From Lacibacter sp. H407 (GTDB lineage: Bacteria; Bacteroidota; Bacteroidia; Chitinophagales; Chitinophagaceae), in NCBI RefSeq assembly GCF_037892605.1, contig NZ_JBBKTU010000001.1, positions 62,001-126,000 of the forward strand: a DNA stretch of 64,000 bases, written 5' to 3'. Positions 1-64,000 of the stretch are shown piece after piece; within the stretch, counting starts at the first letter, position 1, and the number at the start of each line of letters is the position of its first letter. The notes beneath the pieces were generated by a model that saw only the letters and a list, made by a program, of their open reading frames with translations, searched no databases and was not told the DNA's origin. The translations under genes were made by a program, and so were the position numbers.

Positions 1-213
1 TACCTGCTCGGCCACTGTATCGGCTTCTTTTTCCTGCGGATCATCGGGACTGCTTACCGAAAGTTTTGCCTGTATTGCTGACGAAAAAAAAGAGGGACTT
101 TCTTTCGCACCAAAAAACGATTCTTCACCTGCTTTCCGAAAGAAGGATTGCCCCGGCTGCTGTTGCTGCCGTTGCACATGCACATTCGTTGTTTTTTCTG
201 CAGATGAAAACAC
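1..213 (-). CDS. eCIS-core DUF4157 protein, N-terminal part (cut by window edge)
   Basis: Seen: a minus-strand frame opens after a TGA at 253-255 and stays open to base 1. The only usable start is GTG at 213, which gives 71 codons. The peptide has a low-complexity Gln-rich head (VQRQQQQPGQSFF), then SFFRKAGEESFFGAKE, then IQAKLSVSSPDDPQEKEAD followed by TVAEQV. Known: IQxKLxVxxPxDxxExEAD just before xVAxxV opens the DUF4157 (eCIS-core) domain, which often includes a metallopeptidase-like HExxH further on and is found in proteins of contractile injection loci, some of them cargo. It lies downstream of the CHAP hydrolase at the end of the eCIS block, which fits. The catalytic part lies beyond the edge, so activity cannot be judged. 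The lack of an ATG makes the exact start uncertain. Confidence 0.8.
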   Translation of the reverse strand, partial: MFSSAEKTTNVHVQRQQQQPGQSFFRKAGEESFFGAKESPSFFSSAIQAKLSVSSPDDPQEKEADTVAEQV

Positions 214-288
214 GTTTTCGGAAGTTGAAAATTGAAAATAAAAAATCGAAAATCAAAACAGCATTCATCACTGATCATTCATTACTCA

Positions 289-1041
289 TCATTTGTATTC
301 AATAAATCCTCTGTTGATCTTTGCAATTTTTCGTTGCAGCCGAAATACACCAATACCATTTCTGCTGCCTGCATTATTACTGTTGCCTTCAATAGTATGT
401 ACAAATCCACCTTCTACTTTTTCGATAATACCGGTATGACCTGAACTACCTCCCGTATTCATCATAAAAATATGTCCGGGTTTAATGAGCGATGGTTTGT
501 CAACTGCTTCAGCAGTCAATATTTTTTTTCCTTTGGTTTTATTCCAATGCGTCATCACATGACCTGTTTTTACCAATGGATTTGCTCTGCCATTTTTAAC
601 GGCTGCTTTATCAAAACACCAATATACAAATGCTGCACACCAGAATAAACCCGGCGGTAAACCTACGCTGGCAAGATATTGATTGACGATCGGTCCTTTG
701 TTGCTGCCAGGGGGATCTTCCATTACTCCTAGCTGGCTGATGGCAACGTTCACTGCTTCCGTCAAAAGTTGATTTGGTGCGGTATCTGTTACTACAATTG
801 TATCAGTACCAAATAATGCGGCCCATGTAAGAGAGCCAACCTGTCCATCCACTTCCAATGGATTTCCAAACTGATCCATGTGCGTAGCCTGAAAAAGTTT
901 TATTGCATTTTTCGTTTTGGCTGCATACACACCTGTTCCCTGCAGATCGCCGATGTGTAACTCCATCAGTTTTTTCTGAATGGCTTTTACAATTGCTGTA
1001 TTTGCCTCTCCTTCTTTAATGATCCGGTTTGGGTATTTCAT
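289..1041 (-). CDS. Peptidoglycan-binding and CHAP-domain hydrolase of the eCIS locus
   Basis: A 250-aa protein without a signal peptide. Residues about 8-75 look like a PG_binding_1 domain (VKAIQKKLMELHIG, later FQATHMDQFGNP and VDGQVGSLTWAALFG). Residues about 95-250 look like a CHAP amidase/endopeptidase domain, with the likely catalytic Cys in GLFWCAAFVYWC and His in SGHTGIIEKV. Known: CHAP enzymes cleave peptide or amide bonds in murein. Inference: without a secretion signal, it may be a lysin that releases assembled particles from the producer cell or a tail-associated hydrolase. It starts 15 bases after the tape-measure gene and precedes the DUF4157 gene. The domain call is firm; the role is inferred. 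Confidence 0.85.
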   Translation of the reverse strand: MKYPNRIIKEGEANTAIVKAIQKKLMELHIGDLQGTGVYAAKTKNAIKLFQATHMDQFGNPLEVDGQVGSLTWAALFGTDTIVVTDTAPNQLLTEAVNVAISQLGVMEDPPGSNKGPIVNQYLASVGLPPGLFWCAAFVYWCFDKAAVKNGRANPLVKTGHVMTHWNKTKGKKILTAEAVDKPSLIKPGHIFMMNTGGSSGHTGIIEKVEGGFVHTIEGNSNNAGSRNGIGVFRLQRKIAKINRGFIEYK

Positions 1042-1056
1042 GTTTTATCGTTTTGG

Positions 1057-2493
1057 TTAATGAATCCATTCCGTTTTCAACATCTGTTCCATCCATGGTA
1101 ATTTGATCATGGACATATTCCAGGGCAGATGCTGTAATAACATATCGTAGGGTTGCTGTTCAACCTGTAACAGCCATTCACTTCCATTGTAACTGAGTTT
1201 TCCATTGCGTTGCAAAAACGATTGCCGCAAACCTTCCAGCGATGTGTTTTGCAAAATATTCCAGTATTCAATTACTGATAACAATACTTCGTCTGCTTCT
1301 TTCCGTAACACTTTTGTGATACGAAAGCTTCCTGTGTGCACCGGCTTCGTAACAGCTAATCCGCAAAGTATTTTTGGAAGCGCCAGATCATACTCCTGTA
1401 TTTTATCATTTCCTGTAACCATATATTGCAACAGGCAAGTTGCTTTCTGATGATCTGAAATTGATTGATCCGATACCAGTTTTAGTTTCTCAAAGAATGC
1501 AGGTAAAAACGCTGCAGCAATTACAAGTCCTGCATTGGAAATAAAAACCGGTTCGCCCAGCGATTGCTGCAATTCCTGCATATCCAACAGGTCCTGCCCT
1601 TGCTGTATTAACTTCTGTATTCTGAATTTCCTGGCTTCGTTTTTATACCGTGTTGATTTCTTTTCTGCCGATAACTCTGTCTGTAATGCAAGCAATCGTT
1701 TTGATTGAAACTGAAGTTCTGCCACCACTTCAATTACCGAAGGATCGATGAGTGCTTTTTTATGAATGGATTGTGCAAGTTCCTGTTTGATCTGAACAGG
1801 ATCAGCAGTTGGTGAAAGATTCAGCAAAAACGCTTTGTACACCACCTGCCGCATATAATAGTAATTATGAACAATGGCAATTTTCATAAGCAGCTGCAAA
1901 TCATGAATGAGCTTCAAATAAAGAGGCGGACGTTGCTCGTTATAGGAATTAAACAATTCAACAGTTGATTGAAACGGGATCAACTGCATCAACCGTTCCC
2001 GGGCAGCAGCGGAACTTCCTACAATTTCTCTCAATGGATTTGCAAAATTTTCATCTGCCTGCAGAAACAGTTTCTCTAATTGCATATTCCATTTTTCAAT
2101 GGAGATACCTGCCGCATTCCATTGCAGATAACCATGCTGCAGATAAAACAAAAATGCATTCGCAAAGTATTGATCGCTTGTTTGTTCTTTATATCCGGAT
2201 GAAGAAATGGCTCCGTTCTGAATCAACTGAATTTTATCTTTCAACTGCTCAGTTATTTTTTGCGATGCCTGTTGTTTCCAATCGGTTGCTGTAAGTTCAA
2301 CTTCCAGTTGCAATTCGTCAATTGAAATCATTGTATCAGGAATTGCCACTTCATCGAGTTTTGAAGTAAGCTGTTGGATAAATTCATCAAACCAATCTTT
2401 TACCTGCTGCTGAAATGAAAATCCATCTGTACTTCCATTGAACTGAAAGTCCAGCACGGTTCGCTTAATGATATGTGTTGAATTTGGATTCAT
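1057..2493 (-). CDS. Contractile injection system tape-measure protein (Afp14-like)
   Basis: A 478-aa, mostly alpha-helical soluble protein. The first 100 residues match the CIS tape-measure N-terminus: HIIKRTVLDFQF, then FSFQQQVKDWFDEF and ISIDELQLEVELTATDW (acidic beta-strand after a helix). Known: in Afp/PVC systems this protein sets tube length during assembly. Its start overlaps the last bases of the upstream 1471-aa gene at 2493, so the two are probably translationally coupled. Its presence argues for a length-defined extracellular injection particle rather than a cell-anchored type VI system. The C-terminal half has no recognisable domain. Confidence 0.8.
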   Translation of the reverse strand: MNPNSTHIIKRTVLDFQFNGSTDGFSFQQQVKDWFDEFIQQLTSKLDEVAIPDTMISIDELQLEVELTATDWKQQASQKITEQLKDKIQLIQNGAISSSGYKEQTSDQYFANAFLFYLQHGYLQWNAAGISIEKWNMQLEKLFLQADENFANPLREIVGSSAAARERLMQLIPFQSTVELFNSYNEQRPPLYLKLIHDLQLLMKIAIVHNYYYMRQVVYKAFLLNLSPTADPVQIKQELAQSIHKKALIDPSVIEVVAELQFQSKRLLALQTELSAEKKSTRYKNEARKFRIQKLIQQGQDLLDMQELQQSLGEPVFISNAGLVIAAAFLPAFFEKLKLVSDQSISDHQKATCLLQYMVTGNDKIQEYDLALPKILCGLAVTKPVHTGSFRITKVLRKEADEVLLSVIEYWNILQNTSLEGLRQSFLQRNGKLSYNGSEWLLQVEQQPYDMLLQHLPWNMSMIKLPWMEQMLKTEWIH

Positions 2494-5400
2494 CAGATCA
2501 CGCTCCTGAGTATATCAAGAATTTGTTTCATCAAACGCAAATACTTCGGCTTATTTAGCGCTTCGCCATTGGCCTGTGTACGCTGCATTTCTCTGTTAAT
2601 ATCTTCAGCAATAGCTTTTACCATGCTCATTTCAGCAGGGGCAAATACACCTGTTGCGATCAACTGTGCCCATTCACTGGTATGCCTTTGAATAATAGCA
2701 AACACTCTGTTCATTGGCACTTTGGCTACATCAAAATCTTCCTTCTGAATACAAACAATGTACATAGCCAATTGATTGAGGATACGATACATTGCCAGCG
2801 CCAGCAAGCGGAGATCTTTGCGGTTCACGATCAATCGTTGTAACTCCGTTAGCCATTTGATCAATGAATCCTGAATGGCTACTCCATTGATCGGGTTAGC
2901 AAAGAATTCGATCTGCTTATCAACTGAACTGCTAACGATGCCTCGCATCATCTCAAACAACTCTTTTACATTTCCAAACGAAACAAATCCATCGGCATTG
3001 ATAAATGTTGAGAATCGGTTTGGATCAACGTCTGTAATACCATCAAAGAGTTTGATAATATCCGGGAGCGGACCACATACTTTTTGTGGAGTTGTATCAC
3101 GAAGCTGCACTTGTACTGTAACTGTATCGCTGTCGCTTGCGCCTTTATCATCTGTTACTTTCAATTCAAACGAATAAGTACCGGCAACCAATCCTGTTAC
3201 GCTTGTTATTGCAAGGTTAGGAGTCACAATAACAGGAGTATTCGGACCGGCAATTCTTGTCCAGTTAAATGTAAGAGCAGCACCTTCCGGATCAGTGGAA
3301 GCAGTACCATTTAATGTAATGGCTCCATTGGTTGCAGTGAGCGTAACAACCTGATCGGCTCCGGCATTTGCAACGGGTGGTTGATTGGCAGGTGCGGCTA
3401 CAGTGATCGTTACAGTATCTGTATCTGTTGCTCCGTTATTATCTGTAACGATCAATTCAAATTGATACACGCCGGGTTGCAATCCTGTTACAACTGTTTG
3501 CACTAATGTGGGCGTAACAATTGTGACATTCGAAGGGCCGCTTAATTGATTCCATTTAAAAGCTACAATGGTACCATCTTCATCTTTGGAATTACTTCCA
3601 TCCAATATCACAGCATTGTTTGTGGTTGTCAATACAATTGTTTGATCTTGTCCCGCATCAGCCACAGGAGGCTTGTTCTCAGGTGCCGGGGGAGGATTTA
3701 CGGTTACCTGCATGGTATCTCTGGCAATAGCGCCTTTATCATCAGTAACACTTAACTCAAACACATAGATACCTTCTTCCAGATCCCGTACATCTGTTTG
3801 TGAACTGTTTTGTGTAACGATCGCAGGATTTCCTGGTCCAACCAATTTTGCCCATTGGAAAAAAGTAATGCTTCCATCGGGATCAGTTGATGCAGAGCCG
3901 TCGAGCGTTACCTGGCTTTGCGGCAATGTAATTGTTTGATCAGGTCCGGCATTTGCAACGGGCCCTTTATTTGGAACATCCGGCGCTACTACATCATTGA
4001 CGATATATTGTATCGGCGGGCAATCGGAGCAACACCTGTAAGGCAAATAAAAATCAGCGATCACCATGCCCTGTTGCAGTTGCTCCTGCAAATTATCTTT
4101 TGCTTCACGCAGGATGATCCTCATATTGGTATCATCATCTGTTTTCACTACTTCGTGTACTTCATAACCAATTGCTTCCACCACTAACGTATAAGGAAGT
4201 ATACTGCCTGTAAAACGGAAACTTCCATTGGCAGCTGTAAGTGTTCCTTCATTTGTTTCAGCGATGTACACTTTTGCTCCTGCTACTGCATCGTTTGCTT
4301 CATCCAGTACAAATCCTGCAATACTTGTTTTTTTCTCAATGAATGTTTCTGTTGAATCGGTAAACAAATTATTGGTTGCTGAAAAAGTTCTGCGTTCGGC
4401 CGAAGCTTCTCTTGCCACAAAACTCAGATTACTGTTTCCACGTGAGCGACTTCGTGCATGATAAACGATCACAAATGTTCCGCCCATCGGTACGCCTGCT
4501 TTATGTTGCAGGCCGGGATGCAGTTTATTAAAGTATCCAAACTGACGCAATCTTGTAAGCATCAGGTATCGCTTCATATAATCTTTCTTCAATGAAAGCA
4601 AGGCACTGCATTTACAATTATAAATGAGTACATCAAGGTGATCTAAAAAATCTTCCACTAACAAGATTGCTGATAATAACCGAAGCAGAGTATTGCCTGA
4701 AAGTGGATTTGTTGCAAGCGTATTCGTTGTTGCACTGTTTGTACCAACTACAGAAGCACCTGCTGCATTGGTTACAGCATCTCTACCCACTGTTGATGCG
4801 GCTTTTGCACCTCCGGTAATAATGGTAAAAAGCGATTTCAAACTTTTTGCATATTCGCCCAATTTTTCTGTGGCACTACAATACGCTTTTACATCAAATT
4901 CAGATAAATCTTCAGTGAGCAATGTTGAAAGACGAATAATGCCCAATGGTATTTTAAAGAAGTTGAGCAAGGCAAGATAAATGGTAGAAGCCTGGTTGCT
5001 TAAGTTATCGGGAATATCATCGTTGTTGATATCCTGCACATTGATTCCAAACGCCTGGAAGAAACTTTCAATCGTAAGTGTTTCATCAGTTAATCCCTTG
5101 CGGTGAAGGAACTCGATCATTACACCCAATGAATTTTCTTTGATCACGTATCCTTTATCGCACACATCAAACAAATCAACGGTAGATAGCTCACCTGCCA
5201 GCGACATTTTACGAAAGAAAGCATTGACCAATGTAAACGTAAAATCATAATAATATTTCAACTCTTTACACAGCATGCACAATATTTCCCGGCGCATACT
5301 ATCGTACATGGATTCAAGATCCTGAAAATGACAAAGCATCTCCATTGCATCTTTTGAACTTTCCAACCTGTTTGCTACAGAATTAAATTGATTGCTGAAA

Positions 5401-6908
5401 CCTGATGCGGTATCTGTACTCAATGCAATAATATCAACCGGTAAACGATTGCGTTGGATCTGTTGCTTCACCTGTTTCAGAACATGTACATACGATTTAC
5501 CTACTATTCCTTCAACCCGTAAAAAATTATATGGCTCCAGATCGTATTGAAGTGGATTTCGAACAAAATCATCATTCACCCCATTATTATACAAAGCAGC
5601 ATGGTATGACAAATGACGTTTGGCATCATGCAACAATGTGCGGCGGTGATCCCAACTGAGATAAAGCGGTTGTGCACCACTGTTTACAAGGTAATAGTAA
5701 GGAATCGCTTTTTTTGACAACGGCACATCCCATAACATGCTTGGTGTAATACGAAGTGATGCATCTTCTTTTGTGTTGTTCCCCGAAACGGTTGGCAGAA
5801 AGAAGCTATCGATCAAAAGCACCAGCCGTTTGAATAAACTTTTTAACTCATCAACCATTCCCTGCTGATCAAACAACGGTGAATAAATAAAATAATGACG
5901 GTATGGAACCACTCCACTTGTAACAGAAGGTATTGCTTCGCCCAAGAGCAAATGCCGTGGGAACAAATCACTATCAGGGCAACAAGTGCTTAATACATGA
6001 GTACCCGCCCGTCTGAATTCCTGATAGGCTAATAACAGATCACTAAACAGATCATAATGATACTGGAGATGAATGAGTTGATTTAGATTGATGCTGCCAT
6101 CATGCAAATACGAAAACTTTGTTGCCAATCCGGTAAATGGATTGGATGCATAGTCCGATCCGACGATTGTTCCAAAAACTGAATACACATTCTTTAGTGT
6201 AGTTTCAACCTGATCAAGAAATGGTTTATCCAGCACTTTAAAATATGCCTGAAAAATATCCTGACTGTAAACAGGCGATGTATTTGTTACATCCCAACGT
6301 TTCATTCTTATTTCCGGCAAAGCGGTGTAGGTGTTAACAGCAAAACTTCCGGCTGTTGTGCCCATCAACAGTTTCGCATCCTCTGTTGTAACTGCCATTG
6401 GCAAAAATGATACTGTAACATTGATCCCTTTGTCATCGCATGAATTTGGATCGCAGTTTTTATTGTCTTCTTCTTTGAGCTCTACAAACAAGAGGATCAC
6501 TTTGTCTTTCAAAAAACCCTCATCAATATCTTCCAGATCAGGATCAACTGCCGGTTGTTTCAGTTCCCACACATCCATTGGAATTTTATTGCCGCTACCA
6601 TCCAACTTGTAAAATTTATCATACACACGGGCTGTATCAACTTTGTATTTTTTATACTGGGTGTACGATTTGGTATTGACGGAGATAAGGTGCCCCTCCG
6701 ATGTTACACCACAACCTTTTGTAATGGTAACTTGTGTTTTTGTATTGTTGATCTGCATTTGCAGCCCGCACACAATACCAATGCCGATCAGGTTCGTACG
6801 GGTGATACGATTCTGTTCATCAAGATAGCCGAACAATTGATTCAGATCTTCAGATGTGAGCAATTGATCTGCTACAAACTTTGGAAACTCAACTTGTACC
6901 GGAAGCAT
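2493..6908 (-). CDS. 1471-aa eCIS-associated protein with carboxypeptidase-regulatory-like and three PKD domains
   Basis: Seen: a long N-terminal region (about 1-850) that opens with a small globular part (LTSEDLNQLFGYLDEQNRI) and contains Cys pairs. About 859-934 is a CarboxypepD_reg-like beta-sandwich (SIAGFVLDEANDAVAGAKVY). Three tandem PKD/REJ-type repeats follow at about 981-1070, 1073-1169 and 1173-1266, each with (P)VANAGPDQ-like and FELxVTDxxGA motifs, then a helical tail to 1471. No signal peptide. Its position between the second large baseplate gene and the tape measure is where Afp13-type fibre genes sit in related loci. Inference: it may be a particle-bound adhesin or fibre, or a baseplate component; no sequence feature decides this. 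The long N-terminus is not recognised. Confidence 0.7.
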   Translation of the reverse strand: MLPVQVEFPKFVADQLLTSEDLNQLFGYLDEQNRITRTNLIGIGIVCGLQMQINNTKTQVTITKGCGVTSEGHLISVNTKSYTQYKKYKVDTARVYDKFYKLDGSGNKIPMDVWELKQPAVDPDLEDIDEGFLKDKVILLFVELKEEDNKNCDPNSCDDKGINVTVSFLPMAVTTEDAKLLMGTTAGSFAVNTYTALPEIRMKRWDVTNTSPVYSQDIFQAYFKVLDKPFLDQVETTLKNVYSVFGTIVGSDYASNPFTGLATKFSYLHDGSINLNQLIHLQYHYDLFSDLLLAYQEFRRAGTHVLSTCCPDSDLFPRHLLLGEAIPSVTSGVVPYRHYFIYSPLFDQQGMVDELKSLFKRLVLLIDSFFLPTVSGNNTKEDASLRITPSMLWDVPLSKKAIPYYYLVNSGAQPLYLSWDHRRTLLHDAKRHLSYHAALYNNGVNDDFVRNPLQYDLEPYNFLRVEGIVGKSYVHVLKQVKQQIQRNRLPVDIIALSTDTASGFSNQFNSVANRLESSKDAMEMLCHFQDLESMYDSMRREILCMLCKELKYYYDFTFTLVNAFFRKMSLAGELSTVDLFDVCDKGYVIKENSLGVMIEFLHRKGLTDETLTIESFFQAFGINVQDINNDDIPDNLSNQASTIYLALLNFFKIPLGIIRLSTLLTEDLSEFDVKAYCSATEKLGEYAKSLKSLFTIITGGAKAASTVGRDAVTNAAGASVVGTNSATTNTLATNPLSGNTLLRLLSAILLVEDFLDHLDVLIYNCKCSALLSLKKDYMKRYLMLTRLRQFGYFNKLHPGLQHKAGVPMGGTFVIVYHARSRSRGNSNLSFVAREASAERRTFSATNNLFTDSTETFIEKKTSIAGFVLDEANDAVAGAKVYIAETNEGTLTAANGSFRFTGSILPYTLVVEAIGYEVHEVVKTDDDTNMRIILREAKDNLQEQLQQGMVIADFYLPYRCCSDCPPIQYIVNDVVAPDVPNKGPVANAGPDQTITLPQSQVTLDGSASTDPDGSITFFQWAKLVGPGNPAIVTQNSSQTDVRDLEEGIYVFELSVTDDKGAIARDTMQVTVNPPPAPENKPPVADAGQDQTIVLTTTNNAVILDGSNSKDEDGTIVAFKWNQLSGPSNVTIVTPTLVQTVVTGLQPGVYQFELIVTDNNGATDTDTVTITVAAPANQPPVANAGADQVVTLTATNGAITLNGTASTDPEGAALTFNWTRIAGPNTPVIVTPNLAITSVTGLVAGTYSFELKVTDDKGASDSDTVTVQVQLRDTTPQKVCGPLPDIIKLFDGITDVDPNRFSTFINADGFVSFGNVKELFEMMRGIVSSSVDKQIEFFANPINGVAIQDSLIKWLTELQRLIVNRKDLRLLALAMYRILNQLAMYIVCIQKEDFDVAKVPMNRVFAIIQRHTSEWAQLIATGVFAPAEMSMVKAIAEDINREMQRTQANGEALNKPKYLRLMKQILDILRSVI

Positions 6909-6949
6909 ATAATAAGGTTTTATGTGTTACCTGCCCGTGCAGAAACTGA

Positions 6950-9900
6950 TTAAATAATGGTGTTATCAAGAAATACTCTGTTACTATCGTCGCCATCAAT
7001 ACAATCGTGCAGTTTTGCTGCTGGATATACACTCTTCAATTGTTCAAATTCCAACAACAGCGCTTTTAATTTTTCGTGTAAGTCCAATGCAATGGGCTCG
7101 GGCTTTGCCAATTCAGCCAACCAATCGCAATACAGTTTTTCAAATGTTTCCAACTGGTCATTCGAGACCCAGCAAATTTTTACACCCAAATGTGCCGGCA
7201 CTTCCAGCCGAATCGTTTGCTCCGCAAATCGTCTAAACTCAATACCGCTGTTTGCAATTCCTGTTTCACCACTCAATACAACCGTTAAGCGAAACGAATA
7301 CGGATCTTCTTCACCACACAACTCACAATTATCCGGGATGCAAATCGACAGCAATGGATCGCCTTGCGGAAAATCGGCTGAAGGAATATTCCGTGGCCGT
7401 AATAACAAATGCTCTACCACATATACTTTGTCGGCAGCCAATAATTTGTTACCAAAGGCAACGATCTCATCCCTTGCAGTTTCTGCAGCCGCTTTGGTTG
7501 CAAAAGCTTGCTTTCGTGTAGCAATGATCTCGCCTGTTTCATCAGTAAGATTTACCACCCATTTTTTTACTTTTTTGATCTGATAGCGTGCTTCAACAGT
7601 AATATATTTTTTTACGATCGCTATTTCAGCTTTTGCTTTTTGTTCACTCATGTCCAGTTCAGCGTCGGTATATCTTGTACTGCTGCTGAGTTGAATTTTT
7701 CCTGTTTCATCTTTTAGCCTCCATCTGCGTTCAAACGAAACCGCATCTGTATCGCTTTCTTCATACAATTCAAAAAAACCACCAAAGGCATCCATGCCAA
7801 GTAAACGTTGAATGCGTAATTGCAGGCCGGCAATATTTTCACTGTTGCAAACATGTGCCGGATCTTTGTAATTGATTGACCTTGCCCTGTTGGCACTCAT
7901 GAATGGAAAATCGTTTAGGAAATGAATCTTGTCTTTTATCAGTTTATTATCGGCAATGGCTTTGCTGCTGCTGTATGCATACAGCATCAATGCATAGTCG
8001 TTGAAATTTTCGGCAAACCGTGCAAGCAGGTGATCGAGAAAACGATTCCGCCGATCAAAGAATACAGACTGTGTTTCAACAAGAGATTGCAGTACTGATG
8101 CATCCAGGCCATTATCCAATTCATCCAATCCCTTGATGTCTGCTTCACTCAATACTCTGCTGAAATAGGTTTTACTCACAGAAGTGTCGAGTGCAAATAA
8201 TTCTTTTACCTGGCTCAATTGTTCGAGATAGTTGACCAGCAGTTGTTCATAAAATAATAGATAGGCTTTCAACTGTTTTGCCTGCGCCTTGCGTTCAACA
8301 GATGCGGTTGATGGCAATCCATCGTATCCGACTCCATACGTAAGCGGCAACGAATACTGAACCGGATGATATGAGTTGAGTTGAAAAAATGTTCCTTTCG
8401 GCACAGGCAGATCATTTTCGATCACTGCATATTTTGGTTGTGCATGCTGCCCTTTGATCACCTGCAGTGTATCGCTCAGTTCAAATTTATCAGGCAGAAA
8501 TGGCAACCCGTTTTTAAAGACCAGAATTTTAGAAGCTTCGAGATATAATCTCGGCTGATGATTGTAACTGATCTCCATCACCCACTCTTCATTCTTGATC
8601 AGTTTTCCATCTGCATCAAACTTTGTAAGTACAAAATTCTTCAAATTCTTTACTCCCGGAATATCCATCAACAAGTTGATAATATCAGAAGTATAAATAA
8701 ACTGTTTGAGATTGGTTGCGTCGAGTTGATCATTATTGATAAAGCCATTACTCAACTTCGGGCCCTCAAATATTTCATCAACAGGTACACCTGCATCCAT
8801 TAATTCCTTGAGTGAATAAAACTTGATATCCGGACTGAAATATTGATCGATCCTGTAATAGGCTTCTGCAAGAATGGCTTCGATATCAGCAGATGGTTCC
8901 ACTTCCATATCTGCACAAACACCAACATCTTCCACAGCAATACTTTTAATACTGCAAAAATCTTCGCTGAGATTCCGATGACTGTGTAATGTGTTTTTCG
9001 TGAGCTTCATTACTTCATCTGCACGGTGGATCAGTGCCAGGTATTTTGCAAAAATGCCGGAAGGTGATGCATCTTCCATTGCCTGTTTGATATCCTTTAA
9101 TTGTACCTGCTTACGATCGCTATCGCTCCGGAACCAGATGCTCATTGGAATATCTGTAAACAACAAACTCTCTGTAGCAGGCAGCAATTTATCGGGTTTG
9201 AATTCTACCTTCATGGTTGCATATACCGGCCTGCGCAATACGTTTGCCAATTCAGTTGCAGGTACATCCAGGTTATCGTTTCTGTTTCCTGAAATAAACT
9301 GAACGGTTACAGATTGAATTTCACTATTTGCATTTCGAAAATTCTTGTACGCCTGAAGTTTGTCTTCCAATTGTTGCCAGGAAGGAAGACGCATTTCAAT
9401 CATGGCTGTTGAAAAACCGGTTGTAACAGGAAATGAAAAATTGTATCTCACTTTACCACTGTTCAAATCACCGGCACCTTCTTCGTTTTCAAACTCTACC
9501 AACACATCATAAAATCCCTTGATGATGATGGGATGTTCTGTTGGCTGATACTGCAACACACTTGTACTGCACTTTGCATAAATGAGCAGATCATTACAGG
9601 CGCACTCCTTACACTTGAGCCATGCATTTTTGATCCCATTGATGTCGATCAACAATTTGCGATAATCAGCATTCGTCCATGGATTGACGGTTAATATTTC
9701 CCTTGCAGTAAAAAAGCCCTGCCTTTTTGGATCTTCAACCGGAATTTTTGATGGAGGTTCTGCCAGCAGATCGTTGATGTTGATAGAAGTGCGGTAGCCA
9801 AGGTCAGTAATGGCATAGCTGAGTAATTCCAGGATGGTAATGCCCGGATCATGAATATTATAATCGGTCCATACACTGCTGCCAAGCTGTTCGATATATT

Positions 9901-9997
9901 CCAACCCTTTCTTTCGCAGCAATTCATAATTACTGCTGTTTGAAAGTGTAGGATGTTTCTGTATGGTAATGCTGTTCTGCATAATTGAATTCATCAT
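6950..9997 (-). CDS. Large baseplate protein of eCIS (Afp12-like)
   Basis: A 1015-aa protein. The N-terminal motif WTDYNIHDPGITILELLSYA, then ITDLGYRTSININDLL, is typical of large Bacteroidota eCIS baseplate proteins next to the J-like one. Two consecutive segments near residues 770-870 (RRWRLKDETGKIQLSS and KWVVNLTDETGEIIATRK, each followed by a helix) resemble the YegP/DUF1508 half-repeat. Cys-rich stretches CKECAC and CIPDNCELCGEE could bind metal. Its start overlaps the stop of the upstream J-like gene by 4 bases, indicating coupling. Function in the baseplate is from family context; the repeat and metal ideas are my reading. Confidence 0.75.
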   Translation of the reverse strand: MMNSIMQNSITIQKHPTLSNSSNYELLRKKGLEYIEQLGSSVWTDYNIHDPGITILELLSYAITDLGYRTSININDLLAEPPSKIPVEDPKRQGFFTAREILTVNPWTNADYRKLLIDINGIKNAWLKCKECACNDLLIYAKCSTSVLQYQPTEHPIIIKGFYDVLVEFENEEGAGDLNSGKVRYNFSFPVTTGFSTAMIEMRLPSWQQLEDKLQAYKNFRNANSEIQSVTVQFISGNRNDNLDVPATELANVLRRPVYATMKVEFKPDKLLPATESLLFTDIPMSIWFRSDSDRKQVQLKDIKQAMEDASPSGIFAKYLALIHRADEVMKLTKNTLHSHRNLSEDFCSIKSIAVEDVGVCADMEVEPSADIEAILAEAYYRIDQYFSPDIKFYSLKELMDAGVPVDEIFEGPKLSNGFINNDQLDATNLKQFIYTSDIINLLMDIPGVKNLKNFVLTKFDADGKLIKNEEWVMEISYNHQPRLYLEASKILVFKNGLPFLPDKFELSDTLQVIKGQHAQPKYAVIENDLPVPKGTFFQLNSYHPVQYSLPLTYGVGYDGLPSTASVERKAQAKQLKAYLLFYEQLLVNYLEQLSQVKELFALDTSVSKTYFSRVLSEADIKGLDELDNGLDASVLQSLVETQSVFFDRRNRFLDHLLARFAENFNDYALMLYAYSSSKAIADNKLIKDKIHFLNDFPFMSANRARSINYKDPAHVCNSENIAGLQLRIQRLLGMDAFGGFFELYEESDTDAVSFERRWRLKDETGKIQLSSSTRYTDAELDMSEQKAKAEIAIVKKYITVEARYQIKKVKKWVVNLTDETGEIIATRKQAFATKAAAETARDEIVAFGNKLLAADKVYVVEHLLLRPRNIPSADFPQGDPLLSICIPDNCELCGEEDPYSFRLTVVLSGETGIANSGIEFRRFAEQTIRLEVPAHLGVKICWVSNDQLETFEKLYCDWLAELAKPEPIALDLHEKLKALLLEFEQLKSVYPAAKLHDCIDGDDSNRVFLDNTII

Positions 9998-12900
9998 CGG
10001 TTAACGGGTGAATGTTTCTGATCTGCTAACATGGCACACTCATATTGCTCTTTTATGCTTTGTATCGGAATTTCCTCGATCAAATGTTTTGAAGCGGGAA
10101 CGGAAACCAAAATACTTTTAGCAGATGATGCAATGATCTCATCGTTATCCGGTTTTATGATCGATCGGTCTTCTGCGTAATGACACATTTCTACATCTGT
10201 TATAAAATCGACATAAGAGCGCTCTTCAATAAAATTGATCAATACAGATTTGTATACTTTGCCGCCGAAGTTGATCTCGGCATTATCGGCATAAGCCCAG
10301 GGAGAAAGAAAAGCGGTGATCTCTTCCTGCAGCCTGGTAGAGTAAATCGTAAAATCATCAAATCCTTTTGCCAGCTTCAACTTGAATTTCAATTGTACTT
10401 CTTCAAAAACAGGGTTCACAACATGCAGTTTTACATGACAGGAAATTCGTTTGCGCAAGTAAGCATCAATAGCCTGCAGCGTTGCCTGACTGGTATAAGG
10501 TTTTAAAGGATTGATATCATTCCGCTGTTGCAGATCGGGAATTGTAATAATCGTTACATGCCCCGGCAACACTTCGTTGTAAACGGCATCTACACTTTTT
10601 GTGTGATTCAAACATTTTACTTTATGAATTTGCGGGAATGCTTCCAGTATCAGGTGTTCATAATCCCAAATGGTAATGGCTCTTGCCTTATGCCGAAGCC
10701 GTTCACTCACCCGTACATAAAACGCATCGCTGTTTTCCAACGCTCTTCCGCCAAACGAAGAATATGGTTGCGTAATTTTTTTAACTGCCGATTGTAGTAT
10801 TTTTAATTTACTGATGGATGATGCAGGTAATGCTGTATTTAAAAAATCAGCAGTATTCGCTTGATCACTAAATGTTACTACGGCAGCCTGCGCATCAACC
10901 GAAAGTAATTTGCAGATGGCATCTGTTTTTTCTGACACAGCAGCTTTGATCCATAAATACCCTGCCGGTAAAATTGTATTACCTATTGTTGCATCAGCAG
11001 GAATAATAAAACGAATGATGCCGGATTGGATCAACTGCATGGTTGAATCGCTGATCTCCTCTTTCTTAAAACTCTTCCATTGGTTATTACTCAGATAACT
11101 CCAATGAATATGCTCAACTGGCTTACTGATGGTAGGGTCTGCTGTACCATCCATTACCTGGAACAATACGTTCACGGATTGCTTCGCTGCTAAATTTTCG
11201 AAACCAACATAAAACTCACCTTCATGCAATACCGGTTTTGCATCTTTATCAATATGCCTGAACTGCGGTAATAAGAAATGAATGGAATTACTTGTGAGAT
11301 AGCGATGCTGCTCTGCATCCCCAAACGGATACAGATGAAACAAACTGACTTGCTTTTGTTTAAATGACACCTCGGTTGTGCTGTTTACATCGATCACATC
11401 ACTGTGTGCAGCATAACTGATGTAGATGGATTGAATGACTGGAGTGTAAGGTTCAGTTGGTTTTGGATTTGCAGAATCGGCAACCTCATTTGCTTTATTA
11501 ATTAAATAGATTGATTGTGCATTTAAAAACTCCTTATGCCCGAATGTTCCATTCAAAACAAAACGCATAAATCCTTTAACTGAATCAACAGCATAATTCA
11601 AATATTCATCATTGAAAGGGACAAGCGCAGCATCGGGAATTGAAAGAGGGGCAGACCCAAACAACTGAACCTTTGATGAATTAGTATCAAAAATATTGAG
11701 TGAGCTGTTTTGATTGTTCCATAAACCGCCTTGCAAAAAATCCATCTTTGTGTAAGGGTAATAATCCCCTACACTGTCAAAATCTATATTACCGGGAGTA
11801 AAGTCTGAAATACCACCCCACTCAATATTTAATTTGATGCTTGCATTTTTCTTGCTAAAAATCTCTTTGCTTCCTATCACCAATGTTGCATCTTTTCTTG
11901 GCTGTGCACCGAAAGGCATGAACGGTTTAGATGTATCAACAGGTCCACCATCAGTACTTACTACCAATTGCTTTACACCTTGTTGATTAAAAACTGAGGT
12001 TCGCATTCCCACTTCTACGGCCACTTCCAGCTTCTGGATACGGATGTTCCGTAATGCATTATACTGATAAGGCTGCGTCTCTTCATTGAGCAACATGATC
12101 TTTACAACCGGCACTTGCACATTCAATGTACCACCATGTACTTCTGCATTGTAATTGGTAATTGGTGGTTCATCGCCTGAAAGTGTAAATGAAAATTCAG
12201 CACAAGACTCCGTTCCATTGTTGAGTTTATTGCTGGCAATAACCGTAACTGCAGATGTTACCTGGTACCATTCTTTTTCTGTTGTGAGATATAACACATA
12301 GTCTTTACCCTCCAATGCTGTGTTATTATCGGTTGCCACCCGTATCATTATCTTTCGAACACCTTCCTGCAAAAACAAATAATGACTGGCAACTGCAAAC
12401 CCAATTTCTGCAGCAGGCATTTTGATATCAATTACTTCGCTTTCAGTATACAACCTGTTGACGACAGGATGCCATTCTTTGTTCGTCGATGTAAGTTCTG
12501 CTTCTACTCCATCATCTGTATTGATCATGGGTGCAGCAAACAAACGGTCTTTGTTGTTCACCAACCCATGCGAATCATTTTCATTACCAATATAAACAGA
12601 ACGTAAACTTTTAACGTTTGCTTTATTGAATGTTGTTTCGCTGATCAATGCATATACTACATCTTTTGCTTCACTGTCCTTCCCTGCTTTGAATAAAGTT
12701 CCTGCTGAAAGTAAATGATCATCAACAGGTTTTGCTAATGCGGCCAGAATATGCGAACTGTTAGGTACAGGTGCCCGTTGCTTTAATTGCAATACTTGCT
12801 TGTAATAAAAATCAAGATGCCGCTGTGTGATGGTATTGATATCATCCTGCGCAAACCTGAACAACCGGAGAAAGGCAAGGAATAATGCGTAATGTGCCGG

Positions 12901-13800
12901 ATGTGTATTTCGTTTTTCAAGACTTTGCAGCAATTCGTTTTCAGCATCTTTCACCAGCTTGCTGTACACCATCAGGAATTGATCAAATAACCCGGCAAAC
13001 AAATTATGATTGGCTGCATGATTCATTTTCATGTACTGCAACCATTGAGCCGCTGTATAATCGGTTGTTGCAAAGTAAAGGCTGTTGAAGTAGCCATCTA
13101 AAACAGTATTCCCGAAAATACTTTCATCCTTTTGAATGTAGTTATCAAAATAATCGCTCCACGAAGCAGCAGCTGTTTGATACCACCAGAGCTTACTCAA
13201 TCCATTTTCTTCAACGATCAGCTTCGCATTTTTTACCGGCGTACCAAGCACTTTCCAGTCAGCAACTTCCGACTTTGTTAAATAGCCCAACTGTTTTGCT
13301 GCTTTGTAATAACGAAGTAACCTGCTTAGTGCTGGTGATAAATTTACTTTTACCAGATTTTCAATACTGGCTTTTAATGCTACATCTGCCGGCAACAACC
13401 GATACAATTCATCCAACGCCTCACAAAAACTCAACACAATACTAAACAACTCATTCAACTTTTTTTCTGCAGTTGTTAATTGCCTCACATGATCATCATC
13501 TTTCAAAAAATCAAATCGATCTTTAACGCTTCGTTTATAAGCATCTACATCCTGTATGGCAATGGTTCCTAATACAGCCGACACATCATTACTGAAAAAC
13601 GGAACCCAGTCGCCACTTGCTGCATCATTTATTTCATAGTATTTTAAATACTGTGCAAACTCCCGTGCAAAAACGATCCAGTCAGCAAATGTTTTTTCAT
13701 CCACCTGTACATAACCCTTTTGCAAACCAGGCAACATGCGTTCGCTGCGGGCTGTGCCGCTTCGTTGCAAAGGATTTTTTTTATCATTACAGTTTGCCAT
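9994..13800 (-). CDS. Baseplate J-like protein of eCIS (Afp11-like)
   Basis: A 1268-aa protein. The C-terminal third has the baseplate J/gp6-like signature: GGRALENSDAFYVRVSERLR, ITIWDYEHLILEAFPQIHKV, then GHVTIITIPD and a final FIxER-type segment (LINFIEERSYVDFITDVEM). The N-terminal half is helical and specific to this family. Known: Afp11/gp6 forms the wedge ring that links hub, sheath and fibres. It starts one base after the gp25 gene and overlaps the next baseplate gene, so gp25, J and the 1015-aa protein form a tight baseplate module. It is much longer than phage J proteins, as is usual in Bacteroidota eCIS. Confidence 0.85.
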   Translation of the reverse strand: MANCNDKKNPLQRSGTARSERMLPGLQKGYVQVDEKTFADWIVFAREFAQYLKYYEINDAASGDWVPFFSNDVSAVLGTIAIQDVDAYKRSVKDRFDFLKDDDHVRQLTTAEKKLNELFSIVLSFCEALDELYRLLPADVALKASIENLVKVNLSPALSRLLRYYKAAKQLGYLTKSEVADWKVLGTPVKNAKLIVEENGLSKLWWYQTAAASWSDYFDNYIQKDESIFGNTVLDGYFNSLYFATTDYTAAQWLQYMKMNHAANHNLFAGLFDQFLMVYSKLVKDAENELLQSLEKRNTHPAHYALFLAFLRLFRFAQDDINTITQRHLDFYYKQVLQLKQRAPVPNSSHILAALAKPVDDHLLSAGTLFKAGKDSEAKDVVYALISETTFNKANVKSLRSVYIGNENDSHGLVNNKDRLFAAPMINTDDGVEAELTSTNKEWHPVVNRLYTESEVIDIKMPAAEIGFAVASHYLFLQEGVRKIMIRVATDNNTALEGKDYVLYLTTEKEWYQVTSAVTVIASNKLNNGTESCAEFSFTLSGDEPPITNYNAEVHGGTLNVQVPVVKIMLLNEETQPYQYNALRNIRIQKLEVAVEVGMRTSVFNQQGVKQLVVSTDGGPVDTSKPFMPFGAQPRKDATLVIGSKEIFSKKNASIKLNIEWGGISDFTPGNIDFDSVGDYYPYTKMDFLQGGLWNNQNSSLNIFDTNSSKVQLFGSAPLSIPDAALVPFNDEYLNYAVDSVKGFMRFVLNGTFGHKEFLNAQSIYLINKANEVADSANPKPTEPYTPVIQSIYISYAAHSDVIDVNSTTEVSFKQKQVSLFHLYPFGDAEQHRYLTSNSIHFLLPQFRHIDKDAKPVLHEGEFYVGFENLAAKQSVNVLFQVMDGTADPTISKPVEHIHWSYLSNNQWKSFKKEEISDSTMQLIQSGIIRFIIPADATIGNTILPAGYLWIKAAVSEKTDAICKLLSVDAQAAVVTFSDQANTADFLNTALPASSISKLKILQSAVKKITQPYSSFGGRALENSDAFYVRVSERLRHKARAITIWDYEHLILEAFPQIHKVKCLNHTKSVDAVYNEVLPGHVTIITIPDLQQRNDINPLKPYTSQATLQAIDAYLRKRISCHVKLHVVNPVFEEVQLKFKLKLAKGFDDFTIYSTRLQEEITAFLSPWAYADNAEINFGGKVYKSVLINFIEERSYVDFITDVEMCHYAEDRSIIKPDNDEIIASSAKSILVSVPASKHLIEEIPIQSIKEQYECAMLADQKHSPVNR

Positions 13801-13801
13801 G

Positions 13802-14251
13802 TCAGTTTCCTAATGGATGGTTTCCGGTTAACAGATCCAATTCAGTACCTTCTTTCCGATAGAAAGGAAATACAAAATTGTAACGTGAATTAGTGGAAGG
13901 GATCACATATTCAATTTCAACTACGATTTCCCCCTCCAGTTCATTTTGTGTATTCAGTTCAATTTTCTTTGCATCAATGCGTGGTTCAAAAAACAGGATG
14001 GCTGTTTTTATACGATCAACAATAATTGTTTTAGTTGCAGTATCCAGGCTTTCAAATAATAAGTCTTCCATATTGCAACCATAACGTGGCTGCATGATCC
14101 GCTCACCAATTGAAGTAGTTAAAAGGATCTGCAAACTTTTTTCAATGTCATCCACTTTCTCTGTCATCTGCACTTCTTTCAACTGTTTGCTGAATACAGG
14201 TGGAAAACTCCATCCTCTTCCTAAAAAATTATTTTGTTGATCAAAAGCCAT
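13802..14251 (-). CDS. GPW/gp25 family baseplate protein (Afp9-like)
   Basis: 149 aa. The central signature is SLQILLTTSIGERIMQPRYG followed by CNMEDLLFE, which is the gp25/GPW lysozyme-like fold core including the Gly-Glu-Arg and Pro-Arg-Tyr-Gly motifs. Known: gp25 sits in the inner baseplate and nucleates the sheath. The N-terminus (FLGRGWSFPPVF) is standard for CIS members. It is 6 bases downstream of the PAAR gene and one base upstream of the J-like gene. Confidence 0.92.
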   Translation of the reverse strand: MAFDQQNNFLGRGWSFPPVFSKQLKEVQMTEKVDDIEKSLQILLTTSIGERIMQPRYGCNMEDLLFESLDTATKTIIVDRIKTAILFFEPRIDAKKIELNTQNELEGEIVVEIEYVIPSTNSRYNFVFPFYRKEGTELDLLTGNHPLGN

Positions 14252-14257
14252 AGCTGA

Positions 14258-14545
14258 TTAATTAATATTTACGGTTGGGCAACCGGCAACAATTACGCCG
14301 CCGTGTGCTGTACTATCGCCCATTCTTGCTGCGGGCATTCCGCCAATTAATACTGTTGTTGATCCCATGATTATGGTGTCGGGAGGTCCGCTGCAGGTAA
14401 GCATATCACCCACCCTTGCAGCGGGTTGGCCACCGATCAAAACAGTAGGACATCCGGGTGGAAGAACCGGCCCGCCCACATGTGGTACTGTTCCGGTTAC
14501 CATCGGACAAACATGCATGTCGCCAACCCTTGCTGCAAATGGCAT
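14258..14545 (-). CDS. PAAR spike-tip protein (Afp10-like)
   Basis: 95 aa that are essentially a bare PAAR domain: repeated AARVGD / AARMGD motifs at the start, middle and near the end, VTGTVPHVGGPVLPPGCPTV, and a closing AGCPTVNIN. Known: PAAR proteins cap the VgrG/gp5 spike and bind metal through His and Cys residues, seen here in MHVCP, TAHGG and GCP. No C-terminal toxin domain, so it is a structural tip rather than an effector fusion. About 150 bases separate it from the spike gene; I see no gene in that gap. Confidence 0.95.
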   Translation of the reverse strand: MPFAARVGDMHVCPMVTGTVPHVGGPVLPPGCPTVLIGGQPAARVGDMLTCSGPPDTIIMGSTTVLIGGMPAARMGDSTAHGGVIVAGCPTVNIN

Positions 14546-14694
14546 GAGATAAGGTTTAAAAAATTATAGATGCCGAAGCGATTATTTGTAACCGGCTTCA
14601 GTATGTCTGTTCATCTTTTGTTGTGTCACTCTCTTTTACGTTCTATATCTCTATTCAACATACTATCCCAATATCTCTCTAAACTGCAGGGTAC

Positions 14695-16446
14695 TTAATT
14701 CAAATTCACAATGCTCCCTTTTACATTGGTAGCACCACCGCTTGAAATTTCAGCTCCTGCTCCGCCTTCTACTTTTGTTTGCGTCCCTCCTTTGAGGTTT
14801 ACATTAGCTCCACCTTCCATTTTCAGATCTGTTGCCGCTTTCATTTTGATCTCTTTGATGCTTTCAATTGTAATCCCATCTTCATTCAGGATGATCTTAT
14901 TGCCATTCATATCTTCCAAGTGAATTTTTTTTGCATCTTCATCAATCACCACTTTATGTCCGCCCGGTGTTTCGATGTTGATGCTTTTTTTATCATCGTT
15001 AAAGATCAGTTTCATTTTACTCCTGCTCTGGTATCCCTTTTCATGGTTATCATCTTTTGCTGAAAGGTGTGCCGGTTTTGCACTGCTGTTAAGCATGCCT
15101 AACACAATGCCATGCCGTGGATCATTGTTAATGAATCCTACTATTACTTCATCATTGATCTCCGGCCGAAAAAACATTCCCCGTTCATCGCCTGCATCCA
15201 ACGAACTTACTCTGCACCATGCACCTTCATCATCTTTATGAACAACCGGAATACGAACCAATATTCTGTCTTCACCATCCGGATCACTTTCCAGTTGTGT
15301 TACAATTCCAATTTGTAATCCTTCAATAGCCGGTAGCAATGCACCGGCCAATGGTTGCTGTACATTGAATGTTTGTGCAAACCATTCAGGGTTGATGCCG
15401 AATTGAATATTCGTTTGCCAATTTCCGTTTTCATATTGCTGACGAACAGCGGTAACAAATAACTTCCCTTCAAAACGTTCCCCCACTCCCTGCAATTCAA
15501 TGATCTGTCCCGGTGCTACAGCAGCTGTTCCATCGATCTTTACCTGGCCTCTAATCTTTGCCAACCGATGCTTCATCATTTTTGCATTCACCCATTGCTG
15601 TAATTCCGGCTCTTCAATTTTTCCACTGTGGTACAACATAAATTCATCTTCACCCAACACATTCGCCAATGTTGCTCCATCTAAATTTCCTGCAGTTGGT
15701 ATTGCTGGTTCTTCAGCTTCTACATCTGCCAGTAATTCCTGATCAGTATAATTCCACATTGTTCCTTTTACTGATTTGTATTGCAGTCTTGCATCAATTT
15801 CTGCATCGAGTTCATGTATCGTTGCGCCATACTGAACGGTAAGAACTGTATCACCACTAAAGTTGGGTTTCTTAATGGCCAGTTTTCCGTCGTTCGGAAT
15901 ACAAAGCATGCCAGCAGCATCAGCCCGACAAACAAGAAAATCCCAATCACTACAATTGTATTGTACCAGTTGCTTATGTTCAATGCCTGTACCTTCAACA
16001 TCTTTATCCAAACCATAAGTATCAATGAGCTGTTCCATTACATCACTGTCCTTCATCTCTTTAAAATAACTACTCTTACACGCAGCCGTCATCTTTACTG
16101 CTTTATCTCTGCATTCAATGATCAATAACGAATTTTTTTTTCGTGTTTTGATCGAATGCTTTACTACAATTCCTTTAAACACCGTTTCTTCACTGCTTCT
16201 GTATCCCAGTTTAATTTCAATTTCCTTTCCCGGTTCAAACTCTGTTTTGTTACTCATCTCAAAACTCTGCGCAGCAGGATCACCATCTGCAATTACAATA
16301 GTTGCCACAGGAATACGATTCACTTCTTTACTCACAACTACTGATAACACATGACAGGTTTCTGGTATTTGCGTACCTCCTGAAGTAATGGTGGATGTTA
16401 CAACGGTTTTTGGTTGATCGGATGGTATGGTGCGTTCATTCGGCAT
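14695..16446 (-). CDS. VgrG-like spike protein of eCIS (Afp8-like)
   Basis: 583 aa. Residues about 25-330 are the gp27-like hub (VLSVVVSKEVNRIPVATIVI, FEPGKEIEIKLGY, VFKGIVVKHSIK). About 375-450 is the gp5 OB-fold (LQIGIVTQLESDPDGEDRI, then RPEINDEVIVGFINNDPRHG). The last 110 residues form the beta-helix needle with short repeats (DEDAKKIHLEDMNGNKI, IKEIKMKAATDLKMEGG). Known: the trimer forms the puncturing hub and needle; the following PAAR gene caps it. No extra effector domain. The length is normal for CIS VgrG-like proteins. Confidence 0.93.
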   Translation of the reverse strand: MPNERTIPSDQPKTVVTSTITSGGTQIPETCHVLSVVVSKEVNRIPVATIVIADGDPAAQSFEMSNKTEFEPGKEIEIKLGYRSSEETVFKGIVVKHSIKTRKKNSLLIIECRDKAVKMTAACKSSYFKEMKDSDVMEQLIDTYGLDKDVEGTGIEHKQLVQYNCSDWDFLVCRADAAGMLCIPNDGKLAIKKPNFSGDTVLTVQYGATIHELDAEIDARLQYKSVKGTMWNYTDQELLADVEAEEPAIPTAGNLDGATLANVLGEDEFMLYHSGKIEEPELQQWVNAKMMKHRLAKIRGQVKIDGTAAVAPGQIIELQGVGERFEGKLFVTAVRQQYENGNWQTNIQFGINPEWFAQTFNVQQPLAGALLPAIEGLQIGIVTQLESDPDGEDRILVRIPVVHKDDEGAWCRVSSLDAGDERGMFFRPEINDEVIVGFINNDPRHGIVLGMLNSSAKPAHLSAKDDNHEKGYQSRSKMKLIFNDDKKSINIETPGGHKVVIDEDAKKIHLEDMNGNKIILNEDGITIESIKEIKMKAATDLKMEGGANVNLKGGTQTKVEGGAGAEISSGGATNVKGSIVNLN

Positions 16447-16451
16447 TACAA

Positions 16452-17132
16452 TCAGTTCATATTTTTTTCGAAGGGTGGAAAAAACAATTCAGTTCCCGGT
16501 TGCAGATCACGAAAGTTGCTAAGACCATTTACCTGAGCCACCTGCCAATAATATTTTGAATGACCATAGATCCTGTAACACATCAATGGAAGTGTGTCAC
16601 CTTTTTTTACGGTTCGATAATGTGTGAGATCGGGACTACTGTTCCTTTCTTCTGCTACACGTCGCTCTTCTTCTTTTAACTCACGGATCGATACTTTGCA
16701 AATGGCCCGGATGGGTTTCCCGTTTGGATTAAACAACTTGTAAGCAATATTCAACAACACACAGATTCCTTTCATGAGTGAAGTACCCCAAACGAATTTG
16801 AAAAATTTTGGCTGATGAATATCTCCTTCATAACCCATGAGGAACTGCTTGAAGTTTTCAATATCCACAGCAATATCAGATCGTGGGTTTTTATCAATGA
16901 TACCGGTATTATCAAATAAAATTTCGAACGACAACTCTTCCGGTGGTTTTAATTTGAAACGTGGCTGGCTTCCGCTTGTACCTTGTCCCTGTCCATTTTC
17001 AAATTCCATTTTGATTTCCTGCGTATAGTTTTCAGGATTCATCATCACAGTAAATGGTTCTCCCACCTGGTTTTCGCAACCGGGATCACTGTAAGCATAG
17101 ATTTTCAATTTTTCAAATTGTCCTTCCGGCAT
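16452..17132 (-). CDS. LysM-containing tail/hub protein of eCIS (Afp7-like)
   Basis: 226 aa. The N-terminal part (to about residue 150) is the CIS tube-adaptor type domain (EKLKIYAYSD, PFTVMMNPENY, PPEELSFEILFDNTG). The C-terminal 50 residues are a LysM-like module: YRTVKKGDTLPLMCYRIYG, then WQVAQVNGL and LQPGTELFFPP. Known: the phage counterpart (gp53 or gpX-like) joins tube to hub, and its LysM acts as a structural part rather than a murein binder. It is placed between the tube and spike genes, exactly as in Afp-type loci; 5 bases separate it from the spike gene. Confidence 0.88.
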   Translation of the reverse strand: MPEGQFEKLKIYAYSDPGCENQVGEPFTVMMNPENYTQEIKMEFENGQGQGTSGSQPRFKLKPPEELSFEILFDNTGIIDKNPRSDIAVDIENFKQFLMGYEGDIHQPKFFKFVWGTSLMKGICVLLNIAYKLFNPNGKPIRAICKVSIRELKEEERRVAEERNSSPDLTHYRTVKKGDTLPLMCYRIYGHSKYYWQVAQVNGLSNFRDLQPGTELFFPPFEKNMN

Positions 17133-17133
17133 A

Positions 17134-17307
17134 TCAGCGTTCTTTTTTACTTTCCATAATGCGTAATACTTCTTCTACTGCTTCTCTTACAATTGCTTCT
17201 TTTTCCTCGTTACCATCTGCACCGCCTGTATTAGTTGCAGATGCAGCTTTGTTCTGATCCTGGTTGATGGTTGCTTTGATCACCAGCTCCCGAATTTCAA
17301 TAGGCAT
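17134..17307 (-). CDS. DUF5908-like 57-aa eCIS protein
   Basis: Short gene read directly from the minus strand: ATG at 17305-17307, TGA at 17134-17136. It begins MPIEIRELVIKATINQD, continues with a Gly/Asn/Asp linker, and ends in a charged helix (IVREAVEEVLRIMESKKER). It fits tightly between the second tube gene (3 bases upstream) and the LysM gene (1 base downstream), which is strong evidence that it is real. Known: small DUF5908 proteins with MPIEIxEL starts occupy this place in Bacteroidota contractile systems; their function is unknown. It may be a chaperone or adaptor for tube assembly (speculative). Confidence 0.85.
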   Translation of the reverse strand: MPIEIRELVIKATINQDQNKAASATNTGGADGNEEKEAIVREAVEEVLRIMESKKER

Positions 17308-17310
17308 TTG

Positions 17311-17763
17311 TCAGGTTTTAACGTTAAAGTATTTATAGGCGAGATCAAGCGTTTCAATGACCAATCCATTTTCCTGTGCATTCAAATCACTTACACTCCA
17401 TTTTTTTGGCCATGCATCAATTACTTCCCAACGTTTGATCGGTTGATGATTTTCATTGAGCAGCATTACATTTATTTGTGCCGGTTGAAACTCCCGGTTT
17501 TCAAATGCTTTCAAACACCATTCAATTACTTTTGAATCGGTCAGCATCCCCCGCTTCAAAGAGAGGTCTGCATATTTTGTACGTACCGGTAATTTATGTT
17601 CAAATCGATTTTCACCACCTTCCTTAAAACTCTCGGTATCGTACTCGATCGACAAACCAGATACGGATTGAAAGCGGATGTCGTTATCGTTTCCGATACC
17701 AACAAACTCCACTTTAAAATGAAAACCAACAGGAGGATAATATCCACCGGGCGATACAGCCAT
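17311..17763 (-). CDS. Phage-tail-tube-like protein 2 (Hcp/gp19 fold)
   Basis: 150 aa with the gp19-type tube signature: YYPPVGFHFKVEFVG, VSGLSIEYDTESFKEGGENR, LKRGMLTDSKVIEWC, NVMLLNENHQPIKRW, and IETLDLAYKYFN at the end. Known: in Afp/PVC several tube paralogues exist; the one nearer the spike usually forms the first ring or rings of the inner tube. It lies 86 bases downstream of tube 1 and resembles it over its whole length, though clearly diverged (an ENR...HKLPV insertion instead of the EYRE...SPEY pattern). The split of roles between the two is inferred from gene order. Confidence 0.92.
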   Translation of the reverse strand: MAVSPGGYYPPVGFHFKVEFVGIGNDNDIRFQSVSGLSIEYDTESFKEGGENRFEHKLPVRTKYADLSLKRGMLTDSKVIEWCLKAFENREFQPAQINVMLLNENHQPIKRWEVIDAWPKKWSVSDLNAQENGLVIETLDLAYKYFNVKT

Positions 17764-17849
17764 AGAAATTCATTTACACTGTTTATGGAAGAAGCTTTAT
17801 TATTTACGTACGACGAGGGTCTCTGACGAACACACTCATCATTCATCTC

Positions 17850-18278
17850 CTAGCTCAGAATATTTAATCCTTCATGTGCGATTTCCAGTGATTCAATCGC
17901 TACTTCGTTACCATCACTTTTCAAATCACTCGCCTGCACTTTCACGGGAAATGCATTTTTTGCTTTCCATGTCATAACAGGTGCATGTGTTTCGTTGAGC
18001 AAACTGATAATGATATCTCTGCGTTCAGTAACTGTGAGGTTAATGGTATTGACCCATTTATAAAAATCACTATCCCCCTGCATGGTACCACGCTTTAATG
18101 TAATGTTGCTGAATTTGTGCATGCCGGGCATTTTGATCTTTGAATACTCGGGGCTGCTGCCTTCACGGTATTCAATTGCTTCCACCTGCATGTCAAGACC
18201 CGTTACTTCTGTAAAACCGATCCTTACTCCACCCCATTGTACCTGGAAATGAAATTTCGGAAGAGGATATGTTGCCAT
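17850..18278 (-). CDS. Phage-tail-tube-like protein 1 (Hcp/gp19 fold)
   Basis: 142 aa. Signature elements: YPLPKFHFQVQWGG, FTEVTGLDMQVEAIEYREG, KMPGMHKFSNITLKRGTMQG, ISLLNETHAPVMTW, and IESLEIAHEGLNIL. Known: this is the main inner-tube subunit that stacks inside the sheath (Afp1/5, Pvc1). It directly follows the sheath gene (73-base gap). The length and C-terminal motif are normal. It is the likelier candidate for the major tube protein because it is the sheath-proximal copy. Confidence 0.94.
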   Translation of the reverse strand: MATYPLPKFHFQVQWGGVRIGFTEVTGLDMQVEAIEYREGSSPEYSKIKMPGMHKFSNITLKRGTMQGDSDFYKWVNTINLTVTERRDIIISLLNETHAPVMTWKAKNAFPVKVQASDLKSDGNEVAIESLEIAHEGLNILS

Positions 18279-18351
18279 AATAATTTAGTTTAAAGTTTGT
18301 AGTTAATAGTTATTCATCTCTGTTGTTGCTCTCCACTTAGGAATTTGCTGC

Positions 18352-20421
18352 TTAACTCTCTGCCATTTTATGAGAGAATTGAAGGATAATAAATTCAGCC
18401 GGACGAACAACCGCCATTCCAATTTCAACGATCATTCTTCCTTCGAGAATATCCAATGCTGTCATTGTTTTTCCTAACCCAACGGCTACATAAAATGCAT
18501 GTTCAGGTTTTGCACCTTGCAAAGCACCTTGTCGCCACAATACTGTTAAGAAATTTTCGATCATGCCCTGTACTTTCACCCATGTGTTGGCATCGTTTGG
18601 TTCAAACACAAATGGCTCAGTTGATTTTTTACAGCTTTCTTCCACCATGTTAAAGAAGCGACGGACACTGATGTATCGCCATTCATTATCGTTCCCCATT
18701 AATGTTCTTGCACCCCACACCAACGTTCCTTTTCCTGTAAATGAACGGATGGCATTGATGGATTTACCCGCCACTGCATCTACATTCAGATTCGACTGTT
18801 CATCGGCACTGATCTGCACCGATGGGCCCGACACAGAATTCAAACTTTCATTGGCAGGTGCTTTCCAAACACCTCTTGCATTATCAACACGTGCATACAC
18901 ACCTGCTATCGCCCCACTTGGAGGAAGTTTATTCCACTCTTTTTTTATGTTGGAAACAATATTGCTGATAACGGGATGACGTTCATACAATGCATCCTGC
19001 GATGCTTTCTTATACGCTTTAGCTGCATTTAAAACTGTATCGGCAAACGAAGAAATTTTATCGAATGCAATTTGCAGATCAATCGCAATGAGACGGCCAA
19101 TTGCCGGATGATTGGCTGCTGTTGCAGAATCACCATAGTCTTTTGGTGTGCCGGGCAATACAATTGTTGCAACGGCTCCACCTAACCACGCTTCAATAAC
19201 AGCCGGATAAAGATCATTCACTGCAGCAGCATTGTTTGCTAAACCTGACAATGCTCTTGTATCTTCATTCCGGTCAATGAGGATAAACGCTTTTGCAGCA
19301 CCACGCCACAATGACTCTGAGGTTGCATATGAATTCACATCACTACGTAATGCAGATGGATTATTTAATGTGGTATTCAGTTTTTGAAACTCAAGCAGCG
19401 ATAACCTGCAGAAATTTAAGAGGATCACCATCTTTGCTTTTGCATCTGCAGAATTTGCAGCTGCATCAACTGCTGCTTTCAGTTCTCTGAATTTATCTTT
19501 CAAAGAAGGAGCTGCCGTTGCTGCTACATTCAGGTTTCCGTTGGCGGCATCAGCTTTTTTGATTGCAGTGAGTACATCCTGCACTTTACCAATTTCTCCA
19601 AACGAAGCGTTTGTTTCTGCAACCAATTTATTTAAGTCGGGATCAGATGAAAGCGTACCGAGATCTATTGCGCCACCACCGCTTGAAGGAGTAACATTTC
19701 CTTTAAATGAAGTAAACTCTACATCACGTGGGTAAGTAGCATATACCCAAGGTGTATAAGCAGCCGCATATTTGAGATTGTTAATACCAATATTATTTCT
19801 GAAATTATTCACAGCTTCTTTTTGTCCTCCGCTGATATTTTCTTTCAAATCAAACAGTCCAACTCTATCCTGCAATTTTGCACATTGCTCCAATACCATT
19901 TGCTGTAATGAATAAAAGCCCGCATCGTCACTACCTCCTGTAACCATGTTACATGCATCCGGGAAAAGAATGATGGTTGGTTCATCCACTTTTTCCAATG
20001 CTTTTACACCACCTCTGAAACCCGTGCCGGCAATTTCATCACCCGCAGTTGGTGCCACTCCATGTTTACCTACTGAAACAATGTAACAATCGCCACCACC
20101 ATTATCAAAAAACAAACGCATGCTGTCGTACATAAAATAACGTTGTGTGTTTGCCATTGCTACTTCTGTAACAGCATGGTTATTTGCTGTATCCACTTTT
20201 ACGTTGATGGTGGAAGGATTGATATCGCCTCCATAGTATTGCACGAATTCAATCAGTGAATTGATCCGCACAGGTTTACCGGTAAGACCTTCTCCATTTT
20301 TTTCGGCCTTCTCTGTATACCCGATAAAAGCCGGGATTGCCGTTTCTACCTGTGCAACCGAAGGCGGTAGCTTCGGAATTTCTTCTACATAAACACCAGG
20401 AGTTTTGTACGTTGTTGCCAT
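18352..20421 (-). CDS. Contractile tail sheath protein (Afp2-4-like)
   Basis: 689 aa. The N-terminus TYKTPGVYVEEIPKLPPSV, then AIPAFIGYTEKAE, is diagnostic of CIS sheath proteins. The C-terminus ends GMAVVRPAEFIILQFSHKM, the strand that donates to a neighbouring subunit and mediates contraction. A variable central insertion (about 230-400) with Ala-rich helices is the surface-exposed part. Known: the sheath contracts to drive the tube. Only one sheath gene is present here, unlike the three of Afp. It is 26 bases downstream of the 400-aa gene. Confidence 0.95.
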   Translation of the reverse strand: MATTYKTPGVYVEEIPKLPPSVAQVETAIPAFIGYTEKAEKNGEGLTGKPVRINSLIEFVQYYGGDINPSTINVKVDTANNHAVTEVAMANTQRYFMYDSMRLFFDNGGGDCYIVSVGKHGVAPTAGDEIAGTGFRGGVKALEKVDEPTIILFPDACNMVTGGSDDAGFYSLQQMVLEQCAKLQDRVGLFDLKENISGGQKEAVNNFRNNIGINNLKYAAAYTPWVYATYPRDVEFTSFKGNVTPSSGGGAIDLGTLSSDPDLNKLVAETNASFGEIGKVQDVLTAIKKADAANGNLNVAATAAPSLKDKFRELKAAVDAAANSADAKAKMVILLNFCRLSLLEFQKLNTTLNNPSALRSDVNSYATSESLWRGAAKAFILIDRNEDTRALSGLANNAAAVNDLYPAVIEAWLGGAVATIVLPGTPKDYGDSATAANHPAIGRLIAIDLQIAFDKISSFADTVLNAAKAYKKASQDALYERHPVISNIVSNIKKEWNKLPPSGAIAGVYARVDNARGVWKAPANESLNSVSGPSVQISADEQSNLNVDAVAGKSINAIRSFTGKGTLVWGARTLMGNDNEWRYISVRRFFNMVEESCKKSTEPFVFEPNDANTWVKVQGMIENFLTVLWRQGALQGAKPEHAFYVAVGLGKTMTALDILEGRMIVEIGMAVVRPAEFIILQFSHKMAES

Positions 20422-20447
20422 GATGATTCAGTTTAATGATGAATGAT

Positions 20448-21650
20448 TTAATAGTTTAAGTATATGTTACAATAATAATCTGTCCCTTTGCGGCTGAGCA
20501 TTCCGGATGCATGTACATCAGGATTGGGTGCCAACGGTGGTTCAGAACTTACCGGTTGAAAAAGTGTTAATTTAAATTCATGTGGTTTTTCTGTAAGGGG
20601 TATGGGCTGTGCCGAAGTAAAAAAATCGGCAGGGTTTGCATTACCTGTAAATGAATACTTGGGATTGCCATCAATTACCTGAACTCCTTTTTTGGGTGTG
20701 AGATAGGTCCAGTAAGCCAGACGGTTTGCAAAACGAATTGTGTAATTCAACCAAATGTTTTTTCCATTGATGAACTGATCTTTGAGCAATCCACCAGCAT
20801 CAAAAAAAGCAAACTCATTTCCATTGGCTAAATGATTAAACAGCTCAACGACACCAAACATATTTCGGTAAACTGCTTCATTGCTTTTATAAACCATCCT
20901 CTCTTCTGCATTGATCATTAACCTGTACGTTGCATCAGGAAGTTTTGAGAGATCAACCGAAACAGTTTTTATTGGTGCCTCAAAATTGAGTACTTGTTCA
21001 AATACCAACTCATCAAACAAATCAGTAGCTGTATTCAATTGAAAAACATTTATTACAACCTGATCTGCGTCGGGCGATACAGTAAAATTCTGTTGATCTG
21101 TGATGAACTGCAGCATATCATTTTTTGAAGCATACTGATGATTCTCCCTACTCACCCAAAAGCCTGCAACAGGCGGAGTATTACCTGTTGATTCTTTTAT
21201 ACATTCGTAAACAATGCCAGCATGCTTTACAAAATCACCCGGCAAATAATTGGTTGCTCCGTTATAACTGTCAATGGAATTACTGAGGTATAATACATTT
21301 GTATTAACTGCTACGTTTACTTTGTTTTGATGAAGGTTGGTAAAATAAAAACGTTTACTTGCCAATGTCTGCAATTCCAGATTTGAAACTGTCATAAACA
21401 AGGGCTTCATTAATTCCAGGTTGAATGAAAATTTTGCAGTTGCTGCAATTGGAATAAATGGGCGGCCGGTTTCATCACACTTGATCAAAACGATCAACCG
21501 GTTTCCAACTGTTTTAAACAATGCCTGATGATTGGCTAACAGAAGTCTTGTTTGCGCTGCAGGCACAAACCGAAAATCAGTGCAATTGCCTTCCTTATAA
21601 AAATCGTGCAACACGTCAACTGTAAATAATATTTTAAATGCAGTGGTCAT
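20448..21650 (-). CDS. Unknown eCIS-locus protein with a CBM5/12-like segment
   Basis: 400 aa, not recognised as a whole. Residues 1-115 look like a beta-rich domain (FKILFTVDVLHDFYKEGNC, PAAQTRLLLANHQALF). At about 125-165 the stretch YNGATNYLPGDFVKHAGIVY, then ECIKES, NTPP and GFW, has the aromatic and GDxVxxxGxxYxC spacing of small chitin-binding (CBM5/12-like) modules that also occur in phage fibres. The start overlaps the stop of the DUF4255 gene by 4 bases, so it is co-translated with a structural gene. Inference: a structural or glycan-binding accessory of the particle. No signal peptide or membrane segment. Confidence 0.6.
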   Translation of the reverse strand: MTTAFKILFTVDVLHDFYKEGNCTDFRFVPAAQTRLLLANHQALFKTVGNRLIVLIKCDETGRPFIPIAATAKFSFNLELMKPLFMTVSNLELQTLASKRFYFTNLHQNKVNVAVNTNVLYLSNSIDSYNGATNYLPGDFVKHAGIVYECIKESTGNTPPVAGFWVSRENHQYASKNDMLQFITDQQNFTVSPDADQVVINVFQLNTATDLFDELVFEQVLNFEAPIKTVSVDLSKLPDATYRLMINAEERMVYKSNEAVYRNMFGVVELFNHLANGNEFAFFDAGGLLKDQFINGKNIWLNYTIRFANRLAYWTYLTPKKGVQVIDGNPKYSFTGNANPADFFTSAQPIPLTEKPHEFKLTLFQPVSSEPPLAPNPDVHASGMLSRKGTDYYCNIYLNY

Positions 21651-22252
21651 GATACCGGTGTCTTCATTTTATCGTTCAACTGAATTTCTTTGATAAATCC
21701 ACTTTCGCTGATGGTTACATTTTCATCCATTACCACCTGCCGCACTTTGTACATCACCGATGGAAAATACTTTCCACCCAGAATGCTCCATAAATGATTG
21801 GTTTGTTCAAAGCTGGTATTGTGCAGATCAACAATGATGCGTTGGATGCGACTATCAAGCCCCGGATGTGTTACCGGTGTAAATACAAATTGATGCTGAA
21901 AAAATTGAATAATATTTCCAAGAAAAAATAAGCTGTCGTCATATCTCTTTTTATTCATTGAAAAGAGTATGTAAAAATTAAGATAGAGTGGTGGATTTTT
22001 ATAAACAGTTTTGGTATCGGATTTTTGATAGTGTTCCTGTTGCTTCGCTACTTTGTCTTCTTCTACATTGATCAAACTCAATACCAGCTTGTCTTTCACA
22101 TCAGGCTCTACTGCTACTGAACTGTTTGATTCGCCGGCTACAGCAATATTGCTAACCACAAGCCATGGCTCACTGAGCGACATCGGAGCCTTCTTACTAT
22201 TTAAATATTTGTTCACTTCCTCACAAAGGAATTTCAATGATTCGTGAATCAT
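21647..22252 (-). CDS. DUF4255 tail-terminator-like protein (Afp16-like)
   Basis: 201 aa. The opening MIHESLKFLCEEVNKYLN and the later PWLVVSNIA, VLSLINVEEDKVAKQ, LYLNFYILFSMN and YDDSLFFLGNIIQFFQHQ form the DUF4255 (Pvc16 N-terminal-like) pattern. Known: such proteins cap the distal end of the tube and sheath once the final length is reached. It is the first gene of the block, preceded by 368 bases without a gene and a promoter-like site. Overlap with the 400-aa gene is 4 bases. Confidence 0.88.
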   Translation of the reverse strand: MIHESLKFLCEEVNKYLNSKKAPMSLSEPWLVVSNIAVAGESNSSVAVEPDVKDKLVLSLINVEEDKVAKQQEHYQKSDTKTVYKNPPLYLNFYILFSMNKKRYDDSLFFLGNIIQFFQHQFVFTPVTHPGLDSRIQRIIVDLHNTSFEQTNHLWSILGGKYFPSVMYKVRQVVMDENVTISESGFIKEIQLNDKMKTPVS

Positions 22253-22620
22253 TACAAGTTGGTTTAACGGTTAATGGTAACGGAGTAAAGTGAGGTTACA
22301 GTGGGATGGCAGGTATGCGAAACAAGATTAATAGAAAAAATATTTTTTGTCAATACTACATTGCGGTAAATTTTTTAATGCAGTTCAATATCCATTTGAT
22401 GCAACATCAAATGGCACAACATTAAAAACTGCTGAAATAATTGATACTAAAGGTTTTTATTCGATCAATCCACTATGCTTACAGCTTAAAAAAATAAATT
22501 CTGTTAACAGAAAATTTATACGAAATGAGGAAACCGCTGCCGGTTTTTCTATGACAGCCCGTAAATTTACGGGGCGAAAATGAAGAAAAATGATTTGTGA
22601 AATAACCAGATCAGCTGGAA
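22253..22620. other. Gene-free spacer upstream of the eCIS block
   Basis: 368 bases between the first eCIS gene and the next minus-strand gene. The part next to the eCIS start holds a promoter-like pair (see that entry). The rest is AT-rich. A plus-strand frame at 22347-22583 is open but has neither a family-like sequence nor a promoter, and I do not regard it as a gene. Confidence 0.5.
22323..22353 (-). promoter_or_regulatory. Candidate promoter of the eCIS block
   Basis: On the minus strand TTGA (22350-22353), 19 bases, then TAATCTTG (22323-22330), one mismatch from the Bacteroidota -7 box TAnnTTTG. Predicted start of transcription lies near 22318, giving an untranslated leader of about 65 bases before the DUF4255 gene. 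Pattern-based only. Confidence 0.4.
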
Positions 22621-23067
22621 CTAAAGTGCAAGCAACTCTTCCTGCAAGCGTCCCTTTGCATCAAACACCAATAACTTTTTATTGAGCATTGATTTCTGAA
22701 CAATGATACGGTATTCGTTAGCCTCAGCTCTTGGTTTGCTGATGATGATGGCATCTTTCACTGTCCAATCTTTGTACTTCGATTTTTTAAAATTATCCTG
22801 AACAGTTAAGGGAAGAGAATCGATCACTACTTTTTCTTCTGTACTCACCCAATCAGCTTTCGGTGTAAAATTGGCTTTGAGTTTTTTGTCGCCCAATGAA
22901 AATTGCACGGAATGATTATCGATCCCTCCGCTCCACTTCGCATCTTTGGCATCGGGAAATTGTTTTTCGAATGTTTGCTTTACAAGATCAGGCACCTGAA
23001 ACAATTGTGCGTTCGCAACAATTACAGCTGCAAAAAGAAATATGGAAAGGATAAAAAGATGCTTCAT
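22621..23067 (-). CDS. Secreted PepSY-like (BLIP-like, DUF2874) protein
   Basis: 148 aa if started at the ATG at 23067, chosen because it opens a clean signal peptide (MKHLFILSIFLFAAVIVANA, cut before QLFQV); an in-frame upstream ATG would add 22 unconvincing residues. The mature part has the pattern of Bacteroidota PepSY-like proteins: VPDLVKQTFEKQFPDAKDAKW, then a beta-hairpin (VQFSLGDKKLKANFTPKADW) and a second half repeat. Known: such proteins are periplasmic or outer-membrane associated, with no proven activity. It stands alone, with rsmI 77 bases upstream on the same strand. Confidence 0.7.
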   Translation of the reverse strand: MKHLFILSIFLFAAVIVANAQLFQVPDLVKQTFEKQFPDAKDAKWSGGIDNHSVQFSLGDKKLKANFTPKADWVSTEEKVVIDSLPLTVQDNFKKSKYKDWTVKDAIIISKPRAEANEYRIIVQKSMLNKKLLVFDAKGRLQEELLAL

Positions 23068-23144
23068 CTTGAAGGCTTTATGAATCGAAGATAAAACTGT
23101 TTGCGATGAAGAATTGTTAATGAGTAGTTGCAAAAATGATTTAC

Positions 23145-23810
23145 TTATTCTTTGCCGGCAACTACAATAACGATCTCGCCTTTGATTGCTTTGGCTGCAA
23201 AGTGGTCGTGTACTTCTTTTAATGTACCACGCTTATTTTCTTCAAACTTTTTTGTGAGTTCTCTGCTAACACAACACAAACGGTCTTCGCCAAAGTATTG
23301 CATAAAATCGGCGAGTGTTTTCAACAATCGAAACGGCGATTCATAAAAGATCATGGTACGTTCTTCCTCAACCAATTGCTTCAACGCTGTCATCCGCCCT
23401 TTTTTCTGTGGCAGAAATCCTTCAAATGTAAAACGGGTTGCAGGCAATCCACTATTGACCAATGCCGGAACAAATGCTGTTGCGCCGGGAAGTGTTTCCA
23501 CAACAATATCATTCTTTACACATTCACGTACCAATAAAAAAGCAGGATCGCTGATGCCTGGTGTACCGGCATCTGTAAGTAAAGCCATCTTCTTTCCCTC
23601 TTTCAATTGATCAACGAGGTGCTGCACAATTTTATGTTCATTGTGCTGATGGTAGGGAGAAATAGGCTTTTGTATATTGTAATGATTCAGCAACACCCCG
23701 CTTGTGCGTGTATCCTCGGCAAGAATAAGGTCGGCTTCCTGCAACACTTCTAAAGCACGAAGCGTAATATCTTTGAGATTACCGATGGGAGTTGGAACTA
23801 TAATCAACAT
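23145..23810 (-). CDS. rsmI: 16S rRNA 2'-O-ribose C1402 methyltransferase
   Basis: 221 aa SAM-dependent tetrapyrrole-methylase-fold enzyme. Motifs: LIIVPTPIGNLKDITLRALE at the N-terminus, ADLILAEDTRTSG, LLTDAGTPGISDPAFLLVRE, ETLPGATAFVPALVNSGLP, and FEGFLPQKKGR, MIFYESPFRL. Known: methylates the 2'-OH of C1402 in the ribosomal P-site region together with RsmH. The protein is shorter than the E. coli enzyme (it ends after IVIVVAGKE, lacking the C-terminal extension), which is normal in this phylum. The neighbouring genes are unrelated. Confidence 0.95.
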   Translation of the reverse strand: MLIIVPTPIGNLKDITLRALEVLQEADLILAEDTRTSGVLLNHYNIQKPISPYHQHNEHKIVQHLVDQLKEGKKMALLTDAGTPGISDPAFLLVRECVKNDIVVETLPGATAFVPALVNSGLPATRFTFEGFLPQKKGRMTALKQLVEEERTMIFYESPFRLLKTLADFMQYFGEDRLCCVSRELTKKFEENKRGTLKEVHDHFAAKAIKGEIVIVVAGKE

Positions 23811-23887
23811 GAAAGAAGTATGAGGTTAGAAGTACGAGGTACGAATGTACAGGTTCTACTTCCTGTTTCTTCCCTCTTACAACTTGA

Positions 23888-24133
23888 TTAGTTCACTGAA
23901 ATTTCGTACTGCTCCATCACCGCATTGGCCAGTAGTTTTTTAGCTGCTTCTTCGGCAATTGCTTTTGCTTCGTCGGCTGTAGCCGCATCGATCTGCATGC
24001 TGATGTTTTTTCCAATGCGCACATCTGCCACACCTGTTAAACCTAAATTACTTAATCCACCCATTACAGCTTTTCCTTGTGGATCCAATAAGTCTTTGAG
24101 TGGCATTACTTTCACCTGAACTGTGTACGTCAT
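23888..24133 (-). CDS. purS: Phosphoribosylformylglycinamidine synthase subunit PurS
   Basis: 81 aa. YTVQVKVMPLKDLLDPQGKA, then VADVRIGKNISMQID and a C-terminal helix plus strand (EQYEISVN), match PurS. Known: PurS joins PurQ and PurL to make FGAM from FGAR. Here it stands between rsmI and pssA without purQ or purL, so the other subunits must be encoded elsewhere. The stop is 77 bases from rsmI; the start is 15 bases after pssA, so it is probably co-transcribed with pssA. Confidence 0.9.
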   Translation of the reverse strand: MTYTVQVKVMPLKDLLDPQGKAVMGGLSNLGLTGVADVRIGKNISMQIDAATADEAKAIAEEAAKKLLANAVMEQYEISVN

Positions 24134-24148
24134 TGTCGTATAATTAAA

Positions 24149-24910
24149 TTATGAAATTTGTTTTCGAAGCAGCAAAGATAAAGCAACGTAGGCTAAATAA
24201 ATAAGCGGAATGGCTGCCCATTGAAAAACAATACCAAGAATAATTGCCAATACCGCCAGTATGATCTTGGGCTGATTTCCCTTGAAGCTGTAATCTTTAA
24301 ACTTCAGGCTCATGATAGGTATATCCGACACCATCAGGTAACTGATGAGGAGGGTAATACCGTACAATACCCAGCGGTTTATCACCACCGAAGCAAGATC
24401 CCATGAATCGTACCACACCACCAATGGCAATGCCGCTACTACAAAACCTGTAATGGGCGTAGGCACTCCACGAAAAGAAGTTGTCTGACGTTCATCGATA
24501 TTAAACTTCGCCAACCGCCACGCTGCACAGCAAGCAATCAGTAACGCAGGTAACAACAGCAAAATCGATGTATCCAATGCCGATTCTTCTTTCAAATAAC
24601 TCATACGCAGCAATTGATACATGATCATGGCCGGTGCAACACCAAACGTTACTACATCACTCAATGAATCGAGTTGCTTGCCCATTTCGGAAGATGCTTT
24701 CATCAATCTTGCTAAAAATCCATCCAGGAAATCAACCAAGCCTGCGGCAAAAATAAAAAACGAAGCATACATGATCTTCTCTGGCAGATTGATGATGAGA
24801 TTTCCTTGGTCAATTGCCGTAATGTTTTCACCCGGCTGCAGAATGAGAATAATTGCAATGCAACCAAATACAAGGTTGAGTAATGTGAAAAGGTTTGGGA
24901 TTTGTTTCAT
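24149..24910 (-). CDS. pssA: CDP-diacylglycerol--serine O-phosphatidyltransferase
   Basis: 253 aa integral membrane protein with about eight hydrophobic segments. The CDP-alcohol phosphatidyltransferase signature is complete: DFLDGFLARLMKASSEMG, then KQLDSLSDVV (D-x2-DG-x2-AR-x8-G-x3-D-x3-D). Known: makes phosphatidylserine, the precursor of phosphatidylethanolamine. I place the start at 24910 (MKQIPNLFTLLN); an in-frame ATG at 24943 would add 11 residues encoded by a repeat element (24917-24935) and is rejected. Followed 15 bases later by purS. Confidence 0.93.
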   Translation of the reverse strand: MKQIPNLFTLLNLVFGCIAIILILQPGENITAIDQGNLIINLPEKIMYASFFIFAAGLVDFLDGFLARLMKASSEMGKQLDSLSDVVTFGVAPAMIMYQLLRMSYLKEESALDTSILLLLPALLIACCAAWRLAKFNIDERQTTSFRGVPTPITGFVVAALPLVVWYDSWDLASVVINRWVLYGITLLISYLMVSDIPIMSLKFKDYSFKGNQPKIILAVLAIILGIVFQWAAIPLIYLAYVALSLLLRKQIS

Positions 24911-24916
24911 ATAGTA

Positions 24917-24935
24917 GTCAACAGTCGATGGTCCA
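24917..24935 (+). repeat. Left arm of a perfect 19-bp inverted repeat
   Basis: GTCAACAGTCGATGGTCCA here is the exact reverse complement of 25354-25372. The two arms frame the four-helix-bundle gene (24961-25317). The arm sits just upstream of pssA. Similar TGGTCCATNGACTG words are common dispersed intergenic elements in Bacteroidota, from general knowledge. Confidence 0.8.
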
Positions 24936-24960
24936 CAGACCACAGACGAGCGTTTATATT

Positions 24961-25317
24961 TTAATCGTTTAATGAATTGATGAGTGCCTGAATCATTTTT
25001 ACTAAGATTTCAATTTGGATATACAGTTTTGCAAATAACTCTTCCCCTAAATAATTTCTTCGCTTTGCCAAAAACAAACATCCAACAACTTCAAGTGCCG
25101 AACGATTGGCAATTACCAAAAATCGCTTGAATTCCGCATTTGATAATCCCGTCGAGCCCTCAACAATGTTCAATGACACAGAATTGGCCGCTCTTCGCAT
25201 TTGGCTTGATAAAGAATAAAGTTCATGCGATGGGAAAGACTTTGCCAACAAATCAACATCATCCGTTAACTCTAACGACTGCTGCCAAACCTTCAGACTT
25301 TCAAACTTAAATGCCAT
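24961..25317 (-). CDS. Four-helix-bundle protein (S23 / bAvd-like)
   Basis: 118 aa, all alpha. FESLKVWQQSLELTDDVDLL, FPSHELYSLSSQMRRAANSV, SLNIVEGSTGLSNAEFKRFL and ANRSALEVVGCLFLAKRRNY are the family hallmarks. Known: relatives are encoded in intervening sequences of 23S rRNA genes and as the accessory Avd protein of diversity-generating retroelements; free-standing copies of unknown function are abundant in Bacteroidota. No reverse transcriptase or rRNA is nearby, so this is a solo copy. It is framed by perfect 19-bp inverted repeats, which suggests insertion as a unit. Confidence 0.9.
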   Translation of the reverse strand: MAFKFESLKVWQQSLELTDDVDLLAKSFPSHELYSLSSQMRRAANSVSLNIVEGSTGLSNAEFKRFLVIANRSALEVVGCLFLAKRRNYLGEELFAKLYIQIEILVKMIQALINSLND

Positions 25318-25353
25318 ATATCATCAATGACTTTACAATATCAAACTCTGCCA

Positions 25354-25372
25354 TGGACCATCGACTGTTGAC
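25354..25372 (-). repeat. Right arm of the 19-bp inverted repeat
   Basis: TGGACCATCGACTGTTGAC, exact reverse complement of 24917-24935. It lies between the four-helix-bundle start and the pepP stop. The distance between the inner ends of the arms is 418 bases. Confidence 0.8.
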
Positions 25373-25383
25373 CGTGGACTAAA

Positions 25384-26673
25384 CTACTTTTTCATCAACG
25401 CTTCAATATCCTCAACAGTAATTGGAATATTCTGCATGAGATCTTTATTTCCATTACGAGTGATCCAGAAATTATTTTCAATACGCACTCCCATTTGTTC
25501 TTCTTCAATATAAATACCCGGCTCAATGGTAAATACCATTCCTGCTTTTACAGGTTCGGTTTTTGTACCAAGGTCGTGCACATCAATACCCAGATGATGG
25601 GATATGCCATGATAGAGATACTTGCGGTACGCTCTGTTCTCGGCATCTTCATTCTTTACATCTGTTTTTTTCAACAAACCGATCTTTAAGAATTGTTGCG
25701 TTGCTTCCTCTCCTACTTTGTTAGTATAATCAACAATGGTGATGCCCGGCTTCAGAATGCCTTTACAATAATTGTGAATATTCAGGCATGCATTGTATAC
25801 TGTTTTTTGTCTGCGTGTAAACTTACCATTCACCGGAACAGTACGTGTAAGATCGGCGCAATAGCCTCCATATTCTGCACCAAAATCCATCAGGATCAAT
25901 TCACCATCGTTACATGAGCCGTTATTGCTAACGTAATGCAATGTTCTTGCATTATCACCACTGGCAATAATACTTCCATATGCAGGACCTGTTGATCCCT
26001 GCGATAAAAATGAATGATAAATTTCCGCTTCAATTTCATTTTCTAAAACACCTGGCTTAATGAACTTGAGTAATCGGCGAAATGTAACATCGGTAATATC
26101 CATCGCCTTCTGCATCAACTCAATTTCCTCCGCTGTTTTAATAGCACGCAGATCTCTCATAATTTTTGCAGCACGTAAAAAATTATGCAGCGGATATTTT
26201 GCTTTCATTTCATCAATAAACCGATAATCACGGCTACGGATAGACGAAGCCTTGCGATCGTTCTCGTTGCTGCTTAAATAAATAGTATCGGCCAAATGTA
26301 TCCAAGCTTGTAATAATCCTTCAATGCTATCTAACCAAACAATGGTTTGAATACCTGAAATTTCCCGTGCTTCGTTTGCACGTAAACGTTTGCCATCCCA
26401 TTTTTCTTTCAATTCGTTTGGTCGAACCAACACCAACACTTCCCTGTATTTTGGATCGGGATTGTTTGGAAAGAGAATCACCATGCTGTCTTCCTGCATA
26501 ATACCGGTAAGCCAAAACAGGTCACTGTTTTGTTTATAGGCATGTAACGCATCACCATTCATGGGCCACTCATCGTTGCTTACAAACACTGCAATTGAGT
26601 TTGGCTGCATGGCTTTTATAAAACGCTCCCTGTTTTTAGTGAACAGTTGTGGCTTAACGGGCTGAAATTTCAT
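25384..26673 (-). CDS. pepP: Xaa-Pro aminopeptidase (aminopeptidase P, M24B)
   Basis: 429 aa starting at the ATG at 26673 (MKFQPVKPQLF); a longer frame upstream encodes a Cys/Phe-rich sequence unlike the family and is rejected. The N-terminal creatinase-like domain (about 1-165) is followed by the pita-bread catalytic domain with the metal ligands visible: LILMDFGAEYGGYCADLTR (two Asp), HGISHHLGIDVHDLG (His), FTIEPGIYIEEEQMGVRIEN (two Glu). Known: a dimanganese enzyme that removes N-terminal residues preceding proline; cytosolic here, with no signal peptide. Divergent from pckA. Confidence 0.92.
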   Translation of the reverse strand: MKFQPVKPQLFTKNRERFIKAMQPNSIAVFVSNDEWPMNGDALHAYKQNSDLFWLTGIMQEDSMVILFPNNPDPKYREVLVLVRPNELKEKWDGKRLRANEAREISGIQTIVWLDSIEGLLQAWIHLADTIYLSSNENDRKASSIRSRDYRFIDEMKAKYPLHNFLRAAKIMRDLRAIKTAEEIELMQKAMDITDVTFRRLLKFIKPGVLENEIEAEIYHSFLSQGSTGPAYGSIIASGDNARTLHYVSNNGSCNDGELILMDFGAEYGGYCADLTRTVPVNGKFTRRQKTVYNACLNIHNYCKGILKPGITIVDYTNKVGEEATQQFLKIGLLKKTDVKNEDAENRAYRKYLYHGISHHLGIDVHDLGTKTEPVKAGMVFTIEPGIYIEEEQMGVRIENNFWITRNGNKDLMQNIPITVEDIEALMKK

Positions 26674-26904
26674 ATAACAAGTATTGAAGCTGCAAAATAA
26701 GCCAATGCAGGTGGCCGCCCAATTCTGCCGGCAAATAATCCACAGAAAGTGAAAAACTAACAGCTGTTTGCAAAAGATTTCTAAACCATCTATCGGCGCT
26801 TGCAATAAATTCAACAAACAGCAGAATACAGGGCCTTTTTGTGAAAAAAATCTAACAATTTTACGTATTTGCAGACTTTTGTTTAACCGCAACCGTTTGT
26901 GGAA

Positions 26905-26936
26905 TTTCGCCAGTTCTTGTTAAGCCTTTACTTTTG
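26905..26936 (+). promoter_or_regulatory. Candidate promoter of pckA
   Basis: TTTC (26905-26908), 20 bases, TACTTTTG (26929-26936), the latter a perfect TAnnTTTG -7 box. Predicted start near 26940, 25 bases before the pckA ATG. It also supports the 26965 start over an upstream in-frame ATG at 26899 that would precede the promoter. Confidence 0.55.
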
Positions 26937-26964
26937 GCAAAGTCAAATTAATTCAACGATTGCT

Positions 26965-28569
26965 ATGTCAATACCAAGTGTATTTTTCCCCGAGCAGAAA
27001 TTGATCAAGCTCGGATTGAAACTGTCGGCCAACATCCATTACCAGCTTAGTGCTGATGAATTGTGTGAGCAAACGATCAACCGTCGACAAGGTGTTTATA
27101 ATAACAGCGGCGCACTTTGCATCAACACCGGTGAGTTTACCGGTCGATCTCCTAAGGACAAGTTTATTGTGTTGGATAACATTACCAAAGACACTGTGCA
27201 TTGGAACGATTTCAACCAACCTATTGATGAGCGTTACTTCCACATGCTATACAAAAAGATGATGGACTACCTCGGTACCAAAGAAGAGATTTGGGTGAGA
27301 GATGCGTATGCATGCGCCGAACCCGCTTATCGATTGAACATCCGTGTGGTGAATGAAAATCCATGGAGCAATCTGTTTGCGCATAATTTATTTCTGCGGC
27401 CCACAGAAGATGAACTTGATACGTTTGAACCAGATTGGCATATTATACAAGCTCCCGGTTTTTTTGCAACCCCCGAAACAGATGGTGTACGCAGCAAAAA
27501 TTTTGCATTGGTAAGTTTTACGAATAAAATAATCTTGATTGGCGGCAGTGGTTATACCGGTGAAATGAAGAAAGGCATTTTTACTGTACTCAATTACTTG
27601 TTACCGCAGCAGAAAAATGTATTGAGCATGCACTGCAGCGCCAATATGGGAACCGAAGGCGATGTAGCTGTATTCTTTGGATTGAGCGGCACAGGTAAAA
27701 CAACACTAAGTGCAGATCCAAATCGCAAACTGATTGGCGATGATGAACATGGTTGGGACGAAGACTCGATCTTCAATTTTGAAGGCGGCTGTTATGCTAA
27801 ATGCATTGATCTCACAGCAGAAAAAGAGCCCGAAATTTTTAACGCTATTCGTCATGGTGCATTGGTTGAAAACATTCGGTTTTTTGAAGGAACCAATGAA
27901 ATTGATTTCAGCAACAAAGCCATCACAGAAAATACAAGGGTAAGTTATCCATTGCATTATATCAGCAATGCTTTGCAACCGGCGGTTGGCGGACTGCCCA
28001 AAAATATTTTCTTTTTGACCTGCGATGCAACGGGTGTATTACCACCAATCGCAAAACTTACAGAAGGCCAGACGATGTATCAGTTCATTAGCGGTTATAC
28101 TGCAAAAGTAGCCGGAACCGAAGCTGGTGTTACCGAACCCAAATCTACATTCAGTGCATGCTTTGGCGCTCCTTTTCTTCCGTTGCATCCTGCAAAATAT
28201 GCGGAGATGCTGGGTTGGAAAATGAATGAAAACAAAGTGAATGTGTGGTTGGTAAATACGGGATGGACAGGTGGTTGTTATGGTATTGGTAAGCGTATTA
28301 AATTATCGTACACAAGAGCCTTGATCAGCGCTGCATTAAATGGAGAATTGAATGATGTACAGTATGAAAATATGCCGGTGTTTAATCTTGCAATACCAAC
28401 AACCTGTACAGCAGTTCCCGATGAATTATTGAATCCCCGAAATACATGGACAGATAAAGCAGCTTATGATGAAAAAGCGAAGTCTTTAGCTGAACAGTTT
28501 ATAACTAATTTCAAAAAATATGCTTCCGGCAGTGGCGAAGAAATTCTAGCCGCAGCGCCGCAAGTGTAA
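26965..28569 (+). CDS. pckA: Phosphoenolpyruvate carboxykinase (ATP)
   Basis: 534 aa from the ATG at 26965 (MSIPSVFFPEQK). Key motifs: GALCINTGEFTGRSPKDKFI, FGLSGTGKTTLSADPNRKLI (P-loop), IGDDEHGWDEDSIFNFEGGC (metal-binding Asp and Glu), and PTTCTAVPDELLNPRNTW near the C-terminus. Known: converts oxaloacetate and ATP to PEP, ADP and CO2, the first committed step of gluconeogenesis. The length is normal. It is monocistronic, with a promoter upstream and a 9-bp-stem terminator 32 bases after the stop. Confidence 0.97.
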   Translation: MSIPSVFFPEQKLIKLGLKLSANIHYQLSADELCEQTINRRQGVYNNSGALCINTGEFTGRSPKDKFIVLDNITKDTVHWNDFNQPIDERYFHMLYKKMMDYLGTKEEIWVRDAYACAEPAYRLNIRVVNENPWSNLFAHNLFLRPTEDELDTFEPDWHIIQAPGFFATPETDGVRSKNFALVSFTNKIILIGGSGYTGEMKKGIFTVLNYLLPQQKNVLSMHCSANMGTEGDVAVFFGLSGTGKTTLSADPNRKLIGDDEHGWDEDSIFNFEGGCYAKCIDLTAEKEPEIFNAIRHGALVENIRFFEGTNEIDFSNKAITENTRVSYPLHYISNALQPAVGGLPKNIFFLTCDATGVLPPIAKLTEGQTMYQFISGYTAKVAGTEAGVTEPKSTFSACFGAPFLPLHPAKYAEMLGWKMNENKVNVWLVNTGWTGGCYGIGKRIKLSYTRALISAALNGELNDVQYENMPVFNLAIPTTCTAVPDELLNPRNTWTDKAAYDEKAKSLAEQFITNFKKYASGSGEEILAAAPQV

Positions 28570-28601
28570 GTGGTCGTAATCGATTGTTTGCTAAGAACAG
28601 A

Positions 28602-28627
28602 AAACCCCGCTATTCCTGGCGGGGTTT
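28602..28627. terminator. Bidirectional terminator between pckA and the deoxynucleoside kinase
   Basis: AAACCCCGC (28602-28610), 8-base loop, GCGGGGTTT (28619-28627): a 9-bp stem with A-tract on one side and T-rich sequence on the other, between converging genes. Confidence 0.85.
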
Positions 28628-28650
28628 ATTATTTCGTTGAATTAAATTGA

Positions 28651-29286
28651 TTAGAACAAACCGTACAATTGCGAATCAATTTTATTAATGATCTCACCAA
28701 AATGCTCTTCATTCTCCGCAAACTTATTGGTATCTACATCAATCACCAGTAGGCCACCTTCTTTGTATTGATCTACCCACTTGTTGTAGTATTCATTGAG
28801 TTTTTTCAAATAGTCAAGTCGGATATTTTCTTCATATTCTCTTCCCCGCTTTTGTATTTGCGCCACCAACGTTGGTACCGATGCTTTCAGATAGATCAAC
28901 AGATCTGGGGGCGATACCATTGTCTTCAATGTAGAGAAAAAAGAAAAATAATTATCAAAATCACGTTTGCCCATTAAACCCATATCGTACAGATTGGGTG
29001 CGAAAATGTGTGCATCTTCAAAAATGGTGCGATCCTGAATGACCGTTTCAGTGCCACGTTGAATTTCCAACACCTGGTTCAAACGATTATTCAAAAAGTA
29101 GATCTGCAGGTTAAAACTCCAGCGTGGCATATCCTCATAAAAATCGTTGAGGTAGGGATTGTGATCCACATCTTCAAACTGCGGAATCCATTTGTAATGC
29201 TTTGCCAGCATTTCAGTAAGGGTTGTTTTTCCGGCGCCGATATTACCGGCTATTGCCACATGTTTTGGTTTTTTACTTTTCGCCAT
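28651..29286 (-). CDS. Deoxynucleoside kinase
   Basis: 211 aa from MAKSKKPKHV (ATG at 29286; an ATG six codons upstream is also in frame). P-loop GNIGAGKTTLTEML; substrate-binding FEDVDHNPYLNDFYEDMPRW; ERS/DR-type motif VIQDRTIFEDAHIF; lid RGREYEENI; C-terminal strand LLVIDVDTNKFAENEEHF. Known: phosphorylates deoxynucleosides (dGuo, dAdo or dCyd) for salvage; the exact substrate cannot be read from sequence. It converges with pckA; trpS lies upstream on the same strand. Confidence 0.9.
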   Translation of the reverse strand: MAKSKKPKHVAIAGNIGAGKTTLTEMLAKHYKWIPQFEDVDHNPYLNDFYEDMPRWSFNLQIYFLNNRLNQVLEIQRGTETVIQDRTIFEDAHIFAPNLYDMGLMGKRDFDNYFSFFSTLKTMVSPPDLLIYLKASVPTLVAQIQKRGREYEENIRLDYLKKLNEYYNKWVDQYKEGGLLVIDVDTNKFAENEEHFGEIINKIDSQLYGLF

Positions 29287-29379
29287 AACTGAGATAAATT
29301 CCAATGTACACCATCCAAAATAGAAGGACGTTCAAAGTAAAACTTCTTTTTGGATTTTGAGTTTTGGATCTTGGGTTTT

Positions 29380-30384
29380 TTAAAAATAATTAAGGCCCAT
29401 TGCCTGCCTTGTTAATTCAATGGTTTTTTGTGCGCTGATCCTTGCTTTTTCAGCTCCCTGTAACATCACGTTTTTCAAGTATGCATCATCGCTTTGAATG
29501 GCTGCTGCTTTTTCACGAATGGGTGCTACAAATTTTGCAATATCCTCACCGAGCTGTTTTTTCATATCGCCATAGCGGATCACACAATTGTTGAAATCGC
29601 TTTCAAATTTCTCAATTGTATCTGGTGTGCTTACCAAACGCATTAACTGAAAGAGATTTTCAATATAATCGGGCTTTATTGAATTAGGTTCGGTTGGACC
29701 AGCGTCAGTTTTTGCCTTCATTACTTTTTTACGGATCACTTCATCTTCATCGGCCAGGTAGATCGTTGCATTTTGATTTTCGCTCTTACTCATTTTACCT
29801 GTACCGTCAAGACTTGGCACTTTCACCAACTCGCCACCAAAGTTGAACGCCATTGGTTCAGGAAATACATCTCCATAACGATGGTTAAAACGGTTGGCAA
29901 ATGTGCGGGCCATTTCAAGATGTTGCTCCTGATCTTTCCCCACAGGAACATACTTTGCACGATGCAGAATAATATCTGCTGTTTGCAGAACAGGATATGT
30001 AAGCAACCCCGCATTTACATTTTCAGGATGCTGACGAACCTTATCTTTAAACGTGGTTGTTTTTTCCAATTCACCCTTGTACGCCATCATGTTGAGATAG
30101 AGATACAGCTCAGCTGTTTCATACACATGGCTCTGACAATAAAATGCAACTTTTTCCGGATCTAAACCACAGGCAATATTTTCTGCAAATACTCTTCTTA
30201 CATTTTCTTTCAGTTCTTTTGTTTCAGGATGTGTAGTGAGTGAGTGCCAATCGGCCACCATAAAAAAACATTCATACTCATCCTGCATCTTTACATAATT
30301 ACGCATTGCCCCAAAATAATTCCCCAAGTGTAAATAACCTGTGGGGCGGAGGCCACTCATTACAATTTCTTTCTGCTTGCTCAT
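29380..30384 (-). CDS. trpS: Tryptophanyl-tRNA synthetase
   Basis: 334 aa class I synthetase. HIGH-type motif in RPTGYLHLGNYFGAMRNYV, tryptophan-pocket FFMVADWHSLTTHPE, VPVGKDQEQHLEMARTFANR, and GTGKMSKSENQNA carrying KMSKS. Known: charges tRNA-Trp. The length is normal. A weak promoter-like TATCTTCG (minus strand, 30420-30427) lies about 36 bases upstream of the start. No T-box or leader peptide was seen. Confidence 0.96.
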   Translation of the reverse strand: MSKQKEIVMSGLRPTGYLHLGNYFGAMRNYVKMQDEYECFFMVADWHSLTTHPETKELKENVRRVFAENIACGLDPEKVAFYCQSHVYETAELYLYLNMMAYKGELEKTTTFKDKVRQHPENVNAGLLTYPVLQTADIILHRAKYVPVGKDQEQHLEMARTFANRFNHRYGDVFPEPMAFNFGGELVKVPSLDGTGKMSKSENQNATIYLADEDEVIRKKVMKAKTDAGPTEPNSIKPDYIENLFQLMRLVSTPDTIEKFESDFNNCVIRYGDMKKQLGEDIAKFVAPIREKAAAIQSDDAYLKNVMLQGAEKARISAQKTIELTRQAMGLNYF

Positions 30385-30456
30385 ACGTTTCTGTGATCTT
30401 TCTTACAATTATAAGTGGGCGAAGATAAAACTTGTTTAGCGTGCAGGGCATAAAAA

Positions 30457-30480
30457 AATCCCCCGTAATAACGGGGGATT
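30457..30480 (-). terminator. Terminator of the OmpA/TSP3 gene
   Basis: Minus strand AATCCCCCGT (30480-30471), loop TATT, ACGGGGGATT (30466-30457), followed by a run of seven T. A 10-bp perfect stem 21 bases after the stop codon of the OmpA gene. Confidence 0.9.
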
Positions 30481-30500
30481 CAATATTAGAAACGTACTAA

Positions 30501-31835
30501 TTAATAGCTTCTCAACTTCAATTCCACACGACGATTTTTTGCTTTGCCAGCTGCGGTTTTATTGTCGGCAATTGGTTTATCTGAACCATAACCTGCAGAG
30601 GTCAACCGATCTTTCTCAATTCCCTGTGCTGCCAGGTAAGCTTTAACTGCTGCTGCACGGTTTTCAGAAAGGATCTGATTTTTTGCAGCATCACCTGTAT
30701 TATCGGTATGTCCTTCCACATCCAGTTGAAGCGTTGGGTTATCTTTCAGAATCTGCGCTACTTCATTTAAAGGAGCATATGATTTCTTTTGTAATTGATA
30801 GCTACCGGTATTGAAGAAGATATTGCGTGCCGCAAATTCAACTTTTGTTTTGATCTCTTCTTTTACTTCCGGACAACCTGCATTTGCTGCAATACCTGCA
30901 ACAGTAGGGCATTTGTCTTCTTCATCATTCACACCATCAGCATCCGTATCGGGTACAGGGCAACCGCCGTAGCGTGCAACACCTGCCTGTTGAGGACATT
31001 TGTCTTCTTCATCATTAATACCGTCCTTATCGCTATCAGGGATTGGACAACCATTGTAACGTGCAACACCTGCTACATCAGCACATTTATCATCTTTATC
31101 TGCAATACCATCTCTGTCTTTATCAGGACAACCACGGAGTGCAGCAACACCAGCTTCATCAGGACATGCATCATCCACATCTAACACACCGTCACCATCT
31201 TTATCTTTTGGAGGCTCTGGCGCCGGAGGAGGAGGTGGTGGTGGAGCAACTCGTTCTTTCAAAGGGATACTGATACCAAAAGAATGCACCAATCCATAAT
31301 TTGCTCTTGAAGTAATAGGCGCTCTATACCCTGTGTTAACGTGAATAAAGGTTTGATCGAAAAGATTTACCTGTAAACCCGCACCTAACGGGATATAAGC
31401 CATAAATGATGAACGTTCTTTTGAAACCCCAATACCTGCCTGCAAATAAGGAACAACCCAATAATTATCAGGTAATAATTTCAGATTGAAATTTGCATCA
31501 GCTTCAATGTAAAGTTTTTCGTTTACGCTGATGTCCTGCGAGTTTCTTACCGGGTATGAAAAAAAGCTTCCCCCCAATCTTGCCATAACGTCAAGATTAT
31601 TGGTAATGCCCTGTATATAATGAATGGTCAGACCTGGGTTAAGGCGATCAGATTTTTTGTAGTTTTTTTCTCTAAGAACGGTTGTAAGTCCACGATTTCG
31701 TAAGTCACTACCTGTTTCAAAATCAAAAAAGGAAACCTGGAATCCAATAGAGGGAAGTTTCTTTAAATCCTTATTCTGTGCTCCGGCAGCAAAAAAACTG
31801 CAAACAGCAACCAGTAATACGATCAATTGTTTCAT
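30501..31835 (-). CDS. OmpA-family outer-membrane protein with TSP3 repeats
   Basis: 444 aa. Signal peptide MKQLIVLLVAVCSFFAAGAQ; about 25-205 is an 8-strand-type barrel; a proline hinge (PPPPPPPAPEPP); about 215-325 has four thrombospondin type-3 calcium repeats (DKDGDGVLDVDDACPDEAGV and three relatives, each ending in GCP); about 330-444 is the OmpA C-terminal domain (IFFNTGSYQL, LDVEGHTDNTGDAAKNQILS, AKNRRVELKL). Known: an outer-membrane barrel with calcium-bound spacer and a peptidoglycan-binding domain. A strong promoter lies upstream and a terminator downstream, so it is probably a monocistronic, abundant envelope protein. Confidence 0.93.
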   Translation of the reverse strand: MKQLIVLLVAVCSFFAAGAQNKDLKKLPSIGFQVSFFDFETGSDLRNRGLTTVLREKNYKKSDRLNPGLTIHYIQGITNNLDVMARLGGSFFSYPVRNSQDISVNEKLYIEADANFNLKLLPDNYWVVPYLQAGIGVSKERSSFMAYIPLGAGLQVNLFDQTFIHVNTGYRAPITSRANYGLVHSFGISIPLKERVAPPPPPPPAPEPPKDKDGDGVLDVDDACPDEAGVAALRGCPDKDRDGIADKDDKCADVAGVARYNGCPIPDSDKDGINDEEDKCPQQAGVARYGGCPVPDTDADGVNDEEDKCPTVAGIAANAGCPEVKEEIKTKVEFAARNIFFNTGSYQLQKKSYAPLNEVAQILKDNPTLQLDVEGHTDNTGDAAKNQILSENRAAAVKAYLAAQGIEKDRLTSAGYGSDKPIADNKTAAGKAKNRRVELKLRSY

Positions 31836-31857
31836 AAATGAATTGTTTTGGAATGAG

Positions 31858-31888
31858 CAAAAATAACGGTAGGTAGCTTAATCGTAAA
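31858..31888 (-). promoter_or_regulatory. Promoter of the OmpA/TSP3 gene
   Basis: Minus strand TTTA (31885-31888), 19 bases, TATTTTTG (31858-31865), a perfect TAnnTTTG box. Predicted untranslated leader about 20 bases. Confidence 0.55.
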
Positions 31889-31925
31889 ATAAATTACCCA
31901 CATTGTTAAATACTTAATCTACGCT

Positions 31926-32345
31926 TTACTTTGAAGGTGGTTTTTTACCCAAAACTTCAATTTTTACACGGGTAAGACCGCTTTTTATAAACCCAAGCTT
32001 TGTAGCCCCGGCTCTTGAAAGGTCAATAATCCGTTTGTTTCGATGGTGAAGCCGGTCGTTGATTTTCACCGTTACGGTTCGTCCGTTACGGAGATTGGTT
32101 ACACGTACATAAGTGCCTAAAGGAAGTGTATTGTGTGCGGCGGTTAGTTTTTGATTGCTGAAGATTTCGCCGTTTGCTGTTTTACGTCCATTAAACTTAT
32201 TGGAGTAAAAACTTGCCATGCCATATTGGATCTTTGCTTTTGGAGTAGCTTTTTTTACCGGTTGACTTCCCTCCCGCTGCGCTTGAACAGGTATTGCGAA
32301 CACGGAAGTGAGCAGCCATAAAAGAAGATACAATTTCGTCATCAA
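31926..32345 (-). CDS. RlpA-like septal lytic transglycosylase-type protein
   Basis: 139 aa. Signal peptide (LYLLLWLLTSVFAIPVQAQ), short basic linker, then a double-psi beta-barrel: YGMASFYSNKFNGRKTANGE, LTAAHNTLPLGTYVRVTNLR, VTVKINDRLHHRNKRIIDLS, GATKLGFIKSGLTRVKIEVL. Known: RlpA proteins cleave or bind denuded glycan strands; the usual catalytic Asp is present in the ND motif. It lacks a SPOR domain. It follows the L,D-transpeptidase gene by 3 bases, so the pair is likely one operon for wall remodelling. Confidence 0.9.
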   Translation of the reverse strand: MMTKLYLLLWLLTSVFAIPVQAQREGSQPVKKATPKAKIQYGMASFYSNKFNGRKTANGEIFSNQKLTAAHNTLPLGTYVRVTNLRNGRTVTVKINDRLHHRNKRIIDLSRAGATKLGFIKSGLTRVKIEVLGKKPPSK

Positions 32346-32348
32346 TCG

Positions 32349-34046
32349 TTATTTAGTTGAAAAATATGCTTCACGTGCCATCTTATCTTCATGATAAATA
32401 TCGTCGAAGAAGAACAGCTTTCCATTTTTTCCCGCAGCGGTAAAGTAACGGAAATAAACCGGAAGCCTCGTTTTCACCCGAACGATGTGCTTTTCCTTGC
32501 GTTCCAGCCAAACTTTGATCGAATCACTCACTACTCTTTTTGGATCGCTTTCATAATTTATACTATCCAAAGCAGAAATGTAATATGTAAGTTTTTCCCA
32601 CTCCTGTACACGTACACATCCATGACTCAAGGCTCGTTTTGCATTCTTGAACAGGTAACGTTGATTGGTATCGTGCAGATAAACGGAATATTTATTCGGG
32701 AAATTAAATTTGAGAATACCTAACGCATTATCATCGCCACTGCCCTGTACAACTTTGTATGGAATCCCTTTTTTATATTTTGTCCAATCAACAGTATAAG
32801 GATCAACTTCCTCTCCTTCCCATGTTAGAAGTGAATACCCTTTTTTTGCAAGATAACCGGGATCACGACGAAGGGCCGGTACAATTTCCTTCATAATGAT
32901 ACTATTGGGAATGGTCCATTGCGGATAGGTAACCATATCACTGATTCTACTCGTTAATAACGGCGTTCTTGTATTGGGTTTGCCAACTACCACTTTGCTT
33001 TCAAGACGCATTGTATCATTATCCCATAACTCCAGTTTATAAGCCGGAAGATTTACCCATATATAACGTTCCGGCATTTTTGGTGGCAATACTTTGTATC
33101 GATCCAGATTAATAGCTATTCGTTTGAATTTCTCTGCGTCTGTATTATTGAGATAACTAACTACCTGCACGCCAAACTTACCATCAACGGTCATCTCTCT
33201 TCTTTGCTGAAGTTTGATCAACGCTGCTTTTAGCTGACTCGAATCTACTTGCTCCGTTTGCCAACTGAGCATCCCTTCCTGCTGCAAACGCTTTACTAAT
33301 GTTTTTACAAAAGCCAATGAATCTTTATAGGGATAAGAAACATAGGTGTATTTTTTTTCAAAGTCGGCACTATCAATAAATTGCTTTGTTGCTTTTTTCA
33401 ATTCTACATACCCCTCATGCGATGGCTCTAATGCATGAAATACTTCCGATAATGATTTTCCATTTACAACTGCAGATAGATTCGATTGATAAAATTTATC
33501 TGTTAAAACCGAATCAGGATTCATGAACGTACTATCCACTTTCAAACGGCCGATATGCAAATGTGCAGCCATATGAAAGAATGCATCGGTGAGTAGCACA
33601 TCTGCCTTCGACCAGAGTGCTGCATCACGTCGATCGCCAACAGACGCTGTATCTGCGGCAAAGCGTGCAGCCATATTTTTTAAAACAGGAAAATGATAAT
33701 CCTCCGGAAATAATCCGTACAATTTTGCCTGCTGAAGAAATAACATCATCGAATCAGCGATCGAAAGAAATCGTTCGTCGCTGCTCCAAACTGCTTTGTA
33801 ACCCGATTGATTATAATATGCATCAACTGCATTGAAACGGGAAATGGTTGTACTGTCATCGGCTTTACCACCATCTTTAATGCGAGAAAGTAATTGAGTG
33901 ATATTGGTTGTTACCCGATCATTCATTTTTTCAGGTTCTGTTACAATATCCTTTTCCTCGCCCGAACCATCGCCGCAAGCATTGATGGCGAACAGGAAAA
34001 GAAACAACAGGAACGAATAAGAAAGACGGGCAAATTGTTTTCTCAT
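32349..34046 (-). CDS. Lipoprotein L,D-transpeptidase (YcbB/ErfK type)
   Basis: 565 aa. Lipoprotein signal with lipobox before Cys (LLFLFLFAINACGDGSGEE). About 60-200 is a helical scaffold-like domain (YYNQSGYKAVWS, LLQQAKLYGLFPEDYHF). A peptidoglycan-binding-like segment follows (LIKLQQRREMTVDGKFGVQV). About 330-490 is the YkuD catalytic domain with conserved His and the active-site Cys in RALSHGCVRVQEW. Known: forms 3-3 cross-links in murein, or ligates proteins to it. Divergent from the VanX-like gene, only 42 bases apart. Confidence 0.92.
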   Translation of the reverse strand: MRKQFARLSYSFLLFLFLFAINACGDGSGEEKDIVTEPEKMNDRVTTNITQLLSRIKDGGKADDSTTISRFNAVDAYYNQSGYKAVWSSDERFLSIADSMMLFLQQAKLYGLFPEDYHFPVLKNMAARFAADTASVGDRRDAALWSKADVLLTDAFFHMAAHLHIGRLKVDSTFMNPDSVLTDKFYQSNLSAVVNGKSLSEVFHALEPSHEGYVELKKATKQFIDSADFEKKYTYVSYPYKDSLAFVKTLVKRLQQEGMLSWQTEQVDSSQLKAALIKLQQRREMTVDGKFGVQVVSYLNNTDAEKFKRIAINLDRYKVLPPKMPERYIWVNLPAYKLELWDNDTMRLESKVVVGKPNTRTPLLTSRISDMVTYPQWTIPNSIIMKEIVPALRRDPGYLAKKGYSLLTWEGEEVDPYTVDWTKYKKGIPYKVVQGSGDDNALGILKFNFPNKYSVYLHDTNQRYLFKNAKRALSHGCVRVQEWEKLTYYISALDSINYESDPKRVVSDSIKVWLERKEKHIVRVKTRLPVYFRYFTAAGKNGKLFFFDDIYHEDKMAREAYFSTK

Positions 34047-34088
34047 GTAATGACTACATTTATTGTTCCATCACCAAAAAGTTCAGTA

Positions 34089-34841
34089 ATGGATGCTTTT
34101 CAGATAGTCAAAATAGTGAAACGGTTGCACATAGCAATAACGGGCATTATGTTTTTTTCCCTGTTGGTTTTACCATCCTTTGCCCAGCCGCTGAAAACCA
34201 GTAGTTATGGTGTGAAATATATTGATTCCGAAAAAAGCTACAGGCGAACATTAACAACTGACGTTAACAAACAGATGAAAGATCTGAAACAACTGATTCC
34301 AGATCTGGTGCTCGACCTGCGGTATGCAACAAATGATAATTTTGTAAAACAGTCGCTTTATCCTGCCAATACAGGCATTACCTTTTTACGCCTGCCTGCA
34401 GCAAATGCATTGAAAGAAGTACAGGAAGAATTACATGAAAAAGGATTTGGGTTGAAGATCTTTGATGCCTATCGCCCCTACTCCGTTACTATAAAATTCT
34501 GGGAGTTAATCAAAGATGAACGTTATGTAGCCAACCCAGCAAAAGGAAGCGGACATAACCGTGGCTTAGCGGTTGACTTAACAATTGTTGATTTGAAAAC
34601 AGGTGTTGAATTAGATATGGGAACCGGCTTTGATAATTTTACGGATACTGCACACCATACATTCACACAATTAAACACAACCGTTTTGCAAAACAGGAGA
34701 CTGTTGAAAGATGTGATGCTGAAATATGGTTTCAACTTATTGGAAACAGAATGGTGGCATTACTATTGGCCGAATGATCGGAATTATGAAGTGCTCGATC
34801 TTGATTTTAAAAAACTCTATAAATTCACAAAAAAGAACTAA
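34089..34841 (+). CDS. VanX-type D-alanyl-D-alanine dipeptidase (M15)
   Basis: 250 aa from the ATG at 34089, chosen because it opens a signal peptide (HIAITGIMFFSLLVLPSFAQ); longer frames overlap the divergent gene. Catalytic motifs: LVLDLRYATNDNF, FDAYRPYS, GSGHNRGLAVDLTIVD (SxHxxGxAxD zinc site), and ETEWWHYYW (Glu base and His ligand). Known: the family cleaves D-Ala-D-Ala; in non-resistant bacteria it is thought to recycle murein dipeptides. Being exported, it probably acts in the periplasm. The next gene begins 2 bases after the stop. Confidence 0.9.
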   Translation: MDAFQIVKIVKRLHIAITGIMFFSLLVLPSFAQPLKTSSYGVKYIDSEKSYRRTLTTDVNKQMKDLKQLIPDLVLDLRYATNDNFVKQSLYPANTGITFLRLPAANALKEVQEELHEKGFGLKIFDAYRPYSVTIKFWELIKDERYVANPAKGSGHNRGLAVDLTIVDLKTGVELDMGTGFDNFTDTAHHTFTQLNTTVLQNRRLLKDVMLKYGFNLLETEWWHYYWPNDRNYEVLDLDFKKLYKFTKKN

Positions 34842-34843
34842 TT

Positions 34844-35500
34844 ATGAAGAAAATCATAGTCCTGTTTTCGTTCGTGGTGTTTTACTCAGCCGTATTCGCT
34901 CAGAACAACAACGAAGAGTTTATTGAAGTAACAATTAGTGATTCAATTCAAGTTGAACCGGAGCAATTAATATTTTCCATATTCTTTTTAAGCGATGATT
35001 TTGAAAGAGACGCCCGTGGAAATGCTAAGATTACGGAGAACCCAAATATCAAATATGTTTATTCACTTTTAAAGGACATGAAGTTAGACACGATGCCTGC
35101 CAAAATTTCTTTCAATACCGAGAATGTTGGGCAAAAGCAAATTTCAATACTTTTTAATTCAATAAACGATCTGCGAGAATTCAGCAAAAAAATCCGCTTA
35201 AAAAAAGGTTTGCAAGGATTTGTTTCAGACAAGGCTACATCTAAGCTTAAAGAAGCGAATGAAGCCTTTTATGAAAAATTGCTTCTTAAAGCAAAACAAG
35301 ATGCACTCCTGTTGGCATCAAAATCGCAAAGAGAGTTGAATAAGATAATTCAGATTACAGTGAAAGATATTGAAGACTCATATGTTGGAGGTTGGACTGC
35401 ATACCCGCCATTGTCTGTGTTACGTGCAGCAGAAGCAGAGCCGGATGAACTAAAGGTTATCGTTACAAAACAAATTACGGTACGATACAGTCTTAAATAA
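34844..35500 (+). CDS. Secreted SIMPL-like (DUF541-like) protein of unknown function
   Basis: 218 aa. Signal peptide MKKIIVLFSFVVFYSAVFAQ. The mature part starts with a strand pattern similar to SIMPL/DUF541 (FIEVTISDSIQVEPEQLIFS) and ends in a matching strand (VIVTKQITVRYSL), with a helical middle (LKEANEAFYEKLLLKAKQDA). The assignment is by pattern only and may be wrong. It is co-directional with the VanX-like gene (2-base gap) and so probably shares its promoter. It converges with the DUF952 gene, the two stops being only 2 bases apart. Confidence 0.55.
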   Translation: MKKIIVLFSFVVFYSAVFAQNNNEEFIEVTISDSIQVEPEQLIFSIFFLSDDFERDARGNAKITENPNIKYVYSLLKDMKLDTMPAKISFNTENVGQKQISILFNSINDLREFSKKIRLKKGLQGFVSDKATSKLKEANEAFYEKLLLKAKQDALLLASKSQRELNKIIQITVKDIEDSYVGGWTAYPPLSVLRAAEAEPDELKVIVTKQITVRYSLK

Positions 35501-35502
35501 AT

Positions 35503-35802
35503 CTATTGTCCAACTACATCCACCACTGCATCCACATTAATTGTTCCATACACGTGCGGAAAAGTATCTTCAGTTGAAGGGCTCCATTCAAATACAAAAC
35601 GGCTGGTGAGTTTATCCGTATCGATAACAAGCTTAACCAAATCAGTTTTGCCGGCGAAATAGCGTTCAAGCACACCTTCAACCTGGTTTTCCTGTGAGCA
35701 ATGAATAAATCCTTCCGCTTTTAAAGAGGGAGATTCGTAAGCACCAACTTCTTTTGCTGCATTCCATTCAGCAGCTGTAGTAACATGATAAATAATGGGC
35801 AT
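35503..35802 (-). CDS. DUF952 family protein
   Basis: 99 aa. IYHVTTAAEWNAAKEVGAYE, LKAEGFIHCSQENQVEGVLE and RFVFEWSPSTEDTFPHVYG are the DUF952 landmarks, including the GFIHCS motif and the FPHxYG loop. Known: a small cytosolic fold similar to ADP-ribosyl/RNA 2'-phosphotransferase-type folds, with no proven activity. It starts 2 bases after the VOC gene, the last member of the minus-strand run that begins with the aromatic genes. Confidence 0.9.
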   Translation of the reverse strand: MPIIYHVTTAAEWNAAKEVGAYESPSLKAEGFIHCSQENQVEGVLERYFAGKTDLVKLVIDTDKLTSRFVFEWSPSTEDTFPHVYGTINVDAVVDVVGQ

Positions 35803-35804
35803 CG

Positions 35805-36248
35805 TTAACGTTTTACTTCGTTCAGTTCAATTAAATAACCATCAGGATCGGCAAGATAGATCTGTACAGCACCATCAAAACGAACCTGTTTATGAAAGCT
35901 CATCTTGTGTTGCGTTAAATATTTTTCAGCAGCAGCAATAGAAGTTACAAACAATGCAAAGTGACCACCGTTACGATCGTTCTTTACTTCAAAATTTCTT
36001 CCTGCCAGTAAATGTATCTGTTGATCAGTTCCCAACTTAAACCAGGAACGGATTGCTTTGAGTGAATCAGGTACAGCAACAGGTTCAAGCCCCATTACTT
36101 CTTTATAAAATTTAGTGCTTGCTGCAATATCTTTTACGTGTAAGGCAACATGATTGTGTTTCACCACTTCGATCTTTGCATCTGTTTGTGCAAATGAAAA
36201 TGTTGTGATGAATAAGGCAAGAAAGGCAATCGTTATTCGTTGAAGCAT
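35805..36248 (-). CDS. Secreted VOC (glyoxalase-like) protein
   Basis: 147 aa. Signal peptide (ITIAFLALFITTFSFAQ), then one VOC domain: HNHVALHVKDIAASTKFYKE, VMGLEPV, GGHFALFVTSIAAAEKYL, VQIYLADPDGYLIELNEVK. The metal-site His and Glu of the fold are present (NHVAL and IELNE). An exported VOC protein is less common than a cytosolic one. The substrate is unknown. It lies 9 bases after aroC, a place that may be simple read-through rather than a functional link. Confidence 0.85.
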   Translation of the reverse strand: MLQRITIAFLALFITTFSFAQTDAKIEVVKHNHVALHVKDIAASTKFYKEVMGLEPVAVPDSLKAIRSWFKLGTDQQIHLLAGRNFEVKNDRNGGHFALFVTSIAAAEKYLTQHKMSFHKQVRFDGAVQIYLADPDGYLIELNEVKR

Positions 36249-36257
36249 ACTGTAAAG

Positions 36258-37253
36258 TTAAGAGACGATTCTTTTGATCTGTTGTTCCTGCAACATTAAA
36301 TCAGCCAAGACAATCGCTGTTGCAGCTTCTACAATTACAGGAGCACGCAATGCCACACAAAGATCATGACGACCCTTGATGGAAAATTTTTCCATCTGTT
36401 CTGTATCCCAGTTTAAACTTGTTTGTTCTTTTGGAGTTGAAGATGTTGGTTTGATAGCAATACGGAACAGCAGTTCATTTCCATTGGTAATACCGCCCAC
36501 CACACCACCTGCGTGATTGGTAATTGTTTTGCCAGACATTGTTTCAATGGCATCATTATGCTCGCTGCCAAACATTTTTGCTGCGGCAAAACCGGTTCCG
36601 AATTCAACACCACGTACTGCAGGTATGGTAAACATCATTTGTGCAAGCAATGATTCTACTGAATCGAAATACGGTTCACCTAAACCAACAGGTAACCCTG
36701 TTACTTTGCATTCAACCAAACCACCAACAGAATCTTTTGCATCAATTGCATTCTGTAATCCCTTCTCTAAATCTTTTTCGCCACCAATTTCTGTTACCTC
36801 AGCATGAATAGAAACACCGGTCATGAGTTTTTTTGCAATTGCACCGGCCGCCACTAAGCCTGTTGTGAGTCGTGCACTGAAATGTCCACCACCACGATAG
36901 TCTTCATGACCACCAAACTTTTGATGTGCCACCCAATCGGCATGACCGGGACGAGGAATACTGCGTTGCTTATTATAATCTTCGCTGCGTGTATTATTAT
37001 TTTCAAAGAAGATGGCAATCGGGAAACCGGTTGTCTTCTCATTAAAAATTCCGCTTTTGAAAAACGGGTAATCCGCTTCCTGGCGTGGAGTAGTTCCTTT
37101 TTGTTTACCGCCTTTTCTGCGTTCGAGATCGGGCAACAGATCATCAACCGTTAATGCAAGACCTGCCGGACAACCATCTACTACAATGCCTACGCTTTCG
37201 CCATGCGATTCGCCAAAGATGGATACACGAAATAATTTACCGAATGAGTTCAA
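36258..37253 (-). CDS. aroC: Chorismate synthase
   Basis: 331 aa. FGKLFRVSIFGESHGESVGI, GGKQKGTTPRQEADYPFFKS, RPGHADWVAHQKFGGHEDYR, GGGHFSARLTTGLVAAGAIA and IKGRHDLCVALRAPVIVEAA are all hallmarks (FMN and EPSP binding). GRHD-L replaces the more frequent GRHD-P. Known: removes phosphate from EPSP to give chorismate using reduced FMN. The last aromatic gene of the run, 15 bases after aroA. Confidence 0.95.
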   Translation of the reverse strand: MNSFGKLFRVSIFGESHGESVGIVVDGCPAGLALTVDDLLPDLERRKGGKQKGTTPRQEADYPFFKSGIFNEKTTGFPIAIFFENNNTRSEDYNKQRSIPRPGHADWVAHQKFGGHEDYRGGGHFSARLTTGLVAAGAIAKKLMTGVSIHAEVTEIGGEKDLEKGLQNAIDAKDSVGGLVECKVTGLPVGLGEPYFDSVESLLAQMMFTIPAVRGVEFGTGFAAAKMFGSEHNDAIETMSGKTITNHAGGVVGGITNGNELLFRIAIKPTSSTPKEQTSLNWDTEQMEKFSIKGRHDLCVALRAPVIVEAATAIVLADLMLQEQQIKRIVS

Positions 37254-37268
37254 AGTTGAATGGTTTGA

Positions 37269-38546
37269 TTATAAAGATACGTTTGCACCCAATACTTTCA
37301 AGTGCTCATAAAAATCAGGGTATGATTTGTTGATGGCTTCTGCTTCTTCAATCGTTACATCGTCATCTGCTTTTAATGCAGCCACTGCACAAGCCATTGC
37401 AATTCGATGATCGTGGCGTGAATGAACAGTTGCTCCTTTTAATCCGCCACCACCATGAATGATCATCAGATCATCCTGCAACTCAATTGTTACACCCAAC
37501 TTTGCGAATTCCTCCTGCAGCGTTAATGCACGGTTACTTTCTTTATGTGTTAAACGTGTGGTGCCTTCAATCACCGATTTACCTTTGCAATAAGCTGCCA
37601 ATGCAACCAATGGCGGAAACAGATCCGGGCATTCTGTTGCATTGAAATGAAAACCCCTAACCCCTAAAGGGGGATAACCAACTTCTATTTGATCATTGCT
37701 CACAGATAGCTTACATCCGCAATCCATCAACGCTTCCAGTATTTTTTTATCAGCTTGCGTTGAAAACACATCTAATCCTTTCACCACGATGTTTCCGGCT
37801 ATTGCACCTGCAACGAGTAAGAATGCAGCACCACTCCAATCGCCTTCTACAGTATAGTGATGTGTGATGAGTGATGAGTAATGAGTCTCAGCAGCAAAAT
37901 AAAACTCTTCATAGTTTCTGTTCTCCGGCACTTTCAAACCAAACTGTTTCATCACATCGAGTGTAAGATCAATATATGGTTTGCTTTTAAGATTGGTTAC
38001 TGTAATCGCTACATCACTTGCTGCACTTGCTGCATAAGCCAGCAACAATCCCGTTAAAAACTGTGAGCTGAGTGAACCATCAATGGTAATATTTTTCGGC
38101 ACGATTGGTCCCTGAATATTCAATGGTAATTTGCCCTGATTACTTTTTACATGCACATCAAGCTGTGGTAAGATCTCATCAAAGAAATCCATTGGTCTTG
38201 TAGTCAAACTGCCTGTCCCATTTACTGCAAGTTCATGATTGCTTAATGCAACCAATGGAGTAAACATGCGGATGCTCAAACCACTTTCGCCGCAATTGAT
38301 TTCGCTGCTCACCGGTTGTACACCATTACTTTCAATAATAAGTTCGTTTCCATTGTTTGTAACTGTGCCGCCTAAGCGTTGGGTAATATCCATCGCCGCT
38401 TTATCATCGTTACTATGTCCGGGATTTTTAATGATACTCTTTCCTTTCGCCACCAATGCAGCAGCACAGGCACGCTGCATCGAACTTTTTGATGCATTCG
38501 ATTGAATGGTTCCGGTGAGTGTAGATGGTTGTATTGTTACCTTCAC
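37269..38546 (-). CDS. aroA: 3-phosphoshikimate 1-carboxyvinyltransferase (EPSP synthase) with two repeat-derived insertions
   Basis: 425 aa. Family motifs: SKSSMQRACAAALVAKGKS, NCGESGLSIRMFTPLVAL, GSLTTRPMDFFDEILPQL, SSQFLTGLLLAYA, PDLFPPLVALAAYCKGKS, THKESNRALTLQEEFAKLG, HSRHDHRIAMACAVAALKA. Known: makes EPSP from shikimate-3-phosphate and PEP. Odd: two segments that do not look like aroA, THYSSLITHHYT before VEGDWSGAAFLLV and GYPPLGVRGFHF before NATECPDLFPPL, are in-frame translations of short intergenic-type repeats (see repeats). All catalytic regions remain, so I regard the gene as functional. The start lies 1 base from aroB. Confidence 0.95.
   Translation of the reverse strand: MKVTIQPSTLTGTIQSNASKSSMQRACAAALVAKGKSIIKNPGHSNDDKAAMDITQRLGGTVTNNGNELIIESNGVQPVSSEINCGESGLSIRMFTPLVALSNHELAVNGTGSLTTRPMDFFDEILPQLDVHVKSNQGKLPLNIQGPIVPKNITIDGSLSSQFLTGLLLAYAASAASDVAITVTNLKSKPYIDLTLDVMKQFGLKVPENRNYEEFYFAAETHYSSLITHHYTVEGDWSGAAFLLVAGAIAGNIVVKGLDVFSTQADKKILEALMDCGCKLSVSNDQIEVGYPPLGVRGFHFNATECPDLFPPLVALAAYCKGKSVIEGTTRLTHKESNRALTLQEEFAKLGVTIELQDDLMIIHGGGGLKGATVHSRHDHRIAMACAVAALKADDDVTIEEAEAINKSYPDFYEHLKVLGANVSL
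37650..37676. repeat. Palindromic CCCCTAAAGGGG-type element inside aroA
   Basis: The core CCCCTAAAGGGGG (37661-37673), preceded by AACCCCTAA, resembles a dispersed G/C-run element known from general experience in Bacteroidota intergenic regions. In the aroA frame it encodes GYPPLGVRG. It keeps the frame. Confidence 0.6.
37857..37886. repeat. GTGATGAGT-type short repeat inside aroA
   Basis: Degenerate tandem of TGATGAG/TAATGAG words. The 12-base word GATGAGTAATGA also occurs, on the other strand, in the spacer near 265-297. In the aroA frame it encodes THYSSLITHH, which is foreign to the family. Confidence 0.55.
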
Positions 38547-38547
38547 G

Positions 38548-39567
38548 TTATAAACTTTCGATAATGGTTTTCAATTGTGTCAACGGAATATTCTTCACCA
38601 CTCCCTTGCCGATCTTATTCAGCAATACATAACTCATCTCCGCTTTCACTTTCTTTTTATCTTTTTGCAGAATTTCAAATGCCTTTTTCTTGTCAAACTC
38701 AGCATAGGTTGGCAAACCATACTTACTTAATAAGTTCACCACTTTCTCTGTTTGTTTAAATCCTGTGAGTTGTTCAGAAATATGACAGGCATAGGTCATA
38801 CCGATTGAGATGGCTTGTCCATGTGATAACTCATACATGTTTTCAATTGCATGACCCAACGTATGTCCGTAGTTCAACAACTTGCGATCGCCACTTTCAA
38901 ATTCATCGGCCTGCACCACTTTTGTTTTAAGGAGTGCATTGCGTTTAATAAGTGCGGCCATCAGGTTTTTCTTTTTCTGATAGTCAGCCAGTGTATGCGC
39001 TTCCAGTTCTTTGAACATCGCTGTATCTTTAATACATGCATGTTTAATGATCTCAGCAAAACCATTCTCCCATTCGCTTTGCGGTAACGATGAAAGCAAC
39101 GACATATCATGCAATAAAAAAGACGGCTGACGGATAACGCCCACCATATTTTTATACATACCCACATCAATTCCATTCTTACCACCAATACTTGCATCAA
39201 CCAATGCCAATACTGTTGTTGGCACAAAACCGAACTTAATACCACGCATGTACACCGATGCAACATATCCTGTAAGATCGGTGATCACGCCACCTCCAAT
39301 ACCAACTAAAGTTGATTTACGATCTGCACCTAATTCGATCAACTGTTCAACAATCGTATCAACAGTTGCTTGAATTTTAAATTCTTCGCCTGCTTTTAAT
39401 ACAATCGTGTTCCAGTTCTTCAACTTGTTGCCATGTGCTTTGAAAATGTTTTCATCAGTAATGATGACCGTATGAGTTTTGTCAACGATCTTACCCAACT
39501 GTGAAAGCTGTCCTTCAAAGTAGTAATCAACAGAAGCGGTAGAAAATTTATATGTACGCTTTACCAT
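38548..39567 (-). CDS. aroB: 3-dehydroquinate synthase
   Basis: 339 aa. HTVIITDENIFKAHGNKL, GGGVITDLTGYVASVYMRG (NAD-binding), FVPTTVLALVDASIGGKNGI, ENGFAEIIKHACI, and ESGDRKLLNYGHTLGHAIEN (zinc-binding His). Known: cyclises DAHP to 3-dehydroquinate. The length is normal. It overlaps neither neighbour; 1 base to aroA, 129 bases downstream of the DAHP synthase gene with a repeat in the gap. Confidence 0.95.
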   Translation of the reverse strand: MVKRTYKFSTASVDYYFEGQLSQLGKIVDKTHTVIITDENIFKAHGNKLKNWNTIVLKAGEEFKIQATVDTIVEQLIELGADRKSTLVGIGGGVITDLTGYVASVYMRGIKFGFVPTTVLALVDASIGGKNGIDVGMYKNMVGVIRQPSFLLHDMSLLSSLPQSEWENGFAEIIKHACIKDTAMFKELEAHTLADYQKKKNLMAALIKRNALLKTKVVQADEFESGDRKLLNYGHTLGHAIENMYELSHGQAISIGMTYACHISEQLTGFKQTEKVVNLLSKYGLPTYAEFDKKKAFEILQKDKKKVKAEMSYVLLNKIGKGVVKNIPLTQLKTIIESL

Positions 39568-39578
39568 AATATCATTGC

Positions 39579-39605
39579 CACAAAGGCGCTAAGACGCAAA
39601 GAAAA
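39579..39605. repeat. CACAAAGGCGCTAAGACGCAAAG element
   Basis: Located in the 129-base gap between aroB and the DAHP synthase gene. Matches, from general experience, a widespread Bacteroidota intergenic element built from CAAAG-containing units. No second copy in this window. Confidence 0.45.
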
Positions 39606-39696
39606 AAGATGAATAGAATTGTTACAGCACAAGTGAGTGACACAACGAAAGCAAAATGATTGCACTGCAGCCCACTCACAACTCAGCATTCACCAC

Positions 39697-40785
39697 TCAC
39701 GAATCAAGCACCTTCTTCTGATGATTAATGCTTTCCATATGCACCGCATCAAAATACTTAGTGATGAAATCTTTGCTCAAACCTTTACGCTCGCCTTCTT
39801 TAAATGCACGTTCCAGAATTTCGTTCCAGCGGTTTGTTTGTAAGATGGTGATGTTGTTATCTTTTTTGTATTGACCAATGTTCTCAGCAATTTTCATACG
39901 CTGACCAAGGATCTGCATCAACTCATCATCAAGCTGGTTAATTTGCTGACGCAATTTTTCCAATGCCTGGTGAAACTCATCTGATGCTACATCTTCTTTA
40001 CGCCAGATGATGCTGCTCAACATTTCTGCCAAACGCTCAGGAGTAACCTGTTGTTTTGCATCGCTCCATGCATTGTCCGGATCAATATGACTTTCGATCA
40101 TCAAACCATCAAAGTCGAGATCGATTGCTTTTTGTGCTGTCTCTTGTAAAATATCTCTGCGACCGCAAATATGAGAAGGATCATTTATGATGATCTGATC
40201 AGGATTACGACGCTTCATTTCAATGGCCAAATGCCACATTGGTGCATTGCGATATTCTGTATTACCGTAAGAAGAAAATCCACGGTGAATTAAACCGATT
40301 TGTTTAATGCCTGCACGAGCCACACGTTCAACTGCACCACTCCACAATTCAAGATCTGGATTGATCGGGTTCTTGATCAACACCGGAATATCAACACCAC
40401 GTAACGCATCAGCAACTTCCTGTACGCTGAAAGGGTTTACGGTTGTGCGTGCACCGATCCACAATACATCCACTTCAAAGTTCAATGCATCTTCCACTTG
40501 CTTGCCCGTTGCAACTTCAACAGTTGTTGGTAAGCCTGTTAATGCTTTTGCTTTTTGCAGCCATGGTAAACCTTTAGCGCCAATCCCTTCAAACATTCCG
40601 GGTTTGGTACGTGGTTTCCAGATACCTGCACGCAACATATTTATTTTTCCTGTTGCTGCCAGGCGCTGTGCGGTTGATACTAATTGATCTTCGGTTTCGG
40701 CGCTGCATGGTCCGCCAATGATCAGTGGCTTCTTGCTCCATGCTTCCTGCACTTTCTCTTTCATGTTTGCTTCTAATGTTTGCAT
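39697..40785 (-). CDS. Bifunctional DAHP synthase (type I) / chorismate mutase
   Basis: 362 aa. About 15-255: KDO8P/DAHP synthase barrel (KPLIIGGPCSAETEDQLVST, MLRAGIWKPRTKPGMFEGIG, LWIGARTTVNPFSVQEVADA, IIINDPSHICGRRDILQETA, GLMIESHIDPDNAWSDAKQQ). About 275-355: AroQ-type chorismate mutase (LEKLRQQINQLDDELMQILG, RMKIAENIGQYKKDNNI). Known: the fused mutase makes the DAHP synthase sensitive to prephenate or chorismate. This supplies both the entry step and the branch step of the pathway. A second in-frame ATG lies 7 codons downstream of the one used. Confidence 0.95.
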   Translation of the reverse strand: MQTLEANMKEKVQEAWSKKPLIIGGPCSAETEDQLVSTAQRLAATGKINMLRAGIWKPRTKPGMFEGIGAKGLPWLQKAKALTGLPTTVEVATGKQVEDALNFEVDVLWIGARTTVNPFSVQEVADALRGVDIPVLIKNPINPDLELWSGAVERVARAGIKQIGLIHRGFSSYGNTEYRNAPMWHLAIEMKRRNPDQIIINDPSHICGRRDILQETAQKAIDLDFDGLMIESHIDPDNAWSDAKQQVTPERLAEMLSSIIWRKEDVASDEFHQALEKLRQQINQLDDELMQILGQRMKIAENIGQYKKDNNITILQTNRWNEILERAFKEGERKGLSKDFITKYFDAVHMESINHQKKVLDS

Positions 40786-40851
40786 TGTTATTGGTTGTAA
40801 AGTTAAGTTTTATGTTACGAACACTTGTTCTGCTATGTTTCTTTGTTGCGT

Positions 40852-40865
40852 CGCACTCTTGTGCG
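40852..40865. repeat. Small hairpin CGCAC-TCTT-GTGCG in the spacer upstream of DAHP synthase
   Basis: Perfect 5-bp stem (40852-40856 / 40861-40865) within a longer GACGCAACAAAG-like context that resembles dispersed intergenic repeats. It lies 67 bases before the DAHP synthase start. Confidence 0.4.
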
Positions 40866-40888
40866 TTCTTAATTCTATTCAACAAACA

Positions 40889-41356
40889 TTATTTCTCATT
40901 CGGTTTTAAAGTTTCATAATCAATATCATTTGTCCTATCGATAAGTGTGGAATCGTTCTTTCTGTAGATCAAAGTGTCCCCATCTTGATTCACGACAACT
41001 CCACCTGAACTATCTTTAAAGATTGTTATGCTCTGCTTAGGTATATCTACTTGCTCTTTTGGTTCTTTAAACAAACCACCAACCAACAAAAACAAAGGAG
41101 TACAGGCAAAACATATGTTCGAAATACTTAGGCCAATCCAAAAAAGCCGCAATTGATGACCTCTAATTTTTCTAATTGCTACCACTGTCCAAGCTAAACA
41201 AAACATATATAAAAGAAAAAGAAACAAATGGCTAAAACCAAGCCCATGAATATAGCCGCCATCGACATACTTCCAAATCAACTTCGATAGCAAGTAACCG
41301 CCACCAAAAACAATAATGGAAGTTAATACACCTGCTATAATTGAATTTCTTTTCAT
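40889..41356 (-). CDS. Membrane protein of unknown function
   Basis: 155 aa, not recognised. Three hydrophobic segments: about 5-28 (IIAGVLTSIIVFGGGYLLSK), about 40-62 (LFLFLLYMFCLAWTVVAI) and about 72-92 (WIGLSISNICFACTPLFLLV), followed by a hydrophilic beta-prone tail (ITIFKDSSGGVVVNQDGDTL). It interrupts the aromatic gene run between the GNAT gene and DAHP synthase. Base usage is more AT-rich than its neighbours, so it may be a later arrival. Confidence 0.6.
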   Translation of the reverse strand: MKRNSIIAGVLTSIIVFGGGYLLSKLIWKYVDGGYIHGLGFSHLFLFLLYMFCLAWTVVAIRKIRGHQLRLFWIGLSISNICFACTPLFLLVGGLFKEPKEQVDIPKQSITIFKDSSGGVVVNQDGDTLIYRKNDSTLIDRTNDIDYETLKPNEK

Positions 41357-41394
41357 TTTACTTAGGAAGTTTATTAATCTTCTTTTGTTTCTGT

Positions 41395-41856
41395 TTATGA
41401 TTTGTTCTTCTGCATCTGTTTCATCTCTTTAAATCGTGGTTCAGACATTTCAAATTTTACTTCTCCTTTTCCATACACTCCTGTTTCGATCCATCCTTGC
41501 TTCCGATAAAATGTTTCCGCTCTTGTTCCCGGGCTTGTACTCAACCAAACTGTTTCATCTGTTTGATTGAAATACCAGTTCATCATCAGATCATGCAATT
41601 GCTTGCCGATTCCTTTTGCTTCACTGTTGGGGTCAACAAACAAAGCCCAGATATTATGATCCACTAAATCAGCAATTGAAAAACCAACCACCACATCATT
41701 AATTACACAAACCCAACCCTTGCCTCTTCTGGTGATATAATCTTCCACATCTTTATCTGGCACCAATGCTGGATTGCTCAACATGTTTTCTTTTACAGCG
41801 TTACGTACAACCTGTATCTGCGGAATATCTTGTATCGTTGCTTCACGAAAGATCAT
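41395..41856 (-). CDS. GNAT-family N-acetyltransferase
   Basis: 153 aa. FREATIQDIPQIQVVRNAVK, WVCVINDVVVGFSIADLVDH, IWALFVDPNSEAKGIGKQLH (acetyl-CoA loop, with GIGKQL as the Q/RxxGxG/A motif) and TRAETFYRKQGWIETGVYGK. Known fold: transfers acetyl from acetyl-CoA; substrate unknown. It overlaps tyrA by 4 bases (ATGA), indicating co-translation within the aromatic run, though a role there is not established. Confidence 0.85.
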   Translation of the reverse strand: MIFREATIQDIPQIQVVRNAVKENMLSNPALVPDKDVEDYITRRGKGWVCVINDVVVGFSIADLVDHNIWALFVDPNSEAKGIGKQLHDLMMNWYFNQTDETVWLSTSPGTRAETFYRKQGWIETGVYGKGEVKFEMSEPRFKEMKQMQKNKS

Positions 41857-42701
41857 TTGATGATGCGTCTTATTTTGTTTGCGTGTTCAATTAAATTCTG
41901 TAAGTCTGTTCCTTTATCATCCCTAATGCTGTCTCTGAATTTTGTTAACTGTTGAATATGTTCATTCAACACATCCAGCACATTTACTTTATTCTGCAAA
42001 AAGATGGGAACCCACATAGCAGGATTACTTTTTGCCAAACGCACCGTGCTTTCAAAACCTGCACTCGCCATTTCGAAAATAGCATTGTCTTCTTTTTCTT
42101 TTTCCAATACTGTATTTGCTAATGCAAAAGATGTGATGTGTGAAATATGACTCACATACGCCGCATGCAGATCATGTGCTTTAGCTTCCATGCTCAGCAG
42201 GTGCATACCTATTTTTTTATACATGTATTTTGTCCATTCCAATGCATCGAGATCGCTATCGCCTTCGTTGCAAATGATCACCGCTTTATTTTCATAAGCG
42301 CCACGTACTGCAGCAGCGGGACCGCTGTACTCCGTACCCCACATGGGATGCGTTGCAACATAACGTCCACGTTTGGGATGATTTGCTACTGCTTCTGTTA
42401 ATTGCGATTTGGTAGAACCAAGATCAACAACGATCTGCTGATCTACTTTATCAAGAATAGAAGGCAGCAAACCTACCATCAGATCAACGGGGAATGCAAG
42501 TATCACTACATCGCTTTGTGCAATGGCTTCATCTAATGGTAATATTTCATCCACAAGTTCAAGTTCCAAAGCTTTTGCTTCGTGTTCTTTATTGGCATCA
42601 GCACCAATCAATCGTGACGAGATTTTTTTCTCATGCAGCTGAATGGCGAGTGAACCACCAATTAAACCCACTCCAATGATTGCAATTCGTTTACGTTCCA
42701 T
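41853..42701 (-). CDS. tyrA: Prephenate dehydrogenase
   Basis: 282 aa from MERKRIAIIG (ATG at 42701; a longer in-frame start would add a Lys/Ser-rich tail). N-terminal Rossmann: IAIIGVGLIGGSLAIQLHEK; VVDLGSTKSQLTEAV; HPMWGTEYSGPAAAVRGAYE; HDLHAAYVSHISHITSFALA in the helical domain. Known: oxidatively decarboxylates prephenate to 4-hydroxyphenylpyruvate. No ACT domain is visible, so Tyr control may occur at the RNA level (see attenuator) or at DAHP synthase. Confidence 0.93.
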   Translation of the reverse strand: MERKRIAIIGVGLIGGSLAIQLHEKKISSRLIGADANKEHEAKALELELVDEILPLDEAIAQSDVVILAFPVDLMVGLLPSILDKVDQQIVVDLGSTKSQLTEAVANHPKRGRYVATHPMWGTEYSGPAAAVRGAYENKAVIICNEGDSDLDALEWTKYMYKKIGMHLLSMEAKAHDLHAAYVSHISHITSFALANTVLEKEKEDNAIFEMASAGFESTVRLAKSNPAMWVPIFLQNKVNVLDVLNEHIQQLTKFRDSIRDDKGTDLQNLIEHANKIRRIIK

Positions 42702-42720
42702 ACTTTTTGCTTTTGACTTT

Positions 42721-43875
42721 TTACTTCGCACTTATCCTCTCAATCGCTTCTTCAAATCTTGTAACCGGCGCACACAAACTCACTCTTATATATCCATCAC
42801 CTGCATTACCAAAAATGCCCCCCGGTGTTATAAACACATTGCTGTTGTACAACACTTCATCACTCAACTCATAACCTGTTTTGTATTTCGCTGGGGTCTT
42901 TGCCCACACGAACATACCAACCTGGTCTTTTGAATACACACAGTTCAATAGATCCAATAATTCAAATACTTTCTCTCTGCGTTCTCGGTAAATTTTATTT
43001 ACTCCATCGTACCAGTCTTTACCGAGGTTCAATGCAGTTGCTGCTGCCAATTGTAACGGCAGAAACATACCGCTATCCATATTACTTTTGAAACGTAGCA
43101 CTTCATCAATGCGTTCTTTTGCTCCGCTTAACATGCCCACTCTCCATCCTGCCATATTGCTCGATTTGCTGAGAGAGTTTAATTCCAACACACAATCTTT
43201 TGCGCCTTCAATACTTAATAAACTCATCGGGTTTTCGTTCAGGATAAAGCTATATGGATTATCATGAATGATGAGGATGCCTGTTTTCTTTGCGAAAGCA
43301 ACTAACTGCTCAAACAACTTATGTTCTGGCACTTGACCGGTTGGCATCTGCGGATAATTCACAAACATCAACTTCACTTTTGAAAGATCAGCCGCTTCTA
43401 ATGCAGCAAAATCAGGTGCATAATTATTTGCTTCTTTCAAATCATAATCAACACAAACGCCACCTGCTAACTTCACCGCACTTCTGTATGTTGGGTAACC
43501 GGGATTCGGCACCAACACTTCATCTCCTTCGTTCAAATAAGTCATGCAGATATGCATAATACCTTCCTTACTGCCAATGAGCGGAAGAATTTCTGTATCA
43601 GGATTCAACTCAACATTGTACCATTTCTTATACCAATCACTCATGGCCTTACGCAACACAATTGAACCTTTGTACGATTGATAGCCATGTACATTTGGTT
43701 TTACACTTTCTTCCTGCAATGTCTTTACCACATCAGGATGCGGTGGCAGATCAGGACTACCAATGCCAAGGTTGATAATCTGCTTACCTTGTTTGTTCAG
43801 TTCATCAATTTCCCGCAACTTCTGCGAAAAATAATATTCACCAATACCGTCCAATCGTTTTGCTGTCTGTATCAT
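42721..43875 (-). CDS. Class I/II PLP aminotransferase of the aromatic operon
   Basis: 384 aa from MIQTAKRLDGIG (ATG at 43875, 1 base after the pheA stop). Motifs: INLGIGSPDLPPHPDVVKTL, PLIGSKEGIMHICMTYLNEG, VPNPGYPTYRSAVKLAGGVC, MFVNYPQMPTGQVPEHKLF, NSLSKSSNMAGWRVGMLSG with the PLP lysine in SLSKSSNMAG. Known: the family includes LL-diaminopimelate- and aspartate/aromatic aminotransferases. Its place between pheA and tyrA suggests it transaminates phenylpyruvate and hydroxyphenylpyruvate (inference). Confidence 0.88.
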   Translation of the reverse strand: MIQTAKRLDGIGEYYFSQKLREIDELNKQGKQIINLGIGSPDLPPHPDVVKTLQEESVKPNVHGYQSYKGSIVLRKAMSDWYKKWYNVELNPDTEILPLIGSKEGIMHICMTYLNEGDEVLVPNPGYPTYRSAVKLAGGVCVDYDLKEANNYAPDFAALEAADLSKVKLMFVNYPQMPTGQVPEHKLFEQLVAFAKKTGILIIHDNPYSFILNENPMSLLSIEGAKDCVLELNSLSKSSNMAGWRVGMLSGAKERIDEVLRFKSNMDSGMFLPLQLAAATALNLGKDWYDGVNKIYRERREKVFELLDLLNCVYSKDQVGMFVWAKTPAKYKTGYELSDEVLYNSNVFITPGGIFGNAGDGYIRVSLCAPVTRFEEAIERISAK

Positions 43876-43876
43876 A

Positions 43877-44701
43877 TTAAACTGTCTTTCCGTTTTTGTA
43901 AACACCATAGATCTTCAACTCAACAGTTGAAGGTTTGATTGCTTCAATCACTTTATGAAACTGCTCAATTGTTTCAAATTCCATATCTGCATGAAAGCTG
44001 TATTTAAAATCTGTTCCCGGAATCGGAAAACTTTGCAGCTTACTTAAATTAATGCCACCATCTGCAATTTGTCCAAGTACTCTTGCCAAACTTCCTTTTG
44101 AATGATCGGTAACAAAATTCACCGATGCTTTATTCGCATTTTCAATTGAACCGTTTTGTTCACGTTGCAAAATGAGGAACCTCGTATAGTTCTTCTTCAT
44201 TGTTTGAATACCCGGCGCAATCACATGTAAATCGTATAGATCAGCTGCCAGCTTGCTGGCGATGGCTGCAATATGTTTGCTCTTATGCTGATAGATATGT
44301 TTTGCACTCAACGCCGTGTCATCTGTTTCAACCAACTTCCATTTATGCTTATCGAGATAATCGTAGCACTGCTGCAAAGCCATTGTATGCGAATGCACTT
44401 CTTTAATGTCTTCTAGTTTTACTCCCTTGTTTACGATCAGGTTTTGTTTAATGTGGAGGTATACTTCACCTACAATCACCAGGTTACTTTTCTGTAATAG
44501 ATTATAGTTCGGCAAAATGCTGCCGGCAATAGAATTTTCAATCGCCATCACTGCGCCGTCGCTTTCTTTTTTATTGGCACCGATCTTTACCACTTCCCTG
44601 AATGTGGCACAAGGGATCACTTCCACATCCTTTCCAAAGAATTGTCTTGCCGCTTCCTGGTGAAAACTGCCTTCGTAACCTTGTATCGTAACTTTTGCCA
44701 T
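43877..44701 (-). CDS. pheA: Prephenate dehydratase
   Basis: 274 aa. Catalytic domain about 1-180: VTIQGYEGSFHQEAARQFFG, SDGAVMAIENSIAGSILPNY, VHSHTMALQQCYDYLDKHKW, and TRFLILQREQN in place of the TRF motif. ACT regulatory domain about 195-270: KGSLARVLGQIADGGINLSK, LQSFPIPGTDFKYSFHADME (the ESRP-like site is LQSFP here). Known: makes phenylpyruvate; Phe feedback-inhibits through ACT. It is the first structural gene of the aromatic operon, 64 bases after a Phe/Tyr-rich leader ORF, with a terminator-like hairpin between. Confidence 0.94.
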   Translation of the reverse strand: MAKVTIQGYEGSFHQEAARQFFGKDVEVIPCATFREVVKIGANKKESDGAVMAIENSIAGSILPNYNLLQKSNLVIVGEVYLHIKQNLIVNKGVKLEDIKEVHSHTMALQQCYDYLDKHKWKLVETDDTALSAKHIYQHKSKHIAAIASKLAADLYDLHVIAPGIQTMKKNYTRFLILQREQNGSIENANKASVNFVTDHSKGSLARVLGQIADGGINLSKLQSFPIPGTDFKYSFHADMEFETIEQFHKVIEAIKPSTVELKIYGVYKNGKTV

Positions 44702-44713
44702 AGTGCTAAAATG

Positions 44714-44743
44714 AAGAATCCCGACCTTTTGGCCGGGATTCTT
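44714..44743 (-). promoter_or_regulatory. Attenuator hairpin (3:4 stem) of the pheA operon
   Basis: Minus strand AAGAATCCCGGCC (44743-44731), loop AAAA, GGTCGGGATTCTT (44726-44714): a 13-bp continuous stem with one G-U pair, followed by CATTTTAG and, 12 bases after the stem, the pheA ATG. The 5' arm contains TCCCGGC (44738-44732), which can instead pair with GCCGGGA (44796-44790) inside the leader ORF. That gives two mutually exclusive structures. The U-tract is modest (TTCTTCATTTT), so termination strength is uncertain; blocking of pheA translation is an alternative. Confidence 0.8.
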
Positions 44744-44765
44744 TATGTTGATTCGTTTCGTTCGT

Positions 44766-44855
44766 TTAGTTCACTTTCAACAACAGGATTCCCGGCTTCA
44801 TTCTAAAATAAAAGAAGCTAAAATAAAAGAAACGGTATCCTTTGTTGATTGTCAT
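44766..44855 (-). CDS. Phe/Tyr-rich leader peptide of the pheA operon (pheL-like)
   Basis: 29 codons, ATG at 44855-44853, TAA at 44768-44766. It begins MTINKGY, then RFFYFSFFYFR (codons 8-18), and ends MKPGILLLKVN. Nine of codons 9-17 but one are Phe (6) or Tyr (2), the remaining one Ser; a further Tyr is codon 7. A 15-base tandem repeat produces the two FFYF blocks. Known: runs of the regulated amino acid in a short leader ORF ahead of competing hairpins are the hallmark of ribosome-mediated attenuation (E. coli pheL, trpL). Short inverted repeat GCTTC (44818-44814)/GAAGC (44799-44795) could act as the 1:2 stem. Its function is inferred; the pattern is seen directly. Confidence 0.85.
   Translation of the reverse strand: MTINKGYRFFYFSFFYFRMKPGILLLKVN
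44803..44831. repeat. 15-base tandem repeat encoding the FFYF blocks
   Basis: CTAAAATAAAAGAA (plus strand) occurs at 44803-44816 and 44818-44831. On the minus strand it encodes TTC TTT TAT TTT twice, doubling the control codons of the leader ORF. Confidence 0.9.
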
Positions 44856-44860
44856 CGAAT

Positions 44861-44890
44861 CAAAAGTAAAGCAGGGAACGCATAAAACAA
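44861..44890 (-). promoter_or_regulatory. Candidate promoter of the leader and pheA operon
   Basis: Minus strand TTG (44888-44890), exactly 19 bases, TACTTTTG (44861-44868), a perfect TAnnTTTG box. The predicted start of transcription would be within a few bases of the leader ATG at 44855, so the message would be almost leaderless; either that is so or another promoter lies further upstream. Confidence 0.5.
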
Positions 44891-44991
44891 GTGTTAGTCG
44901 TAAAAAAAATCTGTGCAACCGTTTGGAGCATGTTCAGGAACTATCTCTGCTTAATAGTTAGTTGGAATAAAAAAGGTTGTTTCAGGGCACG

Positions 44992-45014
44992 AAAAAAGCC
45001 ATTCCAGGAATGGA
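44992..45014 (-). terminator. Terminator downstream of the small lipoprotein gene / candidate RNA
   Basis: Minus strand CCATT-CCTGG-AATGG followed by C and six T. The stem can be extended inward as CCATTCC/GGAATGG with a one-base loop on paper. About 100 bases after the lipoprotein stop. Confidence 0.55.
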
Positions 45015-45105
45015 ACGGCCGTTAACGATTGCTTGCCATATGAAAATCTTATTCGGATTTCTCTATCCCCGGCAAGCTGGGTATTCACTCTTCACCGAAA
45101 TCCTA
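45000..45105 (-). ncRNA. Candidate structured RNA with pseudoknot topology
   Basis: Two perfect 7-base inverted repeats interlock: GCTTGCC (45031-45037) with GGCAAGC (45071-45077), and GGATTTC (45055-45061) with GAAATCC (45097-45103). The order A, B, A', B' is that of an H-type pseudoknot. The minus-strand reading is chosen because a T-tailed hairpin follows at 44992-45014. It could be a free small RNA or the structured 3' end of the lipoprotein message. I cannot name a family; Bacteroidota motifs such as Flavo-1 would be worth testing. Confidence 0.4.
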
Positions 45106-45113
45106 TACTGAAA

Positions 45114-45299
45114 TTACTTTGCAGTTGAATCAACAGCAGGAGCAGCAACAGAATCAACTGGAGCAGCTACTGAATCAACTGGAGCAGCTACTGAATCAAC
45201 AGCAGGAGCAGTTGTAGAATCAGTTGCTTCAACTTTGTCACCTTCATTGTTACAAGCTACAAAACCGAGAATAGCGAACGCTAATAAAACCTTTTTCAT
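45114..45299 (-). CDS. Small repeat-containing lipoprotein
   Basis: 61 aa. Lipoprotein signal MKKVLLAFAILGFVACNNEG with Cys at position 16. The mature part is a low-complexity Ala/Pro/Val/Asp/Ser tail with VDSVAAP repeated three times. No known domain. The two central 21-base DNA units are identical, pointing to recent expansion. Related tiny lipoproteins with such tails are frequent in the phylum; their function is unknown. Upstream is the divergent sigma-factor gene. Confidence 0.75.
   Translation of the reverse strand: MKKVLLAFAILGFVACNNEGDKVEATDSTTAPAVDSVAAPVDSVAAPVDSVAAPAVDSTAK
45151..45216. repeat. 21-base tandem repeat in the lipoprotein gene
   Basis: GAATCAACTGGAGCAGCTACT occurs at 45151-45171 in full and again at 45172-45192; a diverged third unit (24 bases) follows to 45216. 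All units keep the frame. Confidence 0.9.
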
Positions 45300-45417
45300 T
45301 CTTTCTAATTTTTAAAGTTTAAGATAATTATCAGGGATTAATACAGGAAGCGGAAAAAGGTAACCCGGTTTTTTTAAAAAATATTTTTAGCCGTTCTTTG
45401 GGTTACAATTTGCCCGT

Positions 45418-46008
45418 TTGGGTATTAAAATAACAGACATCGTGAAACCTGAGATAAACGAATCGGAATTACTGGAAGGATTGGCCCGGAACGACAGAAA
45501 GGCAGTTGAAACCTTGTATAAGCAGAACTATAGTATGGTTCAGGCGTTTATACTTAATAATAATGGTACAACCGACGATGCAAGGGATGTTTTTCAGGAA
45601 GCCATGATCGTTCTTTTTGAGAAGGCAAAAGATGGACAATTGGAGCTGAACTGCCAGATAAAGACTTATGTTTATTCGGTTTGCAGGCGGCTTTGGTTGA
45701 AACGGTTACAGCAATTGCAGCGATTTGGTGCCCCGGTTGAAAGTCTCGAAGAAGTAGTACCGGTGGAGGAAGAGTTGGAAGAGCATGAGCGTAAAAATGA
45801 AGCTTTTGGTGTGATGGAAAAGGCAATGACCCATTTAGGTGAACCTTGTAAAAGCTTACTCGAAGCCTATTACATCCAGAAAAAACAAATGCTGGACATT
45901 GCTGCAGAGTTTGGCTATACCAACGCCGATAACGCCAAGAACCAGAAGTACAAGTGTTTGATGCGGTTAAAGAAATTATTCTTTGCTCAATATAAAAAAG
46001 CGGATTGA
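45418..46008 (+). CDS. ECF-type RNA polymerase sigma factor
   Basis: 196 aa if started at TTG 45418; GTG at 45442 (then KPEINESELLEGL) is the alternative, and no ATG is available near the N-terminus. Region 2: LYKQNYSMVQAFILNNNGTT, DDARDVFQEAMIVLFEKAKD. Region 4: LGEPCKSLLEAYYIQKKQML, DIAAEFGYTNADNAKNQKYK. Known: alternative sigma factor for envelope or stress responses. The downstream gene starts 2 bases after the stop and encodes a membrane protein with an anti-sigma-like N-terminus, its likely partner. Confidence 0.88.
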   Translation: MGIKITDIVKPEINESELLEGLARNDRKAVETLYKQNYSMVQAFILNNNGTTDDARDVFQEAMIVLFEKAKDGQLELNCQIKTYVYSVCRRLWLKRLQQLQRFGAPVESLEEVVPVEEELEEHERKNEAFGVMEKAMTHLGEPCKSLLEAYYIQKKQMLDIAAEFGYTNADNAKNQKYKCLMRLKKLFFAQYKKAD

Positions 46009-46010
46009 AG

Positions 46011-47108
46011 ATGGATGAAATTTTATTATTAGATGCAACTGAGCGATACCTCAACGGTGAAATGAACGCTGAAGAGAAAGCTATGTTTGAGCAGCTCCGG
46101 CAAACTAGCCAGGAAGTTGATCAAATGGTGGTAGAACATTCTTTTTTTCTGCAGCAGATCAACCGCTATGGTGGCATCCGTGAAATGAAACATTCCCTGC
46201 ATGAGGTACACAACCAATTGCTGCAGGATGGTGCAATACAGGAAGAAGTATTGTCAACCGGCGCCAAGGTGGTAAACATGTGGAAGCGTTACAAACGTAC
46301 CATCACTATTGCAGCTTCTATTGCCGGTATTACTGCATTGAGCATAAGCGGAATGACGTTGTTACTTGGTCCAAAAAACAATACGAAGGCACTTACTGAT
46401 CTCAGTAAAAAAGTTGACAATCTTGAACGCAAGCAACTTCAACAAGACAATAAGATCAACACAGTTATCAGTAAACTGGAACCCGGCGCTGTAATTAAAG
46501 AAAGCGGTTCTGCTTTTTTGGTTGATGGCAAGGGTTATCTGGTTACCAACGCACACGTGTTACGGAACGCAAAAGGAATTATCGTGTTGAACAGTAAGGG
46601 TGCTGAATTTAAAGCGATCATTGTAAAAGTGGATGAGTCGAAAGATATCGCCATTTTGAAGATCGTTGATAAAGATTATAAATCACTTGGAACACTGCCG
46701 TATGGTATCCGCAAATCATCAACCGATATTGCTGAACCTATTTTCACACTCGGTTATCCTCGTAATGAAATTGTTTATGGCGAAGGTTACCTGAGTGCCA
46801 AAACCGGGTTTAACGGTGATACGCTCAGTTGCCAGATAGCAGTTGCAGCCAATCCCGGCAATAGTGGTGGACCAGTATTTAACAAGAGTGGTGAAGTGAT
46901 CGGTATACTGAGTACAAAAGAAACAAAAGCGGATGGTGTAGTATTTGCCATCCAGTCGAAATATATTATTGAAACCGTGAATCAGTTGAAGAAAGACGAT
47001 TCCACCATTGAATTGAAGCTCCCGTCGAAGTCATCTGTAAAAGGAATGGGCGCAAGCGAGCAGGTGAAGAAAATTCAGGATTACGTTTATATGGTGAAAG
47101 TGTATTAA
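46011..47108 (+). CDS. Anti-sigma-like membrane protein fused to a trypsin-type serine protease
   Basis: 365 aa from the ATG at 46011. About 1-85: cytosolic helical head with the DATERYLNGEMNAEEKAMFE pattern of Bacteroidota anti-sigma factors (no zinc Cys). About 97-117: one membrane segment (ITIAASIAGITALSISGMTL). A coiled-coil-prone stretch (LSKKVDNLERKQLQQDNKIN). About 160-340: HtrA/trypsin-like domain with the triad visible in LVTNAHVLRNAK (His), DESKDIAILKIVD (Asp), NPGNSGGPVFNKSG (Ser). No PDZ domain. Inference: a periplasmic protease coupled to sigma-factor control. Confidence 0.85.
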   Translation: MDEILLLDATERYLNGEMNAEEKAMFEQLRQTSQEVDQMVVEHSFFLQQINRYGGIREMKHSLHEVHNQLLQDGAIQEEVLSTGAKVVNMWKRYKRTITIAASIAGITALSISGMTLLLGPKNNTKALTDLSKKVDNLERKQLQQDNKINTVISKLEPGAVIKESGSAFLVDGKGYLVTNAHVLRNAKGIIVLNSKGAEFKAIIVKVDESKDIAILKIVDKDYKSLGTLPYGIRKSSTDIAEPIFTLGYPRNEIVYGEGYLSAKTGFNGDTLSCQIAVAANPGNSGGPVFNKSGEVIGILSTKETKADGVVFAIQSKYIIETVNQLKKDDSTIELKLPSKSSVKGMGASEQVKKIQDYVYMVKVY

Positions 47109-47140
47109 AAGTTGGTTTTCCTGTACGGTTATGAAACTAA

Positions 47141-47164
47141 AAACCCCCGACGAGTCGGGGGTTT
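47141..47164. terminator. Bidirectional terminator
   Basis: AAACCCCCGA (47141-47150), loop CGAG, TCGGGGGTTT (47155-47164). A 10-bp stem between the converging protease and DUF3276 genes, with T-rich flanks on both sides. Confidence 0.9.
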
Positions 47165-47188
47165 ACTTTTATCAGTCGGTTTTGGTTC

Positions 47189-47668
47189 TTACCATTTATC
47201 AACCTCTTCGTTAGCGAGGTTATCGCCTGCAGCTGCGGCTGGAATATCTGCGGAAGCAGCCGGTGCTTCTTCTACCTCCACCTCTACCGGTGCAGGAGCG
47301 GGAGCTTGTTCAGCAACTGCAACACTGCTGCCGTTCGATGATTCATTTACATACTCGCCATCACCACTTGAAGGAGCATCGTCATGATTAAAGGCATCAA
47401 AATCAAAATCAGGCATCAAATCTGTTTTCACATAATCTACCGCTTCATTCAATCCTTTAATAAACTTGTTGAAGTCTTCTTTGTACAGAAAAATCTTATG
47501 ACGGTCGTATCCTTCACCTGTAAAGCGCTTACGGCTCTCCGTAATGGTGAGGTAATAATCGTTGCCACGTGTAGATCTTACATCAAAGAAATACGTTCTT
47601 CTCTTACCGGCACGGATCCGCTTGCTGTAAATGCTTTCCATCCGTTTGTCGTTGTTTTCGTACGCCAC
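47189..47668 (-). CDS. DUF3276 / PUR-alpha-like nucleic-acid-binding protein
   Basis: 159 aa. About 8-90: IYSKRIRAGKRRTYFFDVRS, DYYLTITESRKRF, KIFLYKEDFNKFIKGLNEAV, the Bacteroidota/Spirochaete PUR domain. The C-terminal third is an acidic, Ala/Pro-rich disordered tail (PAPAPVEVEVEEAPAASADI). Known: binds single-stranded nucleic acid; the Borrelia relative BpuR binds RNA and DNA. It has its own promoter and a shared terminator, so it is likely monocistronic. Confidence 0.9.
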   Translation of the reverse strand: MAYENNDKRMESIYSKRIRAGKRRTYFFDVRSTRGNDYYLTITESRKRFTGEGYDRHKIFLYKEDFNKFIKGLNEAVDYVKTDLMPDFDFDAFNHDDAPSSGDGEYVNESSNGSSVAVAEQAPAPAPVEVEVEEAPAASADIPAAAAGDNLANEEVDKW

Positions 47669-47712
47669 AGTTTTAAGTTTTAGTTAGTGCAATGCTATTT
47701 TTCAAACAGCGA

Positions 47713-47742
47713 CAAAGATATATTTCTTTTCGATTTAGCAAA
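47713..47742 (-). promoter_or_regulatory. Promoter of the DUF3276 gene
   Basis: Minus strand TTTG (47739-47742), 18 bases, TATCTTTG (47713-47720), both boxes perfect. Predicted leader about 41 bases. Confidence 0.65.
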
Positions 47743-47780
47743 ATTTTCCAAAAAAGCATTTCAGTGCCCGTTTTTCACTC

Positions 47781-49598
47781 TCAGGAACGGTCTTCCTCCA
47801 ACTGCTGACGGTTGTACAGATCAGCATACAATCCTTGCTTTTGCAGCAGTTCTTCATGCGTACCTTGTTCTGCAATTCGTCCATCATCCATAACAATGAT
47901 CCGGTCGAACTGCAGCAATGAAAAAATGCGGTGTGTAATTACGATAGCGGTTTTATCCTCCAGAAAAGTAGATAAATGTGTAAGTATTTCCTGTTCGGTT
48001 CTTGCATCTACTGCGTTCAAACAATCGTCAAGAATGATCAGTCCCGGATCTTTTACCAATGCACGGGCAATAGAGATACGTTGTTTTTGTCCGCCGCTGA
48101 GCGTTACTCCCCGCTCACCCACCATTGTTTGATATGATGCAGGAAACGATTCAATATCCTTATGTACTGATGCTGAAGTGGCTGCCATTTTAATACGATC
48201 AACCTCACCACCACCGCCAAACGAAATATTATTAGCAATACTGTCGCTGAAGAGAAATACCTCCTGCGGCACGTAACTTATTTGGCTTCGGTACCGTTGC
48301 AGGTCGAGCTGTTTGATATCAACGCCATCTACTTTTATTGTTCCACTTGATGGATCGTAAAACCGTAACAACAATTGCCCGATCGTTGATTTACCTGAAC
48401 CGGTACGGCCGATCAATGCGATCTTTTCTCCTTTCCTGATTTTGAGATTAAACTCATCCAATGCAACGATGCCTGTATGGGGATACACAAATTTTACATG
48501 ATTGAATTCAATATCGCCCAGCAACTGATGTTTGATGGCATCGACTGGTGGTTGTATGGTTGACTTTGTTAACAGAAATTCGTTTAGCCGTCGCTGTGAG
48601 GCTGCAGCCCGTTGAATAGTACTGGCCACCCAACCAATGGCACTTACAGGAAATGCCAGCATGGTCAAGTACATAATGAAGGCAGCCATGTCGCCAAAAT
48701 TGATCTCCCCTTCCATGTATTTTAAACCACCGATCAAGATCACCAGCAGTGTACTGATGCCAATGATCAAACCCATGATGGGAAAATAGATAGCTTCTGT
48801 TTTATACAAGCTCATAGCACTGGTGCGGTATTGCTCGCTGTTCGACTGAAAAAAACGAAGCATTGCTTTTTCCTGCACGAATGATTTGATCACACGAATT
48901 CCTGAATATGATTGTTGTGCATTGGTTGTAAGATCAGATAATTTGGATTGTACCTCTTCACTCCGTTTATTGATGATATTATTTACATAGTAGATGGTAA
49001 TTGCAAGAATGGGCATGGGAGCCAATACATACAAGGATAGTTCTGCATTTTTCTTCACCATGTAAAACACACTCAACGAAATCAATGCAATGAGGTTGAT
49101 GAGATACATAATGGCCGGACCTGTGTACATCCGCACACGACTGACATCTTCTGAAATACGATTCATCAGATCGCCGGTCTCATTGGTTTTATAAAAGTTA
49201 GTATCGAGTTGGAGATAGTGTTGAAACACTTCGTTTTTCTGATCAAACTCAATATGACGGCTCATTACAATAATGGTTTGCCGCATGAGGAACATGAAAA
49301 AACCACGCAGAACTGCGAAGATCAACAGAATGATCCCAAAAAGCGCAACAATTCCTGTAAATGAAAATGAAAGCGTTTCGATCCATTGGATAGTGCGTGT
49401 TACAAGCCAGTCGTTTTGCTGTACAATATTTTCTTTGGCTGTGCCCGTTAAAAAGGCCTGTACTTTATCAATAATATAACCGGTAACCTGCGGCGCCAGC
49501 ACAGCAAAATAGTTGGATATAAAAATGAAGACGATACCCAGTGTTAACCGCCACCTGTACTTCCAGAAATATTTATTGAGATAAGAGAGTTGCTTCAT
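47781..49598 (-). CDS. ABC exporter, fused membrane and ATPase domains (MdlA-like)
   Basis: 605 aa from MKQLSYLNKYFWKYRWRL (ATG at 49598). Six membrane segments in about 1-320, then the nucleotide-binding domain: Walker A IGRTGSGKSTIGQLLLRFYD, signature VTLSGGQKQRISIARAL, Walker B and switch LIILDDCLNAVDARTE, H-loop IVITHRIFSL. Odd: the catalytic Glu after Walker B is Asp (DD, not DE), as in MdlA-type half-exporters that usually pair with a second subunit. No second ABC gene is adjacent. Substrate unknown (lipid, drug or peptide). Confidence 0.92.
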   Translation of the reverse strand: MKQLSYLNKYFWKYRWRLTLGIVFIFISNYFAVLAPQVTGYIIDKVQAFLTGTAKENIVQQNDWLVTRTIQWIETLSFSFTGIVALFGIILLIFAVLRGFFMFLMRQTIIVMSRHIEFDQKNEVFQHYLQLDTNFYKTNETGDLMNRISEDVSRVRMYTGPAIMYLINLIALISLSVFYMVKKNAELSLYVLAPMPILAITIYYVNNIINKRSEEVQSKLSDLTTNAQQSYSGIRVIKSFVQEKAMLRFFQSNSEQYRTSAMSLYKTEAIYFPIMGLIIGISTLLVILIGGLKYMEGEINFGDMAAFIMYLTMLAFPVSAIGWVASTIQRAAASQRRLNEFLLTKSTIQPPVDAIKHQLLGDIEFNHVKFVYPHTGIVALDEFNLKIRKGEKIALIGRTGSGKSTIGQLLLRFYDPSSGTIKVDGVDIKQLDLQRYRSQISYVPQEVFLFSDSIANNISFGGGGEVDRIKMAATSASVHKDIESFPASYQTMVGERGVTLSGGQKQRISIARALVKDPGLIILDDCLNAVDARTEQEILTHLSTFLEDKTAIVITHRIFSLLQFDRIIVMDDGRIAEQGTHEELLQKQGLYADLYNRQQLEEDRS

Positions 49599-49605
49599 GC
49601 GGTTG

Positions 49606-49634
49606 CAAAGGTACAATGTGGATACCTACTGAAA
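49606..49634 (-). promoter_or_regulatory. Candidate promoter of the ABC exporter
   Basis: Minus strand TTTC (49631-49634), 17 bases, TACCTTTG (49606-49613, perfect -7 box), which ends only 7 bases before the ATG at 49598. Confidence 0.4.
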
Positions 49635-49757
49635 GTCCGTTCATCAAATGAATGATTTGTTTAACGCTGCTGCCGAACAAATATGTTGCGCAGTTTTTCC
49701 GTCCGATGGCACGTCTGAAGAAGCTCCTTGCTCATGTTGGTCGCCGACCCACATGCA

Positions 49758-50186
49758 CTATGATTGAATATAATTCTGCAGTTGTTCGATGGTTTCTTTT
49801 TGTGAAAGAATAGTTTCAGTTACCACATCATTAATGGAAATAATACCGCATACCTCATCGTTTTCAAAAACCGGCAGATAACGGATATTGCTTTCACTCA
49901 TAATATGCATACAGGTTTCGATGGAGTTTTCCGGCGTAATACGTGGCAACCCTGTGGTCATAATATCTTTTACAAATGTTTCGGTTGATGAACGGCCTTT
50001 GAGAATTACTTTTCGTGCATAGTCACGCTCAGTCAGCACACCAAGATATTCCTCTGCCTCCATTACCATTACAGAACCGATATTTTTTTCAGCCATCAAT
50101 TGCAATGCATTGATCACCGGTAAACCGGGTTCTACTGAAATAACATTTCTCCCTTTACGCTGTAAAATGTGTGCAACCTTTCTCAT
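49758..50186 (-). CDS. Two-CBS-domain protein
   Basis: 142 aa consisting of two CBS motifs: VISVEPGLPVINALQLMAEK, NIGSVMVMEAEEYLGVLTER, DYARKVILKGRSS, then GLPRITPENSIETCMHIMSE, SNIRYLPVFENDEVCGIISI and NDVVTETI. Known: a Bateman module that binds adenosyl compounds (AMP, ATP, SAM). No partner domain. Free-standing copies regulate other proteins; the target cannot be inferred here. Confidence 0.9.
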   Translation of the reverse strand: MRKVAHILQRKGRNVISVEPGLPVINALQLMAEKNIGSVMVMEAEEYLGVLTERDYARKVILKGRSSTETFVKDIMTTGLPRITPENSIETCMHIMSESNIRYLPVFENDEVCGIISINDVVTETILSQKETIEQLQNYIQS

Positions 50187-50255
50187 AAATTCATCGTTTA
50201 ATTCAGCCTTAAGTTAGTGAAAATCTATAAAAAAAGATGTGGAGTGTTGAAAAGG

Positions 50256-50312
50256 GTTGCCAACCTTTACTGATTGCATTTTGGTAGCAATAATTGTAGC
50301 AAGGTTGGCAAC
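50256..50312. repeat. Long inverted repeat GTTGCCAACCTT
   Basis: GTTGCCAACCTT (50256-50267) and AAGGTTGGCAAC (50301-50312) are perfect reverse complements, with a 33-base centre. It lies between the CBS start and the cupin stop. Resembles, from general experience, a dispersed Bacteroidota intergenic palindrome; it may also act as a 3' hairpin for the cupin message, but no T-run follows. Confidence 0.7.
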
Positions 50313-50341
50313 GCTGATATTCAATTCAAAGTTTGACAACC

Positions 50342-50836
50342 TTATCTTCCAAAATCATCCTGCAACCGAACAATATCATCTTCATCCGAAGGATTGGCCG
50401 GATCGGTATGTTGCCAGATCTCTGCAACTACGCCCCAGTCTTTCAAACCAACCAGTCGGTGACGCTGCCCGTTATTAAGTACAATAATATCACCAGCTTC
50501 AAACAGGTTCACTTCAGTTTCTTCATCGTTTTCACTCATTACTACACCTACTTCACCTTCAACTACACGCCATATTTCAGCACGACGGTAGTGATACTGC
50601 CACGATAAACGTTTGCCCGGCTCTACCACCAAAACTTTTGGACTGAGTTTATTGCCCAGCATCAATTCTTCTTTTTTATAGGTAGGGAAATACGTTTCAA
50701 TAAACTGATCGGCCTGGCTCTCATCCAATACAAAAAAACCACCCCAGGGACGGCTGAGGTCAGAAGACTGAATGCGAAATCCTTCCTGTTCAATGATCTG
50801 TTGTTGTTCTTCTAAAAAATCCTGTTTCTCGCTCAT
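50342..50836 (-). CDS. Cupin, mannose-6-phosphate isomerase type II-like
   Basis: 164 aa from MSEKQDFLEEQQQ (ATG at 50836; an upstream in-frame ATG adds 16 residues of non-family sequence). About 25-60: SSDLSRPWGGFFVLDES; about 75-150: cupin with LVVEPGKRLSWQYHYRRAEI, WRVVEGEVGVVMSENDEE, EAGDIIVLNNGQRHRLVG, VVAEIWQH. The PWGGFF and HxH/E pattern resembles the isomerase C-terminal cupin of GMP/PMI enzymes. Known: such proteins bind metal and sugar phosphates; the substrate is not determined. Confidence 0.8.
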   Translation of the reverse strand: MSEKQDFLEEQQQIIEQEGFRIQSSDLSRPWGGFFVLDESQADQFIETYFPTYKKEELMLGNKLSPKVLVVEPGKRLSWQYHYRRAEIWRVVEGEVGVVMSENDEETEVNLFEAGDIIVLNNGQRHRLVGLKDWGVVAEIWQHTDPANPSDEDDIVRLQDDFGR

Positions 50837-50890
50837 ATAAAATTTGTTTCGTGGTAAAAATAATCGAAGCCCATGTGAGGGCAAAAAAAA

Positions 50891-50908
50891 ACCCTCAAAA
50901 CTGAGGGT
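50891..50908 (-). terminator. Terminator of the 157-aa membrane-protein gene
   Basis: Minus strand ACCCTCA (50908-50902), loop GTTT, TGAGGGT (50897-50891), followed by a run of eight more T. It lies 24 bases after the stop at 50932. Confidence 0.85.
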
Positions 50909-50931
50909 CTTTTTATCAAAAGATCAGAACG

Positions 50932-51405
50932 TTATATTAAAATAAAGATAAGCGCCAATGCTAATCCTACAGCAAAGCCAATCCATCCGGCTTTTCTGGC
51001 GGCTTCTTTATCATTTTTAAAGGCCAGATAAACGATCAGAACACCAATTAAGCCCAAGAAGAAACCAAGAGCAGCTGCACCCCAATTAAAGGATCCATCT
51101 CCAGCTCTTTGAGCCATTTGAGTCATGTTAACATCACGTCCCTTTTTTATATCTTTTTTTACTTGTCTTTGAGCCAACTTTAAATTGATCTTTTGATTGA
51201 GGGTCATTTTCCGACCTGTCATCTCAGCAACTTTAGCAGGAGTCAAAGCAACAAAAGACCTAGCATCCAATTGACTTAAAATGTCAACAACGGCAGTTTG
51301 ACCTACTTTAACATTGTCAGTTGAATTTGCAGGTACATAAATAATTCCTGCGTTGGTTACAAGAGAGAAAACAACTGCGACTAGTAGAATTGTAAACTTT
51401 CTCAT
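50932..51405 (-). CDS. Small exported membrane protein, GIIYVP family
   Basis: 157 aa from the ATG at 51405 (signal MRKFTILLVAVVFSLVTNAG). Next comes GIIYVPANSTDNVKVGQ, a basic helical stretch (KMTLNQKINLKLAQRQVKKD), then two membrane segments near the end (WGAAALGFFLGLIGVLIVYL and WIGFAVGLALALIFILI). No known domain. The first 35 residues closely resemble the upstream neighbour (MRKFALLL...GIVYVPGN), so the two are paralogous at the N-terminus only. Function unknown. Confidence 0.65.
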   Translation of the reverse strand: MRKFTILLVAVVFSLVTNAGIIYVPANSTDNVKVGQTAVVDILSQLDARSFVALTPAKVAEMTGRKMTLNQKINLKLAQRQVKKDIKKGRDVNMTQMAQRAGDGSFNWGAAALGFFLGLIGVLIVYLAFKNDKEAARKAGWIGFAVGLALALIFILI

Positions 51406-51443
51406 GGCGAGTTTTGGTTTTTGGTTTATAATAATTAAATATA

Positions 51444-51471
51444 CAAATTTAGTTGGTGTAAGAACCATCAA
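51444..51471 (-). promoter_or_regulatory. Candidate promoter of the 157-aa gene
   Basis: Minus strand TTG (51469-51471), 17 bases, TAAATTTG (51444-51451), a perfect TAnnTTTG box that overlaps the stop codon of the upstream TM2 gene. Confidence 0.35.
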
Positions 51472-51973
51472 CAGGCTCATAACTTCCGGTAAGGATTCGG
51501 ATGAAATCAACGAATGCCCAGATACCTACTCCTAAGATAATCAAATAACCAATGATTGCAAGAATAGGAAGTGTTGCAGCCTCACTTGCAGCAAATGCTA
51601 CTATGCCGGCTACATAAAGTGCAATGCCTATCAGCGTTAATCCAAGTTTAATGAAGCCATTTCGCTTATTGCCAAGATAGAAGTCATGCACCCCGAAACC
51701 TCCAAGAAAGAAAGCTAAAACAGCAGCAACAACTTTATTTTTATCCCCAGCTCTTTTACCAGCTTTTCCAATTTTTTCAAATTTGCTTTTCAAAACTTTC
51801 ATGAAGAGCTTTCCTTTTGAAACTTTTTGCTTTGAAGCAACAGCTGTTTTCGCAGGAGCGGCAACGAAACTTGCTTTAGCAGCATCGGATGCGTTTCCGG
51901 GTACGTAAACAATTCCTGAATTTGAGGTGAGGGTTACAACGAGGGTAACAAGAAGAAGAGCGAATTTCCGCAT
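51449..51973 (-). CDS. TM2-domain membrane protein
   Basis: 174 aa from the ATG at 51973 (signal MRKFALLLVTLVVTLTSNSG). Then GIVYVPGNASDAAKASF, a basic linker, and about 100-160 a TM2 domain: VVAAVLAFFLGGFGVHDFYL, GNKRNGFIKLGLTLIGIAL, VGIWAFVDFIRILTG. Known: TM2 is a two-helix module of unknown role. Upstream frame extension to 52060 encodes no plausible protein start. The shared N-terminus with the next gene suggests a duplicated export segment joined to different membrane parts. Confidence 0.85.
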   Translation of the reverse strand: MRKFALLLVTLVVTLTSNSGIVYVPGNASDAAKASFVAAPAKTAVASKQKVSKGKLFMKVLKSKFEKIGKAGKRAGDKNKVVAAVLAFFLGGFGVHDFYLGNKRNGFIKLGLTLIGIALYVAGIVAFAASEAATLPILAIIGYLIILGVGIWAFVDFIRILTGSYEPVDGSYTN

Positions 51974-52113
51974 AAAAAAAATTATGATTTTGGTTAAGAA
52001 TAGCAGCAAAATACTAAAAATCGTTTTACATAACCAATAGCATAAACATGTGATGTTCAAACAAGTGGATAAACTGTTAGTTCGTTTGTTTGAATTGATT
52101 CTTTACCGGAATA

Positions 52114-52144
52114 TTTTCTATTCTGCCTTCTTCCCTTATCTTCG
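52114..52144 (+). promoter_or_regulatory. Candidate promoter of the 50-aa membrane-protein gene
   Basis: TTTT (52114-52117), 19 bases, TATCTTCG (52137-52144), one mismatch in the -7 box. The ATG follows 15 bases later. Confidence 0.4.
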
Positions 52145-52159
52145 CCAAAATTTCAACGC

Positions 52160-52312
52160 ATGGAAAAGAAATCATCTGCATTAAACTGGATTTTGTTTTT
52201 TGTTTCTGTAGCTGCTTTTGTGCTGCTGTACATCAGCCCATATGCAAATTACATTACCGTTACACTTCCTTTTATTGTGTATTACCTGGCAAAAGCGTTG
52301 GATCTGATCTAA
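52160..52312 (+). CDS. 50-aa single- or double-span membrane protein
   Basis: Read directly: ATG at 52160-52162, TAA at 52310-52312. Begins MEKKSSALNWILFFVSVAAF, then VLLYISPYANYITVTLPFIV and ends YYLAKALDLI. Two hydrophobic stretches separated by ISPYANY. A promoter-like site lies upstream and a GC-rich, T-tailed hairpin 22 bases downstream, so it looks like a complete small transcription unit. No known family. Confidence 0.65.
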   Translation: MEKKSSALNWILFFVSVAAFVLLYISPYANYITVTLPFIVYYLAKALDLI

Positions 52313-52334
52313 TAAACGAATCTCTTTTTATACG

Positions 52335-52358
52335 GCCCGTTGCTGAAAAGTGACGGGC
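52335..52358 (+). terminator. Terminator of the 50-aa gene
   Basis: GCCCGT (52335-52340), 12-base loop, ACGGGC (52353-52358), then TTTTTATTTT. Confidence 0.8.
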
Positions 52359-52390
52359 TTTTTATTTTCATATTTTTCTAAAAATAACTA

Positions 52391-52414
52391 AGCCCCGACT
52401 TCTCAGTCGGGGCT
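52391..52414 (-). terminator. Terminator of dnaK
   Basis: Minus strand AGCCCCGACT (52414-52405), loop GAGA, AGTCGGGGCT (52400-52391), then TAGTTATTTTTAG. A perfect 10-bp stem 34 bases after the dnaK stop. Confidence 0.85.
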
Positions 52415-52448
52415 CATCTTTATCATCGTAGCACAATTCCTTTGTGCT

Positions 52449-54353
52449 TTACTTCACTTCTTCAAACTGCGCATCTTCCACATTGTCGTTCGCAGCACCT
52501 GCCGTTGCACTTGGACCGGCATCAGCACCGGGTTGTGCTCCCTGCGTTTCCTGTGTTGCTTTGTACATTTCTTCGCTGGCTGCAGTCCATGCTGTGTTAA
52601 GCTCGGTCATAGCGGTATCGATCGCTGCTACATCCTGTGCTTTGTGTGCATCTTTCAGCTTGGTTAAAGCAGCTTCGATCGGTGCTTTTTTATCGTCACC
52701 AATTTTATCACCATACTCTTTCAGTTGCTTTTCTGTTTGGAAAATCAAACTGTCGGCTGTATTGATCTTTTCTACTTTTTCCTTTTCTGCTTTATCGGTT
52801 GCTTCATTGGCCTTCGCCTCGGTCTTCATTTTCTCGATCTCTTCTTTGGTCAATCCGCTACCTGCTTCAATACGTATCTTCTGCTCTTTACCCGTGCCTT
52901 TGTCTTTTGCACTTACATGCAACAAACCATTGGCATCAATATCAAACGTTACTTCAATTTGCGGAACACCACGTGGGGCCGGTGGAATACCATCAAGGTT
53001 GAAAATACCCAGACTCTTATTATCCTTACTCATCGGGCGTTCGCCTTGCAGAATATGAATTTGAACACCGGGTTGATTATCGGAAGCCGTACTGAATGTT
53101 TCTGATTTCTTCGAAGGAATGGTTGTGTTGCTTGGGATCAACGTTGTCATTACACCACCTAAGGTTTCAATACCCAAGCTGAGCGGCGTAACATCGAGCA
53201 ACAATACATCCTTCACCTCACCTGTTAATACCGCACCTTGAATAGCTGCACCAATGGCAACTACTTCATCCGGATTTACACTACGGTTTGGTTTTTTACC
53301 AAAGAACTTTTCAACGATCTCCTGTACTTTCGGAATTCGTGAACTACCACCCACCAAAATCACTTCATCAATATCAGAGGTAGAAAGTCCTGCATCTTTC
53401 AATGCCAGTTCGCATGGCTTCAAACAACGCTCAAACAATTTATCGGCCAGTGCTTCAAATTTTGCACGGGTTAATTTCACCACTAAGTGTTTTGGAACAC
53501 CATCAACTGCTGTTACATATGGTAAGTTAACCTCTGTTTCGCTTGAAGATGATAATTCAACTTTTGCTTTTTCAGCTGCTTCTTTTAAACGTTGCAGCGC
53601 CATTGGATCTTTGCGAAGATCGATTGCTTCCTGATTTTTAAATTCATCAGCCAACCAATCGATGATCACTTTATCAAAATCATCACCACCAAGGTGTGTG
53701 TCACCATTGGTAGATTTTACTTCAAATACACCATCGCCCAATTCCAATACAGAAATATCAAATGTACCACCACCGAGATCGAACACGGCGATCTTTTGAT
53801 CTTTGTGCTTTTTATCCAAGCCATATGCCAAGGCCGCAGCAGTTGGTTCGTTCACAATACGACGAACATTCAATCCTGCAATTTCACCGGCTTCTTTTGT
53901 AGCCTGGCGCTGGGCATCGTTAAAGTAGGCAGGCACGGTAATCACCGCTTCTGTTACTTCCTGGCCGAGATAATCTTCAGCCGTCTTCTTCATTTTCTGT
54001 AACACCATCGCAGAAATTTCCTGCGGAGTGTACAATCTGCCATCTATGTCAATACGAACGGTATTATTGTCACCCTGAGCTACTTTATAGCTCCAATGTT
54101 TAATTTCTTCGCCTACCTCGTTAAACTGGCGGCCCATAAAACGTTTTACTGAACTGATGGTATTAACAGGGTTTGTGATTGCCTGACGCTTCGCCGGATC
54201 ACCCACTTTACGTTCACCATTTTTCAGAAAAGCTACGATTGACGGGGTTGTACGACGGCCCTCATCGTTTGCAATTACTACCGGTTCTGCCCCTTCCATT
54301 ACGGATACACAGCTATTGGTAGTTCCTAAGTCGATTCCTATAATCTTTCCCAT
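52449..54353 (-). CDS. dnaK: Chaperone DnaK (Hsp70)
   Basis: 634 aa. ATPase domain: [100 protein letters not shown]. Substrate-binding domain from about 390 ([20 protein letters not shown]), helical lid, and the acidic C-terminus DAQFEEVK. Known: ATP-driven folding with DnaJ and GrpE. dnaJ and grpE are not adjacent. No heat-shock promoter or CIRCE was recognised in the 228-base upstream gap. Confidence 0.98.
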
Positions 54354-54529
54354 GATCTGGATTGTTTTTTAAGTTCACTGATATTACTCAATGATAATGC
54401 CATGGGGGGTGGATGTGAAAAATTGGCAGATACCATCCTGCATTATGGTCGGATGAAGCAGTACTGGCGCTCTTAGCCAGCTATTTATGAGTAGATGTCA
54501 GCCCAGATGCTACAGGTTGAGACTTTCAA

Positions 54530-54559
54530 TTGGGCAGATAAGAACCAGCCCTATCTTTG
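54530..54559 (+). promoter_or_regulatory. Promoter of lysC
   Basis: TTG (54530-54532), exactly 19 bases, TATCTTTG (54552-54559), the best promoter match in the window. Predicted start near 54564, which excludes the longer in-frame start at 54495 and supports the ATG at 54582. Confidence 0.7.
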
Positions 54560-54581
54560 CCAGCAAATTCTAAAACACAGC

Positions 54582-55847
54582 ATGCAGGTTTTCAAATTCG
54601 GTGGTGCCAGCGTAAGCAACTATGAAAAAGTACAGAACCTTGGCCGCATTGTTCAGCAATTTCCCGATGAGCAATTGATGATCGTTATTTCGGCCATGGG
54701 CAAAACCACCAATGCACTCGAAAAAGTAGCCGAAGCATTTTTTGCCGGAAAGAAAGAGGAAGCACTGCAATTATTCCGGGCGGTGAAACTGCAGCACCTG
54801 GATGAAGCCAAGTATTTACTGGTTACTCATTTTAACCCATTGATGGAGCAGTTCAATAATTTCTTTACCGAAATAGAATGGTTATTGTACGATCAGCCTG
54901 TTCGTGAATACGATTATTATTACGATCAGATCGTTTGTTTAGGAGAATTGCTCAGCACATCTATTGTAAGTGCTTACTTAAATGAGATCGGATTGAAGAA
55001 TCAATGGATCGATGTGCGGGATGTATTCCGCACCGATGATAATTTTAGAGACGCAGCCATTGATTTTGATTTCACCCAAGAGCAGGTAAATTCATTGGTA
55101 AAGCCTTTGTTTGCTACAAACAATATTGTGGTTACACAAGGCTTTATTGGTTGCACCGATGAAAACGAAAGCACTACACTGGGCAGGGAAGGAAGTGATT
55201 ATTCAGCAGCCGTATTTGCTTATATGCTCGATGCAGAAAGTGTTTCTATTTGGAAAGATGTAAAAGGAGTGATGAATGCTGACCCTAAACAATTTGCCGA
55301 TGCACAATACATCAGTGAGTTGAATTATGATGAAGTGATCGAGATGGCTTATTATGGCGCACAGGTAATTCATCCAAAAACCATCAAACCGTTACAGAAT
55401 AAAAATATTCCGTTGTACGTAAAATGTTTTGCTGATGCTTCGTTACCCGGCACGGTGATCCACAATCATTCCGTAAAAAATCTGCCACCGATCATTGTTG
55501 TGAAACAAAACCAGGTGTTGCTGCAATTGCACACAAAAGATTTTTCGTTCATTGGTGAACAACCGATGAGTGACTTGTATGAAATGATGGCGAAGCTCCA
55601 CATCAAACCCAACCTCATTCAAACACATGCTGTGAGTTTACAACTCTGCCTGGACGATCGCAGCGATAAAATTGAAAAGCTTGCATTGGCAGCATCACAA
55701 GAATTTGATGTGCAGGTGGAGAAAGGCTTAACACTGCTCAGCATCCGCCATTACAACAATGAGATCATTGAAAAACTTACTGCCGGGAAAACTATTGAGT
55801 TGAAACAGCAAAGTCCGGAAACGATTCAATTGTTGATGGTGAATTGA
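54582..55847 (+). CDS. lysC: Aspartate kinase
   Basis: 421 aa from MQVFKFGGASVSNYEKV (ATG at 54582). Motifs: KFGGASV (ATP/Asp site), IVISAMGKTTNALEKVA, GELLSTSIVSAYLNEIG, VTQGFIGCTDENESTTLGRE, GSDYSAAVFAYMLDAESVSI, WKDVKGVMNADPKQF. The C-terminal 130 residues are ACT-like, probably lysine-sensitive. Known: phosphorylates aspartate for Lys, Met and Thr synthesis and diaminopimelate. Monofunctional. The stop codon abuts that of the converging gene. Confidence 0.93.
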   Translation: MQVFKFGGASVSNYEKVQNLGRIVQQFPDEQLMIVISAMGKTTNALEKVAEAFFAGKKEEALQLFRAVKLQHLDEAKYLLVTHFNPLMEQFNNFFTEIEWLLYDQPVREYDYYYDQIVCLGELLSTSIVSAYLNEIGLKNQWIDVRDVFRTDDNFRDAAIDFDFTQEQVNSLVKPLFATNNIVVTQGFIGCTDENESTTLGREGSDYSAAVFAYMLDAESVSIWKDVKGVMNADPKQFADAQYISELNYDEVIEMAYYGAQVIHPKTIKPLQNKNIPLYVKCFADASLPGTVIHNHSVKNLPPIIVVKQNQVLLQLHTKDFSFIGEQPMSDLYEMMAKLHIKPNLIQTHAVSLQLCLDDRSDKIEKLALAASQEFDVQVEKGLTLLSIRHYNNEIIEKLTAGKTIELKQQSPETIQLLMVN

Positions 55848-57779
55848 TTATTGTTTGATCAGTTTAGCAGAATAAACTTCGCCATTAATTTCTAAACGAA
55901 GATGATAAATACCCGCAGGTAAATCTTTCAAATCAAGTTTTGTGTTTGTTTGAGATGCTGGTATTATTATTTGCTGCGTTTGTACCCGTCTTCCGTTAAC
56001 ATCTGTCACAACAATTCCAGCTCTGCCATTGACATTTGCAGGCAGTTGGATTGTTACTTCACTGGTTGCAGGATTTGGATAAAGATTGAACGTTTTCGCT
56101 ACGCCTGTTTCAAAAAATACATGATTCGAATATTGACGTTCGCCGCTCAACGCATAAACTATAAGTCGATAAGTAGCATTTGAGTTAATTTCTTCATCCG
56201 TATAAAAACCATTTACTGTTGATGGATGAAATTGTTCAGTAACTTTTTTGAACTGTTCATTACCTGTTTTTCGTTCCAAAATAACTTTCTGAACATTATC
56301 AACATTCGTGAATGTCCAGTTGAGTCGTATTGATCCACCGTGTCGTTTACCACTAAATTGTTTCAACAGATCAAGTGGCAAAATAGAGCAGTTGATGGTG
56401 TTGGTTCCTTGGGGGGCAACAAAACCTGATTTGACAAGGCCTGGGCTGCCGGAAGCTGCATCGTTTGTTCCGCCATTACAAGTTGAAGTACTTGTTATTG
56501 TTCCGGCACTTCCACCAATTACGTTTGTTGTGGGAGGAACGGCACCAGCATACCAAATTATTCCCCCACCTCCACCTCCGCCCGGTCCAGGACATTGTGC
56601 CTGAAAGCCGGAATTATTTCCATTCGCACCTTTTGCCTCTATTGTTACACTACCTGAATAACTTGTTACATTCAATAAAACGGTCCCTCCGCCTCCACCA
56701 CCACCTCCACCATCTCCCTTGGACGCATTTGAGGGATTTACTCCGGCATTTAAACCTTGAGAGCCATTTGCTGAAATAGTATAAGAATTACCGATAATTT
56801 GATTGGATTTAATATAGATAATACCCCCACCATTTCCACCGGGAGTACCTTCTGCATTGTTTGCGTGTCCAGAACCTCCTCCCCCACCTAAGAAAATTTT
56901 GTTCATACTTGTATCGTAACCATAAATGTCGAGAGAAGCTCCTCCAATTCCAAAATGAGTGCCTGAACAACCCGTAGGATTATCTTGCATGCCACCACGT
57001 CCGCCACCTCCATAGTTACCTCCTCCACCTCCACCTGTATTGTGATTATTACCCCCCCCGCCTCCATTGGATTGCTTACCCTTTCCGCCCTCGTAATTTA
57101 TATTTGTAACATTCAACCCCTCGCCTTTATATGCGCCATTTGTCCAGTCATCTAAGGTACCTGCGTTAATTGCATAGCTAAACGCTGAACTTGTGAACAC
57201 ACATTCTGAAAAACGAACAAGCGATCCTCCTGTAAATCCTGCCCCATCTGCATTAATATTTGCAGCCAGTGACAAAGTTCCATTTACTTCAAATGCCAAT
57301 ACACCTCCCAAACCCGTTGATGCATTCCATGGAGTTGGAGATAAAGTACCCGTTACAAAAATGTCTTGATTGAAAACGGGAACACGTACCACCTGAACCA
57401 TTGATACGTCATAATCATCATGAAGAAGATGATTACTTAAAACAATAGTATTATTTAAAAACCCGCAGATAGATGAGAACTCGTATTTACCGGTATTTGC
57501 AATGGAACTAATGTTTCCATAATTTGAATTGTTTGCTTGATTAATCGTAGCTCCCTTCATTTGTATAATCAGCACACGATCGCCGGTTGACAGCCCTGTT
57601 ATACTTTCTAATGTAATACCTGAATATGAATAAGTATTGTGAGTGCCGTTGTTTATAATGGCTGTTGCCTTATAATATCTATTGAGGTTTGTACCGGATA
57701 TAGTTTGCCCCTCGCTTTTCTGTGAAATAAAAAAAGCAGTTAGAGATAAGCAGATAATTATAAACTGTCCAGGTTTCAT
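55848..57779 (-). CDS. Glycine-rich secreted protein with T9SS type A sorting domain
   Basis: 643 aa. Signal peptide (FIIICLSLTAFFISQKSEGQ). About 25-230: beta-rich domain (GDRVLIIQMKGATINQANNS). About 230-470: Gly-rich repeats such as GGGGGNNHNTGGGGGGNYGG and GDGGGGGGGGGTVLLNV, likely surface-exposed. About 490-560: fibronectin-like beta-sandwich. Last 75: sorting domain with TFNLYPNPATSEVTIQL, GIVVTDVNGRRV and LPAGIYHLRLEING. Known: such cargo is moved by the type IX system and anchored to the surface. Role unknown; an adhesin or matrix protein is plausible. Confidence 0.85.
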   Translation of the reverse strand: MKPGQFIIICLSLTAFFISQKSEGQTISGTNLNRYYKATAIINNGTHNTYSYSGITLESITGLSTGDRVLIIQMKGATINQANNSNYGNISSIANTGKYEFSSICGFLNNTIVLSNHLLHDDYDVSMVQVVRVPVFNQDIFVTGTLSPTPWNASTGLGGVLAFEVNGTLSLAANINADGAGFTGGSLVRFSECVFTSSAFSYAINAGTLDDWTNGAYKGEGLNVTNINYEGGKGKQSNGGGGGNNHNTGGGGGGNYGGGGRGGMQDNPTGCSGTHFGIGGASLDIYGYDTSMNKIFLGGGGGSGHANNAEGTPGGNGGGIIYIKSNQIIGNSYTISANGSQGLNAGVNPSNASKGDGGGGGGGGGTVLLNVTSYSGSVTIEAKGANGNNSGFQAQCPGPGGGGGGGIIWYAGAVPPTTNVIGGSAGTITSTSTCNGGTNDAASGSPGLVKSGFVAPQGTNTINCSILPLDLLKQFSGKRHGGSIRLNWTFTNVDNVQKVILERKTGNEQFKKVTEQFHPSTVNGFYTDEEINSNATYRLIVYALSGERQYSNHVFFETGVAKTFNLYPNPATSEVTIQLPANVNGRAGIVVTDVNGRRVQTQQIIIPASQTNTKLDLKDLPAGIYHLRLEINGEVYSAKLIKQ

Positions 57780-57858
57780 GTGGTGGGTTTTTCCACTGGC
57801 TTACATAGCGCTTTACATGAATGTTGGAGTTTGGGTTGTGGTTTGCGTTTGAAAGATA

Positions 57859-59028
57859 CTACAAATCTTCGGGAGCAGAGATATTCAGATTCTGTATCAG
57901 TTTTGTATTCACGGCTTCCCCATCTTTCGTTGCAGGTTGCCATTTCAATTCTTTTTCGAATTTTTGTTTCACCAGCTTATTTAATTCTGTATGACCGCCA
58001 CGAATTACATTGGCCAATGCAGTATTACCGTTTTTATCAACAATAAATTCTACCTGTATCGACATCGAAGCATTGCCATTCAACATAGGCACTAACGACT
58101 GGCTCAAATTGTATAACCATTTCTGCAAGGCTGCATTTCCTTCTTTGTAAAAAGGAACCACATCTACTTTCTCCTCCAATGCCCATGCGGCATATGGATT
58201 TGATACATTATTTGTTTCAACAATTTTTATCCGTTTCACCTTCGGTGTTTCGGGATTGGTGGCTACAACATAACTGCCATCTCTTGCAATCAATACTGTT
58301 GGAAGTTGATGGGTATCTTCAAAATATTCGTATGCATCTCTGATCTGCGATGCAAACTCCTGTACTCCTTGTTTATTTTTTGTTTTGGAAACAAGTTGAT
58401 CCATTGCTTTTTTACTTTCGTAACGCACAGGATAAATATGTACCGGAATAAAATCCTGTCCCTGATCTTTTACTACCGAAGCCAGGTAATACACCTGTTC
58501 GATCAATGAATCAGTAAGTGGCAAGCATCCAATAGTAACACAGTTACCATGAATATAAATATCGCCGCCTGGTTTATTATGATCGCTGAGAATTGCATCA
58601 GATGCGTTGGGATAATTTAAACCAAGTGCCAGATGATAATTACTGTTGGGTTTAAACTCATTGATGTAATAAAACCCTTCGGGTATTTGTTTGTCGCCTT
58701 CTTTTCGTTTTGGACCGTATGTGCCGGAGGTAGCACACACTTTATAGACTTTAAACAACTGGAATGTTTCTGCCCAATCATTTTTTAACCAAACCTCTAA
58801 TTGCTTTTCATGTTTGAATGCTCGTACGTACATGTATTTGGCAGGCCATTGAAATCCTTTTTCCTTCAACTCCTTTTTTAAAGAGTCTTCCACCTTTGCG
58901 AACATATTTGTAAAGCGAAGATTTTTTCCGGAAGAAGAAACTGAACCTTCCAGTGCATACTGTGCCTTAACGGACATGACCGGAAGAAGGAAAAATAAAA
59001 GTTTGACTAAAAGTCTTTTATTGAGCAT
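57859..59028 (-). CDS. Exported L,D-transpeptidase with TonB-C-like C-terminal domain
   Basis: 389 aa from MLNKRLLVKLLFFLLPVMSV (ATG at 59028; signal peptide ends in KAQ). About 70-230: YafK/ErfK-type YkuD fold with active-site IHGNCVTIGCLPLTD (His and Cys). The C-terminal 90 residues (SIQVEFIVDKNGNTALANVI, then LNKLVKQKFEKELKWQPATK, DGEAVNTKLIQNL) match the TonB C-terminal pattern. Known: the first part remodels murein; TonB-C usually contacts outer-membrane receptors or peptidoglycan. The combination in one protein is unusual to me. Confidence 0.85.
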   Translation of the reverse strand: MLNKRLLVKLLFFLLPVMSVKAQYALEGSVSSSGKNLRFTNMFAKVEDSLKKELKEKGFQWPAKYMYVRAFKHEKQLEVWLKNDWAETFQLFKVYKVCATSGTYGPKRKEGDKQIPEGFYYINEFKPNSNYHLALGLNYPNASDAILSDHNKPGGDIYIHGNCVTIGCLPLTDSLIEQVYYLASVVKDQGQDFIPVHIYPVRYESKKAMDQLVSKTKNKQGVQEFASQIRDAYEYFEDTHQLPTVLIARDGSYVVATNPETPKVKRIKIVETNNVSNPYAAWALEEKVDVVPFYKEGNAALQKWLYNLSQSLVPMLNGNASMSIQVEFIVDKNGNTALANVIRGGHTELNKLVKQKFEKELKWQPATKDGEAVNTKLIQNLNISAPEDL

Positions 59029-59193
59029 ACTGGATTTTATTGAACGGCTTGCCAACAAAAATATTTCAAAATGTGCATAAAATTAAGTGAAATAACACAT
59101 AAATTAATACCCCGAGTTTACACGAACGATTGTCTGTGCTTTTTACCTGCGATCTTGTATAATATACGACGCCAAAAAAGCTGATTCAAAAAA

Positions 59194-59210
59194 GGGCAGT
59201 ACAACTGCCC
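59194..59210 (-). terminator. Terminator of hpd
   Basis: Minus strand GGGCAGT (59210-59204), loop TGT, ACTGCCC (59200-59194), then a run of six T. It starts 8 bases after the hpd stop. Confidence 0.88.
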
Positions 59211-59217
59211 CGTATTG

Positions 59218-60348
59218 TTACAAATTTCCTCTGGCTTCCTGTTCACGCTCAATTGCTTCGAACAAGGCTTTGAAATTTCCCTTGCCAAAACTCTGCGCAC
59301 CTTTGCGTTGAATGATTTCGAAAAACAAGGTGGGCCTGTCTTCAACTGGCTTCGTAAAAATCTGGAGTAAATATCCCTCATCATCCCTGTCAACAAGGAT
59401 ACCGAGTTCCTTTAATGGTTGCAGATCTTCATCAATATGACCAACCCGATCAAGCAGATCATCATAATACGTAGTGGGTACCTGCAGAAATTCCACTCCC
59501 CTGCTGCGTAAAGCTGTAACTGTTTCTACAATATTATTGGTAGCCATGGCCACATGCTGCACACCTTCGCCATCGTAATAATCAAGATATTCTTCTACCT
59601 GTGATTTTTTCTTTCCTTCGGCCGGTTCGTTAATAGGAAATTTCACATAGCCATTGCCGTTACTCATCACCTTACTCATCAACGCTGAATATTCAGTGGA
59701 AATATCATTGTCATCGAAGCTGAGAATATTGCGAAAGCCCATCACTTCTTCATAAAATTTCACCCAGGGGTTCATTTGGTTCCATCCAACATTCCCCACA
59801 CAATGATCCACATATTGCAGACCTGTTTCTGCTGTTTTAAAATAAGGGTTACTCCATGCACGGAAGCCCGGCATAAATATTCCATTGTAGTTTTTCCTTT
59901 CAATAAATAAATGAACGGTATCGCCATAGGTATGGATACCGCTGATGACAACTTCACCATCATCATCCGTAAGTGTTGTAAGGTCTTTGTATTTTTTTGC
60001 ACCCCGTTTGGTGGTTTCTTCCAAAGCCGATGCAGCATCCTCTACTTTCAACGCCAATGCTTTTACTCCATCGCCATGTTTATAAATATGGTCTGCTATG
60101 TCGTTACCCGAACGTAATGGCGTTGTCAGCATCAGGGTGAGTTTATTCTGACGAACTACATAACTCGTTCTGTCTTTCATACCTGTTTCCGGACCGGCGT
60201 ACGCCAGTGGTTGAAAACCAAAAGCAGTAATATAATAATGAGCTGCCTGTTTGGCGTTACCCACATAAAATTCTACATAATCAGTTCCATGTAAGGGAAG
60301 AAAATCTTTTTGCACAGCTTGTTGTTTGTTAACAGTGATTGTTGACAT
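59218..60348 (-). CDS. hpd: 4-hydroxyphenylpyruvate dioxygenase
   Basis: 376 aa. Two VOC halves: DYVEFYVGNAKQAAHYYITA and LQYVDHCVGNVGWNQMNPWV. Iron ligands in VDHCVGNV (His), GVQHVAMATNNIVETV (His) and PTLFFEIIQRKGAQSFGKGN (Glu), with the conserved C-terminal FGKGNFKALFEAIEREQ helix. Known: converts hydroxyphenylpyruvate to homogentisate, the second step of tyrosine breakdown. Homogentisate dioxygenase is not next to it. It thus opposes the tyrA product made by the aromatic operon in the same window. Confidence 0.97.
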   Translation of the reverse strand: MSTITVNKQQAVQKDFLPLHGTDYVEFYVGNAKQAAHYYITAFGFQPLAYAGPETGMKDRTSYVVRQNKLTLMLTTPLRSGNDIADHIYKHGDGVKALALKVEDAASALEETTKRGAKKYKDLTTLTDDDGEVVISGIHTYGDTVHLFIERKNYNGIFMPGFRAWSNPYFKTAETGLQYVDHCVGNVGWNQMNPWVKFYEEVMGFRNILSFDDNDISTEYSALMSKVMSNGNGYVKFPINEPAEGKKKSQVEEYLDYYDGEGVQHVAMATNNIVETVTALRSRGVEFLQVPTTYYDDLLDRVGHIDEDLQPLKELGILVDRDDEGYLLQIFTKPVEDRPTLFFEIIQRKGAQSFGKGNFKALFEAIEREQEARGNL

Positions 60349-60534
60349 GATCTTTGTTTTTTCAATTCAGGAATAAAAATTGACGGTTCAGGGAGAACGA
60401 ACCTTTTCTCAAACAATCAGTTGGAATCAATTGCCAACACTTCCATCAGCAAACAGTAATTGCTGCGTTTATCGTTGAAGCGTTTGTTGGCATAATCGGG
60501 GTGCATTGGGTAAAATTAAATAAAACCGGCAACT

Positions 60535-60566
60535 TCTGACTGAAAGCTTCTCAGCAATTATCTTTG
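60535..60566 (+). promoter_or_regulatory. Candidate promoter of purK
   Basis: TCTG (60535-60538), 20 bases, TATCTTTG (60559-60566, perfect -7 box). The box ends 4 bases before the ATG at 60571, which implies a leaderless or near-leaderless message. Confidence 0.5.
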
Positions 60567-60570
60567 CGCC

Positions 60571-61695
60571 ATGCAAAAAGTAGGTATCCTCGGTGGTGGT
60601 CAGCTCGGCCGCATGTTATTACAGGCAGCAGCAAATTATCCGGTTGAAACATTTGTATTGGAGAACGATGAGCAATGCCCATCGGCTCACCTGTGCCATC
60701 ATTTTACCAAAGGCGATATCAAAGATTTTGAAACAGTGTACAACTTTGGAAAAAGTTTGGATGCAATTACAATTGAAATAGAAAGTGTTAACGTGGATGC
60801 ACTGGAAAAGCTGGAAGCGGAAGGTGTGAAAGTTTTTCCGAAGCCGGCTGCATTACGCATCATTAAAAATAAGATCGAACAGAAAAAATTCTATCAGCAT
60901 CACCAAATACCAACATCGGAATTTGTGATCACCGAAAACAAAGAAGAACTGAATGCATTGGTTTCTTTTTTACCGGCCGCTCATAAAGTAGGAATGGGTG
61001 GTTATGATGGTCGTGGTGTTGAGATCTTAAAAACTGCTGCTGACCTGGAGCGTGGATTTGATGCGCCTTCGGTGTTGGAAAAACTGGTGTCGATCCAAAA
61101 AGAAATTGCCATGATCGTGGCAGTTGGACAAGATGGTGATATAACCATGTACCCTCCGGCCGAAATGATCTTTGATCAAAATCTGAATTTACTCGATTAC
61201 CAGGTTTCACCAGCCGAGCTTCCAGACAAAATATTCTGGAAAGTAGAAGCCATTGCTATGGCTGTTGTTCGTAACCTTGAATCGCCGGGGTTATTTGCAG
61301 TTGAATTGTTTGTAGATAAAAATGGAGATGTGCTGGTGAATGAAACTGCACCCCGTGTTCATAACAGCGGACATCATAGCATAGAAGGAAATTATTCATC
61401 GCAATTTGATATGCTGTGGCGTATCATGATGGGCTATCCATTAGGCTGTACCGATGCTACCTATCCGTCTGTTATTTTAAATATTGTGGGAGAAGAAGGT
61501 CACAGCGGCCCTGCCTATTACGAAGGTCTTGAGGATGTATTGAAAATGGAACATGCATTCGTGCATATCTATGGCAAAGCGCAAACAAAGCCTGGTCGTA
61601 AAATGGGACATGTAACTGTTATTGGAAAAGACAGGAGCGAACTTACCTACAAAGCCAACCGTATAAAGCATTTATTGAAAGTGAAGACCCGTTAA
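60571..61695 (+). CDS. purK: N5-carboxyaminoimidazole ribonucleotide synthase
   Basis: 374 aa ATP-grasp enzyme: VGILGGGQLGRMLLQAAANY, TIEIESVNVDALEKLEAEGV, GMGGYDGRGVEILKTAADLE, KEIAMIVAVGQDGDITMYP, NETAPRVHNSGHHSIEGNYS, GRKMGHVTVIGKD. Known: carboxylates AIR to N5-CAIR, which PurE then rearranges. purE is not next to it. The length is normal. Confidence 0.96.
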   Translation: MQKVGILGGGQLGRMLLQAAANYPVETFVLENDEQCPSAHLCHHFTKGDIKDFETVYNFGKSLDAITIEIESVNVDALEKLEAEGVKVFPKPAALRIIKNKIEQKKFYQHHQIPTSEFVITENKEELNALVSFLPAAHKVGMGGYDGRGVEILKTAADLERGFDAPSVLEKLVSIQKEIAMIVAVGQDGDITMYPPAEMIFDQNLNLLDYQVSPAELPDKIFWKVEAIAMAVVRNLESPGLFAVELFVDKNGDVLVNETAPRVHNSGHHSIEGNYSSQFDMLWRIMMGYPLGCTDATYPSVILNIVGEEGHSGPAYYEGLEDVLKMEHAFVHIYGKAQTKPGRKMGHVTVIGKDRSELTYKANRIKHLLKVKTR

Positions 61696-61828
61696 TTCAC
61701 ACAAATACTCCGGTATTTACGACCTCCATTTATCTGAAAACAGAATGGCCAGCCATTGTTTTTACCACTCATCCAACTAACGGGCGTAAAAATTGTTCTA
61801 TCGTTACCTTTAGCACATCTATATAAAC

Positions 61829-62878
61829 ATGAGAATAGTTACAATCATTGCTGGTGCCACATTATTGCTGGTCTCAAGCTGTAAAGACGAAAAGAAACAA
61901 TCCGCATCTGCACAAGGAGGAGCCCGACCGCAAAATACAATGACAGTGGTGGGCTATATCGTTAAAACCGGACCGGTAAGCGAACCTATTCAACTACCCG
62001 GTTCTCTTTTACCGATGGAAGAAACCCAAATACAAGCTGAAGTAAGTGGCCGTGTAGTTTCACATTCCATTAACGAAGGTGCCTATGTTAATAAAGGCGC
62101 TCTCTTGGTAAAATTGTTTGATGGCGACTTGCAGGCGCAGTTGAAAAAATTAGAGGTTCAGTTGCAGATCGCTGAAAAAACAGAAGAGCGAAACAAAGAA
62201 TTATTAAAGATCAGTGGTATTAGTCAACAGGATTACGATCTCAGTTTTCTGCAGGTGAGTAATATTAAAGCAGATATTGAACTGTTACGTACAAACATTG
62301 TAAAAACGGAAATTCGTGCACCCTTCAGCGGAAAGATCGGATTCAGAAATATTTCAATAGGTGCTTATATTACACCGGCAACCATCATCACCAATCTTCG
62401 CCAGTTGAGTCAAATGAAGTTGCAGTTCAGTGTTCCCGAAAAATATACATCCAAAATACGCATGGGACAATCCATCAGCTTTTCGGTTGAAGGAAGTACA
62501 CGAAAATTTCTGGCCCGGGTATATGCATCCGAATCTACTGTAAGCGAAACCACACGTGGATTGAATGTGCGTTGCATGGTACAACAGAATGATGCATCGC
62601 TCGTGCCTGGTTCGTTTGCAAAAGTGGATATGGATTTTGCGAAAAACGATAATGCGATCCTTGTTCCATCACAAGCCATTTTGCCACAGGCAAGAGGTAA
62701 AAAACTGATCTTATACAGAGACGGTGTTGCAAAATTTGTAGATGTGCAAACCGGCATTCGTGATTCTGCCAATGTAGAGATCATCGGCGGTGTTATTCCC
62801 GGCGATACTATAATTACAACAGGTTTACTCGGTTTAAAACCCGATGCAAAAGTTAAACTCTCTAAAGTTCAAAAATAA
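61829..62878 (+). CDS. RND efflux periplasmic adaptor (lipoprotein, HlyD/AcrA family)
   Basis: 349 aa. Lipobox in ATLLLVSSCKDE. Barrel-sandwich halves (QLPGSLLPMEETQIQAEVSG, IRAPFSGKIGFRNISIGAYI), a helical hairpin between them (LKKLEVQLQIAEKTEERNKE), beta-barrel (LQFSVPEKYTSKIRMGQSIS) and membrane-proximal domain (LVPSQAILPQARGKKLILYR). Known: links the inner-membrane RND pump to an outer-membrane channel. The permease gene starts 3 bases after the stop. No TolC-like gene is seen before the right edge. Confidence 0.95.
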   Translation: MRIVTIIAGATLLLVSSCKDEKKQSASAQGGARPQNTMTVVGYIVKTGPVSEPIQLPGSLLPMEETQIQAEVSGRVVSHSINEGAYVNKGALLVKLFDGDLQAQLKKLEVQLQIAEKTEERNKELLKISGISQQDYDLSFLQVSNIKADIELLRTNIVKTEIRAPFSGKIGFRNISIGAYITPATIITNLRQLSQMKLQFSVPEKYTSKIRMGQSISFSVEGSTRKFLARVYASESTVSETTRGLNVRCMVQQNDASLVPGSFAKVDMDFAKNDNAILVPSQAILPQARGKKLILYRDGVAKFVDVQTGIRDSANVEIIGGVIPGDTIITTGLLGLKPDAKVKLSKVQK

Positions 62879-62881
62879 AGT

Positions 62882-64000
62882 ATGACTATTTCCGAACTGA
62901 GTTTGAAGCGACCGGTGTTAGCAATTGTGATGAACATCATGATTGTCTTATTTGGTGTTATCGGGTTTCGTTTCCTGGGAATTCGTGACTATCCCGCAAT
63001 CGATCCCCCCAATATCAGCGTTCGTACATCATACCCCGGCGCAAATGCTGATGTAATTGAATCACAAATTACTGAGCCGTTGGAAAAATCGATTAACGGT
63101 ATTGCAGGTGTAAAAAATATTACCAGCAGCAGCAGCCAGGGAAACAGCAACATCAATGTTGAGTTTGAATTAGGTTTTAATTTAGAAGAAGCTGCAAATG
63201 ATGTGCGTGATAAAGTATCACAAACAGTTCGCTCACTTCCTGCAGATCTTGATGCCCCGCCAGTAGTTACAAAAGCAGATGCCAGTAGTGATCCCATTAT
63301 CTCCATGACGGTGCAAAGTGAGGGCCGTAATCAACTACAGGTAACAGAATACGCAACCAACAGTTTGCTTGAGCGTATTCAAACGATCCCTGGTGTTAGT
63401 ACAGTAAATATATGGGGTGAAAAAAGATACGCTATGCGTGTTTGGTTTGAACCTGAAAAACTATTGGCCTATAACTTAACTGCAAGAGATGTACAAAGTG
63501 CACTGCAACGTGAAAACCTGGAATTACCATCCGGTAAAATAACCGGGAACACCATGGAGTTAACGGTACGCACCTTTGGCCGTTTAACTACGGAAGAAGA
63601 TTTCAATAATCTCATTGTTGCAAATATTGAAGGGCGTGATATTAAATTGAAAGATGTTGGCCAAGCCGTGTTGGGACCGGAGAATGAAGAGAGTGGTATG
63701 AAAGAAAGCGGTACACCTATGATCGCATTGGCCATTGTACCGCAACCAGGCAGCAACTATGTTGCCATTGCTGATGAATTTTATAAACGTTACGAACAAA
63801 TAAAAAAAGAAGTACCCTCTGATATAACGCTTGACATAGCAATGGATCAAACGAGATTTGTACGGAAATCTATTGCTGAAGTAGAAGAAACACTTGTTCT
63901 CTCATTTGCGTTGGTGGTGCTCATTATCTTTCTCTTCTTTCGTGATTGGATCGTTGCAATACGTCCGTTAATTGATATTCCTGTTTCACTGATTGGTGCA
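62882..64000 (+). CDS. RND efflux permease, N-terminal part (cut by window edge)
   Basis: ATG at 62882; the frame stays open for 373 codons to the edge. The first membrane helix is in SLKRPVLAIVMNIMIVLFGV, followed by the porter domain (YPAIDPPNISVRTSYPGANA, DVIESQITEPLEKSINGIAG, FELGFNLEEAANDVRDKVSQ, IPGVSTVNIWGEKRYAMRVW) and the next helices (LSFALVVLIIFLFFRDWIVA). Known: a proton-driven AcrB/MexF-type trimer exporting drugs or other amphiphiles. Forms an operon with the adaptor. The C-terminal two thirds are not visible. Confidence 0.95.
   Translation, partial: MTISELSLKRPVLAIVMNIMIVLFGVIGFRFLGIRDYPAIDPPNISVRTSYPGANADVIESQITEPLEKSINGIAGVKNITSSSSQGNSNINVEFELGFNLEEAANDVRDKVSQTVRSLPADLDAPPVVTKADASSDPIISMTVQSEGRNQLQVTEYATNSLLERIQTIPGVSTVNIWGEKRYAMRVWFEPEKLLAYNLTARDVQSALQRENLELPSGKITGNTMELTVRTFGRLTTEEDFNNLIVANIEGRDIKLKDVGQAVLGPENEESGMKESGTPMIALAIVPQPGSNYVAIADEFYKRYEQIKKEVPSDITLDIAMDQTRFVRKSIAEVEETLVLSFALVVLIIFLFFRDWIVAIRPLIDIPVSLIGA

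Follow-up and report, generated by a model that had tools for sequence, protein, structure and literature searches.

A predicted ribosome-mediated Phe/Tyr attenuator upstream of pheA in Lacibacter sp. H407 and its relatives

Does the short, aromatic-rich reading frame that precedes pheA in Lacibacter sp. H407 belong to a ribosome-mediated transcription attenuator that senses Phe and Tyr? The original prediction, made from the letters of a 64,000-nucleotide stretch of this genome (hereafter the window, to which coordinates refer), proposed that it does, with mutually exclusive antiterminator and terminator states. On comparison with relatives this central claim held up, as the leader ORF is kept and both the antiterminator (2:3) and the terminator (3:4) covary, and we regard a Phe/Tyr-sensing attenuator ahead of the pheA operon as very probable. 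Sequence comparison supports the leader frame, the aromatic control codons, the 2:3 and 3:4 pairing and the tie to aromatic genes; ribosome stalling, termination efficiency and read-through are predicted from these features.

The leader, its operon and their distribution

Rereading the sequence confirmed the minus-strand ORF at 44855–44766, the hairpin at 44743–44714 and the position of pheA. The ORF, a 29-codon leader peptide gene (44766–44855, minus strand; MTINKGYRFFYFSFFYFRMKPGILLLKVN), is recognised from its sequence and from the aromatic leaders kept in relatives, and its RFFYFSFFYFR run does hold eight Phe or Tyr codons among nine consecutive ones (codons 9–17, FFYFSFFYF, 44805–44831). 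The hairpin (AAGAATCCCGGCC-AAAA-GGTCGGGATTCTT; 44714–44743, minus strand), of 13 bp with an AAAA loop and supported by folding and covariation, ends 12 nt before the pheA ATG (44701). Pfam assigns the genes behind it, all on the minus strand, as prephenate dehydratase (pheA, PF00800; 43877–44701), a class I/II aminotransferase overlapping pheA (42721–43908) and prephenate dehydrogenase (tyrA; 41853–42731), in agreement with the order pheA, aminotransferase, tyrA read at the outset; these are followed by a GNAT protein, a small protein without a Pfam match, a DAHP synthase-chorismate mutase fusion (39697–40785), 3-dehydroquinate synthase (aroB; 38548–39567) and EPSP synthase (aroA; 37269–38546).

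It had been proposed that related genomes should retain the leader and its stems, and they do, with the Phe/Tyr codons of the leader ORF preserved and covariation in both main stems. Of 39 genomes searched, own genome included, 24 gave a PheA hit, and all 21 same-family genomes with pheA carry an aromatic leader, regions 2 and 3 and a hairpin upstream of it; the three pheA loci from other families of the order (L022–L024) have no leader. A covariance model built from the 21 leaders (R1; matches counted at E ≤ 0.001) matched 92 of the 147 genomes of the family and 28 of the 296 of the phylum, exactly once in each case, nine genomes standing in both counts. We fetched 55 of the R1 loci, of which 53 lie directly before pheA and two (L060, L074) before a DAHP synthase-chorismate mutase gene; none of the 55 lies before an unrelated gene. 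R1 gave no match in 55 of the 147 family genomes, five of which (G014, G018, G023, G059, G284) are among those without a pheA hit.

Beyond the family, an aromatic ORF with a terminator-like hairpin stands at 73 of 80 pheA loci from titled genome records, which were collected by protein and not by leader; the positive taxa include Flavobacterium, Hymenobacter, Chitinophaga, Saprospiraceae and Rikenellaceae, and of the seven negative loci two (L210, L216) are preceded by hardly any sequence. The 30 phylum loci with the best PDT scores (L080–L109) gave no leader at threshold, with weak 5-of-9 hits at L098 and L109, and further pheA upstream stretches chosen by family gave a leader in 13 of 39 cases, with one additional weak 5-of-9 hit (L149); the 13 positives comprise all ten stretches of one family (f20; L112–L118, L141–L143) and single genomes of three others (f18, f31, f34). 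Many Bacteroidota families therefore seem to be without the leader.

Some loci carry more than one device. In three Chitinophaga and one relative (L021, L200, L201, L208), pheA is preceded by a tandem pair of Phe/Tyr attenuators, each complete with an aromatic leader and a terminator; in Chitinophaga costaii (L212), the scan detected the first alone. L074 has two DAHP synthase-chorismate mutase genes in succession, which differ from each other; the aromatic attenuator lies between them, before the second.

Control codons and competing pairings

We gathered leaders from a Chitinophagaceae set, that is, the window-family genomes plus L151–L201, L206, L208 and L212, the latter assigned on PheA identity and record annotation, some of which reads only Bacteroidetes or Sphingobacteriales. 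Records whose PheA is 65–78% identical either bear the title Chitinophagaceae or come from genera of that family (Niastella, Filimonas, Flavihumibacter, Sediminibacterium), and on this ground we take the window family to be Chitinophagaceae. The scan that picked the leaders used for the titled-locus, codon, phase, promoter-box, duplex and ranked-pairing counts demanded at least six aromatic codons in nine plus a hairpin, and the minimum of six in the coding frame is therefore by construction. In that frame 95 of the 99 distinct leaders have 7–9 aromatic codons in their best nine, the remaining four having the selection minimum of six, as compared with 0–4 and 1–6 in the other two frames, which are interrupted by a stop codon in 90 and 79 of the 99 leaders, respectively. 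Over nine columns preselected as at least 60% aromatic, mean heterozygosity at codon positions 1, 2 (TTY/TAY) and 3 is 0.14, 0.39 and 0.41, respectively; the control run thus keeps its Phe/Tyr identity under exchange of second and third bases, with Phe and Tyr freely interchanged and Trp present in some leaders. This pattern fits a predicted sensor of Phe-tRNA and Tyr-tRNA charging in which the codons are kept as Phe-or-Tyr, and it argues against both a fixed arrest peptide and a bare U-tract. The leader ORF thus combines what is looked for in a ribosome-mediated attenuator, a conserved frame, aromatic codons and a pheA/tyrA operon behind it, its translation being predicted from sequence.

Downstream of the control codons, the leader appears to be kept as RNA and not as protein. 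The core of region 2, (G/A)CCGGG, lies in phase 2, 1 or 0 in 54, 18 and 11, respectively, of the 83 leaders that have it (it is absent from 16 of 99), and so one RNA encodes KPGMLLLK, SSRVVFAKA or RAGNALLK, depending on the species. Its partner is region 3. As originally described, TCCCGGC of the 5' arm of the hairpin is complementary to GCCGGGA at 44796–44790 inside the leader ORF, and this part of the proposed antiterminator (GCCGGGA/UCCCGGC) stood; its second half, in which UGUUGA (44782–44777) pairs with UCAACA (44751–44746), had been missed. Region 2 (GCCGGGAAUCCUGUUGUUGA; 44777–44796, minus strand), the 5' half of the antiterminator, therefore lies wholly within the leader ORF, and region 3 (UCAACAUAAAGAAUCCCGGC; 44732–44751, minus strand) is common to antiterminator and terminator; both assignments rest on covariation. 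The 188-nt leader folds with z = -4.04 (0/200 shuffles equally stable); this, the rarity of so aromatic a codon run among shuffles of the T-rich core (504 of 200,000) and the retention of the layout in other genomes set it above chance. The U-tract 3' of the window hairpin is weak (CATTTTAG), and a strict terminator scan of the window did not list the hairpin at 44743–44714.

In a first alignment of 21 sequences, the terminator had 15 double-change cells (0/500 shuffles), pooled with a small 1:2 stem that contributed none, and 2:3 was 89.7% paired with zero double changes, because the family alignment is near-invariant and three rows (L013, L017, L019) were off register by one base. A larger alignment (A4) was drawn from 100 chosen loci, namely the 21 loci of the initial search together with 48 of the 55 R1 loci and 31 of the 80 titled loci, and holds 102 rows (99 distinct), including one antisense partial match and one second tandem element. 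Here 2:3 was 91.2% paired, with double changes in all 15 pairs (114 cells vs. 18.2 in shuffles, 0/500; kinship ignored), and 3:4, which lies outside the model, was 93.6% paired (64 double-change cells vs. 16.5 in shuffles, 0/500; kinship ignored). As A4 had been fitted to the 2:3 structure, we repeated the 2:3 test without an alignment and found, for 52 of the 55 distinct cores of region 3, a better pairing with the own leader than the mean over other leaders (best ungapped pairing; kinship ignored). Under a stricter ranking against leaders with another region 3, only 20 of 51 non-CCCGG leaders fell in the top 5%. In a separate comparison with mononucleotide shuffles, 96 of 102 CCCGG leaders stood at no more than 5 of 100. 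Compensatory 2:3 pairs occur in L074 (GAATCGG/CCGATTC), L117 (CGAGACCT/AGGTCTCG), L203 (ACGGTCAGGAT/ATCCTGACCGT) and L223 (AGCGGGGTT/GACCCCGCT). Flavobacterium-type leaders have a weak 2:3, mostly of 6-bp matches, and in four Hymenobacter leaders (L202, L213, L218, L219) 2:3 was not better than in their own shuffles at the 5% level. By this comparison, the predicted terminator and the longer putative antiterminator both covary, the one standing between leader and pheA and the other, exclusive with it, overlapping the leader.

The part of the original prediction that fared worst is the small 1:2 stem, GCTTC/GAAGC, which is present in the sequence and is without covariation support; as a conserved element we rejected it (67.4% paired in A4; 10 double-change cells vs. 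12.0 in shuffles). A longer 1:2 stem is likelier. The minimum-energy fold pairs the 5' codons of the leader (region 1, UCAACAAAGGAUACCG; 44833–44848, minus strand; also assigned by duplex energies) with region 2, and over 99 leaders the 1:2 duplex averages -14.5 kcal/mol vs. -10.3 kcal/mol for dinucleotide shuffles (mean z -1.67; at no more than 5 of 100 shuffles in 45/99). The two strands carry matching motifs (GCAU with AUGC in 24 leaders, GGAU with AUCC in 5, mixed in 3 and 4, with 63/99 unclassifiable), an association with Fisher p = 0.006 over 36 classifiable leaders, one of which, L029, has both motifs and was moved by hand, and with kinship ignored. With 1:2 formed, the control codons sit in its loop, and a ribosome there would mask region 1. 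In equilibrium folding before region 4, 2:3 averaged 0.79 with and 0.73 without masking of the 5' end by a stalled ribosome, which raised 2:3 in 22 of 99 leaders and lowered it in none; 2:3 thus forms with or without masking, and folding alone is therefore no proof of ribosome dependence. The role of the ribosome would lie in kinetics and in the masking of region 2, and that of 1:2 is likewise a predicted one.

Proposed mechanism and alternatives

We propose that a shortage of charged Phe-tRNA or Tyr-tRNA would stall the lead ribosome in FFYFSFFYF, where it would cover region 1. Region 2, left free, would then join region 3 to form an imperfect antiterminator of 20 nt that would block the terminator, and RNA polymerase would continue into pheA, the aminotransferase gene and tyrA, and probably on into the remaining shikimate genes. 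With Phe and Tyr plentiful, the ribosome would translate on across region 2 as far as the stop codon, situated between regions 2 and 3; with region 2 so occupied, the 3:4 terminator would form and transcription would end before pheA. In untranslated RNA, 1:2 and 3:4 would form, likewise terminating.

Could the hairpin instead be a plain terminator serving transcription from upstream, and the Phe/Tyr ORF no more than what a T-rich sequence happens to encode? The hairpin does lie between transcription units, an upstream transcript has a terminator-like site of its own, and the core is T-rich, 504 of 200,000 shuffles of its 27 nt reaching at least 8/9 Phe/Tyr codons; however, the aromatic codons are frame-specific and bear the codon-position signature described above in 99 distinct leaders, all 55 fetched model hits stand at aromatic loci, and region 2 covaries with region 3, which such a terminator would not need. 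We consider this explanation extremely improbable. Marginally less remote, and still very unlikely, is an arrest peptide, whose nascent aromatic chain would sense free Phe/Tyr, as TnaC does Trp, and not uncharged tRNA. Within one group of leaders the similar design and the similar C-terminal residues (KPGMLLLK) would suit such a peptide; against it, the C-terminal half is read in three frames and Phe and Tyr swap within the run, and so no peptide sequence is conserved, just aromatic codon content.

That equilibrium folding yields 2:3 unaided by a ribosome would also suit a translation-independent RNA sensor (a riboswitch, a T-box or a protein-bound U-tract) driving the 2:3/3:4 switch. We give hardly any credence to such a sensor, as conservation in the control run tracks codons, and the window holds no Rfam match, riboswitch or T-box included, at gathering level, with none near the gathering score in this region. 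A further proposal, which would add to attenuation without replacing it, is that the short attenuated transcript is itself functional, as a small leaderless mRNA or a trans-acting RNA. Its predicted leaderless 5' end, its stable 3' hairpin and the precedent of rnTrpL/peTrpL in Sinorhizobium meliloti (PMC7298713; this and the other papers are cited from excerpts) all agree with this; the peptide, however, is not conserved apart from its aromatic content, and we judge such a second function unlikely. The preferred reading thus remains ribosome-mediated attenuation.

Predicted leaderless start and related systems

A search for an E. coli-type promoter 5' of the leader found none, the only promoter-like site lying inside pheA, and the Bacteroidota box was used instead. 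This sigma-A box, TAnnTTTG, occupies -12 to -5 in Flavobacterium psychrophilum in the excerpt of PMC9723704, and the window has it as a -7 box, TACTTTTG, at 44861–44868 (minus strand), with a candidate -33 element, TTG, read in the sequence 19 nt further 5' (44888–44890, minus strand; function putative). By the position of the box, transcription is predicted to start at 44856 (minus strand), one base 5' of the leader ATG, giving a 1-nt 5' UTR. Of 98 Chitinophagaceae-set leaders (L184 was left out of the promoter count, its contig end being too near), 78 have the exact box 3–10 nt 5' of the leader ATG and 20 have none in that interval. The corresponding figures are 1 of 54 for leaders from other groups, 2 of 45 for window ORFs with at least 150 aa and 0 of 665 for ORFs of the fetched loci, these last being mechanical ORFs, many of them operon-internal or not genes. 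In 66 of the 78 box-bearing leaders TTG begins 17–26 nt 5' of the box, a raw count with no chance level. The closeness of box and ATG predicts a nearly leaderless mRNA in Chitinophagaceae, with transcription beginning at the leader ATG or only a few bases away from it. Such short 5' UTRs are rare in the mapped transcriptomes of the phylum compared here, with leaderless transcripts making up 5.5% in F. psychrophilum (PMC9723704, excerpt) and 5' UTRs under 10 nt about 3.7% in Bacteroides thetaiotaomicron (PMC7366714, excerpt).

If this design holds, a start at the leader AUG would let the ribosome load as soon as the 5' end emerges and would so secure tight transcription-translation timing in a phylum where Shine-Dalgarno sequences are little used, and the same layout would serve the His, perhaps also the Trp, attenuators of these genomes. 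The element would then offer a compact natural sensor for testing transcription-translation coupling in a Shine-Dalgarno-poor phylum, and for asking whether leaderless initiation serves timing.

The attenuator of the E. coli trp operon has four regions, exclusive 1:2, 2:3 and 3:4 pairings and control codons in its leader. The window device is like it in its leader control codons and exclusive 2:3 and 3:4 pairings, and would match it in all four regions with the putative 1:2; here, by contrast, the control codons come after region 1 and would occupy the 1:2 loop, and the stop codon falls between regions 2 and 3. The enterobacterial pheL-pheA system has a Phe-rich leader peptide, a competing antiterminator and terminator, and pheA downstream. 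The window shares with it a leader peptide rich in Phe, competing stems and pheA behind, and differs in its mixed Phe/Tyr codons (with Trp in some species), a region 2 wholly inside the ORF, a predicted leaderless start and a whole aromatic gene cluster downstream. The Rfam model of this leader (RF01859, Phe_leader) aligned over its full length at a lax threshold (21.2 bits, E 0.48), below its gathering score of 55; this score is resemblance and not membership, and it does not settle the origin relative to enterobacterial pheL.

The original prediction knew of no described Bacteroidota example, and on this point it is superseded: a structured 5' element that precedes pheA, is conserved among Flavobacteriaceae, F. 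psychrophilum included, and has no Rfam hit is already in print (PMC9723704, excerpt), and the same excerpt speaks of 'strong clues' for leader-peptide attenuation of Flavobacterium amino-acid operons. Compared by description and position only, that element is like ours in standing before pheA, in Bacteroidota and without an Rfam hit. Seven Flavobacterium pheA loci (L220, L221, L222, L225, L226, L229, L230) have an aromatic leader and a terminator, and the leaders at the ten f20 loci (L112–L118, L141–L143) are of this kind too; the 5' UTR is nearly absent in the window family, whereas the seven Flavobacterium leaders are without the box 3–10 nt before the ATG. Our literature search found no description of a Chitinophagaceae attenuator, PMC9723704 being nearest, and the excerpt of PMC4833913 deals with reinitiation at leader genes and holds nothing on pheA. 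Leaderless leader peptides are on record as peTrpL in S. meliloti (PMC7298713, excerpt) and as the leuL, trpL and ilvL leaders of Streptomyces lividans (PMC8079986, excerpt), both from transcript data; as in these, the leader ORF here would open at the 5' end of the transcript, with the difference that those come from other phyla and have starts taken from transcripts, and ours is predicted only.

A Flavobacteriaceae pheA element had thus already been hinted at in print (PMC9723704, excerpt); new here are how widely the device occurs in the phylum, the finding that Rfam does not contain it, its anatomy in detail and, as a prediction, the nearly leaderless build in Chitinophagaceae. Whether these add up to one large family of aromatic attenuators, absent from Rfam, spanning Bacteroidota lineages and nearly leaderless in Chitinophagaceae, we answer with a guarded yes, the odds being slightly in its favour. 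Comparison supports attenuation of aromatic synthesis by Phe/Tyr leaders in several Bacteroidota lineages, where the excerpts of prior papers mention such leaders in passing (PMC9723704, PMC7366714), and the alignment could seed an RNA family and the automatic annotation of pheA operons.

Leaders of similar make precede other amino-acid genes, and the His and Ile/Leu/Val ones in the own genome count in favour of the attenuator reading. Upstream of hisG in the own genome (L145, reverse strand, 556–506) we read TATTTTTG-CGCC-ATG, the leader MILNAHTHHHHTCPNR and a hairpin, with the -7 box 4 nt before the ATG; among 25 hisG loci from relatives and the own genome, 23 have a His-rich leader with a hairpin, and 17 of the 23 have the box 4–10 nt before the ATG. 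Leaders with a Trp run (QWWWHTT and similar) and a hairpin occur at 10 of 30 fetched chorismate-binding-enzyme loci, with the exact box near the ATG in one of the ten (L280, 6 nt). This enzyme family also includes pabB- and menF-type genes; behind the Trp-run leaders of L268, L270, L274 and L278–L284 (e.g. MNKTITNTQWWWHTTLKGL in L274), which are followed by a terminator, the gene is probably trpE. An Ile/Leu/Val-rich leader with a GC-rich terminator was read by eye in the own genome ahead of ilvD (L291, plus strand, about 128–275), and leaders of this type with such a terminator also stand upstream of ilvD in L289, L293, L294, L297 and L298 (e.g. MLKSKLNNLLLANTIVIVVVIIIPALNGGVSCM in L297); these leaders have no close box.

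Finally, the window holds a conserved candidate intergenic RNA at 45101–44992 (minus strand), in which a hairpin, CCC[AGCUUGC]CGGG, is followed by a terminator with three covarying pairs; the hairpin loop can pair with a downstream GCAAGC, suggesting a pseudoknot-like fold. The element with the core ATATGGCAAGCAATCGTTA had no Rfam match near threshold, and this core occurs in 14 of 18 Chitinophagaceae genomes vs. 0 of 131 other genomes of the order, in 1–3 copies each, with three in the own genome.
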